Source: Methanosphaera stadtmanae (lineage in GTDB: Archaea; Methanobacteriota; Methanobacteria; Methanobacteriales; Methanobacteriaceae). Taken from it: a stretch of 49,957 bases of DNA. Below are positions 1-49,957 of this stretch, one piece after another (the stretch's first letter is position 1; every line of letters starts with the position of its first letter). Below the pieces are notes generated by a model. It was not told where the DNA came from. It made no database searches and was given only the letters and a program-made list of their open reading frames with translations. The DNA is taken from NCBI GenBank assembly GCA_015062805.1, contig SUTQ01000017.1:1-49957 (forward strand), read 5' to 3'. The translations under genes were made by a program, and so were the position numbers.

Positions 1-124
1 TAATCAAAAAGGGGTCATGAGAAGTAATAAAATAATTAATACAAATAATAAAAAATAAAATCATTACATCTAAAAAAAATAGTAATACTAAACAACAAAA
101 AAAGATAATTTTGTCGGACACTCA
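1..124. repeat. Left arm of long inverted repeat
   Basis: These 124 bases reappear as the reverse complement at 49752-49873 with one substitution (in the first 14 bases) and a two-base difference in one A-run (8 A against 6 A). The inner edge is sharp: both arms share TGTCGGACACTCA and then diverge. The outer edge may lie beyond the window. No open reading frame is contained in it. It could be a MITE-like or IS-end remnant or a dispersed intergenic repeat; I cannot name a family. Confidence 0.9.
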
Positions 125-225
125 AATATTAAAATTTTACCTATCAAAAAAAATTAAAAACTCAAAAAGATAAATATATTTATAATATTTATCATCAGTT
201 AAAGAATGTTAAGGGAGGTAAAACT
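125..225 (+). promoter_or_regulatory. polC upstream region with TATA-like box and Shine-Dalgarno
   Basis: This short AT-rich stretch lies between the repeat arm and polC. A TATA-like sequence (AAATATATTTATAATATT) runs over about 172-190, and a strong ribosome binding site, GGGAGGT, lies at 214-220, six bases before the GTG codon at 226. That spacing is why GTG is taken as the start. Confidence 0.5.
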
Positions 226-3588
<3,363 letters not shown>

Positions 3589-3717
3589 AATTCCCCTCCA
3601 AACTATTTTTTAAATTTTTGTTTTTTGTTATACGAACGGTTTAATCAAATACGAACCAAAAAAAGTAATTATTATATATTAACATAGACTAATAATAATT
3701 TAGAATTAAATATTGAT
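3589..3717 (+). promoter_or_regulatory. polC terminator and nrdD promoter with paired ATACGAAC boxes
   Basis: A T-rich tract at 3605-3630 probably ends the polC transcript. Downstream, the octamer ATACGAAC occurs twice in the same orientation, at 3630-3637 and 3650-3657, 20 bases apart (about two helical turns). It lies just upstream of a TATA-like element TTATATATT (3672-3680). The position fits a transcription-factor site for nrdD, but the regulator is unknown. TATA placement predicts a start near 3705. Confidence 0.5.
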
Positions 3718-3728
3718 ATGTGATTAAT

Positions 3729-6044
3729 ATGATGAAAGACCCAGAAACCATACAAGACACTTATAACCTTAATGAAATACACGTTATAAAAAATGACGGA
3801 ATAAAAGAAAAATTCAGCTACGAAAAATTAATTAAATCATGCATAATGATTAATATACCTTTAGGACTTGCAGAAAAAATTGCATACAAAGTTTCTAAAG
3901 AAGCACACGATAATATTACAACAAAAGAAATTAAAACCTTAATTTACGAATATCTCCAAGAAGAAAATACAAAACTTGCAGATAAATATTATAACAACAA
4001 CACATTACGTGTAAGAACAGGTAGAGACACAATCGAACCATTCGACAAATCAAAAATAGCAAACACGTTAATACAGGAAACACAAACAACTCCAAAATTA
4101 GCAAACAAAATAGCTAATGAAGTTTATAAAGAACTAAAAAAATTACAATTAGACTATTTAACAGCACCTATCATAAGAGAAATGGTAAATACAAAATTAA
4201 CAGAAAATGGGCTTGAATCATTAAGAAGAAAATACACAAGATTAGGAATGCCTGTATACAACATCACAAACCTAATCGAACAGGGAAACAAAGATAACGC
4301 AAACATGATGCATAACCCTGAAACAATCCACAAATATGTTGCAGATGAATCATTAAAACAATACGCACTATTAAATATATTACCACACCATTTAGCAGAT
4401 GCACACATGAATGGTACCGTACACATTCACGATTTGGAATTCTTTGCAGGAAGACCAATCAACTGTTTACAACACGATTTAAGACAGTTCATCAGATACG
4501 GACTTAAAGTCGACGGAACAGGAGATCACACAAGTGTAGCCGGAGCACCTAACCACATTGAAACATTAATGAATCATTCCGGAGAAATAATGTTGGCAGC
4601 TCAACAGAACATGAGTGGTGGACAATCCATGAGTCTATGGAACGTCTTTGTAGCTCCATTCGCAGTTGGATTATCATACGAAAAAATTAAACAGTCCGTT
4701 GAAATGTTAATATTCAACCTAAACATGGCATACGCAGCACGTGGAGGACAAGTACCATTTACAAGCATTGGACTAGAATTCACAGTACCTGACTTCCTCA
4801 AAAACGAACCTGCATACGGTCCTGGAGGAAAAGTATGCGGTGTATACGGAGACTATGAAAAAGAAGTAAGATTACTACAAAAAGCTTTCACTGAAGCACT
4901 AATCAAAGGAGATGCTGAAGGAAAACCTCACCTATTCCCTAACACAATATACTACCTAAGAAAAGAATGTTTAACACCAGAATTCCAGGAAGATATTGAC
5001 AGAGTACATTACTTATCCGCAAAATTCGGAACAGCATACTTCATTAACATGTTACCAAAATACATGGGAAACATGGCAAACTATATGGGATGTAGAACAA
5101 GACTATCAGACAACTGGACAGGAGACTGGGAAAAAGACTGTCTCAGAACGGGAAACCTAGCCTATGTAACCATGAACCTTCCACGTATCGGATACAACGC
5201 AAGAGACGAAAACGAAATATTCGATTACCTGGACGACTACATGAACATAGTTGAAGAAGTATTGATGATTAGAAGAGAAAGAGCATTAAAATGTCTAAAT
5301 GATTACAAACTCTTACCGTTCCTAACACAAAAAATGGGTGAAGACCCATATTACCAAGTGGACAACAGTACATTATCCTTCGGATTTGTAGGATTAAACG
5401 AAATGCTGATGGCACAGACCGGTGCAGGACTTGAAGATCCAGAATCAAACAAATTAGGTCATAAAGTATTAGACCACATAAACGACAGAGCCAACCAACT
5501 TAAAAGTGAAACAGGTCTAAGATGGGGAGTTATTCAAACACCTGCAGAAAGTACGGCATACAGATTCGCTACAATGGATAGGGAAAAATACCCTGACCAA
5601 GTAATATGTAATGGAGACGCAAATGCTTCATACTACACAAACAGTAGTCACGTTCCAGTAGACACAGCATTAAGTCTACCTGAAAAAATAAAAATAGAAT
5701 CGGATTACCATCCTAAAACACAGGGAGGACACATTTTCCACGCATTTATGGGAGAATCATACAGTGACCCTGACAGTTTAATGAGTTTAACAAACAAAAT
5801 TACAAGAAAAACAGACATTGGATTTTGGGCATACAGCAGCGCTTTAAGTTTCTGTATAAACTGTAAAACCTTGATGAAAGGATTACAATCCACATGTACA
5901 CACTGTGGAGAAACAAAAAACGTAGAATGGTATGACAGAATTACAGGATACGTACAACAAGTGGGACATTCCGAAAGTGCATCCGGTGGATGGAATGCAG
6001 GTAAAAAACAAGAATTATTAGATAGAAAACGATGGGAACAATAG
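3729..6044 (+). CDS. nrdD: Anaerobic ribonucleoside-triphosphate reductase (class III)
   Basis: This is a glycyl-radical enzyme that makes deoxynucleotides under anoxic conditions. An N-terminal ATP-cone (roughly residues 15-105) provides allosteric control. The large barrel domain follows, then a C-terminal zinc site (CINC at about 5850-5865 and CTHC near 5896) and the radical motif RITGY, with the glycine encoded at 5946-5948. The frame is open from a GTG at 3720. I prefer ATG 3729 because the sequence GTGAT at 3720-3724 pairs with the 16S rRNA tail and sits four bases upstream. ATG 3732 is also possible. No activating enzyme gene (nrdG) is adjacent, so it must be elsewhere in the genome. 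Codon usage resembles the neighbours. Confidence 0.95.
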   Translation: MMKDPETIQDTYNLNEIHVIKNDGIKEKFSYEKLIKSCIMINIPLGLAEKIAYKVSKEAHDNITTKEIKTLIYEYLQEENTKLADKYYNNNTLRVRTGRDTIEPFDKSKIANTLIQETQTTPKLANKIANEVYKELKKLQLDYLTAPIIREMVNTKLTENGLESLRRKYTRLGMPVYNITNLIEQGNKDNANMMHNPETIHKYVADESLKQYALLNILPHHLADAHMNGTVHIHDLEFFAGRPINCLQHDLRQFIRYGLKVDGTGDHTSVAGAPNHIETLMNHSGEIMLAAQQNMSGGQSMSLWNVFVAPFAVGLSYEKIKQSVEMLIFNLNMAYAARGGQVPFTSIGLEFTVPDFLKNEPAYGPGGKVCGVYGDYEKEVRLLQKAFTEALIKGDAEGKPHLFPNTIYYLRKECLTPEFQEDIDRVHYLSAKFGTAYFINMLPKYMGNMANYMGCRTRLSDNWTGDWEKDCLRTGNLAYVTMNLPRIGYNARDENEIFDYLDDYMNIVEEVLMIRRERALKCLNDYKLLPFLTQKMGEDPYYQVDNSTLSFGFVGLNEMLMAQTGAGLEDPESNKLGHKVLDHINDRANQLKSETGLRWGVIQTPAESTAYRFATMDREKYPDQVICNGDANASYYTNSSHVPVDTALSLPEKIKIESDYHPKTQGGHIFHAFMGESYSDPDSLMSLTNKITRKTDIGFWAYSSALSFCINCKTLMKGLQSTCTHCGETKNVEWYDRITGYVQQVGHSESASGGWNAGKKQELLDRKRWEQ

Positions 6045-6066
6045 TTAACCCATCTCTAACTTTTTT

Positions 6067-6885
6067 TTATAAAAATTTTTCATCAATAGTAACGGCAGTA
6101 CCGTAAGCGGCAACAACCACATCCGGTGGAATCTGCTGATTATAATTCGTATATTCAAACTGTAGTTCAACAATTGCATTTGCGTTTAATTTAAGAGCCT
6201 CTTTTTCCAAATTGTGTAAAATATATCTTCTTGCAATAGCATAATCCTGATGTTTTAATAAAGACTTATTTTCGATTGTAGCACCTATATACTCAAGACG
6301 TTCAAGATGATTCTTTTCATCGAAATCAATGACATCCTCCGAAAATACCAAACCATGATATTCATTAATAGGATAATTAGGCTTGGAATTGAACATCATT
6401 ACCTTAAAGTCATCCACATCTTCCAAATCCGTAACATGTACATGTGATTCCTCGTTTTTAAATATTTTAAATACTATAAAACTACCCAATAATCCAAACA
6501 AGTAAGTTATTAAGAAGTATAATCCGATTAATAGATAATTTATTATTAAAGGGAATGCAGCCTGCAACATCAATAAAAATCCACCAACCGTGAATATATT
6601 GAAGGTTAATGGATTTGAAGGAAACAGCCAACCTATTCCGTTGGTAACGAAAAACAGAATAATTGCACTTATAGCTCCTGATGAGTTATTTCGAGTATAA
6701 TTTGATACAATGGTCTCAACAAATCCTGCCACTATAGGAGCAATGAAAATATTGATATTTACTCCATATATCAGTAACTTATGCTTAATACAAAACCATG
6801 TAATTAACATACCTATAAGCAAACCAGACATTATTGAAATTGCCAACAATATCCTGTCTTTATTTACTTTCTCATTTTCAAACAT
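6067..6885 (-). CDS. Membrane protein with C-terminal YbjQ-like domain
   Basis: The 272-residue protein begins with a short cytoplasmic stretch, followed by about four to five hydrophobic segments over residues 11-160. Its soluble C-terminal part (about 165-272) ends with the pattern NANAIVELQFEY...VVVAAYGTAVTI. That pattern resembles the YbjQ/UPF0145 (DUF74, heavy-metal-binding-like) fold. YbjQ proteins are normally small, soluble pentamer-forming proteins, so a membrane-anchored version is less usual. The substrate and role are unknown. It is convergent with nrdD, only 22 bases from it. Family assignment rests on the C-terminal pattern only; the membrane part has no recognised family. Confidence 0.7.
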   Translation of the reverse strand: MFENEKVNKDRILLAISIMSGLLIGMLITWFCIKHKLLIYGVNINIFIAPIVAGFVETIVSNYTRNNSSGAISAIILFFVTNGIGWLFPSNPLTFNIFTVGGFLLMLQAAFPLIINYLLIGLYFLITYLFGLLGSFIVFKIFKNEESHVHVTDLEDVDDFKVMMFNSKPNYPINEYHGLVFSEDVIDFDEKNHLERLEYIGATIENKSLLKHQDYAIARRYILHNLEKEALKLNANAIVELQFEYTNYNQQIPPDVVVAAYGTAVTIDEKFL

Positions 6886-7044
6886 TTTTTATCAACTTAA
6901 CCAAATTAATTATTACAAAATTCATTTATGAAAAATTGTATAATATAGGTAATCACATAAAGATATTATAGAATATAGCACATCATTAATAATAAAATTA
7001 TCGTGTATAAAAAAATATTTACATTTAAACAAAGGAGGACAACA

Positions 7045-7971
7045 ATGGAAAACATGGATTTACTAGTATTAGGACATACTGCTTTTGACTATATCATGGG
7101 AGTTAAAGAATTTTCAAAAATAAATACCTCAGCTATTGTAGAAAAAATGGAAACATTTAATGGAGGAGCCGCAGGAAACGTTGCTGTTGTAGCAAGCAAG
7201 ATGGGTTTGGATGTGGGTCTGATTTCATGTATAGGTAAGGATTTCAAGGACAGTGATTATGAAAAGGAAATGATTGAAGAGGGAATTGACATATCCCATA
7301 TGATTGTTTCAGAAAAAGCCAACACGCCAACTGCATTTGTTTTGACAAATCCCGAAGACGAACAGATGTTTTACTTCTATTGGGGTGCTGCAGATGAATA
7401 TGCCAACACAGATGTTCCTAAAGAAGCAATTGACAATGCACGTGCAGTTCATCTTGCAACAGGAGACCCTGAATTCAACATAAAATCCGGAAAATACGCT
7501 TACGAAAACAATAAATTAGTTTCATTCGATCCGGGACAGGACTTACACTTGTACTCTACAAAAGATTTAGAGGAACTTGTGAAAAATTGCAACATACTCT
7601 TTGGGAATGAACATGAAATAGAGCATATTTGTTTCTTACTGGAAAAATCTATCGATGACCTTTTGAATGAAGGTTTGGACATAGTTGTTCAAACTCTGGG
7701 TGACAAAGGCAGTACAATATATGCCAAAGGCGAAGAGCCATTGAACATTGAAGTTGTCCCAACTGAAGCCGTTGACCCTACCGGTGCAGGTGATTCATAT
7801 CGTGCTTCCTTTTTAAGCTTATACCTAAGAGACAATGATCTTAAAACATGTGGTCGCTTTGCCAGTACGGTATCTTCATATATTGTTGAAACTCAAGGAA
7901 CACAAACCAACATACCTACCGCCGATCAAGCATTGGAAAGAATGAATAATGCATGGCCCGAAACGTTATAA
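7045..7971 (+). CDS. PfkB-family carbohydrate/nucleoside kinase
   Basis: A ribokinase-superfamily kinase of 308 residues that phosphorylates a sugar or nucleoside with ATP. The N-terminal glycine motif GGAAGN is near residues 39-45. The signature DPTGAGDSYRASF begins at D244 and contains the catalytic base D250. The frame extends upstream to a GTG at 7003, but ATG 7045 has GGAGG five bases before it (7034-7038) and aligns with the family start. The substrate cannot be told from sequence; archaeal relatives include broad nucleoside kinases and ribokinase-like enzymes. The following thiC is 307 bases downstream with its own promoter, so a link to HMP kinase (ThiD) chemistry is not supported. 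Confidence 0.88.
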   Translation: MENMDLLVLGHTAFDYIMGVKEFSKINTSAIVEKMETFNGGAAGNVAVVASKMGLDVGLISCIGKDFKDSDYEKEMIEEGIDISHMIVSEKANTPTAFVLTNPEDEQMFYFYWGAADEYANTDVPKEAIDNARAVHLATGDPEFNIKSGKYAYENNKLVSFDPGQDLHLYSTKDLEELVKNCNILFGNEHEIEHICFLLEKSIDDLLNEGLDIVVQTLGDKGSTIYAKGEEPLNIEVVPTEAVDPTGAGDSYRASFLSLYLRDNDLKTCGRFASTVSSYIVETQGTQTNIPTADQALERMNNAWPETL

Positions 7972-8278
7972 TAATAAGAAAAATTTTTTAATTCAACATA
8001 ACCCCCCCCCCACTTTTTTTATTATTCTTCAAATTTTCAGAATAAAAATTAATTGAATAAATCTACCATTTTTACATGTTTTTGAAATTAAGACTAAAAT
8101 TAAATTAATAAAACCCAAAAATTATAAATTAATCTTTATTTTCCTAATAAAACTCTAAAAATCTTTAAATACTCATATAAAGTAATATGTAATTAGTTTA
8201 TTATGAATGTAATAATCAGAAAAAATTATCAAATGATAATTTAATATAACAACAAAAGATTTAAGGAGTAAAAAAATA
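7972..8278 (+). promoter_or_regulatory. Intergenic leader of thiC-1 with C10 tract and palindrome
   Basis: This 307-base gap has no gene. A run of ten C (8002-8011) followed by a T-tract stands out in otherwise AT-rich DNA. A TATA-like TTTAAATA lies at about 8164-8171 (CATATAAAG at 8174-8182 is an alternative). Downstream, 8223-8242 is a perfect 9-bp inverted repeat (AAATTATCA / TGATAATTT, loop AA), which would fall in the 5' leader. Shine-Dalgarno AAGGAG is at 8263-8268. I looked for the conserved TPP-riboswitch core and did not find it. Confidence 0.5.
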
Positions 8279-9580
8279 ATGACACAAATGACAGAAGCCA
8301 TGAATGGTAACATTACAGAAGCCATGAAACAAGTTGCAAAAGATGAAAAATTAGATCCGGAATACATTAGGAAAATGGTAGCAAAAGGATACATTGCAAT
8401 ACCAGACAACAATCAAAGAGAAACCGTAGCAGTAGGTATAGGTAAAAACCTTAGAACAAAAGTAAATGCTACCATAGGTACTTCAACAGACATAGTCAAT
8501 TTGGATGAAGAATTAGAAAAAGCAAAAGCTGCAGAAGAAGCAGGCTGTGACACCCTCATGGAATTAAGTATCGGTGGTGACTTGGACAAAATCAGAAGAA
8601 CCGTACTAAAAAACACCAACAAACCAGTGGGAAGTGTACCCATCTACCAGACAGCTGTTGAAGCAATTGAAAAAGATGGTGCGGCAATCAACATGGATCC
8701 TGATGAAATGATTAAAAACATTGAAAAACAAGCAAAAGATGGAATAGATTTCATGGCAATTCACTGTTCTGTAAACAGAGAAACATTAAAAAGATTGAAA
8801 AGACAGGGACGTAATGGTGGATTAGTAAGCCGTGGAGGATCATTCATATCCTCATGGATGGTACACAATGACAGTGAAAACCCATTATACGAAAATTACG
8901 ACCAAATTTTAGATATTGTAGAAGAATATGATGTATGTTTAAGTATGGCTAATGCAATGCGTGCAGGAGCATTAACAGATTCTACTGACAGGGCACAGAT
9001 ACAAGAACTGATTATCTTAGGTGAATTAGTGGACAGAGCAAGAGAAAGAGGAGTTCAAACAATAGTTGAAGGTCCGGGACACATCCCTATAAACGAAATT
9101 GAAACAAACATCAACATACAAAAGAAAATGTGTAACAATGCACCATTCTATATGTTAGGTCCTATCGTAACAGATATTGCACCCGCTTACGACCACATCG
9201 TATCAGCTATAGGAGCAGCACAATGTGCAAAATCCGGAGCAGACTTCATATGTTATGTGACACCTGCAGAACACTTGGCATTACCTGATGTACAGGACGT
9301 GAAAGAAGGAGTAATAGCAACAAAAATAGGGGCTCATGCAGGAGACATTGCAATCGATATGGAAAGATTTGGAGAAGACGATATTAAAATGGCCGATGCA
9401 AGAAAAACATTAAACTGGCCTGCACAATACGATTTAGCAATGTGGCCAGATGATGCTAAAGCTATCAGAGACAAAAGACCACCTGAAGAAGAAGATACTT
9501 GTACAATGTGTGGAAACTACTGTGCAATAAAAATTGTAAACCAATGGTTAGACAAAGCAGACAAAACCGCATTTGACTAA
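8279..9580 (+). CDS. thiC: ThiC-family phosphomethylpyrimidine synthase, paralog 1
   Basis: A radical-SAM enzyme of the ThiC family, which converts aminoimidazole ribotide to the pyrimidine moiety (HMP-P) of thiamine. It has 433 residues, the archaeal ThiC length. The C-terminal cluster motif C408-x2-C411-x3-C415 (CTMCGNYC) binds the [4Fe-4S] cluster. Internal family segments such as [14 protein letters not shown] and [14 protein letters not shown] are present. A second ThiC is encoded at 25066-26346, so one of the two may have a different product such as 5-hydroxybenzimidazole (see findings). It starts at ATG with AAGGAG ten bases upstream. It is a single-gene unit, ending in a hairpin shared with the convergent gene. 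Confidence 0.93.
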
Positions 9581-9594
9581 AAAAAAGAGTCTAA

Positions 9595-9619
9595 AATTAA
9601 TGGGTTAACCCCATTAATT
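9595..9619. terminator. Bidirectional hairpin between thiC-1 and the TrkA-like gene
   Basis: A perfect 10-bp stem (AATTAATGGG / CCCATTAATT) with a five-base loop lies between the two convergent genes. Its right side overlaps the stop codon of the minus-strand gene by two bases. The plus-strand transcript would carry few U residues after it, so its strength as a terminator is uncertain. Confidence 0.55.
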
Positions 9620-10286
9620 ATATTATACTATTTTCAGTGAATTTTTTTGTAACTTCTTTAAGGTAATCCGATTTGGTGATTACTGAAATTTTCTGATTTT
9701 TCTCAAATAACGTATCCTTCTGTGGGATTACCAATTCGCCATCATCATCATAGACTGCACAAACTATATAATTTTCTGTAGGACTATAATCCAAAACAGG
9801 TTTTCCAAACAATTTCTTATTTTCCAACCTTAACTCAAGCATTTCTGTGGAACCCCTACCCAATACAATCAAGTCCGCAATTTTCGGTCTTGTAATGAGT
9901 CTTTCCAAATATGTTGCCACAGATGCTTCAGGACTGACTGTAATATCAATACCAACATTTTTAAAAGCAGTTTCATGTTCCAAATCATTTACTCTGGCAA
10001 TCCTCTTGGTAATATTTGGATAATTCAAACTCAACACTGAACTGAAAAGATTTACCTTATCATCACCGGTTGCTGCTACAAAAACATCAGCATCAGATAT
10101 GTCTGCATCTTCAAGAACCTTAACACTTGAAGCATCCCCATTTATAACCATCGCTTCAGAATCTTCTGCAACCTCCTTAGAAATTGCAGGATCGCTTTCA
10201 ACAATAGTCACACTCAATCCTTCGCGAATAAGTGATTTTGAAAGGTTTACACCTACTCTTCCCGCGCCTACTATAATTACATACAT
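9618..10286 (-). CDS. TrkA-family NAD-binding K+ transport regulator
   Basis: The protein has an N-terminal Rossmann RCK/TrkA-N domain: MYVIIVGAGRVG at the start, then the acidic end of strand 2 (VESD), followed by VINGDAS. It also has a TrkA-C domain (about residues 135-215). Such proteins gate Trk/Ktr potassium transporters in response to NAD(H) or nucleotides. No membrane partner (TrkH/KtrB) is adjacent. The open frame begins at GTG 10295, but ATG 10286 gives the classical family N-terminus and has GTGTGA just upstream as a likely ribosome site. The length from this start is 222 residues, normal for single-RCK TrkA proteins. Confidence 0.88.
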   Translation of the reverse strand: MYVIIVGAGRVGVNLSKSLIREGLSVTIVESDPAISKEVAEDSEAMVINGDASSVKVLEDADISDADVFVAATGDDKVNLFSSVLSLNYPNITKRIARVNDLEHETAFKNVGIDITVSPEASVATYLERLITRPKIADLIVLGRGSTEMLELRLENKKLFGKPVLDYSPTENYIVCAVYDDDGELVIPQKDTLFEKNQKISVITKSDYLKEVTKKFTENSII

Positions 10287-10531
10287 AAAATTCACACGTT
10301 AATTTAATATTTATTATATTATTAATTGTAATATTTAAGTTTGAGCAAAAAATCAAAAATAATTATAAACCATCAAAAACATAAATATTATTATTAATGA
10401 TTTTTCATATAGATATTAATTAAATATTATACGACTATTTTAATCTTTTTAGATTTAAAAAAATCTATATTTAGAATATAACCACAAATCAATTTTATAA
10501 CTTTATTATTAAACGATATATTGTGATATAC
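10287..10531 (+). promoter_or_regulatory. Divergent promoter region (TrkA-like gene / lysS)
   Basis: This AT-rich region lies between two divergently transcribed genes. There are several TATA-like stretches (for example AATATTTATTATATTATTA near 10305-10323 for the minus gene, and AACTTTATTATTAAACGATATA before lysS), but no distinctive operator was recognised. Confidence 0.3.
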
Positions 10532-12121
10532 ATGAGTAAACATTGGACTGAAAGAATAGCAGAAGAATTAAGTCAACAAGGAAGAGATGAATACGTAATA
10601 GGAAGTGGAACATCAATATCCGGATCAGTACACATAGGAAACAGCTGTGACGTATTTATAGCAAACGCAGTTAGTAAAGAATTAAGAAAGTTAGGTGAAA
10701 ATGCTAGAACATTATGGATTGCAGATGATTACGATCCATTAAGAAAAGTACCATTCCCATTACCTGAATCATATGACCAATATTTAGGACAACCATACTA
10801 TGAAATTCCATGTCCGGAAGGTTGTTGCGACAACTTCGTGGAACATTTCCAAAAACCGTTCACCACCGCGTTAGAACCATTCGACATTGAAAATCTCGAA
10901 ATTAAAAGTGGAGCATACATGTATAAAAACGGAATTTATACTGAAGCCACAACAATAGCCTTGGAAAATGCTGAAAGAATAAGAGAAATATTCAACCAAT
11001 ACAGGGAACATCCGTTAAAAGAAGATTGGTTACCTTATAACCCTATATGTACTGAATGTGGAAGAGTAAATACAACTGAAGCATATGACTTCGAAGGAAC
11101 TACCGTAAAATACAGATGTGAATGCGGCCACGAAGGAGAAATGGATTACACTACAGGTAAAGGTAAACTAACATGGAGAGTTGAATGGGCTGCAAGATGG
11201 AAAATATTAAACATCACATGTGAACCTTTCGGTAAAGACCATGCAGCCAGTGGTGGATCATATGACGTAAGTAAAATTATTTCAGAGGAAATATTTGAAT
11301 ATCCTGCGCCATTCCCTGTTCCTTATGAATGGATCACATTAGATGGAGATGCAATGAGTAAATCCAAAGGAGTATTCTTTAGTCCGGAAGCCTGGCTTAA
11401 AATAGGAAAACCTGAAACATTAAATTATTTCATATTCAGAAACAAACCGTTAAAACCAAAAGATTTCTCACCGAAAATGGGATTTTTAGATTTGATGGAT
11501 CAATATGACAGGGTAGAAAGAATTGCATACGGCATTGAAGAAGCAAGCAACGACAAAGAAAAATCAAAACTCACAAAAATTTATGAAATATCCCAGATAC
11601 ATGAATTGCCTGAAGATATGCCTTTCCAACCATCCTACAGATTCCTTACTGTTGCATATCAAATTGCAAACGGCGATGCTGCAAAAATTTATGAAATATT
11701 AAAAAATAACCATCAATTACCTGAAAGATTGGAAAACGTTTCATTTGAAGAATTGAATGATTATGACAAAGAAACATATTTACAAAGGTTAGAATACATA
11801 AACAATTGGCTGGAAACATATGCTCCTAAGTTCGTAAAATTCCAGGTTATGAAAAAGATGCCACGCGTTGAAATAACCGATGATCAGAAAGAGTTTTTAA
11901 ATCAATTGGCAGACGTTCTTGAAAACGAAACTTTCAATAACGATGTTGAATTCCACGACAGAATGTATGAAGTATTGGAATCCCTTGAAATGAAACCTCA
12001 AAAAGCATTCCAGGCAATTTATAAAACAATCATAGGTAAAAAACAGGGACCACGTGCAGCATCATTTGTTTTATCCCTGGACAAAGACTTTGTTATTAAA
12101 AGATTTAGACTTGAAGAATAG
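10532..12121 (+). CDS. lysS: Lysyl-tRNA synthetase, class I
   Basis: This enzyme charges tRNA-Lys. It is the class I (Rossmann) form typical of most archaea and a few bacteria, unrelated to the class II LysRS of most organisms. The HIGH-type motif HIGN is at residues 34-37 and the KMSKS-type motif MSKSKG is at 275-280. Cysteine pairs in the middle (CTECG ... CECG, encoded about 11047-11130) form a probable zinc-binding insertion. It has 529 residues from ATG 10532, the family length. A GTG at 10523 could extend it by three codons, but that sequence (GTGAT) looks like the ribosome binding site for the ATG. Single-gene unit, convergent with the regulator downstream. Confidence 0.97.
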
Positions 12122-12159
12122 CTTTCTTCAAACCTTTTTTTTAAAAAAAAATAGTTTTT

Positions 12160-13035
12160 TTACAATGGCTCGAAGCCAAATTTTACTGTTAACTTTTGTG
12201 CACTATGTGATGCAAAATTTAAGAAGCTTTCAACATCAACACTATTTTTAACGTTCAATGCACTGATTATATGTTGAGTGTATTCCGATAAAACATCACT
12301 GGTATTTAATGATGTATATGATATACTATTATTTATGAAAGTGTAAACGTTTTCATCATGTTCGACTGTGCGAATTGCCTCATGAAATGATTTAACTGTT
12401 TTAACTATATTGAAATCCAAATCGTTGTTTGCCAAAGTTGTCCATGCCAACCTTTGAGCAGAATCTTCCACCTCAACAAAATTCAAACCGTTCAAGTCAT
12501 TTATATTGTTGAATCGTTCGTTTCCATGAGTAAGTAACATTAATTTATCCCGACCCAAAGGTACCGGCTCCAAATCATAAATATAAGCCTGAACCGGATC
12601 ATCAAAACCAAGTATATCCACAAATCCCCTATTTGCCAAATCAAATGCCGCCTCCATATCGGTCTGCAAAATCTTGATATTGTCCAGTTGATAAGCAATT
12701 GACAATTCCCTAATAAACTCGCAGGATATGAATCCGCCAGCCATTACTAAAAAATCATCATCATTCAGTCTCCGTTCATACAATTCATATTTTTCCAAAA
12801 GATTTAATGCAAAATTAGTTAATGTTGAACCTTTATTTGATACCAGCACCAACGGTTCGGACAATAATTCTTCTGCCTTAATAATTCTACGATTCAAAAC
12901 CGTGTGTGATATCCCCAACTCCTTGGCCGCTTTCCTTTGGGATTTATTTGACTTGATGGCCTTCAGTGTGTCAAATAATTTATAATCGTAAACCACATCA
13001 TCAAGTTCCAAATTCAATTTTTTATTAATGCTCAT
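12160..13035 (-). CDS. ModE/LysR-like transcriptional regulator with binding-protein-like domain
   Basis: The 291-residue protein has an N-terminal winged helix-turn-helix (about residues 25-85; SQRKAAKELGISHTVLNRRI is the recognition region). This resembles the ModE/LysR class. A C-terminal region of about 190 residues has the spacing and features of a periplasmic-binding-protein-like ligand domain (AGGFIS ... GFVDILGFDD ... PLGRDKLMLLTHGN). No transporter lies beside it, so the ligand is unknown; molybdate/tungstate-linked or amino-acid-linked regulation is only conjecture. It is divergent from hxlB with a 140-base shared promoter region, so hxlB or the gene itself are candidate targets. 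Confidence 0.75.
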   Translation of the reverse strand: MSINKKLNLELDDVVYDYKLFDTLKAIKSNKSQRKAAKELGISHTVLNRRIIKAEELLSEPLVLVSNKGSTLTNFALNLLEKYELYERRLNDDDFLVMAGGFISCEFIRELSIAYQLDNIKILQTDMEAAFDLANRGFVDILGFDDPVQAYIYDLEPVPLGRDKLMLLTHGNERFNNINDLNGLNFVEVEDSAQRLAWTTLANNDLDFNIVKTVKSFHEAIRTVEHDENVYTFINNSISYTSLNTSDVLSEYTQHIISALNVKNSVDVESFLNFASHSAQKLTVKFGFEPL

Positions 13036-13175
13036 AAAATCAACCGAATATTCTTCAATAAAAAATATAGTAAAAAGTAAATATAAATTTTTACATATAC
13101 AATAATGATAATAATTGAAAGGTAATATTCAATTGAAAATAGTTAAGAATTAGTATTAAGTATTGTAGGGATAAT

Positions 13176-13760
13176 ATGATTTATAATGATGCTGTTAATG
13201 ACATTCTTGAAAATGTATCAAAAATAACCCAAACTGTTAGTCAAGAAGAAATAAATAAAATGACTGACATGATTGTGAATGTTGAAAATGTATTTATAAT
13301 GGGACTTGGACGTTCCGGATTAGTCGCTAAAGCGTTTGGTATGAGATTAATGCACTTAGGACTAAATGTATACATCGTTGGAGAAACCATCACACCTGCT
13401 ATAACAGATAAAGATTGTCTAATTGCAATATCAGGTTCTGGTGAAACCAGTTATATAGTAAGTACCTCAGGAATAGCAAAAAATATCGGTGCAAAAATAA
13501 TTGCAATAACATCCTACACAGACAGTACACTAGCAAAAGAATCCGATTTAGTAGTTCAATTAAAAGGAAGAACCAAAATTGATGACGAACAAAACTATAT
13601 CAGTCGTCAAATAAGTGGTCAGCACCAAACATTATCCCCTATGGGAACAATTTTTGAAATAAGTGCATTAGTATTTTTAGATTCCGTCATTGCACAAATG
13701 ATGCATGATTTAGGACAAACTGAAGAAGATTTAAAATCAAGACATACTGTTCTTGAATAA
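13176..13760 (+). CDS. hxlB: 6-phospho-3-hexuloisomerase
   Basis: A SIS-domain isomerase of 194 residues that interconverts 3-hexulose-6-phosphate and fructose-6-phosphate. In archaea lacking the oxidative pentose phosphate pathway it works with 3-hexulose-6-phosphate synthase in reverse to supply ribulose-5-phosphate and formaldehyde. Family segments are FIMGLGRSGLVAKAFGMRLMHLG, the phosphate-binding ISGSGET and the C-terminal HTVLE. The synthase partner (Hps or Fae-Hps) is not adjacent. Weak Shine-Dalgarno (GGGAT) before ATG 13176. It ends in a T-rich tract facing the fwd operon. Confidence 0.93.
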   Translation: MIYNDAVNDILENVSKITQTVSQEEINKMTDMIVNVENVFIMGLGRSGLVAKAFGMRLMHLGLNVYIVGETITPAITDKDCLIAISGSGETSYIVSTSGIAKNIGAKIIAITSYTDSTLAKESDLVVQLKGRTKIDDEQNYISRQISGQHQTLSPMGTIFEISALVFLDSVIAQMMHDLGQTEEDLKSRHTVLE

Positions 13761-13771
13761 ATCTCTTTTTT

Positions 13772-14047
13772 TTAATTTTTTATGGAAATTACTGTTGATT
13801 CATCATCAAAAGTATATATAATTTCCACAAGTTCTTTTTTTACTTCATTTATATTTATATCAACTCTTTGATTCAATAGCTGACCCTTCAGTTGTAATGT
13901 GATTGAAGCATCATCATCAATGTATAATATTTTTCCGGGAATAAACACCCTATTATAAGATATCTCCACCAAAGCGTCTTCCTTAAAATTTTTTAAGATA
14001 TATTCCTCCAAATCATCTTCCTTAATGACAATGTGCTTCTTTTTCAT
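13772..14047 (-). CDS. Uncharacterised 91-residue protein, last gene of fwd operon
   Basis: I do not recognise this family. The protein is small, soluble, acidic and lysine-rich, with alternating hydrophobic residues suggesting a mostly beta structure after an N-terminal helix (DDLEEYILKNF). It has no cysteines, so it is not an iron-sulfur subunit. It starts eight bases after the fwdC stop with its own AGGTAA site, so it is almost certainly translated from the fwd mRNA. A role in assembly or regulation of formylmethanofuran dehydrogenase is inference from position only. Confidence 0.75.
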   Translation of the reverse strand: MKKKHIVIKEDDLEEYILKNFKEDALVEISYNRVFIPGKILYIDDDASITLQLKGQLLNQRVDININEVKKELVEIIYTFDDESTVISIKN

Positions 14048-14055
14048 AATATTAC

Positions 14056-14844
14056 CTATTCTTTAATCCATATTTTTCCGCGACCATTAACTGTCTTATC
14101 TCCGGAGTATAACTTGTACTTTCCAATAAAATACTTCCCATTGATAAATGGATGATATACCGATTCTTCCAAAACAAAGCCGGGCAACATTTTGTCGATT
14201 TTACCGTTGAGAATAATCATTCCCTTTTTCATTTGTCCACCAAGCCACTGTGTAACATTACCATCTATTTGGATTATACCACCAGACATATGAACTCCTG
14301 CCAATATATCACAGTCCCCTTTTATATGAATATTTCCACCCATCATATAGTCAGCCAACTGTTTTCCTGCATTTTTATGAACAATAATCTGTCCGCCAGA
14401 CATACCTCTCCATTCACCAGCATAGGAAGAACCGCAAAACTCCTTAACGCTGCCCATTATCTCAAGAAGTCCTCCTGTCATTTCACGGCCAGCATAACTT
14501 TCTGCATCACCGTTTACTATAATCTGTCCTCCGGACATGCATGCACCCACATGGAAATCAACATCAGAATCAGCAATAATTTTACCGCATGTCATGGCAA
14601 AACCTATTCTTTTTACTCTGGACAAATCCCCTTCTATTACTATGGTACAATTATCAGCATCTACACATGTACCATCTATCTTTACATCAAAATATTGTGA
14701 TAAATGTTCTTCTTTGTTACCTCTGTAGATAACTGTTTCCCTGATTTCATTTACTGATTTATCAAATAAGAGTTCGGGAAGGATATTGTCAAACTCCAAT
14801 GAAATTGCAGACTTTTTTGTCATTACCAAATTAATTATTCTCAT
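14056..14844 (-). CDS. fwdC: Formylmethanofuran dehydrogenase subunit C
   Basis: This is the subunit C beta-helix protein of the enzyme that reduces CO2 to formylmethanofuran or runs in reverse. It carries the repeated glycine-rich turns of the GXGXG/glutamate-synthase-alpha-C-terminal-like domain ([56 protein letters not shown]). The frame extends to ATG 14859. ATG 14844 is preferred because GAGGGAG (14850-14856) lies just before it and the protein then begins MRIINLVM, as expected for the family. The start overlaps the fwdA coding end by 14 bases, implying translational coupling. Confidence 0.95.
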
Positions 14845-16570
14845 AGTAATCTCCCTCATAATTAACTTCTACTTTAGTATTCGGTTGAATATAATGATCA
14901 TTAACCCCATAATTTTCATATTTTATGGTGTAATACTTGTTGAATTCCGGCTTGATTCTTTCAATTAATGTTTTTTCTTCACTTTCCAATCCTGAAACGT
15001 TACACCAAATATGGTTACTTTCAACCAGTTTGATAATGTTTCCATCTTTTACAAGTATTTCACCGTCTTTAATAGTGTATTTACTGTTCAATAACTTGTT
15101 TTCCAAAATTTCTGAATTGGATTTTAAGGTACAGTCAAAATCATTTACATCAATATCATAAACGGATATGTCTGCCTTTGCACCTACACCCAAATGTCCC
15201 CTATCAGTTAAACCCAATATTTTTGCAGGACTTGCTCTGGTGATTGTTGCAATTTCATTCCATGAGTATTCACGATCATATGTTCCAAGGTCAGTTCTGT
15301 TTGTTGCCCAATTATGAACTTCGTTCTCAAGCATGTCTTGAAGTTTTTCCTGACTCATCAACCATGAGATTATTCTTGGATATCTTATGAAAGGACCCCC
15401 ATTAGGTGAATCAGTAGTTAAAACTATTTTCCAAGGATTCTTTACACCCATGAAAAATTCCAGACCCACAGCCCATTGAAGTACACTTACGGGAGCATGA
15501 CTTGAATAAATTGAAGGAATCAGACCGGATGCTGTTTCCACTTCAATATCCTTATTAGCCCATTTAAGTCCAGTTAATCTGAAGAGATCATATTCCATTG
15601 GAGCATCTGCAGTCATGGTTGTTGTTTCGTCAAACGTGATTTGACCTACATCACAGGTCAGATGATCGTTTTTGTTAATATATTCTATTAATTCTGAAGC
15701 TCCGGAAGATACGTCCCTCCATGATGTTCCCTTATAAGCATGGAATTGTACGTGTGTACAATGCATGATTTGATTTCTATCTACATTATCATTCTTTTTA
15801 ATATTTTTAACACAATCAAATGTTTCCAAAGTTGTTTCATAATTACCTGGATGTCCCAAATCATTTGTGTGAACATGAACTGAATGTGGAAGACCTAACC
15901 TTTCATTAACTTCTGTTAGAGCACGGATAACTTCCCTTCCCGTTACTCCCCAATGAGGTTCTGGGTCATCCAAGCCGTCGACATTCTTACCCCACCCCCA
16001 TGCTTCACTTCCACATGGGTTGACAATCTTTATTCCATAACCTTTTGCTAATTTCAACCATTTTGATATAAAAACAGTTAAATCATGGATACGATTTTCT
16101 TTAACATATTTCAGCATAAACCAATTATTTCCAAACAAGGTCAGAGTTGGAATGTCCAGATTAGGTATGCTTTTTATCTCTTCATGAGCATGTTTTGCTT
16201 CCAATGGAGGAACAGCCGCTTCGGTTACAGTGGTATAACCCATTTTTGTGTAGCGATATCCTATTGTTGGACAGGTAGGTAATGAAAATCCTGCTTCAAA
16301 TCCAGAAATGTCGTTTTTAGATGCAGGTTTAATACCTTTTCTAATATCTTCAGGCCTATACAAACGCCCTATTGATAATTTGGGTCCTGCAACGTGAGAA
16401 TGTAAATCCACACCACCAGGCATAATCAATTTACCTGACACATCCAATTCCTTTGCTTGAGAGGATACCTTGTCAACTATTTTATTGTCTTCAATGAAAA
16501 TGTCCATTTGTTCCCCATCAACATCATTCATAGGGTCAAAGACAACTCCATTTTTAAGAATGTATTCCAT
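14831..16570 (-). CDS. fwdA: Formylmethanofuran dehydrogenase subunit A
   Basis: An amidohydrolase-superfamily subunit that condenses formate with methanofuran at a binuclear metal site. Visible metal ligands are H57 and H59 (DLHSH). Candidate further residues are K181 (carboxylated lysine, GIKIVNP), H232/H234 (HVHTND) and D387 (TTDSPNGG). It has 579 residues, the family length. Its ATG overlaps the fwdB stop codon by one base (TAATG), and the fwdC ribosome site lies inside its last codons, so B-A-C are tightly coupled. All expected catalytic residues seem present, so nothing suggests decay. Confidence 0.97.
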
Positions 16571-17910
16571 TAGTCATCCCCCTCTTGCTTTAAAATTTCG
16601 ATTCTTTCATATAGCTGCGTCAAAATCCATTCATCTGAATGACAGTTCTCAGGTTTATCAATTACTTTTTTCATAAATAATGGAATTGAATCCATTCTGT
16701 AAGCTGTTCCTTCAGTTTCTACACCTACTCTTGTACTTGGTAAAACGATATCGGATAATTCCGTGTACGGTCCCCAATGTGTATCAATTTGTATTGTTGG
16801 AATATCAACCAAATGTTTTATAGTGTATCCTGGAAATTGAACACCGGGATCAGCTGAAATTGCCATGAAAAAATCAGGTTCTCTTCTATTCAACAAATCA
16901 ATAGTCGTTGTTTCACCAACCATGAAACGAGGATATCCTCTTGAAAAATCAACACCATAAGGATATCCTGTTTCAGAAGTCAAGGCTATGTTAAAACCGC
17001 TGACATTGAAAAATCCTCTCATTGGTAACATAGACCATTTTGAATATCTGTTTAAATCCTCAACCAATTGGATTAACATGTCAACATTCTTCTGTTTACC
17101 CAGTGTTTGGGATACTCCCAAACCAAAGAATAATGCTCCATATTCCGCATTTTTCATAATTTTTATCAAATTTTCGAGTTGAGAAATTGGAACTCCTGCA
17201 ATTTCATCATCGTCCAGAGATTCACCTTTTAGCAACATCCTTAAAGCATCAAACAACAAATAATCTTCATTCATGTTAAACTGTATCCATTCATCAGATA
17301 CTTTGGCCGTATTGGTGTACTTTGGATCTATTGTAATGATTGTTCTGTCTTTACGCCCATTTTTTCTGAAGAAACCTTCAGGAAACGTTGTATATCTTGA
17401 CAAATGTCTTGGATGATCATCCATAGGGTTTGTTCCCACGTAAACTATTACATCAGCCCTATTTTTTACTTCTCCCAAGGTCATTACTGGGTGACCTACA
17501 TTTTGAAATGCTTGTATTGATGAACCGTGACAAATAGTGGATTGATTATCCATTACGGCGCCTGTCTTTTCAGCAATCTTAATACCTTTTTTAATTGCTT
17601 CAACTGATGTTTCACCCCATCCATAGAATACTGGCCTGTCACTTTTATATAAAAGTTGAGCAGTCATGTCCAGTGCAATGTCCCATGTGGTTTCCTCAAG
17701 TATACCTTCTTCATTTCTTATTAATGGACTGAGTAATCTCTGATCTTGATCATTGATAATTTTACTGGCACCTATTCTGCATGCATGCCTTACTCCAACG
17801 ATTTTTTTATCCTTTAACAAATAAGTTATATCATCACAATTGTTACCACAATAAGAACAGGAACAATTTCTAACTTCCTCATCATAATCCGTAATCGGTT
17901 TTTCAATCAT
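16570..17910 (-). CDS. fwdB: Formylmethanofuran dehydrogenase subunit B (tungsten/molybdopterin subunit)
   Basis: The catalytic subunit that reduces CO2 to formate using a tungsten- or molybdenum-bis-pyranopterin cofactor. N-terminal cysteines C16, C18, C21, C25 and C44 include the [4Fe-4S] ligands. Cys127 in the STICHGSS segment is the expected metal-coordinating residue, so this is a cysteine and not a selenocysteine form. 446 residues from ATG 17910, which follows GAGGGGAT; a longer start at 17943 is unlikely because it would sit in the fwdD end. The first codons overlap fwdD by eight bases. Whether W or Mo is used cannot be decided from sequence by eye. Confidence 0.96.
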
Positions 17911-18352
17911 CAAATCCCCTCTTCTTATAGTTTGGTTTATCACTCAACTGTTCATCATCTAAATTATACTTGTTATAAACTTTATTCATCAATTGAGATA
18001 CCAAAAGTACATCTTCATCGGTTTTATAAATTTCTGCAGGAATTCCCTTGTATGTAGGAACATTACAACAGTAGGTTTCAGGGCTGATTATTATATTTGC
18101 CCACGGGCCTCTAGGAATAAAAATCATTCCTTCATGAGGAGCATCATAGGAAATGTCAACATATAAAACGACCTCTCCCCACTCAGACTTAATTTTAATC
18201 TTATCCCTTGACTTCAATGACAACTTCTGCATATCCTTAAGATCCATGAATGCCACTGCTGCTGATTGTCTATATTCATCTTTTAATGTTGAACCTTTTT
18301 TCTCGTAAAAAGCTTGAATAACGCTTGTTCCAGTATTTACCATAACCTTCAT
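17903..18352 (-). CDS. fwdD: Formylmethanofuran dehydrogenase subunit D
   Basis: A molybdopterin-dinucleotide-binding domain protein of 149 residues that completes the cofactor pocket of FwdB. The family features SAAVAFMDLKDMQKL and IFIPRGPWANIIIS are present. The frame is open further upstream, but ATG 18352 (MKVMVNTGTSVIQ) has GGGGA upstream and lies two bases after the stop of the ferredoxin gene. Its end overlaps fwdB by eight bases. Order G-D-B-A-C differs from the HFGDACB order described for Methanothermobacter. Confidence 0.94.
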   Translation of the reverse strand: MKVMVNTGTSVIQAFYEKKGSTLKDEYRQSAAVAFMDLKDMQKLSLKSRDKIKIKSEWGEVVLYVDISYDAPHEGMIFIPRGPWANIIISPETYCCNVPTYKGIPAEIYKTDEDVLLVSQLMNKVYNKYNLDDEQLSDKPNYKKRGFDD

Positions 18353-18354
18353 GA

Positions 18355-18585
18355 TTATTCCCCATGATAAATTGACTTTGTCGGACAGGTATTTGTACAA
18401 GTCATACAAGCCCTACATTTTTCCGGATGGAACAACTTTATAACTCCATTTTCTACCAACATAATTACTTCTGTAGTGTTGGGTCCATTGCCTCCAATCA
18501 CTTCAGGACATATCTCCTGATTAACCGGACAAACTATTATACAGGCTCCACAACCCAAACAATGATCTTGATTAATTTTTAGCAT
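18355..18585 (-). CDS. fwdG: Formylmethanofuran dehydrogenase ferredoxin subunit G
   Basis: A 76-residue dicluster ferredoxin with two [4Fe-4S] motifs: CLGCGACIIVCP near the N-terminus and CRACMTCTNTCP near the C-terminus. It is the first gene of the operon and is immediately followed by fwdD, as expected for FwdG, which passes electrons to FwdB. ATG 18585 is preceded by GGAGTAG. A TATA-like AATATTATAAGAT on the minus strand lies at about 18638-18650. The large polyferredoxin FwdF and FwdH, usual partners, are not in this window. Confidence 0.9.
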   Translation of the reverse strand: MLKINQDHCLGCGACIIVCPVNQEICPEVIGGNGPNTTEVIMLVENGVIKLFHPEKCRACMTCTNTCPTKSIYHGE

Positions 18586-18789
18586 ATTCTACTCCTTCAA
18601 CCGTAATGATTAGATTATAACTTATCAAATTTGTTAATCTTATAATATTCAATATGTCTTTTAATTTCTAAATATTTTTTTTAAGAAAAATTATTTCAAT
18701 TTTTTAAATCATTGATTATTTTAATAAGAAAAAACAAAAATATAACTATAATAAATTATCATGACAAATTGTTTAAGGATGATGAAAAA

Positions 18790-19881
18790 ATGGGAAAAGT
18801 CAAAAAAGAAGACATTATGTCAATTCTAGAAACATATGATAAAGAGAATATTACTATTGCAACATTAGGTAGTCACACCGCTTTACATATCTTAAGAGGA
18901 GCTAAACAAGAAGGATTTAGAACGGCAGTGGTATGTGAAAAAGGTAAAGAAGTTCCATATGAAAGATTTGGAGTAGCTGATGAATTTATATTTGTTGACG
19001 AATTCAAAGATATTGTTAACGATGAAGTACAGGAACAATTAAAAGCAATGAATGCTATTGTTGTACCTCACGGATCTTTCGTAGCATATGCCGGATTAAG
19101 TAATGTTGAAGATAAGTTCAATGTTCCAATGTTTGGAAACCGTGACATTTTAAGATGGGAAGCTGAAAGAGATAAAGAAAGAAAAATGATTACTGAATCA
19201 GGAATCAGGATGCCAAACAAATATGACAAACCTGAAGACATCGATAAAGCAGTAATGGTTAAATTCCCTGGAGCTAGAGGAGGACAGGGTTACTTCATCT
19301 GTTCAAGTTACGAAGAGTTCCAAGAAAAAATCGATGAAATGAAATCCAGAGGCTGGATTAACGACGACGATGTTGCAGATGCACACATCGAAGAATACGT
19401 TTGTGGAACAAACTACTGTATACACTACTTCTACTCAGCATTAAAAGATGAAGTTGAAGTGTTAGGTATGGACAGCAGATATGAAACAAACATTGATGGT
19501 ATTGTAAGAATCCCTGCACAAGAACAAATTGAAGCTAACTTAAGCCCTTCATATGTTGTTAGTGGAAACCACCCGGTAGTTATAAGAGAATCATTATTAC
19601 CACAAGTATTTGAAAATGGGGACAGACTTGTTGAAACCGCAAAAGAATTAGTTAAACCTGGTATGAATGGCCCATTCTGTTTACAATGTTTAGTAAACGA
19701 TGACAGAGAAATTGTTATCTTTGAAATGAGTGCTCGTATAGATGGTGGAACAAACACTTTCATGAACGGTTCCGCATACTCCTACATACAATTCGGAGAA
19801 TTTATGAGTATGGGTAGAAGAATCTCAAGAGAAATTAAAAACGCAATAGAAGAAGACAGATTAGATGTAATTATAACTTAG
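18790..19881 (+). CDS. purP: FAICAR synthetase (formate-dependent, ATP-grasp) PurP
   Basis: An archaeal purine biosynthesis enzyme that formylates AICAR to FAICAR using formate and ATP in place of the folate-dependent PurH route. It is an ATP-grasp protein with 363 residues, the PurP length. Recognisable are the N-terminal ATLGSHTALHILRGAK, the substrate-binding VVPHGSFVAY and FGNRDILRWEAER, the ATP-grasp KFPGARGGQGYF, and the metal-binding FEMSARIDGGTNT. ATG 18790 is chosen over the upstream extension because it fits the family start and follows GGATGATG. It is divergent from the fwd operon. Confidence 0.95.
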   Translation: MGKVKKEDIMSILETYDKENITIATLGSHTALHILRGAKQEGFRTAVVCEKGKEVPYERFGVADEFIFVDEFKDIVNDEVQEQLKAMNAIVVPHGSFVAYAGLSNVEDKFNVPMFGNRDILRWEAERDKERKMITESGIRMPNKYDKPEDIDKAVMVKFPGARGGQGYFICSSYEEFQEKIDEMKSRGWINDDDVADAHIEEYVCGTNYCIHYFYSALKDEVEVLGMDSRYETNIDGIVRIPAQEQIEANLSPSYVVSGNHPVVIRESLLPQVFENGDRLVETAKELVKPGMNGPFCLQCLVNDDREIVIFEMSARIDGGTNTFMNGSAYSYIQFGEFMSMGRRISREIKNAIEEDRLDVIIT

Positions 19882-19977
19882 ATTTAATCTTAATTCATCC
19901 TCTCCAATCTTTTTTTCTATTTCTATAAAAAATTTAAAATAAGTTTAATATTTGAAAAAAAAGTACAAATTTGGTTA

Positions 19978-20163
19978 TTATTTTGACAATGCTTCGTTGG
20001 GACAGTTCAATATACAAAGTCCACAACCAGAACACAACTCTTCATTTATAATGGGAAAATCGTCTTTTATTTCAATGGCATTGTTTAAACATTCTTTAAA
20101 ACAAATTCCCCCATAAGAACAATTGCTTACACCTTTACATTTGTCATAATAAAGGGTTACCAT
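19978..20163 (-). CDS. Small dicluster ferredoxin with unusual first cluster motif (copy 2)
   Basis: A 61-residue ferredoxin. The second motif is standard (CSGCGLCILNCP), whereas the first is expanded to C-x5-C-x5-C-x3-C (CKGVSNCSYGGICFKEC). It is the downstream half of a tandem pair with the gene at 20180-20371; both share CGLCILNCPNEA. The preferred start is ATG 20163, seven bases after the very good ribosome site GGGTGAT (20171-20177); a longer frame is open upstream. A role as electron carrier is a family expectation; the partner is unknown, though the fwd operon and purP are next door. Confidence 0.82.
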   Translation of the reverse strand: MVTLYYDKCKGVSNCSYGGICFKECLNNAIEIKDDFPIINEELCSGCGLCILNCPNEALSK

Positions 20164-20179
20164 ACTAAAAATCACCCAA

Positions 20180-20371
20180 TCACGGTTTAAAAATTGCTTC
20201 ATTAGGACAATTCAAAATACAAAGCCCACATTCAGGACAAGCATTTTCATTGACGATAGGTCTACCTTCAACATTTTCCATAGCATTTAAAGCACAAATT
20301 TCAATACATATTCCTGCTTCAGAACATGCATCCACTCCATTACATTTAATTGTATCAATAATTACTGCCAT
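20180..20371 (-). CDS. Small dicluster ferredoxin with unusual first cluster motif (copy 1)
   Basis: A 63-residue ferredoxin: C10-x5-C16-x5-C22-x3-C26 in the first half and the standard C45-x2-C48-x2-C51-x3-C55-P in the second. With the following paralog, 16 bases away, it forms a two-gene unit transcribed away from nrpR. The x5/x5 spacing replaces the normal x2/x2 spacing, so the first cluster may have altered potential or lability. Similar motifs occur in methanogen ferredoxin-like proteins, but I cannot name the specific function. Confidence 0.82.
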   Translation of the reverse strand: MAVIIDTIKCNGVDACSEAGICIEICALNAMENVEGRPIVNENACPECGLCILNCPNEAIFKP

Positions 20372-20561
20372 ATAATCACTATATTAACGGGATATAACAA
20401 AAAAAGTAAATTTTATAATAAAATAAAGATTCACTCTTAAAGAATAAGATTAAAAAAAAACTTATTATACTTATTCTCTTTTAAAGAGTATTTATATTAA
20501 ATGATTTTTAGGAATACATAAAGTTAAAAGATTTTTATAAAAAAAAAGAAAAAAATGAATA

Positions 20562-22226
20562 TCATAATTCTTCTAAAGAAGCATAATCAATAATCTTTTC
20601 AATTGATTTAACGTCAACGGATATGCCTTTTTCTTTCATAGCTGCTATGGAATTTAATCCCCCAGCTACAACATAACCAAAATGATATTTTTCTATTTTT
20701 GCATTATACATATATTCATTGGTCTGACCTATGCCCAATACTTCAAAACCTGAATCATTTAATGATTTTAAAATATCCTTGGTTGCATCTCGTGAAACGT
20801 AAGGAATAGTATGGACACTTGCCAGTAATTTTCCTGAATTATCCAATGCACCATAAACATCATGCATATTTTTCTTTATGAAAATTTCATGTGGATCTAC
20901 AGAAGAACCCTTATAGGACACCAATTCTATGAAACGTTTAGTATCATCATAAATATCCAAAATTCCACTATAATTTGGAACACTACTGATACCACAGTTC
21001 GTTAATATACCATCGAGAGTTAAGCTACAAATAGTTGCTATCCCAACCTTGTCTTTACCTTCATCAAACAATCCATAACGGTTTCCAATACAATATTCCG
21101 GCTTTTTATCATATAACTCTTTTAAAACATCTATTGCGTCATCCACTTGTTTTTTATCAATGAATGATATATTGGATATTATATCCCCTGATTGTGTTTC
21201 TATATCAAAATTTACATTGGAAAGTAAATTGTATATTTTATTTAAGACGAATGATACATTTTTCTTAGGTTTTCTGGTGCATGGCCTTAGAGGACTGTTC
21301 ATATTTTGTGTAGCTAACTTCATCTTACTGTATTCTGCAAAATTATCGGCTAACTTAATGTTTAAATCATACCCACTTTCTTGGGCTGCACATAACGGAG
21401 CTACACCACCTATTATCACGATTCCAATCATCTGCTCAGGAACGGGAATACCTAAAACAGACTGGCCAGGTTCACCCACATGAATAACTCCTGTGATACC
21501 TATTTTAGATAATGTGTCTATTATCTTTAAAGCATGCTCTTTTTTAGATGATGGAATAATCCTGAAATTTGCAGGTATTACACCAGTACCCTCATTTGCA
21601 ACATTTAAAACTGAAGTACTGTCATGGCTTGAAAAAGCTTCCAAAGGAGTTATCGATGTTTTTTCATATGCAATCTGCTCTATGAAATTAATTGGAACAT
21701 AATCTTCAACTTTTAATAAACCTCCATATAATGGCTGAGAAATAATACCATTTTTTTGGAAAACTCCATCAAAAGTTGTTCCACATACTGTTTCAATGTA
21801 GGTCACATTGTTTTTTTCATAAAAATTATATCTTTGACTAACTGATAAACCATCTTTAAAGAATTCCTTGATAATTTCCTCAGAATCAACCTCATTTATT
21901 GATGATAGATTTACAATTACTGAACCTTTGGCTGAAGTGTAATCTAATGAAACATTATACATCTTTTCCTGAAATCGGGAATATGTAAAATCAACCTGGT
22001 CATAAATTAAACCTTTTTTGAGTTCTTCAATTCCCTTATCTGTTATTCTTCGTCCTTTATAACCCATTTTTTCAGTAAACCCTCTTTCATCCAAAATATG
22101 CATATGATATCTTACAGCCCGTTCACCAAGAGAGTAACCTCTCTTATTAAGTTCTTCAGATATTACTTTTGCACCCAATGTATCGTTTTTGTTAGAAAGA
22201 ATTCGTAGAATTTCCATCATTTTCAT
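20562..22226 (-). CDS. nrpR: Nitrogen-responsive transcriptional repressor NrpR
   Basis: The methanogen repressor of nitrogen-assimilation genes, which senses 2-oxoglutarate. The N-terminal winged helix spans about residues 1-65 (ISEELNKRGYSLGERAVRYHMHILDERGF). Two NrpR (DUF128) regulatory domains follow, one centred on GGVAPLCAAQESG and the other on AGGLNSIAAMKEKG. It has 554 residues from ATG 22226. The strong Shine-Dalgarno GAGGAGG at 22261-22267 is 35 bases too far upstream for that ATG. The frame is open back to a stop at the ribosome site, and an in-frame ATT at 22250-22248 lies ten bases after the site (see findings). Its operator partner is visible upstream of glnA. It probably has its own promoter, with TATA at about 22294-22308. 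Confidence 0.95.
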   Translation of the reverse strand: MKMMEILRILSNKNDTLGAKVISEELNKRGYSLGERAVRYHMHILDERGFTEKMGYKGRRITDKGIEELKKGLIYDQVDFTYSRFQEKMYNVSLDYTSAKGSVIVNLSSINEVDSEEIIKEFFKDGLSVSQRYNFYEKNNVTYIETVCGTTFDGVFQKNGIISQPLYGGLLKVEDYVPINFIEQIAYEKTSITPLEAFSSHDSTSVLNVANEGTGVIPANFRIIPSSKKEHALKIIDTLSKIGITGVIHVGEPGQSVLGIPVPEQMIGIVIIGGVAPLCAAQESGYDLNIKLADNFAEYSKMKLATQNMNSPLRPCTRKPKKNVSFVLNKIYNLLSNVNFDIETQSGDIISNISFIDKKQVDDAIDVLKELYDKKPEYCIGNRYGLFDEGKDKVGIATICSLTLDGILTNCGISSVPNYSGILDIYDDTKRFIELVSYKGSSVDPHEIFIKKNMHDVYGALDNSGKLLASVHTIPYVSRDATKDILKSLNDSGFEVLGIGQTNEYMYNAKIEKYHFGYVVAGGLNSIAAMKEKGISVDVKSIEKIIDYASLEEL

Positions 22227-22247
22227 ATCAGTTTCTTGTTGAACCGT

Positions 22248-22308
22248 AATAGTACCAAAGCCTCCTCAAAGATATTCATTATCACGATAAAAAAAATATA
22301 TTTAAATA
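22248..22308 (-). promoter_or_regulatory. nrpR promoter, strong Shine-Dalgarno and possible AUU start
   Basis: On the minus strand, a TATA-like TATTTAAATATATT (22294-22308) is followed by GAGGAGG (22267-22261). It predicts transcription starting only a few bases before the ribosome site. No ATG, GTG or TTG in the nrpR frame follows at normal spacing; the in-frame codon at proper distance is ATT (22250-22248). A TTG in another frame (22258-22256) would give an 11-codon leader ending TGA that overlaps ATG 22226. Confidence 0.5.
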
Positions 22309-22321
22309 AACTAATAGTAAA

Positions 22322-22364
22322 AATTTAAAAAAAAATAAAAAGGATATCTAAACGTTTAGATATC
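22322..22364 (-). terminator. glnA intrinsic-type terminator
   Basis: A perfect 22-bp palindrome at 22343-22364 (half-site GATATCTAAAC) spans the glnA stop codon. On the transcribed minus strand it is followed directly by a long U-rich tract (22322-22342). It should separate glnA transcription from nrpR downstream. Confidence 0.65.
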
Positions 22365-23685
22365 TTTCACGTTCATAATCGAACACTTGAATTCTATAAT
22401 CATCCCATTCTTGACGTTTGATGTTATAGAATTGGTTGTACACATATTCACCTAAAGCATTGATGACCACTTCGTCCTTCTCAAGAGAGTGGTATGCTTC
22501 CCATAAACTTGTTGGTAATGTTTCAATACCTTTTTCCAATAGTTCTTCAGGAGTATATGCAAATGCGTTGAATTCTGTTGGTTCTCCAGGATCTATCTTA
22601 TTGTCTATACCATCCAATCCTGCTTCAAGCAATACTGCAAATGATAAATACGGATTACATGATGGATCAGGAGATCTGCATTCTATCCTGGTTCCAATTC
22701 CTCTGGATGCCGGGATTCTTAAGTAGGTAGACCTATTTTTAAGTCCGTATGCAATGTAACATGGTGCTTCATATCCAGGCACTAAACGTTTGTATGAGTT
22801 TACCGTTGGAGAAAGGATTGCAGACAATGCTTTCGCATGTTTTAATAATCCTCCTATGAAGTATAAAGCTTCTTGTGATAATTGTGTTTCAGTATCAGGA
22901 TCGTAGAAAATATTTTTTCCATCTTTAAATAAACTTTGATTACAATGCATTCCACTTCCATTTACTCCAAAGAATGGTTTTGGCATGAATGTTACGTTAT
23001 ATCCCAAATTGTCAACCAATGCCTTTATTGCCTGTTTGAATGTGATTACAGCATCTGCTGTTTTTAGTGCATCATCAAATCTGAAATCGATTTCATGTTG
23101 TCCCGGTGCTGCTTCGTGATGACTTAACTCAATATTAAAATCAAGTTTTTCAAGACCCAATACAATTTCTCTTCTAATATCAGTACCTTGATCTAATGGT
23201 TCTACATCGAAATAAAATGCATCATCAGCAGGTTTAAAATTACCATTTTCATCTTCTTCTATGATGAAAAATTCAGGTTCAGGACCCATATTGTACTGGT
23301 AACCTCTTTCTTCTGCTTTTTTCAATGATTTTTTAAGTACTCCTCTTGGGTCACCTTCAAAAGGGGTTCCATCAGTATGGTAAATATCACAAATGAACCT
23401 GCATGTTCCTTTATCTTCAGGTCTCCAAGGTAATGTGGAAAATGTTGTAATATCTGGTTTTAAAGCCAAATCACTGTTATTAATATCCACAAAACCTGCA
23501 ACTGAAGAACCATCAAAAAGCAATCCATTATTGATTATATCTTCTGCATCATCCGGTTTTTTTAATGATACTGCCATACTTTTTGGTATACCATGTATAT
23601 CTGAAAACTGTAATCTTAAAAACTTAGAACCATATTCATCTATCTGTTTAATTATGTTGTCTATTTTGTCATCCTGTTCGGACAT
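22348..23685 (-). CDS. glnA: Glutamine synthetase type I
   Basis: Makes glutamine from glutamate, ammonia and ATP. It has 445 residues, the size of the GSI-alpha class found in archaea and Firmicutes. Family signatures seen are [16 protein letters not shown], the ammonia/metal region [15 protein letters not shown], and [14 protein letters not shown] with the ATP-binding segment. The adenylylation-site region typical of GSI-beta (NLYDLPPEE) is not evident. Transcriptional control by NrpR is supported by a perfect operator at 23775-23788. Like nrpR, it is on the minus strand, but a terminator separates them. Confidence 0.97.
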
Positions 23686-23743
23686 AACTACTCCACCTAT
23701 AATCTTTTATCATTAAAAGAGTTCAATAATAATTAATATGTTG

Positions 23744-23788
23744 TTATATACTTATTTCTTTTTAGGTAATTATCGGAAGTTTATTTCC
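23744..23788 (-). promoter_or_regulatory. glnA promoter with NrpR operator
   Basis: Positions 23775-23788 read GGAAGTTTATTTCC, an exact match to the NrpR consensus GGAA-N6-TTCC. A minus-strand TATA-like AGTATATAACA lies at about 23743-23753, roughly 22 bases closer to glnA. The arrangement, with a palindromic operator just upstream of the TATA box, agrees with known NrpR-controlled promoters in methanogens. The nrpR gene itself is encoded next door. Confidence 0.85.
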
Positions 23789-23880
23789 TAAATGTATGTA
23801 TTTTTTAACTTATATATAATGCTTTCAACAGTAAACAAAGAAAAAAAATAAAATCATGAAAAAATAGTATAAAAAAAAGA

Positions 23881-24630
23881 TTAAAATTCTATTAATCTAA
23901 ATGAGGAAATATCAGATACATCCCACATTAAAACTGTGGGAGCCAAAACAACTTCTTTTTTATTTAAAATGTATTTGATTGTCTCATTAACCTGCAATGA
24001 ACCGAATATTGCCGGAGTAATGCCAAGAACTTGAGGTTTTTTTGAACTTATATTAAGCAAGTACCTTTTAACTTCTTCATCCAATGGTTTTCCAGCGGAT
24101 TTTAACTTAAACAAATTTTCATAACTAATGGAATCCGGTTCAAATACAGATAATTGACCCATAGTTTTTTCAACGGCACTGTGTACAAACACCATACTCT
24201 GGTTTTTGGCTTCTCGAGAAATTAGTACTCGAGTATACACATTATCAACGGCATCCACCAATATATCATTTCCCTTTAATATTTCAGATATGTTTTTTTG
24301 GTCAACTGTTAAGTTATGAGCAGTGATATCAACATTTGGATTTATTTTTTCCATTGCCAATTTAGTTACTTCAACCTTGGGTTTATCTATTGTATCAATG
24401 TTACTGCGTACTTGCCTGTTTAAGTTTGTTTCATCAAATACGTCCTGATCTATGATTGTTAATTTTTCAAAACCTGAACGAACAAACTGTTCAATTATTG
24501 TTCCTCCCAAGCCTCCACAACCCATAACTACAATAGGAGTATTTCGTAAAATTTCTTGCTCATCTTCTGAAAAAATTTCTTTCTGTCTAGAAACCATATT
24601 GTTATATAAATTCAACATATTCTCATCCAA
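23881..24630 (-). CDS. ThiF/MoeB/HesA-family adenylyltransferase (E1-like)
   Basis: This enzyme adenylates the C-terminal glycine of a ubiquitin-like sulfur carrier. The nucleotide-binding GCGGLGG is near residue 37 and is followed by DQDVFDETNLNRQ, the conserved E1 aspartate and arginine segment. It has 249 residues, as in ThiF/MoeB. The CxxC zinc pairs of typical MoeB/ThiF are missing. Possible jobs are thiamine thiazole sulfur transfer, molybdopterin synthase activation or SAMP-type protein modification. Proximity to thiC-2 (across the tRNA gene, opposite strand) is suggestive but weak. Confidence 0.85.
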   Translation of the reverse strand: MDENMLNLYNNMVSRQKEIFSEDEQEILRNTPIVVMGCGGLGGTIIEQFVRSGFEKLTIIDQDVFDETNLNRQVRSNIDTIDKPKVEVTKLAMEKINPNVDITAHNLTVDQKNISEILKGNDILVDAVDNVYTRVLISREAKNQSMVFVHSAVEKTMGQLSVFEPDSISYENLFKLKSAGKPLDEEVKRYLLNISSKKPQVLGITPAIFGSLQVNETIKYILNKKEVVLAPTVLMWDVSDISSFRLIEF

Positions 24631-24762
24631 GTAATATTTTTGTATAATAGTATAGTAAGTATTATCTTATTAATAATATATAACAATTGTTATAAATATA
24701 ATAATAAAAATTATGAAATAAAATTTAAAATTCAATAAAAATTAAGAAAAAAAACTAATAAT

Positions 24763-24783
24763 ACTAATTGAAAATCAATTAGT
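24763..24783 (-). terminator. Hairpin terminator downstream of tRNA-Met
   Basis: A perfect 9-bp stem (ACTAATTGA / TCAATTAGT) with a three-base loop. On the minus strand it is followed within about ten bases by a run of eight T. It lies between the tRNA gene and the ThiF-like gene and probably ends the tRNA transcript. Confidence 0.55.
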
Positions 24784-24812
24784 TTTATTTTAACTCATAC
24801 TATAATAGTATA

Positions 24813-24923
<111 letters not shown>

Positions 24924-25065
24924 GTGGCACATTATAATTTATATATAGAATAGTATTTATACTTTATGGTCAAAAACTATTATAAAAACCTTGGGAAAGG
25001 ATAATTACTATAAAAGGAATAGTTATACATTATAATATACTTTAAAAATGGGGAGAAAGTTAAAA

Positions 25066-26346
25066 ATGACTCAGTTAATAGAAGCCAAAAAAGGCAATAT
25101 AACTCCTGAAATGGAATATGTAGCACAAAATGAAGAGATAGATGCAGAAAAACTAAGGAGATATGTTGCTTCTGGTAAAGTGGTTATTCCAAAAAACAAC
25201 ACTTATGACACATTACCAACAGGTATTGGAAAAGGTTTACGTACTAAAATTAATGCAAATATAGGTTCTTCAACAGAAATGGAAGACATTAACATAGAAT
25301 TAGAAAAAGTTGACGTTTTGGTCAAATATGGTGCTGACGCCGTCATGGATTTAAGTACCGGTTCCAAATTACTGGAAATAAGAAAAGCGATTAGAGAAAA
25401 AACAAACATCCCTTTAGGAACCGTGCCAATTTATCAGGCAGGTGTAGAAACAAGAAATTCAAACAAAGCCGTTGTAGACATGGATGATGATTTGATATTT
25501 AAAGTAATTACCGAACAAGCAAAAGAGGGTGTTGACTTTATAACCGTTCATTGTGGTATAACCAAAGATTCAATACAATCAGTTAAGGATTCCGAAAGAA
25601 TAATGGGAATAGTCAGTAGAGGTGGAGCACTAACGGCTGCCTGGATTATGCACAATGAACAAGAAAATCCATTACATAAAGATTTTGATTACCTGCTTGA
25701 CATATGTAAAGAGTATGATGTTACATTATCATTAGGTGACGGCTTAAGACCTGGTTGTATACATGATGCCACAGACATAGCACAAATCAGAGAACTAACC
25801 ACTTTAGGACGTTTAGTAAAAAGATCCAAAGAAGCAGGAGTACAGGTAATGGTTGAAGGTCCAGGTCATGTACCCATTACTGAAGTTAAAGCAAATATGC
25901 AGATACAAAAAACAATATGTGATGAAGCACCATTTTACGTATTGGGTCCAATAGTTACTGACAGAGCACCAGGTTACGATCACATTACAGCAGCCATTGG
26001 AGGAAGTATCGCAGGAGCAAGTGGGGCAGATTTCTTATGTTACGTTACACCTGCCGAACATTTATGCATTCCTTCAGTAGAACACGTAAAACAAGGAGTT
26101 ATTGCCTCGAAAATTGCAGCAGAAGTGGCTGACATAGCAAAACAAATACCTAGCACCATGAAAAAAGAAAAAGAAATGGCTGTTGCCCGAGATAACTTTG
26201 ACTGGAACCGACAATTTGAATTAGCAATTGATGGTGAAACTGCAAGAGAATATTATGAAAGTGCTGAAGCATCAGAAGAAGAAATGTGCAGTATGTGCGG
26301 AGATTTCTGTGCAATAAAAATGGTCAAGGATCATGAAAAAAAATAA
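25066..26346 (+). CDS. thiC: ThiC-family synthase, paralog 2
   Basis: A second radical-SAM ThiC-family protein, 426 residues, with the cluster motif C408-x2-C411-x3-C415 (CSMCGDFC). Many positions differ from paralog 1 (for example NSNKAVVDMDDDLIF against [15 protein letters not shown]), so the duplication is not recent. One copy could make the thiamine pyrimidine and the other 5-hydroxybenzimidazole (BzaF-type), which would suit methanogen cobamides; this is inference. ATG 25066 is preferred over ATG 25048 because GGGAGA (25051-25056) forms its ribosome site and the start then matches paralog 1 (MTQ). No riboswitch was seen upstream. Confidence 0.92.
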   Translation: MTQLIEAKKGNITPEMEYVAQNEEIDAEKLRRYVASGKVVIPKNNTYDTLPTGIGKGLRTKINANIGSSTEMEDINIELEKVDVLVKYGADAVMDLSTGSKLLEIRKAIREKTNIPLGTVPIYQAGVETRNSNKAVVDMDDDLIFKVITEQAKEGVDFITVHCGITKDSIQSVKDSERIMGIVSRGGALTAAWIMHNEQENPLHKDFDYLLDICKEYDVTLSLGDGLRPGCIHDATDIAQIRELTTLGRLVKRSKEAGVQVMVEGPGHVPITEVKANMQIQKTICDEAPFYVLGPIVTDRAPGYDHITAAIGGSIAGASGADFLCYVTPAEHLCIPSVEHVKQGVIASKIAAEVADIAKQIPSTMKKEKEMAVARDNFDWNRQFELAIDGETAREYYESAEASEEEMCSMCGDFCAIKMVKDHEKK

Positions 26347-26438
26347 CATAACCAATACTATTAATATAAATAATTACAAAAATATTTGTATAATCTATTG
26401 ATAATTATACGAGAAAGAATATTATAGGAGGGAAACTA

Positions 26439-26609
26439 TTGGCACGTAAAAACAAAAAAACATTACCTGCTAGTGGAGCTGGTATTGTAAGATATTTCGA
26501 TGATGAAACAGCAGGAATCAAACTTTCTCCAAACCAAGTAGTTATAGGTGCTATCATTATAGCCTTAATTTGTATCGCATTAAGATTTACTACTTATGTA
26601 GGTTACTAG
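26439..26609 (+). CDS. secG: Sec61-beta (SecG-type) preprotein translocase subunit
   Basis: A small gene of 56 residues with a TTG start at 26439, preceded by GGAGGGA (26428-26434). The product begins (M)ARKNKKTLPASGAGIVRYF and continues DDETAGIKLSPNQVV. This is the conserved N-terminal face of archaeal Sec61-beta, followed by a single C-terminal membrane helix (about residues 34-50). It would join SecY and SecE in the membrane translocon. Size and layout match the family exactly. Monocistronic between thiC-2 and a long intergenic gap. Confidence 0.92.
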   Translation: MARKNKKTLPASGAGIVRYFDDETAGIKLSPNQVVIGAIIIALICIALRFTTYVGY

Positions 26610-26928
26610 ACCTAAACTTTTTTTATAACCTTTTTTTTAATTTGGCTTAAAATTTTTTTTTAATAACTAAATTCCATTCACTTAATTATTAACGGATTAC
26701 ATATATAATTATTAATAATGATAAATTATATTTTAATTTTTTTATGATAAATTATATTTTTTGATAAGAAAATTAATTAATTAAAATAACATATATATTA
26801 ATTAATAGTAAAAAATTGTCTTTTTAACAAAGATTGATTTTTTAATTAAATTATTTTAATAAATATTATAGGATATTTTATAAGGATTAATGAGGCAAAT
26901 TATTAAAAAAAATAAGGAATGGGATAAA
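26610..26928 (+). promoter_or_regulatory. Long AT-rich intergenic region with 17-base direct repeat
   Basis: This 319-base stretch holds no convincing gene. A poly-T terminator for the Sec61-beta gene is at 26619-26661. A 17-base sequence, ATGATAAATTATATTTT, occurs twice in direct orientation (26718-26734 and 26744-26760), 26 bases apart. TATA-like stretches precede the repeat-rich protein gene. The composition is so AT-rich that chance repeats are possible. Confidence 0.4.
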
Positions 26929-28182
26929 ATGAGTGATAAAGAATCCAAATTTGTAGATACAAATCCAGAAAACCAAAAACCACACAATATATCTGGACAA
27001 AATCCAAGATCTGTTCAAACATTACACAAATCTCAAGTAAAACCTAGATCTCAAGATAAGGACATTGAAATTGAAATAGTGGAAAACACAGATACAGTTT
27101 ACAAAACAAAAACAACCTATCTAGTTCAAAAAGCTAAAATGCAATTAAAAAGACGTGTAGCTCCTGGTGTTTCTGAAATTATTATTAGAAAAAATGAAGA
27201 AAAAAGAAAACTTGCTGAAGAACAAGCAAAAAAAGAAGCTGAAGCAAAAGCTGCAGAAGAACAAGCTGCTAATGAGGAATTAGAAGCTAAAGTACAAAAA
27301 GAAATCGAAAAACAAGATGAAAAAATTGCTCAAAGAAAAGGAGTTCAGGAAGAAGCAGATGTTGAAGTAGAACCTGTAGAAGATGTTGTAGATGAAGAAA
27401 TTGAAGAAACTACAACAGAAACAACTTCAACTAAAACCAATTTATCATCAGATGGCAAATCATTCACGCAAACACTCAGAGAACAAGGACTTATCTATGG
27501 TCAAAAAATTGTGGATGCTGTGGAAAAAGCAAAACCTGAAATAGAAGCAACAATTGAAGATGCAAAAAAAATTGTTGACATAGAAGCTGAAAAAGCAAAA
27601 AATGAACCAAGTTCCGAAGGTAAATCATTCACACAAATGCTCAGAGAACAAGGATTCATTGAAGGACAAAAAATTATCCAAGCCATAGAAAAAGCAAAAC
27701 CTGAAATAGAAGCAACAATCAAAGAAGCTAAAACAACAGTTGAAAAAGTTGTTGAAGAAGCTACTGCACCAAAAGAAACAGAAACAAAACAAGAAGAAAC
27801 AACAACCGACGGAAAATCATTCACACAAACACTCAGAGAACAAGGATTCATACAAACAGGAACCGAAACAACCCAAGCACCAAAACAAGAAACAACTAAA
27901 GCAAAAGAAGAAAAAGTAGAAGAAGTTTCAAAACCAGTTGAAACACCAAAACAAGAAGAAACAACAACCGACGGAAAATCATTCACACAAACACTCAGAG
28001 AACAAGGATTCATACAAACAGGAACCGAAACAACCCAAGCACCAAAACAAGAAACAACTAAAGCAAAAGAAGAAAAAGTAGAAGAAGTTTCAAAACCTGT
28101 AGAAACAAAAAAAGAAGATGATTCTTCAAACGGTGAAGTTAAAACATTTATCGATTTAATAAGATCAGAAGGCTTATTATAA
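26929..28182 (+). CDS. Acidic repeat protein with five [14 protein letters not shown]-type motifs
   Basis: I do not recognise this family. From ATG 26929 it has 417 residues (an ATG at 26890 would add 13). The layout is a polar N-terminus and then a basic segment (about 55-90, [24 protein letters not shown]). A strongly charged, probably coiled-coil stretch follows, and then an E/T/K-rich region carrying four copies of GKSFTQ(T/M)LREQG(L/F)I. A fifth, degenerate copy ends the protein exactly ([14 protein letters not shown]). Two copies sit in a near-identical 162-bp DNA repeat. No signal peptide or membrane helix is visible. The gene is 13 bases before the phosphomevalonate dehydratase small subunit, apparently in one transcript. 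Confidence 0.8.
27785..28097 (+). repeat. 162-bp tandem repeat inside the acidic repeat protein
   Basis: The unit 27785-27946 is repeated from 27947 to at least 28097 without differences that I can see (151 of 162 bases), so about 1.9 copies. The unit is a multiple of three (54 codons) and keeps the reading frame. Near identity at silent sites means a recent duplication or ongoing gene conversion. Confidence 0.9.
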
Positions 28183-28195
28183 GTGGAGTATTAAT

Positions 28196-28600
28196 ATGTC
28201 AAAAGATATCAAATGTAGGATGATTTCAAAAGGCAAAGAAAATGGTAAAACTTTAGTTACTAAGGATCCAATTAGTTTTTTAGGAGGAGTGGATCCAAAA
28301 ACCGGAATAGTCATAGATAAAAAACATGAATTATATGACCAATGTATTACAGACAAGATACTTGTTATTCCTTCAGGTAAAGGTTCAACCGTTGGTTCTT
28401 ATGTTATTTATCAAATGATAAAAAATGGCACTGCTCCTAAAGCGATAATCTGTCAAAAGGCAGAGCCAATTATTGCTATCGGTGCAATAATATCAAAAAT
28501 TCCTATGGTAGATAATCCTGAAGTTGACATAATCAATACTTTAAAAAATGAGATGGATGTAACTGTAGATGCAGACCACTCATTAATCACCCTCAACTAA
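28196..28600 (+). CDS. Phosphomevalonate dehydratase small subunit (aconitase X swivel domain, DUF126)
   Basis: The 134-residue DUF126 protein corresponds to the small (swivel) subunit of aconitase X. In archaea it forms mevalonate 5-phosphate dehydratase with a large subunit and makes trans-anhydromevalonate 5-phosphate in the archaeal isoprenoid pathway. Family segments: [39 protein letters not shown] and [10 protein letters not shown]. The large subunit is not adjacent. It follows the acidic repeat protein by 13 bases with GGAG before ATG 28196. Confidence 0.9.
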
Positions 28601-28704
28601 TTTTTTTTTCTCTGTTTATTATTACATTGTTAAGTATATATATTACTTTTAAGAAAATATTTAGTATAACCTAAAATTTAATTTAAAAAAAAGGAGTGAC
28701 GTAA

Positions 28705-28926
28705 ATGAAAACAGACACATTTGTTGTTGAAGATATGCATTGTGATGCCTGTGTTAATACCATCACAAAAACATTAACCAGCAATGAAAACGTATCAAAT
28801 GTTGAAGCCGATCTTTCTTCAAAAGAAGTAAATGTAGAATACAATGAAGAAAATTACGATGTAGAAGAAATATTGAGTTCATTAGATATGATTGGCTTCC
28901 CTGCAACTGTTAAAAAAAAACCTTAA
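28705..28926 (+). CDS. copZ: CopZ-like copper chaperone / first metal-binding domain of CopA
   Basis: A 73-residue heavy-metal-associated (HMA) domain with the copper site MHCDAC (C13, C16) and a beta-alpha-beta-beta-alpha-beta pattern. It starts at ATG 28705 after AGGAGTGA. The frame ends at TAA 28924-28926, immediately after a run of nine A (28912-28920) coding KKK. Reading one base back in that run continues straight into CopA. The protein can therefore be both a free chaperone and the N-terminal domain of the ATPase. A TATA-like AAGTATATATATTA lies at about 28632-28645. Confidence 0.88.
   Translation: MKTDTFVVEDMHCDACVNTITKTLTSNENVSNVEADLSSKEVNVEYNEENYDVEEILSSLDMIGFPATVKKKP
28912..28920 (+). 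other. A9 slippery run, candidate -1 frameshift or transcript slippage site
   Basis: The zero frame reads GTT AAA AAA AAA CCT TAA. A -1 slip on the A run, or one extra A added by RNA polymerase, gives GTT AAA AAA AAA ACC TTA AAC GTT GCA GGT ATG ACA TGT, which joins the two HMA domains without a break. About ten bases downstream, 28931-28976 can fold into a two-tier hairpin. The inner stem is CATGTG/CACGTG (28942-28947 with 28957-28962, one G-U pair), and the outer stem TGCAGGT pairs with ACCT and GCA around a CC bulge. Folding was judged by eye only. Confidence 0.6.
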
Positions 28927-28937
28927 ACGTTGCAGGT

Positions 28938-31133
28938 ATGACATGTGTAATGTGTTCACGTGCAGTAACCTCCGCAGTTTCAAAAATGCCCGGAGTATAT
29001 TCAGTTCATGTTAATTTAGTCTCCGAAACAGCAGATGTACTTTACAATCCAAAAATTGTCACAACTGATGATATTGGAGACAGAATTAACCTTATCGGTT
29101 ATGAATATATGGGCATTCATGACGATAATTCTATTAATAATGATATTCTGGAAAAAAAGCATGCGGAAAATCAGAAACACAAACTTTATAGAATTAGTGT
29201 AGGATTCTTTTTTTCAGCTTTATTAATGTATTTAATGTTTGGAAATGTTGATTTAGGACATAATGCATCATATATATTATTGACAATTTCAATATTACCT
29301 TTCATTTATGTTTCATATCCTATTATAAAATCAGGCTTAACCTCTTTAAGACACTTAAATTTAAATATGGATGTAATGTATACGTTAGGTATTGGAATCT
29401 CATTCATAGCAAGTGTTCTCAGTACTTTTCATCTTTTGGGAACAAGTCATTTCATGTTATATGATACCAGCATCATGCTTGGATCATTTTTAATGCTTGG
29501 TAAATATCTGGAGGACAGAGCCAAAGGAAAAACATCTGATTCCATCAAAAAACTAGTTCAACTTAAGGCAACAGATGCAACGGTTGAAAAAATGGTTGAC
29601 GGACAGATAGTTCAGAAAAAGGTTCCCATTAACGAAGTCTTTAAGGGCAACATTGTTATTGTAAAACCTGGTGAAAAGATTCCCCTAGATGGAAAAATAA
29701 TTGAAGGAAAAAGTTATGTGGATGAATCATTGGTAACGGGAGAATCAATGCCTGTTCTGAAAGAAGTTTCATCCAACGTTATTGGTGGTTCAATCAACAA
29801 GGAAGGATCATTTAAATTTGTTGTTACCAACACCAGTGAAAAGACAGTATTATCCCATATAATTTCAATGGTCCAGGATGCTCAAAACTCCAGCCCACCA
29901 ATACAGAAATTAGCAGATAAAGTAATAAAATATTTCATTCCAACAATCCTGATAATCGCTTTAATCTCATTTGTTATCTGGTATTTCTATTTAGGAAGCC
30001 CATTTTTATACAGTTTAAGCATTTTCATTTCAGTGATTGTGGTAGCATGTCCATGTTCACTGGGTTTAGCCATTCCTACTGCATTAACTGTTGGTGTAGG
30101 TCTTGCATCAAAATATGGAATTCTAATAAAAGATGGGGAAACCCTGGAGATTTCAGATAAAATTAATCATGTATTACTTGATAAAACTGGAACAATAACT
30201 AATGGTCACCCTGTTTTTAGTGAAATAATTAATTATTCCGAAAACAACGATGAAGAAATATTAAAGATTGCACGTTCAATTGAACAGTATTCCCAACATC
30301 CAATTTCTACGGCAATATTTAATGATGAAAACAAAGACAACTATGATTTATATCAAACTGAAAACTTTGAAAACATTTCAGGAAAAGGGGTTACTGCAGA
30401 GATAAACAATAAAAAATATATCCTTGGAAACAAAAAAATAATGGAAGACAATGAGATAAACATTCCCCAGAACGTTATTTCTGATTTGGAAAAACAGGAA
30501 TCAAACCTTAAAACTAGTATCTTATTGGCAGACGAAAAGATTCTTGCAATAATCTCTATTGAAGATACAATTAAAGAAAACAGTACTAAAGCAATAAATG
30601 AACTTCATAAAATGGGTATTAGAACTTCACTGGTTAGTGGAGACAATAAGATAACTTCAGAAAAAGTTGCTCAAAAAGTTGGAATAACAGATGTAATATC
30701 AGAAGTCTTGCCTCAAGGAAAATTAGATTATGTGAAAAAAATGCAATCATTAAATAAAATAGTGGCATTTATCGGAGATGGAATAAATGATGCACCTTCC
30801 CTAACAAAATCTGATGTAGGAATCGCTATGGGTACAGGAACAGATGTTGCAATTGAATCCGGAGATATGATTCTTATTAATGGTGATTTATTAAATGCTG
30901 TTGCAGGTATTCAAATAAGTAAAAAAACAATGTCCCGAGTTAAATTAAATTTATTTTGGGCTTTCGCTTACAATGTTATACTTATTCCTATAGCTGCAGG
31001 AATACTAATACCATGGGGTATTTTCTTTAGACCAGAATACAGTGCATTTGCAATGGCCTTAAGTTCTGTTACTGTCATCACATTATCTTTACTGTTGAAA
31101 AGATATGTGCCTGAAACTTTTAAAGATGGATAA
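28938..31133 (+). CDS. copA: Copper-exporting P1B-type ATPase CopA (main frame)
   Basis: A heavy-metal P-type ATPase. Motifs in order are the second HMA site MTCVMC at the very start of this frame, an eight-helix membrane domain, the actuator loop TGES, the transmembrane metal site CPC (C371-P-C373), the phosphorylation motif DKTGT (D415), the HP motif in QHPIST, the hinge GDGINDAP, and a late MALSS segment typical of Cu(I) pumps. The first possible start, ATG 28938, lies inside the conserved GMTC loop and cuts off the first strand of the HMA fold. The real product is therefore more likely an 809-residue fusion made by slippage at 28912-28920. If ATG 28938 is used, the protein has 731 residues. 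Confidence 0.93.
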   Translation: MTCVMCSRAVTSAVSKMPGVYSVHVNLVSETADVLYNPKIVTTDDIGDRINLIGYEYMGIHDDNSINNDILEKKHAENQKHKLYRISVGFFFSALLMYLMFGNVDLGHNASYILLTISILPFIYVSYPIIKSGLTSLRHLNLNMDVMYTLGIGISFIASVLSTFHLLGTSHFMLYDTSIMLGSFLMLGKYLEDRAKGKTSDSIKKLVQLKATDATVEKMVDGQIVQKKVPINEVFKGNIVIVKPGEKIPLDGKIIEGKSYVDESLVTGESMPVLKEVSSNVIGGSINKEGSFKFVVTNTSEKTVLSHIISMVQDAQNSSPPIQKLADKVIKYFIPTILIIALISFVIWYFYLGSPFLYSLSIFISVIVVACPCSLGLAIPTALTVGVGLASKYGILIKDGETLEISDKINHVLLDKTGTITNGHPVFSEIINYSENNDEEILKIARSIEQYSQHPISTAIFNDENKDNYDLYQTENFENISGKGVTAEINNKKYILGNKKIMEDNEINIPQNVISDLEKQESNLKTSILLADEKILAIISIEDTIKENSTKAINELHKMGIRTSLVSGDNKITSEKVAQKVGITDVISEVLPQGKLDYVKKMQSLNKIVAFIGDGINDAPSLTKSDVGIAMGTGTDVAIESGDMILINGDLLNAVAGIQISKKTMSRVKLNLFWAFAYNVILIPIAAGILIPWGIFFRPEYSAFAMALSSVTVITLSLLLKRYVPETFKDG

Positions 31134-31161
31134 TGAATCCATCAAATTCTTTTTTTAATAA

Positions 31162-32412
31162 TCATACATTCCTTTTCATTATTTCACGTAATACTGCAGT
31201 AGCATAACATCCTTTTGGAATGAAAAATTCAACGCTGATACCATCCTCTATTTTTTCGATGTGAGTGTCCTCAATTTTAAATCTGACACTTCTTCTTACA
31301 CCATGACTTCCCAATTTTGGTGTTTTTGGACATTCAAAAGATTCTTTTGTAATATTTTCTTCTTCAATGACTTTTCTCTCGATATCTCCCTGTTTACCCT
31401 CTGCAAGAGGAACTTTTGAACCCAATAACGGTGCGGTAGGATTCAATTTGAAGCTGTTTAAATCATCAACAATAGTGTCTTGATTAATTTCATGAACCCA
31501 ATGCTCTTCTTTATCAATGATTATATCCCCTTCAAAATATTTGTCAATGCCTATTTTAGCTCGTTCATTAACTATCTTGTTAAATAAATATGACTCATAT
31601 GCATTTACAAACATTCTCTTTAGTGGTTTTGGAAGAGATTCTATTGCTTTTATATAATCTTTTTCAACTATTTCACCATGTTTGTTTTGTGCAATCATCA
31701 ATTCCTTTATCATTGACTTTTCATATCTCATACTTTTAGGCATCAAATCATATGCCTCTTGAAGTTTTCCCTCATCATATAATTTTCTTGCTTCATATGG
31801 TTGATTATGTTCTTCTTCATTAGGATTTCCGATATATGTATCAACAGCTTTTTTAATATCCCCTTCAACAAGACATTTACCAACCAAATGTGTAGTACTT
31901 CTAACTTCACCAAAACGTTGATAACCATAATAGTTTGGCACTCCAGTAATCTTTAGAGATTCTAATACTTTTTCTGCTAGTTCCTTATCTTCTTCAGGAT
32001 TTATTGTGTTACGTATGTTTATTTTAAATTTATTTCCTTTTAACTGACCCATTCTTAGTTTTTTCTGGTTTTGTTTGATTTCCAATATTTTTACATTGTG
32101 TAAAACTTCATTAAAATCAGGTAATTCCTCCGGCGTAATATTACTTATACATAACCACTGTTTTGTGATGGCAGAACGATCTTTCATTCCTGCAAAACCC
32201 GTTCTTTTACGGCTAATATGTAACTCCCTAGCAATATCTAAAACAACATCCAAGGTAGTTCGACCATTTTTTTCCAAATGAATCCAAGTGTTAGGTCCTT
32301 CACCAGAGGGTAAATGTAATGGAACTTCATCTACAAAAAAATCTTCATTTGATTGTCTAATTACCCCTTCTGTTCCCCTATAATCTGTAATAAAAGTATC
32401 AACATTTAACAT
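31162..32412 (-). CDS. truD: tRNA pseudouridine(13) synthase TruD
   Basis: Isomerises U13 of tRNA. It has 416 residues, the archaeal TruD length, with the catalytic aspartate D78 in GFAGMKDRSAITKQW. The TruD-specific NYYGYQRFG and NAYESYLFN segments are also present. Single gene, convergent with copA 28 bases away. ATG 32412 is the family start (MLNVDTFITDYRGTEG); no strong ribosome site is visible upstream, so it may be leaderless or weakly initiated. Confidence 0.95.
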   Translation of the reverse strand: MLNVDTFITDYRGTEGVIRQSNEDFFVDEVPLHLPSGEGPNTWIHLEKNGRTTLDVVLDIARELHISRKRTGFAGMKDRSAITKQWLCISNITPEELPDFNEVLHNVKILEIKQNQKKLRMGQLKGNKFKINIRNTINPEEDKELAEKVLESLKITGVPNYYGYQRFGEVRSTTHLVGKCLVEGDIKKAVDTYIGNPNEEEHNQPYEARKLYDEGKLQEAYDLMPKSMRYEKSMIKELMIAQNKHGEIVEKDYIKAIESLPKPLKRMFVNAYESYLFNKIVNERAKIGIDKYFEGDIIIDKEEHWVHEINQDTIVDDLNSFKLNPTAPLLGSKVPLAEGKQGDIERKVIEEENITKESFECPKTPKLGSHGVRRSVRFKIEDTHIEKIEDGISVEFFIPKGCYATAVLREIMKRNV

Positions 32413-32623
32413 TAAACCAACTCATTTTAAAAATCTTATAAAAAAATCCCCTTTTTAAAAATCTATAATTAATATCTGAGAATAATTCTATTTAATTTTT
32501 TTTAATTGATGAAAAAAACTACTTTTAAAGTTCACTTAAACAAAATAAAAAATCAATACATTTATGAATTACAACGATTAAATCTATAATTATATATTTA
32601 AAATATTAATGGAGGGATAATAA
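32413..32623 (+). promoter_or_regulatory. Divergent promoter region truD / DUF1616 gene
   Basis: This 211-base AT-rich gap separates two divergent genes. A TATA-like TTATATATTTA lies at 32590-32600 and a strong Shine-Dalgarno GGAGGGA at 32611-32617. No ATG, GTG or TTG in the downstream gene frame is found at normal distance from that site. Confidence 0.45.
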
Positions 32624-33850
32624 ATAAATAATAATAATTCATCAAAAATATTAATAGCTTTAGTAATATTATCCTTAATTCCACTTATAACAAGTGTATT
32701 AAAAATTGTAAATAATTCATACCTGTTTATTGGATTATTTGCCTTGGAATTTTTAATAGTTGGAATTGTTTCAACAATGGCCATGAACCCTTTATTAAGT
32801 TTTAAAGAGATAGTTCGTAAAATTAAACAAATCATTCCTTTCGGTTTGATATTTTCATTTATTAGTACCATTATTGTATATTTCTCAAAGATGACTGTAA
32901 GCAGTGTCTTAATTTTCTTATCCATTATTGCAATAATCTTTTCAATAATTACTTATATAAGAAAACAAAGCACAATTGATAAGATTGAAAATCCTGAAGA
33001 ATATACTGAAAAACATATACGACGTATATTATATGTATTGGCGATATTCTGTGTTATAGCATATATAGGAATGGAAATTCCACCGTTTAGTGTAATCCCA
33101 TTATGGTACGGTTTATGTATTCCATTCATAGTACTACTTCCAGGATATTTGTGTGTAAATATCATAAATCCTTATAAAGATGAGATAAGGATAATGGAAC
33201 GTGTTGGAATTAGTGTGTTTATAAGTCTAGTGATTACTTCGATAATAGGATTAATATTAGTTCAAATTGAACATTTTCTCAACATGAGACATGTTTCATT
33301 AATTTTAGTTGTAGTAACTCTGATAATATTACTACCATTATATTACATCAGAATTAAAGAAAAGAAAAGTTTTGTATTATTCAGTCACCCAACAATAAAC
33401 AAATTATTTATCTTAATGACAATATTATCTTTAATTGCCGTTATCGCATCAGGTGTTCTTGTAATAAGCGGTAATAACGATAATACAAATGGTGAAAATA
33501 TATTTTTCCAAGGAAATACAAGCTTTGAAGTTAAAGGAATCCATGAAACACCCGATAGCAATGGTTATTATAACTTCACAAACAACAATAATTTGAATTT
33601 AACAGTAAGTATAATGAACAATGAACATAAAGATATGAACTATAAACTAAAGATAGAAATAATAAATGACACTACAAATAAAACATATCTAGAAGAAAAC
33701 GTTATGGTTAAAGATAACGAAACGAAGGATATTGAAACAAACATTACAATGGAAACTGGAACAAAGGACTATAAATTCATTTTATATGATGATAATAATC
33801 GCCCTTATAAAATAAGACATTTATATGTAAATGTAAATGAGGATTATTAA
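32624..33850 (+). CDS. DUF1616-type membrane protein with extracellular domain
   Basis: A membrane protein resembling the archaeal DUF1616 family. Six or more helices are followed by an exported C-terminal domain (about the last 135 residues) with several N-glycosylation sequons (NFT, NLT, NDT, NKT, NIT). The first conventional start is TTG 32744, in the middle of a membrane helix (LFIGLFALEFLIVGIV). The frame stays open upstream to ATA 32624, encoding a further helix (KILIALVILSLIPLITSVL), seven bases after GGAGGGA. I therefore take the ATA as the probable start (408 residues). DUF1616 proteins are of unknown function but recur in archaeal surface-glycan loci, as here. Confidence 0.75.
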   Translation: MNNNNSSKILIALVILSLIPLITSVLKIVNNSYLFIGLFALEFLIVGIVSTMAMNPLLSFKEIVRKIKQIIPFGLIFSFISTIIVYFSKMTVSSVLIFLSIIAIIFSIITYIRKQSTIDKIENPEEYTEKHIRRILYVLAIFCVIAYIGMEIPPFSVIPLWYGLCIPFIVLLPGYLCVNIINPYKDEIRIMERVGISVFISLVITSIIGLILVQIEHFLNMRHVSLILVVVTLIILLPLYYIRIKEKKSFVLFSHPTINKLFILMTILSLIAVIASGVLVISGNNDNTNGENIFFQGNTSFEVKGIHETPDSNGYYNFTNNNNLNLTVSIMNNEHKDMNYKLKIEIINDTTNKTYLEENVMVKDNETKDIETNITMETGTKDYKFILYDDNNRPYKIRHLYVNVNEDY

Positions 33851-33859
33851 AAAAAAAGT

Positions 33860-33880
33860 TGTAGGAATTATTTTCCTACA
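33860..33880. terminator. Bidirectional hairpin between DUF1616 gene and ugd
   Basis: A perfect 8-bp stem (TGTAGGAA / TTCCTACA) with a five-base loop. It overlaps the end of the ugd coding region and faces the convergent DUF1616 gene. An A-run at 33849-33857 gives a U-tract to the minus-strand transcript just after the hairpin. Confidence 0.6.
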
Positions 33881-35187
33881 GCATAATAATTTATTCCTAA
33901 TTCTTCCATCAAACTATTTTTAAATTGATTTCTACCATCAAAAACCATATTTTTAGACAAACATGATTTGATTTTATTAAAATCAGGACTTCTAAACTCT
34001 TTCCATTCCGTGATTATAACTAAAACATCTGAATTTTCTAGTGCAGAATACTTGTCATTGAAATAGTTTATGTCCAAATCCTTGAAATAAAATTCTTTAG
34101 CAACATCCATTGCTTTAGGATCATATGCATTGATTTTAGCTCCAGCATCAAGCAATTCTTTAATAATGGTGAGGGAAGGTGCTTCTCTCATATCATCAGT
34201 TTCAGGTTTAAAAGCTAAACCCCATATTGTAAATGTTAAACCAGAAAGATTTTCACCTAAAACCTCTTTAATTTTATTTGAAACATATTTTTTCTGATTA
34301 TTATTAACTAATTCAACACTTTTCAATAATTTAGGATCATAACCTGCATCTGTTGCAGTTTTTATCAATGCAGTGACATCCTTTGGAAAACAACTTCCAC
34401 CATAACCACATCCAGGATATAAAAAACTTGATCCTATTCTTGAATCACTACCCATTCCCTTTCGAACATTGTCAATATTTGCACCTACTTTATCACAGAT
34501 ATTGGCAATTTCATTCATGAAAGAAATTCTGTTTGCTAACATGGAATTTGATGCATATTTAGTCATTTCTGCACTTTTTATATCCATCACAATCATTCTT
34601 TCATGGTTTTTGGTAAAAGGTTCATATAATCTTGACATCATTCCAGTAGCATATTCATTGTCTGTTCCAATAACTATTCTATCTGGATGCATAAAATCAT
34701 TTACAGCATTTCCTTCTTTTAAAAATTCTGGATTAGAAACTACATGAACATTATAATCTTTGCCACGTTTAATTAATTCTTCTTTTATGATTAAATTAAC
34801 TTCATCTGCTGTACCTACAGGTACTGTTGATTTATCAACAACAATCATGTCATGAATGATTGTTTGTCCAATCTCTTTAGCAACTTGACGTACATACTGT
34901 AAATCTGCACTACCATCTTCACCCATAGGTGTTCCAACTGCAATAAAACATAATTCTGAATTGTCCAATCCTTCCTTAAGATTAGTTGTAAAATGAAGGT
35001 TTCCCCTTTCATAGTTCCTTTTGATTAATTCCTCCAATCCAGGTTCATATATTGGGATTATTCCTTGTTTCAATGATTGAATTTTTTCATCAATAACATC
35101 TACACAATATACTTCATTTCCCATGTCTGAAAAACAGGTTCCTGTAACTAATCCAACGTATCCTGTACCAATAATTGTTATATTCAT
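33868..35187 (-). CDS. ugd: UDP-glucose 6-dehydrogenase
   Basis: Oxidises UDP-glucose to UDP-glucuronate with NAD; UDP-N-acetylhexosamine dehydrogenases are close relatives. The Rossmann motif GTGYVG is at residues 7-12, the catalytic cysteine C266 in GGSCFPKD and the conserved K210 in EMTKYASN. 439 residues. ATG 35187 follows GGGAG. It is the last gene of the surface-glycan operon and supplies an acidic sugar nucleotide, implying a glucuronate-type (or derived) unit in the glycan. Confidence 0.92.
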   Translation of the reverse strand: MNITIIGTGYVGLVTGTCFSDMGNEVYCVDVIDEKIQSLKQGIIPIYEPGLEELIKRNYERGNLHFTTNLKEGLDNSELCFIAVGTPMGEDGSADLQYVRQVAKEIGQTIIHDMIVVDKSTVPVGTADEVNLIIKEELIKRGKDYNVHVVSNPEFLKEGNAVNDFMHPDRIVIGTDNEYATGMMSRLYEPFTKNHERMIVMDIKSAEMTKYASNSMLANRISFMNEIANICDKVGANIDNVRKGMGSDSRIGSSFLYPGCGYGGSCFPKDVTALIKTATDAGYDPKLLKSVELVNNNQKKYVSNKIKEVLGENLSGLTFTIWGLAFKPETDDMREAPSLTIIKELLDAGAKINAYDPKAMDVAKEFYFKDLDINYFNDKYSALENSDVLVIITEWKEFRSPDFNKIKSCLSKNMVFDGRNQFKNSLMEELGINYYAVGK

Positions 35188-35201
35188 ATTAATCTCCCTT
35201 T

Positions 35202-36779
35202 TTAGTATACTTTACATATTATAAAACGATTATTTTCAAATATTTTTTCTGATGCTTGTAACTTAATATCATTAAAATTACTATCTGTTATTTCTTTTGT
35301 AAAATAATATGATGGATAATAACTACCATTCACATATCTTACATCCAATTTTTCATAATCTGATGTATTATTCATGATAAGACTTTTATCATAAACAATA
35401 TATCCAATTTGTTCATTATTAAGTGAGTTTAAAGATGATTTTGATAACGATTTATTCGTATATACATCAAAACCATAATGTAGTGGTATTTCATCGATAC
35501 TTGAAATAACTGTACCTAAAAATAAATTATTTATTAATATCGATTTATTTCCTATAGGTTCATTTTTTAAAAAATTTATTACTTCTACTTCCTCAGATGT
35601 AGGTGGAGCAATCTGATATGTTGATTGTTCTGTTGTTGAACTATATACATTAAAAGAAGAATCATTTATATGAACCAAACACAATAAAACTGATAAAATT
35701 ATTAACAGCCCTACCAATAATTTTGTAAGTTTTAAATTCTTCTCTTTTATAGTATCCAATAAATTTGAAAATCCATAACCACCCAAAAGTGCCATAGGTA
35801 TTATTAAGTAAATCAATAACCTAAAAGTATAAACTGGAATTCCAAACCAATGCAAATTACTAAATACAAAAGCAACTAAAGCCCAAAAACTTACAAATAA
35901 AAATTCTTTCTTTTTAAATGAGAAATATAATCCTATTACTGAAAATATTAAAGAAAGCAAACCCACACATTTTATATACCTCTCCAAACCCATTGCAACT
36001 TGTCCCATAAATAAATCAAAAGGATTATTTAATATGGATATTGCTCCTGACAAAATTTGAGTTAAAATAGATGTATTTAATACAAACAGTACAACTAACG
36101 CAAACAGAGACAGGAAGAATATGGGTATTATTACATAGAGATAATATTCAATTGCATTCAAATTACGTAAAATTATTGTATTAATTACCATTAAAACGGA
36201 CAACATTATCATCAAATATACAAATGATGAAAAATGTGTAGCTAACGTCAATAAAGAAAATAATGATGTTAAAATTGAATATTTATAACTTAACTCATTT
36301 AAAGCTTTATAATAAAATAATACGGATAACATAAAAAATATCAATGCAAGAGTTTCGGGAATTGGTAAAAACATCCTGGTTACCATGAAACTTGATATTA
36401 AAATTATCCCCGCGAAAAATCCAACTTTTTCATCGTAAACCTCTTTAGCTATGAAACAAACAACAATAACATTTGCTACAAACAAAATTACCTGCAGTAT
36501 TCTTGCAGCATCAATTAAATTTGTATTAGAGATAAATGAAGTTAATATTAATAAAATATGAAATAAAGGAGGAGTACCCATACTTTTTCCGGTAGGGGCA
36601 TTCAATAAATAATCCACATTTGTTATTCCATCATGCAAATATGCCAATGAATAATTAATATGAGCATAAATATCCCAACCAAATGGGAATGTATTAGACA
36701 ACGTAACAATCAGAACAATAATTAAAGATATAATTACGGGAATAACAAAAAAATTTCGTTTAGTTACATTTAAATTCAT
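35202..36779 (-). CDS. Multi-spanning GT-C-type glycosyltransferase
   Basis: About 525 residues with ten or more hydrophobic segments and a C-terminal soluble domain. The first extracytoplasmic loop carries FGWDIYAHINYS, where an aspartate is expected in the GT-C (PMT/ArnT/STT3-like) superfamily, which uses polyprenyl-phosphate sugars outside the membrane. ATG 36779 follows AGGTGG and lies ten bases after the stop of the preceding gene; a longer frame to 36809 would overlap that gene. It could transfer a sugar to the exported glycan or to a protein. Assignment is by topology and loop motif only. Confidence 0.72.
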   Translation of the reverse strand: MNLNVTKRNFFVIPVIISLIIVLIVTLSNTFPFGWDIYAHINYSLAYLHDGITNVDYLLNAPTGKSMGTPPLFHILLILTSFISNTNLIDAARILQVILFVANVIVVCFIAKEVYDEKVGFFAGIILISSFMVTRMFLPIPETLALIFFMLSVLFYYKALNELSYKYSILTSLFSLLTLATHFSSFVYLMIMLSVLMVINTIILRNLNAIEYYLYVIIPIFFLSLFALVVLFVLNTSILTQILSGAISILNNPFDLFMGQVAMGLERYIKCVGLLSLIFSVIGLYFSFKKKEFLFVSFWALVAFVFSNLHWFGIPVYTFRLLIYLIIPMALLGGYGFSNLLDTIKEKNLKLTKLLVGLLIILSVLLCLVHINDSSFNVYSSTTEQSTYQIAPPTSEEVEVINFLKNEPIGNKSILINNLFLGTVISSIDEIPLHYGFDVYTNKSLSKSSLNSLNNEQIGYIVYDKSLIMNNTSDYEKLDVRYVNGSYYPSYYFTKEITDSNFNDIKLQASEKIFENNRFIICKVY

Positions 36780-36789
36780 AATTATCCAC

Positions 36790-38184
36790 CTAGTATGCGT
36801 TTTTATCATTTAATAAAGTAGGTATTGTCTTAACAAAAATTTTTAAATCCAAAAGTATTGACCAGTTTTCAACATAATATATGTCATATTCAATTCTTTT
36901 TACAATAGAAGTATTACCTCTAAAACCATTAATTTGAGCCCAACCAGTCATTCCAGGTTTAACATGATGTTTAATCATATATTTAGGAACTGTTTCCTTG
37001 AATTGGTTTACGAAATATGGACGTTCCGGACGTGGACCGATAAGACTCATATCCCCCTTAAGTATATTATAAAATTGAGGTAACTCATCAATACTATATT
37101 TTCGAATAATTTTTCCCACAGAAGTTATTCTAGGATCATCCTTTTTTGTCCAAACTTTATCATCAATATATTCATTTTCAGATGACATGCTTCTGAACTT
37201 ATAAATATCGAATATTTTTCCATCTTCACCAACACGCTCTTGTTTATAGATTATAGGACCTTTAGATGTAACTTTTACAAAAAAAGCTACGATTAACAGC
37301 AGAGGGGAAATAATTATTGATGTAATTATAACAAATATTATATCAAATACTCTTTTAATAATGCTGTTATAGGAAATATCCAATGGCAAATATCTGGCAC
37401 TTATCAACGGAATATTATCTAAAAGTTCAATATTTGGATGTGAAGTCAAATATCTATAATAATCCGGAACTATATCAGCACGAACTCCATTTTTTTCGCA
37501 AGTACTCATTAAAGATTCAAGTGCTTTGTAATGGCGAGGTGCTATACTAATTATTACACGATCGACAATGGTTTTTGAGTCTAAAATATTTTTTAAATCA
37601 TCCACATTACCGATTATATCTACACCATTAACAGAACCTTCTTTTTTATCATCTAAAAATCCGATTATGTGATAACCCAAATAAGAATTTTCCTTAATAG
37701 TATCAACTAAATTCTCACCAACTTCTCCTGCCCCTACAATTAAAACATATTTAATGTTAAAACCTTTTGAACGCATAGATCTTAAGAAGATTCTTATGAT
37801 TGCTCGTTCAATCGTTGCTATAATTGTATTGACAAATAAAAAACCAACTAAGAAGTTAATAGGTAAATAAACAATTCCCAAAAAAGAAACAAAGAATAAT
37901 AATAAAAATTCGATTAAATTAGCTTCTCCTATAGCATATGCTGTTGAAAAAATATATTTTTCTGTCCTTTTAGGAGTGTATAACGAAAAAATATAATACA
38001 AAAAGATATAACTAGGAATTAATATTATAAAAAAAACCAACCATGTTTCAAAACTAAAAACGACTTCCATATTAACTAGTCTACTGGCCAATATGTTAGT
38101 AACAAATAAAGATGAAATTAATAAAACAATTATATCAAACATGACGTTTAATATATTGAATAGTTGTTGGTTTTCTCTAATCAT
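36790..38184 (-). CDS. Polyprenyl-phosphate sugar-1-phosphate transferase (WcaJ/PglC type)
   Basis: An initiating enzyme for lipid-linked glycan synthesis. It has N-terminal membrane helices (about 10-135), a Rossmann domain (GAGEVG at 151-156), a further helix and the bacterial sugar-transferase domain from about residue 277. Hallmarks are KQERVGEDGKIFDIYKFRSM, DELPQFYNILKGDMSLIGPRPERP and KPGMTGWAQINGFRG. It has 464 residues, the length of the bacterial polyisoprenyl-phosphate hexose-1-phosphate transferases. This family is typical of bacteria, so acquisition by transfer is plausible, but its base composition matches its neighbours. Confidence 0.93.
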   Translation of the reverse strand: MIRENQQLFNILNVMFDIIVLLISSLFVTNILASRLVNMEVVFSFETWLVFFIILIPSYIFLYYIFSLYTPKRTEKYIFSTAYAIGEANLIEFLLLFFVSFLGIVYLPINFLVGFLFVNTIIATIERAIIRIFLRSMRSKGFNIKYVLIVGAGEVGENLVDTIKENSYLGYHIIGFLDDKKEGSVNGVDIIGNVDDLKNILDSKTIVDRVIISIAPRHYKALESLMSTCEKNGVRADIVPDYYRYLTSHPNIELLDNIPLISARYLPLDISYNSIIKRVFDIIFVIITSIIISPLLLIVAFFVKVTSKGPIIYKQERVGEDGKIFDIYKFRSMSSENEYIDDKVWTKKDDPRITSVGKIIRKYSIDELPQFYNILKGDMSLIGPRPERPYFVNQFKETVPKYMIKHHVKPGMTGWAQINGFRGNTSIVKRIEYDIYYVENWSILLDLKIFVKTIPTLLNDKNAY

Positions 38185-38251
38185 AATACCACTTTATAAT
38201 ATTTATATTATGTTTTTCATAGATAATAAAAATATTTAAAAAGAGTAATAT

Positions 38252-39118
38252 TTAAAAAGATTTTAATTTTAAGACAAATAATTTCAAATAATACAATCCC
38301 CATATACCCAAGTATGTAATAATGTTAATGATGAACGGGTCTTTTTCTTTATAATGTTTCTCATAAAAGATTTCCATTGATTTGTGGAATTCATATAATA
38401 AACGTTTATTTTTACCACTTGCGCCTTTATAATGAACAATATCATATATTCCGAAATAACAGACACAATACCCCAATTCTTTAATTTTATAACATAAATC
38501 TATATCTTCACCATACATGAAATAAGATTCGTCCAGAGCATTACATTCTACCATTACATCAGAATTTATTAACATGAAAGCTCCCACAACACAATCAACA
38601 GGATAAATTCCATTTTCATCCAAATAAGAAAGATTATACCGATTAAATCGTTTGCTATTTGGAAACAATTTAGACAAACCAGTCATCCTATAAAAAGACA
38701 CTTCAAATGTTGGAAAAGACCGTCTACAAGCCTTATCTAATGTTCCATCGGGTAAAACCACCTTACAACCCAAAACCCCAATATTTTCATTAGATTTAAT
38801 ATAATTTAATGATTCGTTAATTGTTCCTTTATTAACTATTACATCACTGTTTAACAATAAAACATATTCCCCCTTAGATTCCTTAAATGCCAAATTATTC
38901 GCTACTGCAAATCCATCATTGTTCTTATTTTTAATGAATTTTATAAAAGGATATTCCTCAAAGTCTTTAATTAATTTTTCCAAACTCCCATCAGCAGAAT
39001 CATTATCAACAATTATAATTTCATAATCAATAGCATTTACTGTATTTAATACTGAATTAATTGTTTGTTTGGTTAACGAATATGTTCTGTAATTTACTAT
39101 CAAAATTGATAAATCCAT
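38252..39118 (-). CDS. Glycosyltransferase family 2
   Basis: A GT-A fold enzyme of 288 residues: SILIVNYRT at the start, the nucleotide-binding VDNDSADGS, LLNSDV (DxD-equivalent region), a C-terminal GEDIDLCYKI acceptor segment, and a hydrophobic tail that may tether it to the membrane. It resembles rhamnosyltransferase-like GT2 enzymes of polysaccharide loci. It is eight bases downstream of the other GT2 gene in the operon. The sugar added cannot be told from sequence. Confidence 0.9.
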   Translation of the reverse strand: MDLSILIVNYRTYSLTKQTINSVLNTVNAIDYEIIIVDNDSADGSLEKLIKDFEEYPFIKFIKNKNNDGFAVANNLAFKESKGEYVLLLNSDVIVNKGTINESLNYIKSNENIGVLGCKVVLPDGTLDKACRRSFPTFEVSFYRMTGLSKLFPNSKRFNRYNLSYLDENGIYPVDCVVGAFMLINSDVMVECNALDESYFMYGEDIDLCYKIKELGYCVCYFGIYDIVHYKGASGKNKRLLYEFHKSMEIFYEKHYKEKDPFIINIITYLGIWGLYYLKLFVLKLKSF

Positions 39119-39126
39119 AAAAACAC

Positions 39127-40083
39127 CTATTTAAGATACATTAATGTACTTTTAATCATAAGAAATTCTATTTTTAAAGAGTTTGTTAAAGGAGCTTCTG
39201 TTTTTTTAAGTTTGTTTTTTGTTGATAATCCCTCTTTAACTCCAGATAAATAATATTTTCCAAGATTTTTCTTAGAAAAAAATATATATTTAATGAAGAT
39301 ACCACTAATTAAAAAGATTCCATTTAATAACTTCATCCATAATGGCATATTCTTGAAAATTAAATAAATATTATTTCTAGCAGAAATTCTTACTTTAAAT
39401 GAATTGTAACGTGATCCCGTCGTTGCACTACCATAATGATAAACGATAGCTTTAGATGAATAGTAAGACTTATAACCAGCTAACCTCGCCCTGAAACTTA
39501 AATCCATATCCTCTACATAACTTTCAAAATTTTCATCAAATAAGCCTATTTCTTCAAGAATAGACATCCTGTATAACGCTGCCCCTGCACAAGCACTGAA
39601 AACTTCTTCATCATTTAGATAATAATTTATACTTTGATTATATCCTCTCCGTTTGCTCCAACCCATTAAAGTATATTCATCGCCCACATCATCCAAAAGA
39701 TTTTTATTATGATATTGTATCATTCTAGAAGATACGGAAAAGATTTTTTGAGAAATATTGATAGTTTTAAGAAGATTTGCAATAGTGTCCTCTTCAATTA
39801 CTGTATCATTATTTAATAAAAAAACAAAATCAGTTTTGACTAACTTAATCCCTTGGTTAACTGCATATGCAAAACCCATATTTAAATCATTTTCAATCAA
39901 GGTTATTTCAGGATAATTTTCTTTAATAAAATCCACACTGCCATCTTGTGAAGCATTATCAACAATTATAACCTGACTTAAAGAAATAGAACTTGATAAA
40001 GAAATTAAAAGATTATGCAATAATTCTTTATTATTATAATTTGGAATAACTACTGATACCATAGAATCATTATTAAATCTCAT
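39127..40083 (-). CDS. Glycosyltransferase family 2
   Basis: A second GT2 enzyme (318 residues): VSVVIPNYNN, VDNASQDGS, FLLNNDT and the late VEDMDLSFRARLAGY. It also has a hydrophobic C-terminal segment that may anchor it. ATG 40083 is chosen over TTG 40086 because GGTG lies upstream at proper distance. It follows the ABC ATPase gene by 31 bases. It is related to, but clearly distinct from, the neighbouring GT2; the two probably add successive sugars. Confidence 0.9.
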   Translation of the reverse strand: MRFNNDSMVSVVIPNYNNKELLHNLLISLSSSISLSQVIIVDNASQDGSVDFIKENYPEITLIENDLNMGFAYAVNQGIKLVKTDFVFLLNNDTVIEEDTIANLLKTINISQKIFSVSSRMIQYHNKNLLDDVGDEYTLMGWSKRRGYNQSINYYLNDEEVFSACAGAALYRMSILEEIGLFDENFESYVEDMDLSFRARLAGYKSYYSSKAIVYHYGSATTGSRYNSFKVRISARNNIYLIFKNMPLWMKLLNGIFLISGIFIKYIFFSKKNLGKYYLSGVKEGLSTKNKLKKTEAPLTNSLKIEFLMIKSTLMYLK

Positions 40084-40114
40084 CAAAACACCATTTAAAA
40101 AAAAGAAAAAAAAA

Positions 40115-40858
40115 TTATAAATTTTTTACATAAGCTTCGTATTGATCACATATTTCATTAACTTCACCGGAAGCAATAATTGAACCTTTATGTAACCAGA
40201 TTGCTTTGTCACATAACTTTCTAACTTGACCAACAGAATGTGATACAAAGAGCATGGAAGCATCAGCCATCATATTATGCATCCTATCACGACATTTGGC
40301 TTGAAAAGCCATATCCCCTACAGACAAAACTTCATCTAAAATCAAGATATCCGGATTTATTGAAGTAGCGATTGAAAAAGCTAAACGAGATTTCATACCT
40401 GAAGAATAATTTTTTACAGGAACATCAATAAATTCTTCAAGTTCGGCAAATTCAACAATTTCATCAAATTTTTTAGTCATTTCAGCTCTAGAATGTCCCA
40501 AAGTAGCCCCATTTAAATAAATATTTTCTCTACCAGTATAATTTTGATTAAAACCCGCACCCAATGCAAGTAGAGGAGCCAATTCTCCAGTTACTTTAAC
40601 AGTACCAGTGGTAGGTCGTAAAACACCGGAAATAATTTTTAACAATGTACTTTTTCCAGCCCCGTTTAAACCAACAAATCCTACTTTTTCCCCTTGATAT
40701 ATTTTTAATGAAACATTATTTAATGCCCAAAATGATTGAAAACGAATTTCACGTTTAATAAATTTTATAATAAATTCTTTTAAACTATCAGTTCGCTCCT
40801 CATTTAAATTAAATTCCATTCCTACATTATTTACTTCAATTACTGTTTTTTTAGTCAT
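40115..40858 (-). CDS. Polysaccharide ABC exporter ATPase (TagH/Wzt type)
   Basis: Powers export of lipid-linked glycan. The Walker A motif is GLNGAGKST (63-71), the signature YSSGM (151-155), Walker B ILILDE (171-176), and the switch histidine is near 207. The LxxG.GFNxxxTGRENI segment is typical of the Wzt/TagH/RfbE branch. It has 247 residues, so it lacks the C-terminal glycan-binding domain that many Wzt proteins carry. It is paired with the permease gene eight bases upstream. Confidence 0.94.
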   Translation of the reverse strand: MTKKTVIEVNNVGMEFNLNEERTDSLKEFIIKFIKREIRFQSFWALNNVSLKIYQGEKVGFVGLNGAGKSTLLKIISGVLRPTTGTVKVTGELAPLLALGAGFNQNYTGRENIYLNGATLGHSRAEMTKKFDEIVEFAELEEFIDVPVKNYSSGMKSRLAFSIATSINPDILILDEVLSVGDMAFQAKCRDRMHNMMADASMLFVSHSVGQVRKLCDKAIWLHKGSIIASGEVNEICDQYEAYVKNL

Positions 40859-40866
40859 AAAATCCC

Positions 40867-41652
40867 CTATACATATAATATAAATCTATCTTGATATCTT
40901 CTTAATAGGAATATACCTATTGCTAAAAGAATTATGGCTGCAACAGCAGGAATTATTACTTCATGCAAACCATACAATTTTCCATATAGGAAACAATCCC
41001 TTGAACAATTTACTAGATAAAACATTGGATTATACACTTGAATAAATTTATACTGTTCTGGTATAATCTCTGCCGGATAAAATAAAGGTAATGCGTACAT
41101 TAACATTAATGTAAATACCCTATATAAATGTTCAACATCGCGGAAAAATACATTCATAGTTCCTAATATAAGTCCTGCACCCATAGCCATCACTAAAGTA
41201 ATCAATATAGGTAAACTCATAAATATTATGTAAACTGTAAATTCAACTCCTGTAACCAACATTATTGCGAACAATACCAACAATGACAACAAATAAGTTA
41301 CAAAATTTGATAATACAGCAGACAATGCATATAAATATTTAGGAACATATATTGACTTCCAAATACCTGCTGAATTAACAAGGCTTACCATAGCTTGAGT
41401 GGATGCACCTACAAATAAAGCATAGAGCATGTGTCCAGATAGATAGTAAACGGGATAATTTTCTACTCTGTTAAATAATGCTGAAAATACGACAGTCAAT
41501 ACAATCATTCTAAACAGCGGATCAAGAAAACTCCATAATACCCCCAGTACAGAATTACGATATTTAATCTTAATATCTTTCCTAACTAGCTCACTCAATA
41601 ATGATTTATATTTATTAAAGTCATTTAATCCTTTAATTTGAATTTCGCTCAT
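40867..41652 (-). CDS. Polysaccharide ABC exporter permease (TagG/Wzm type)
   Basis: An ABC-2 family membrane subunit of 261 residues with six helices. It begins with the cytoplasmic DIKIKYRNSVLGVLWSFLDPL, a hallmark of the TagG/RfbA/Wzm group, and ends in a short tail after the last helix. With the ATPase next door it forms an exporter for a polyprenyl-linked polysaccharide, comparable to teichoic-acid or O-antigen export in bacteria. The 110-base gap upstream may contain a promoter, but none was convincing. Confidence 0.93.
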   Translation of the reverse strand: MSEIQIKGLNDFNKYKSLLSELVRKDIKIKYRNSVLGVLWSFLDPLFRMIVLTVVFSALFNRVENYPVYYLSGHMLYALFVGASTQAMVSLVNSAGIWKSIYVPKYLYALSAVLSNFVTYLLSLLVLFAIMLVTGVEFTVYIIFMSLPILITLVMAMGAGLILGTMNVFFRDVEHLYRVFTLMLMYALPLFYPAEIIPEQYKFIQVYNPMFYLVNCSRDCFLYGKLYGLHEVIIPAVAAIILLAIGIFLLRRYQDRFILYV

Positions 41653-41762
41653 AATAAATCCTCTTACAATTTCAATATTATTATATGCTATTTTGAAATA
41701 TTGAAATAAAAACCTATTAATAAAGTTTTTATTTTACAATATTTTTATATATTTCTATAAAG

Positions 41763-44624
41763 TTAATTGAATACTTCCAGGAATTGATTTACCCTATCTT
41801 CATATGTATGACCAGAGATATCATTATCAACTTCTTTTGGATTTTTTAAACCCTCTTCAATAAGTTTGTTTAATTCATCACTTGTTTTATATGTATCTAC
41901 CACGTTCCCAAACAATTCATCTAAACCAACCACTTCATCAGAAATTATATATGCTCCACAAGCTAAACCATCAAATATTCTGTTTGAAATAAATCCTTTT
42001 TCTCTCATATCTTCCCAATGATCATTTAATAATATTTTACAGGACGAATATGCTAAATGTAGTTCATCATTCGGAATATGTTCTCCCTTAATGTATCTTT
42101 TATCAATCAATCCTTCCCAATCAGCACCGTAAACCGATAAGTTATGATTTGTAGGCAATAAATCTTTTAATATTTTTCTGTATACTCTCCTGGAGTTACC
42201 AACAAACAATAACTCCGATTTATACTTTTCACTAGATTCTGGGAAAAATTTTTTAGTATCAGTACACTGCCACATACATTCTACTGGAACTTTGACTTTA
42301 TCTTTTAATTGCTCTGCCCAATATTTAGAAGCAATAAATACATGATCATATAATTCATACTCATTTAATGAAACTAAATCAGAATGGGATATATTCCACA
42401 TGATATTAAAATGTTGAACTTTAGGTTTGTAATAAGACAAACCCCTTAATACAATAACAATATCCCCAATAGAATCTGTTGAATCTCCCCATTCAGAAAG
42501 CATTTGAATTTTAACTATATATCCTTTCTTTTCAAATTCATCTTTAAGTCCTTCAGCTACATAAAAATCTCCCCATTTATGTATTTCATTCCAAGAAGGT
42601 ACTGGTGTTTTGATGATTATCTTAGGTTTTTCGTAATAATCTTTCAATACTTCTTTAAGAGTATCTGCTCTGTGTTTATATGTATGATTCTCTAAAACTA
42701 TCTTTTGCAAATATTTAATTTTTTCTTCGCGTTCATCAGAATTGATTAAGTAATAATTTATAATATCAGTCAATTCCTCTTCTGAATGGTATTCAGGTAT
42801 TTTACCACCGAATATTTCATTATTGCCCTTTGTTCCATTAGTTACTACAAGTTTACCCGAAGACAAACTATCAAATACTCTACTATTTACAGAACCCCAT
42901 TCTTTAGTTACATGATTTGCATCATCAATAACTAGTTTACAAGAAGAATAAACCTTGGGCATGTCTTCATAATGTACAAAACCCTTTGAATATTTAGACA
43001 ATTTAGAAACTTTATTCCAATTAGCCCCATACAAATTGAATTTATAATCCAACAGATCAGGATTTAAATAATCAATAATTTCTCTTTTTGCATCCCAATA
43101 ACTACCTGTGAAACAATAATCACAACGATACTCCTCCAAACTGGCCACATTATCATTAAACATCTCAGAATCAGAGGCTAAAGGATAATATACCACATCC
43201 ATACCCGTCTTATTTTTAACATAATCACAAGCAATTTGACTACTTGCAAAGACCAAATCATATTTTTTAAATGATGGCTGTTCAACCCATCTTTCAAACC
43301 AATTTCTCATCCATGCAATTTTTACCAATAACCCATTGCTACATTCAACTTTAGATAAATCATATGCATCCAATAAAGAAATTAAGACATCCACATCTTC
43401 ATCAACATAATACCAGTCACGTTGTCCCTTAGATTTTCGTCTTGATTGGTATTTAATATTCCACCCATATTTTTTCAATTGCTTTGCCAATGTCAATGCT
43501 GTAAAATAATCTCCGGCAGTAGTGTTTTCATCTGATTGAGTAACTACAAAAGATACTGTCAATGGTTTATTAGTAAAGATTCTTTTATTGTAAAATTTAT
43601 CATTAATTAACTCTTTCCTTAGCCATTTATTCCATTTATTTATGAATATGCGTTGATTATTAAGTCTTCTATCTCTAACTTCATTTTTATTGTTTTTTTC
43701 TTGAGTCCCAAATTCATAATGATATAATACCGATTTTGGATTGTAAATGTTTTTATAACCTGCTTTATGTAACTTTAAACACAAGTCCACATCTTCATAA
43801 CCATAAACATAATTGTTATCGAAACCACCCACTTCCAAATAAGTGGATTTCTTAACAAGCATACAAGCTGCCGTTACTGCAATAATTTCCTCATCTTCCG
43901 TTTTATTTGTCAAGTTTTCATATTCCTCAGCATTATCCCGATTGAATGGTTTGATATAACCATCACCCTCTTTAAAAAAGATTCCAGAATGTTGAATGGT
44001 GTAAGATTTCTCTTTGTTAATCTTGGAAGAATCACAATCAGGATAAATTAATTTGGAACCTACTGCCCCCACATTTTCATTAGATAACATTGTATCCATC
44101 AAATAGTTTAACCAACCATCTAACGGTTTAATGTCGTTATTTAAAAATAATAAATATTCTCCTTCAGCTATTCCTACTCCTTGATTATTTGCATAAGAAA
44201 ATGTTTCATTACTCTTGTTACGTATAACAGTAATCGGTAAATATTTATAACTTTCAATTAATTCCATAGAATTGTCTTGAGAATGATTATCGATAATGAT
44301 GAGTTCATAATTTAAATGTATTGTATCATCAATGACATCCAATAATCTTGATAAATGAGAAGCACCGTTTCTATTAACAATTATAATAGATACTAAAGGA
44401 GAATTTACAAAGGATGGAATAATATTTTTTTCATTATCTTCATTAATTAACCCAATAATTCTTTGTTTTTCTTCATCGGACAAATGACGTTTTTTTCTAA
44501 GAATTTCTTTAACATTTGTTTTAATTTTTTCGGAATACTTACCTTTTGCATCAACCAGGGCATGCTTGATTTTTCTTGCTTTATTAAATCCTTCAGTATT
44601 TCTTAATCTTTCCGGTACTCTCAA
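41763..44624 (-). CDS. Large multidomain glycosyltransferase (GT2 plus two CgeB/GT1-like domains)
   Basis: A 953-residue protein. After a basic N-terminal stretch, a GT2 domain spans about residues 78-330 (SIIIVNRNGASHL, IDNHSQDNS, LFLNNDIKP, GYEDVDLCLKLHKAG). Two C-terminal regions (about 340-660 and 665-953) each end with the GT-B-like pattern of a receiving-domain repeat (DDANH...NSRVFDSLSSGKLVVT and NDHWEDMREKGFISNRIFDGLACGAYIIS), resembling CgeB/spore-type Glyco_trans_1_2 domains. It may therefore carry out two or three transfer steps. First gene of the minus-strand glycan operon, divergent from the DUF4012-like gene. Confidence 0.88.
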   Translation of the reverse strand: MRVPERLRNTEGFNKARKIKHALVDAKGKYSEKIKTNVKEILRKKRHLSDEEKQRIIGLINEDNEKNIIPSFVNSPLVSIIIVNRNGASHLSRLLDVIDDTIHLNYELIIIDNHSQDNSMELIESYKYLPITVIRNKSNETFSYANNQGVGIAEGEYLLFLNNDIKPLDGWLNYLMDTMLSNENVGAVGSKLIYPDCDSSKINKEKSYTIQHSGIFFKEGDGYIKPFNRDNAEEYENLTNKTEDEEIIAVTAACMLVKKSTYLEVGGFDNNYVYGYEDVDLCLKLHKAGYKNIYNPKSVLYHYEFGTQEKNNKNEVRDRRLNNQRIFINKWNKWLRKELINDKFYNKRIFTNKPLTVSFVVTQSDENTTAGDYFTALTLAKQLKKYGWNIKYQSRRKSKGQRDWYYVDEDVDVLISLLDAYDLSKVECSNGLLVKIAWMRNWFERWVEQPSFKKYDLVFASSQIACDYVKNKTGMDVVYYPLASDSEMFNDNVASLEEYRCDYCFTGSYWDAKREIIDYLNPDLLDYKFNLYGANWNKVSKLSKYSKGFVHYEDMPKVYSSCKLVIDDANHVTKEWGSVNSRVFDSLSSGKLVVTNGTKGNNEIFGGKIPEYHSEEELTDIINYYLINSDEREEKIKYLQKIVLENHTYKHRADTLKEVLKDYYEKPKIIIKTPVPSWNEIHKWGDFYVAEGLKDEFEKKGYIVKIQMLSEWGDSTDSIGDIVIVLRGLSYYKPKVQHFNIMWNISHSDLVSLNEYELYDHVFIASKYWAEQLKDKVKVPVECMWQCTDTKKFFPESSEKYKSELLFVGNSRRVYRKILKDLLPTNHNLSVYGADWEGLIDKRYIKGEHIPNDELHLAYSSCKILLNDHWEDMREKGFISNRIFDGLACGAYIISDEVVGLDELFGNVVDTYKTSDELNKLIEEGLKNPKEVDNDISGHTYEDRVNQFLEVFN

Positions 44625-44751
44625 TTAAACTCCTCCATTATATATTAAGTATATTTATAATTTGTTAGTAAAAAAATTATCTTAATCGAATATCATTTAT
44701 AATTTAAAATACAGAATAGTAAATAATTAAAAAAAATATGAAGGTTAAAAT

Positions 44752-45471
44752 ATGGTATCAAAAAAGAAAATAGTTCTTGCCATAATTCTTATATTAATGG
44801 TAGCAATCGTTGCAACAGGACTCTCCTTTTTTATGAATTATCAGCAAGGAAAAGCAAGTTTTCAAGGAAAACATAACGTTTTAGTATTGTGTACTGATCC
44901 TACCGAACAAAGAGAAGGAGTAGGAGCAGTAGATATGGCATTTATTATTGAATTAAATGACGGCCATTTGGGTGAAGTAACACCAGTATATCCTGGAGGA
45001 TTAACTGATCCATCACTAACACCACCACCAGATTTGAGAAGTGAAGGAGTATCCCAATGGTATCTTCACGATTCATTATGGACATCAAACTTAGAAGAAG
45101 GAACTCAAAGAGCTCAACAAATAGTTAAATATAATACTGGTGAAGATACGGATATTGTAGTTGTAGTCACTCCTGATGCTATAGACGCAATGATTAATAC
45201 TGTTGGTCCAGTATATTCAAATGGGCAGGAAGTTACTACGGATTCATTAGAATTCCTACGTAATGATCAAGATGAAAATGGTGCAACAAGAGGTGACGCA
45301 ATAGAAGGTTTAGCGGATGGAATAATTAATGCTACTAAAACCAGTGGTAAAAAAATGGACTTAATAAGTACCGTTACTGATCAATATTCAAAAGGAAATA
45401 TCCAAGTTGTTCCTAAAGATGTTTTCGAGAAATTAATTGCTTTCGCTGGTATAACTAATATATTATCATGA
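44752..45471 (+). CDS. DUF4012/LCP-like exported protein
   Basis: A 239-residue protein with a single N-terminal membrane helix (about 7-27) and an extracytoplasmic domain starting NVLVLCTDPTEQREGVGAVDMAFIIEL. It resembles DUF4012 proteins and, loosely, the opening of LytR-CpsA-Psr (LCP) domains, which attach glycopolymers to bacterial cell walls. It is divergent from the glycan operon with 127 bases between them, so joint control is plausible. A role in glycan ligation to the pseudomurein wall is inference. It ends in a good hairpin terminator. Confidence 0.75.
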   Translation: MVSKKKIVLAIILILMVAIVATGLSFFMNYQQGKASFQGKHNVLVLCTDPTEQREGVGAVDMAFIIELNDGHLGEVTPVYPGGLTDPSLTPPPDLRSEGVSQWYLHDSLWTSNLEEGTQRAQQIVKYNTGEDTDIVVVVTPDAIDAMINTVGPVYSNGQEVTTDSLEFLRNDQDENGATRGDAIEGLADGIINATKTSGKKMDLISTVTDQYSKGNIQVVPKDVFEKLIAFAGITNILS

Positions 45472-45497
45472 ATCTCCCGATTCATGAACTTTTTTTA
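45466..45497 (+). terminator. Hairpin plus U-tract after the DUF4012-like gene
   Basis: A perfect 9-bp stem (TCATGAATC / GATTCATGA) with loop TCCC at 45466-45487, directly followed by a T-run (45490-45496). The stem includes the stop codon. This is an intrinsic-terminator shape unusual for archaea, which mostly use U-tracts alone. Confidence 0.65.
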
Positions 45498-45529
45498 AAA
45501 AAAAAATATTTGAACATTTAAAAAAAAAA

Positions 45530-46807
45530 TTATAATTCAAAAGCACGCTCATTTACTTCTTGAATTACTTCTTGTTCATTGATAGTTTTTAATACTTTAT
45601 TCTCAAGTAATATTTTTCCATTACAGATTACAGTATCAACATCACTTCCCAATGAAGAATATATGATGTTACTTAATGCATCACGCACAGGAGTCATATG
45701 TGGAACTAATGTATCAACAATAACAATATCTGCCAATTTACCTTCCCGTAAACTTCCGGCATTAATACCCAATGCTTTAGCCCCATTTTTAGTAGCCATT
45801 GCAAAAGTATCTTTTGTTGGTAAAACTTGTGGATTAAGTGTGTTAACCTTCTGTAAAAAAGCTGTTAACTTCATTTCACTAAACATGTCCAAATTGTTAT
45901 TTGAAGAAACACCATCAGTACCGATACCAACATTGATACCTTTATCCAAGTATTCTGTTACCGGTGCTATACCTGATGCAAGTTTCATATTACTAGATGG
46001 ATTATGAGCTATAGACACCCCTTTTTCTTTAATAATATCCATTTCATTAGATGTAGGCCATACACCATGAGCAGCCACAGTATTAGAATTTAAAACGCCA
46101 ATACTATCCAAATATTCAAAAGGAGTTTTTCCAGTGTTGTTCTTTATATCTTCGACTTCTTTTTTAGTTTCTGAAACATGAATATGTAACTTTAAATCAT
46201 TTTTAGAAGCAAGTTCATTAGATTTGATGAGTAATTCCTCAGAACAGGTATTTGGAGCATGAGGTGTTACAGCAACAGTTACCCTATTATCACAAGTATT
46301 ATGACATTTTTTTATTAGTTTTTCTGATTCCTTTAATTCAGATTTCATTTTTTCTTCATCAAACAAATCAATCATCCCATAACCTAAAACAGCCCTCATA
46401 CCTGATTCATCAACGGCTTTAGCTGTTTCTTCCATGTAAAAATACATGTCATTGAAAGTTGTTGTCCCTGTTTTAATCATTTCAGCCATTGCCAATTTTG
46501 AACCCCAATATACTAATTCTTCATCAAGATTTGATTCTTTAGGCCAAATATAATCTTCCAACCATGTTTGTAAACTTTGATCATCACCCACCCCTCTTAA
46601 CAATGTCATTGCCACATGAGAATGAGTGTTAATTAAACCAGGCATTGTGATTTTATTAGTACCATCGATTACTTTCTCAGCATCATTTTTATTTAAAGAG
46701 GTACTTATCTCTTGTATTGTATCATCAACCACCAATATTGAAGATTTCTTTATTTCATCCGAGAGAATTGTTGTGTCTTTTATTAAAATACTGTTAGTTT
46801 CTGCCAT
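45530..46807 (-). CDS. 5'-deoxyadenosine / methylthioadenosine / SAH deaminase
   Basis: An amidohydrolase-superfamily deaminase of 425 residues. Metal ligands are visible in NTHSHVAMTLLRG, HIHVSET, HGVW and GTDGVSSNN. In methanogens this family (DadD, annotated MtaD) deaminates 5'-deoxyadenosine from radical-SAM reactions, and also MTA and SAH. Such activity fits a genome with two ThiC enzymes, which release 5'-deoxyadenosine. The start is ATG 46807 with GTGAT upstream, in preference to TTG 46819. Confidence 0.92.
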   Translation of the reverse strand: MAETNSILIKDTTILSDEIKKSSILVVDDTIQEISTSLNKNDAEKVIDGTNKITMPGLINTHSHVAMTLLRGVGDDQSLQTWLEDYIWPKESNLDEELVYWGSKLAMAEMIKTGTTTFNDMYFYMEETAKAVDESGMRAVLGYGMIDLFDEEKMKSELKESEKLIKKCHNTCDNRVTVAVTPHAPNTCSEELLIKSNELASKNDLKLHIHVSETKKEVEDIKNNTGKTPFEYLDSIGVLNSNTVAAHGVWPTSNEMDIIKEKGVSIAHNPSSNMKLASGIAPVTEYLDKGINVGIGTDGVSSNNNLDMFSEMKLTAFLQKVNTLNPQVLPTKDTFAMATKNGAKALGINAGSLREGKLADIVIVDTLVPHMTPVRDALSNIIYSSLGSDVDTVICNGKILLENKVLKTINEQEVIQEVNERAFEL

Positions 46808-46907
46808 ATCATCACTCAATTAAGTCATTATTGTTTTTTTAAAATTGCTATAAAATTGTATGTAAAAAACATAATTATTTTTATTATCTATTTTAAAACA
46901 TTAATAT

Positions 46908-47699
46908 ATGTTTAAAGAATTCGTTATGGATAACTTTTTTTATTTACATCCAGGTTATACTACTTTTAACACGATAATCTTTGGATTGATTTTGGGCATA
47001 ATAATCTTGGGAATAATAAAAATTTTTGATAAAATAAATAAAGATCCACTAGATTTGATTTATCCTTTAATACCCATAATCCTATTCGGTTCAACTAGCA
47101 GAGCTTTAGTAGACAACCACATTTATCCAAGAATTCATCTACTCGCTACTCCAGGAATTTATATTTTCATCGGAATTTTGACGATCTTACTTTTAATCAT
47201 TAGCATAATGATTGAAAAACGTGCAAATATCCAATATTCCACAGTCATAACTATTTTTGGAAGTATAACCACCATCCCCAATATAATTTTAATAATTATT
47301 CATGGAATAAACTTTGGAGCAACACTTCTGGAATTAGGATTATGGATAATTATTTCCGGTATCTTTGTCTTATTAAGAAATAATATTGAAACATTAAAAA
47401 ATAGAGGTAATCTAGAAGTTCTGTCTGCACACATATTTGATGCAACATCAACTTTTGTAGCAATGGAATTTTTCGGATATTATGAACAGCACGTTTTACC
47501 TACCTTTTTAATTAACTTATCTGGCACAGCTCTCATAATGTATCCATTAAAGATTGGGGTTATTTTGCTGGTTTTATATATTATAGATAAAGAAGTTAAT
47601 GAAGAAACAAGTAATCACATGCTAAAATTAGCAGTTTACATACTGGGATTAGCCCCAGGAATTCGTAATTTTACAACATTAATTCTATCATTTGCTTAA
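46908..47699 (+). CDS. DUF63 family membrane protein
   Basis: A 263-residue protein with about seven hydrophobic helices and the conserved SAHIFDATSTFVAMEFFGYYEQHVLP segment of the archaeal DUF63 family. The function is unknown. Several polar residues (H, D, E) inside the helices suggest a membrane enzyme. ATG 46908 is taken; ATG 46926 is also possible. It is transcribed alone, between the deaminase and leuA. Confidence 0.88.
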   Translation: MFKEFVMDNFFYLHPGYTTFNTIIFGLILGIIILGIIKIFDKINKDPLDLIYPLIPIILFGSTSRALVDNHIYPRIHLLATPGIYIFIGILTILLLIISIMIEKRANIQYSTVITIFGSITTIPNIILIIIHGINFGATLLELGLWIIISGIFVLLRNNIETLKNRGNLEVLSAHIFDATSTFVAMEFFGYYEQHVLPTFLINLSGTALIMYPLKIGVILLVLYIIDKEVNEETSNHMLKLAVYILGLAPGIRNFTTLILSFA

Positions 47700-47816
47700 A
47701 ATTTAAAAATAAGAATAATTGTCTTTTTTTTTATTAATTTCTAAAAAAAAATTAGATAATATTATATAAAATGATAAAAATAATAGTATTATAAACTAAA
47801 TGGAGTGAAAAATAAT

Positions 47817-49316
47817 ATGACATTCAACCCACCATCAGATGTTATGATTTATGACACCACTCTTAGAGATGGTGAACAAACACCTGGTGTTACGATAACA
47901 ACTGATGAAAAAATTGTAGTAGCAGAAAAATTAGATAAATTAGGTGTAGATGTTATCGAATTGGGTTTTCCAGCAGCATCTCCGGGAGAACAAAGAACTT
48001 TTAAAGAGGCAGCAAAACAAGGTTTTAATGCACAAATTAGTGGATTAGCCAGAGCATTACCTGTCGACATTGATAAAGCTATTGATTCCGATGCAGAATA
48101 CATTCATACATTCATAGGAACATCACCACTTCATCGAGAATATAAACTCAAAATGAGTAAAGAAGATATCTTAAACAAAGCAGTTTCTGCAGTAGACTAT
48201 ATCAAAGATCATGGAATAACTGCAGAATTTTCATGCGAAGATGCGACAAGAACCGAACTGGATTATTTATTAGAAGTATTTGGAGCCGTTCAGGAAGCAA
48301 AAGTAGATAAAATAAATGTTCCTGATACAGTAGGTGTTACAATACCATCCAAAATGAATGAACTTATTACAAATATTAAAGAAGTAATTCACGTCCCAAT
48401 AAGTGTTCACTGTCACAACGATTTTGGTTTAGCTGTGGCAAACTCTTTAGCGGCTATAGAAGCTGGTGCACAACAAGCACAATGTACCATTAACGGTCTT
48501 GGAGAAAGAGCGGGAAATGCATCTCTTGAAGAAATTGTTATGACCTTAAAGAAAGCTTATAACATCAATACAAACATTAACACAGAACTACTTGTAAACA
48601 CCTCTGAAACTGTTTCAAGAATTTCTGGAGTTAAAATGCCACCAAATAAGGCAATTGTTGGTGAAAATGCTTTCGCTCACGAAGCAGGTATTCATGTACA
48701 GGGTGTATTAGAAAATAGTAACACATATGAAGCATTTTATCCTGAAGAAGTTGGTCATAAAAGAAGAATTGTTTTAGGTAAATTAACTGGAGCTAACGCA
48801 ATTAAATCCAAACTTGATGAATACAACATAAAACTTGATGACGAACAATTTAATGAATTATTCGCTAAAGTTAAAGCAATGGGAGATTCCGGAAAAACCA
48901 TTACTGATATTGATTTCAGATCTGTTGCTGAAGCTATTCAAGGAAAACCTACTGTTGAAAGAATCAAGTTGCTTGGAATCAGTGTTATGACTGGAAACAG
49001 TACTTTACCAACCGCTACTGTAAAATTAAATCTTGATGGACAAGTCAAATATAGAGCTGAAACTGGTGTTGGTCCAGTAGATGCAGCTTTAAATGCAATA
49101 CAATCATTAGTTAATGAAGTAGTTAAATTTGAACTCGAAGAATACCACATTGAAGCAATTACTGGTGGAACTAATGCTTTAGGAGAAGTATTTGTAATCA
49201 CAGTTGACGATGAAGGCAACAAAGCAACCGGTAGGGCAACTGATGAAGACATAGTTAAAGCTAGTATAGATGCAATATTAAGTTCAACAAATAAACTATT
49301 GATGTTAAAAGATTAA
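47817..49316 (+). CDS. leuA: 2-isopropylmalate synthase
   Basis: Condenses acetyl-CoA with 2-oxoisovalerate in leucine synthesis. It has an N-terminal DRE-TIM barrel ([44 protein letters not shown]) and a C-terminal allosteric LeuA-dimer domain (about the last 135 residues, [15 protein letters not shown]). It has 499 residues from ATG 47817; GTG 47805 is part of the ribosome site GGAGTG. Citramalate synthase (CimA) is a close paralog in methanogens and cannot be fully excluded. Homocitrate synthase (AksA) is shorter, without the C-terminal domain, so it is unlikely. Confidence 0.9.
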
Positions 49317-49449
49317 ATTGAAGTATATTTACAATTTACTTTATTTTTTTTAAATAAATTATTGTTAAAATCAGAAATAGATAGATATTCATTAAAATAT
49401 AAATATTAAGTATGTTATATATTATAATATAATTAATGGAGGAACAAAA

Positions 49450-49722
49450 ATGGCAGAAGAAAATATAGTATACATTGGAAACAAACCAGTAATGAACTAC
49501 GTTTTAGCTGTAGTTACACAAATGAACAGTGGAGTAACAGAAGTAATATTAAAAGCAAGAGGCAGAGCTATTAGTAGAGCCGTAGATGTAGCTGAAATTG
49601 TAAGAAACCGATTTATTTCTGATGTGGAAGTAAAAAATATTGATATAAGCACAGAAGAAATTGTTGGAAACGAAGGAACTTCCTCCAACGTCTCAGCAAT
49701 CGAAATAAGATTAAGTAAATAA
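49450..49722 (+). CDS. albA: Alba DNA/RNA-binding chromatin protein
   Basis: A 90-residue Alba protein that coats DNA and RNA as a dimer. It has the N-terminal [15 protein letters not shown], with K12 at the position of the acetylatable lysine of the family, then [25 protein letters not shown] 49450 follows GGAGG (49438-49442). Monocistronic; a T-run at 49738-49745 ends the transcript just before the inverted-repeat arm. Confidence 0.95.
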
Positions 49723-49751
49723 TCTTATCCATTCTATTTTTTTTTAACTAA

Positions 49752-49873
49752 TGAGTGTCCGACAAAATTATCTTTTTTTGTTGTTTAGTATTACTATTTT
49801 TTAGATGTAATGATTTTATTTTTTATTATTTGTATTAATTATTTTATTACTTCTCATGACCCCTCTTTGATTA
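49752..49873. repeat. Right arm of long inverted repeat
   Basis: The reverse complement of 1-124, with one substitution and a two-base shorter A-run. The inner edge is at 49752, next to the alba terminator. Beyond it the sequence (49874-49957) holds only AT-rich DNA, including a perfect 20-bp palindrome at 49904-49923 (half-site ATAATATTAT). Confidence 0.9.
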
Positions 49874-49957
49874 CTTATCATGCTTGGATTATTTTTATAT
49901 GTGATAATATTATATAATATTATTATGAAATCATGATTTTATTTATATAATTTAATA

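Follow-up and report, generated by a model that had tools for sequence, protein, structure and literature searches.

The question raised by this locus is whether a small chaperone-like protein and a copper-exporting ATPase, encoded one behind the other in different reading frames, are the products of two genes or of one gene read in two frames. The window, that is, the whole stretch of DNA analysed (49,957 nucleotides), is contig C46 of a 2.1 Mb Methanosphaera genome, and the features described below for the junction lie on its forward strand. A Shine-Dalgarno-like GGAGTGA, read in the sequence at 28693..28699, stands 5 bases 5' of the ATG of a zero-frame open reading frame (ORF; 28705..28926) of 73 residues, which encodes a free, CopZ-like HMA domain (HMA1) bearing the metal site MHCDAC and ends in KKKP before its stop; purine-rich sites of the GGAG/GAGG type are found 5' of the HMA1 start at many related loci. 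The 3' end of this ORF reads GTT AAA AAA AAA CCT TAA, with the stop (28924..28926) two codons past a run of nine A residues (A9; 28912..28920), the candidate frame-change site, which includes the heptamer A_AAA_AAA at 28914-28920. In the -1 frame, a TAA at 28911..28913 shuts the CopA frame 5' of the run, and the open part (28920..31133; 737 codons, stop at 31131-31133) begins ACC (28920) TTA AAC GTT GCA GGT and reaches its first ATG at 28938..28940, which encodes the Met of a GMTC motif and is an unlikely start. A -1 shift at A9 gives ...VKKK-TLNVAGMTC..., and joins 72 to 737 residues in an 809-residue CopA with two HMA domains. The positions, the stop, the A9 run and the length of the -1 product had been described in an earlier note on this DNA, and all were confirmed in the sequence. 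Elsewhere in the window, at 26890-28182, a 430-residue ORF displays several copies of a 14-residue repeat between Glu/Lys-rich stretches.

The identity of the two halves is well defined by their domains. The Pfam HMA profile matches HMA1 with 55.8 bits over positions 1-61 of 62, in agreement with the earlier note's view that a complete HMA domain ends at the TAA just past the nine A residues, and matches HMA2 in the -1 frame over positions 1-62 of 62. HMA1 resembles the solved HMA domains of copper ATPases as well as CopZ. With its complete HMA domain and CxxC site, the zero-frame product is predicted to be a CopZ-like chaperone, but it is not called CopZ because its score of 45 bits lies under the curated NCBIfam CopZ cut-off of 91 bits. 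The -1-frame part is assigned by its ATPase core as a copper-translocating P1B-type ATPase (CopA), the core exceeding the curated cut-offs of both TIGR01511 (579 bits; cut-off 397) and TIGR01525 (598 bits; cut-off 346). The CPC motif of the predicted membrane copper site is present within VVACPCSLG.

The junction was read in 20 Methanosphaera genomes, one per species, its alignment in related genomes having been proposed in the earlier note as a check, and in 18 of the 20 exactly A9, a near zero-frame stop and the -1 relation of CopA are found together. In all 18, the base before the run is T or C and the base after it is C, HMA1 occupies the zero frame, and its stop is retained two codons on; those species with TCA in place of the TAA at 28911-28913 have another -1-frame stop further 5', with no start codon between. 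The arrangement is kept by G014, which forms the first branch of the CopA tree with a CopA of only 52% identity, and by Candidatus M. massiliense (genome so taken). Two species depart from it: M. stadtmanae (our genome G017, so taken) has A10 at the junction and thereby a single open frame, while G019 has a single open frame and no A run. By the CopA tree, both of these in-frame junctions appear to be derived states, and the A9 arrangement probably dates back to the ancestor of the genus, with two later losses. The frame arrangement is not essential, given that two of 20 species are in-frame. An in-frame fusion in relatives had been named in the earlier note as a finding that would speak against recoding; such fusions do occur in these two species but, as both are derived in the tree, they provide no evidence that A9 is an error. 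At one locus in G012 (L176; contig C117, ~9.7-11.3 kb), the copZ/copA junction is present twice with equal scores, 1206 bases apart, one copy being cut after ~180 CopA codons, which reflects either a tandem duplication of recent origin or an artefact of the assembly.

Homopolymers are error-prone and one genome reads A10, and on those grounds the junction might be put down to an error in sequencing or assembly, or to decay of the gene. This explanation is scarcely credible in the face of identical runs of nine in 18 species, one of them (Candidatus M. massiliense) from a combined Illumina and Nanopore assembly (PMC10845953), and of a pN/pS of 0.26-0.32 across both HMA domains and the ATPase. 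The tendency of A runs to slip in replication, together with the occurrence of both A9 and A10 among species, would suit phase variation, in which switching between the two lengths at the DNA level turns CopA off or on between cells. However, 18 species with A9 against one with A10 is not a mixed distribution, and selection maintains both the zero-frame stop and the HMA1 protein, so that phase variation is also highly improbable.

Outside the genus, the junction takes another form. Every CopA among the matches listed from 16 other genera of the family is a single open frame; 40 CopA of other genera were read at the sequence level, all in-frame, and their linkers are without an A run wherever both HMA motifs were located. 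A scan of 152 genomes of the phylum for A8 or longer just 5' of GMxCxxC found no such run at an HMA1-HMA2 junction outside Methanosphaera; the remaining hits lie before a first HMA domain, before a stand-alone copZ, or in G151, where no assignment was made. Neighbouring HMA domains are in different frames in two of 80 diverse ATPase relatives; both cases look like separate genes ~100 bases apart with no slip site, and were rejected as further cases.

Kept in 18 of 20 congeneric species, the junction is well beyond a chance arrangement, and constraint is seen on the run, on the stop and on the codons that follow them. In a codon alignment of the A9 sequences, of which 16 are distinct, all three Lys codons of the run are AAA in 16 of 16 and the two A residues outside the heptamer are likewise invariant; by contrast, not one of the six further invariant Lys columns consists of AAA throughout, and the adjoining Thr and Gly codons are free to vary at their third positions. 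In every sequence, the [Leu/Ile] codon that comes after the run spares the zero-frame stop, Ile being always ATA against a usage of ~40-44%; the naive probability of retaining the stop under codon usage is 6e-5, a figure that, like all such probabilities here, overstates the strength of the case because the species share ancestry. Synonymous constraint peaks a second time 60-75 nt downstream, but the gene has comparable peaks at other places, and this one was set aside. Programmed recoding is recognized by a slip-prone site, a nearby stop and a frame relation whose conservation among species exceeds codon chance, and these are found together at this junction.

The same codons bear on whether copZ might be followed by a separate copA, translated from ATG 28938 by reinitiation past the nearby stop. 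That ATG is conserved as the Met of GMTC, stands 11 bases past the stop and is the start that annotation programs will call; indeed, CopA in the A9 species will be called as two genes with the CopA start wrong, a caution for annotation. As the earlier note had recognized, no start precedes this ATG and its use would truncate HMA2, which would lose its first strand (profile positions 1-6, 8.5 bits); the absence of ATG, GTG and TTG between the upstream -1-frame stop and the GMTC ATG extends to all 18 A9 species. The six codons before the ATG, T-[LI]-N-[VI]-[AG]-G, have a pN/pS of 0.22 if read in the -1 frame but of 1.70 if read in the zero frame, a contrast of purifying selection which argues that they are translated as part of CopA. 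A pair of separate genes would also leave unexplained why A9 is invariant and why copA is a single open frame in both exceptions and in all other genera, and is improbable.

The A9 run is all the more striking against the coding background of the genus. Long runs were counted in 1.25 Mb from three species (G000, G008 and G017), with expectations drawn from codon shuffles within genes. Methanosphaera genes strongly shun runs of at least 8 A or 8 T, of which non-coding DNA is full: runs of nine or more occur at 0.6-1.0 per kb in non-coding and 0.007-0.027 per kb in coding sequence. Exact A9 was seen 12 times in coding sequence against 65 expected, coding A10 once against 20 expected, the sole case being copA of M. 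stadtmanae itself, and KKK is spelled with three AAA codons in 10 of 87 cases against ~48 expected. The junction therefore keeps what the coding genome otherwise avoids. This avoidance suggests that real slippage occurs on such runs in Methanosphaera, and replication slippage may be a partial cause of it. Taken together, the invariant A9, the avoidance of long runs and a purifying selection that, between run and ATG, acts in the -1 frame only make an error, a pseudogene or an independent start of CopA unlikely. The same 1.25 Mb, scanned for frame changes at A8/T8 or longer, yielded no second case this strong. One site seen in G008 (contig C1, ~99586, forward strand) has A8 where a 171-residue ORF ends and a +1-frame ORF of 273 codons, without a start codon for 60 codons, continues; it is a candidate for a frame change or a pseudogene.

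The locus is thus very probably a single recoded copA gene, with a CopZ-like protein as the default product and a two-HMA CopA as the product of a frame change, and it is from sequence that we infer the production of both proteins and their roles. Zero-frame reading of the A9 message would yield the free 73-residue HMA copper chaperone; a one-base change of frame at A9 would fuse HMA1 to the -1-frame remainder and yield the 809-residue copper-exporting pump; and the common start site would set the ratio of chaperone to pump. This is the proposal of the earlier note, in which the zero frame gives the chaperone and the -1 frame the pump, the reverse of E. coli copA, and it is strongly supported by the genus-wide conservation of A9, stop and frame relation and by the two exceptions.

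Of these exceptions, G019 provides a natural experiment in which the two products would have been split by duplication. It carries a separate copZ of 73 residues (L183 426-647) upstream of an in-frame CopA ORF of 811 residues, in which HMA1 is without CxxC and reads MSDKSS instead. This CopZ falls inside the Methanosphaera HMA1 clade, apart from the copZ of other genera, on short sequences with long branches, and is with moderate support a duplicate of HMA1; this state would be expected if duplication had separated the two products of one gene. In each of the other 19 Methanosphaera species, no additional HMA domain exceeds the Pfam cut-off, G012 merely repeating its own locus. A stand-alone copZ accompanies an in-frame CopA in 13 of the 20 genomes that were sampled outside the genus. 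In the sampled genomes of four genera (g5, g8, g15 and g17), the HMA domains are limited to the in-frame pair of CopA, with no stand-alone copZ, so that not every member of the family has a free chaperone.

How the frame would be changed is a question on which the protein product is silent, as slippage of RNA polymerase from A9 to A10 and a -1 slip of the ribosome would give an identical protein. The earlier note had mentioned polymerase slippage as an equivalent; that equivalence holds, and the weight given to the two is adjusted here in that polymerase slippage is at least as likely as ribosomal frameshifting. An unbroken and conserved A run of about nine or more, by which transcriptional slippage is recognized, is found as A9 in 18 species and as A10 in one. 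A purely ribosomal event, in which A9 is transcribed faithfully and tandem tRNA-Lys slip -1 on A_AAA_AAA, is possible but doubtful. In its favour, the heptamer lies in phase, A_AAA_AAT is the slip site of archaeal fucA1 (PMC8211752), magnesium chelatase sites of A7-A11 shift 10-63% in E. coli, longer runs more (PMC3711429), and the mild depletion of in-phase A7 (0.79) in coding sequence points to some ribosomal slippage. On the other side, avoidance of A8 is without phase specificity, the observed/expected ratio being 0.61 in phase 0, where no heptamer is in phase, and 0.67 and 0.44 in phases 1 and 2, where it is. No Shine-Dalgarno-like stimulator is seen by inspection at the usual distance upstream of the run. 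Downstream, single sequences fold just 3' of the run among the strongest windows of the gene, but no consensus fold is obtained (RNAalifold 0; -6.2 only with ribosum scoring), and the z obtained from codon-preserving shuffles, -1.1 +/- 0.35, is driven by three species with a local CATGAC...GTCATG hairpin. The hairpin that the earlier note had placed ten bases downstream of the run is thus weakly supported, its pairing not being conserved, and it was rejected as a conserved stimulatory element. Finally, the A10 of M. stadtmanae could give both products by polymerase slippage, whereas its CopZ would be impossible to obtain by a -1 ribosomal shift. Because of the missing conserved stimulator, the A8 avoidance that does not follow the heptamer phase and the A10 of M. 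stadtmanae, we lean to polymerase slippage, which, if the gene is recoded as proposed, is slightly favoured as the cause of the frame change, with ribosomal slippage on the heptamer holding a somewhat smaller share of the expectation. The fullest reading, that a conserved and selected programmed transcriptional slippage in a cellular archaeal gene sets the chaperone to pump ratio throughout the genus, with its logic inverted relative to E. coli copA and resolved by duplication in G019, is put forward tentatively, its chances being close to even. Cultured Methanosphaera species exist in which recoding can be tested.

Poly-A recoding has precedents in other genes. Polymerase slippage at A9 has been shown experimentally for dnaX of Thermus (PMC1088944), and dnaX of some Chlorobi is of a two-ORF type with A10, in which recoding is needed for the longer product (PMC3711429). 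Methanosphaera copA shares with these the poly-A run of 9-10 and the nearby stop, and with the two-ORF type the same logic, although dnaX is a different gene in a different domain of life and its slippage in Thermus is demonstrated, whereas that of copA is a proposal. Among archaea, a 2021 review lists fucA1 as the sole reported programmed -1 frameshift, its reason unknown, with magnesium chelatase suggested (PMC8211752). Like Methanosphaera copA, fucA1 of Saccharolobus solfataricus is an archaeal cellular gene with an A-rich slip site and a second ORF in the -1 frame (PMC8211752), but it is not conserved among the Sulfolobales, where it is mostly full-length, and it has no known purpose, whereas the copA arrangement is conserved in its genus and has two plausible products. 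The -1 frameshift of magnesium chelatase (Methanocaldococcus, Methanococcus and some bacteria) also concerns a methanogen gene with a poly-A slip site, but the gene is unrelated to copA and its frameshifting was tested in E. coli only (PMC3711429). Methanosphaera copA would thus offer an archaeal recoding site that is conserved across a genus (18 of 20 species) and has a plausible purpose, namely two copper proteins from one transcript.

The nearest parallel is copA of Escherichia coli, in which, according to summaries in three papers (PMC5009743, PMC9548414, PMC10187127), zero-frame reading gives the 834-residue pump and a programmed -1 ribosomal frameshift, credited to Meydan et al. 2017 and Drees et al. 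2017, gives a chaperone of ~70 residues. In both systems, one two-HMA copper-ATPase gene would supply a free HMA chaperone and a pump by a frame change at the HMA1-HMA2 junction. A literature search, with most subscription papers outside its reach, turned up no description of copper-ATPase recoding in archaea, Methanosphaera included; what is new is therefore not copA recoding itself, already known from E. coli, but its putative occurrence with inverted logic in an archaeal genus. In contrast to E. coli, the default frame in the 18 Methanosphaera species would give the chaperone and the shifted frame the pump, and the slip site is A9 without a conserved stimulator. As the other genera of the Methanobacteriaceae are in-frame, the Methanosphaera arrangement apparently arose independently. 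The comparison suggests that E. coli and Methanosphaera have converged, with opposite default frames, on a single gene that supplies both copper proteins, and such convergence would imply that the coupling of chaperone output to pump output is itself selected.
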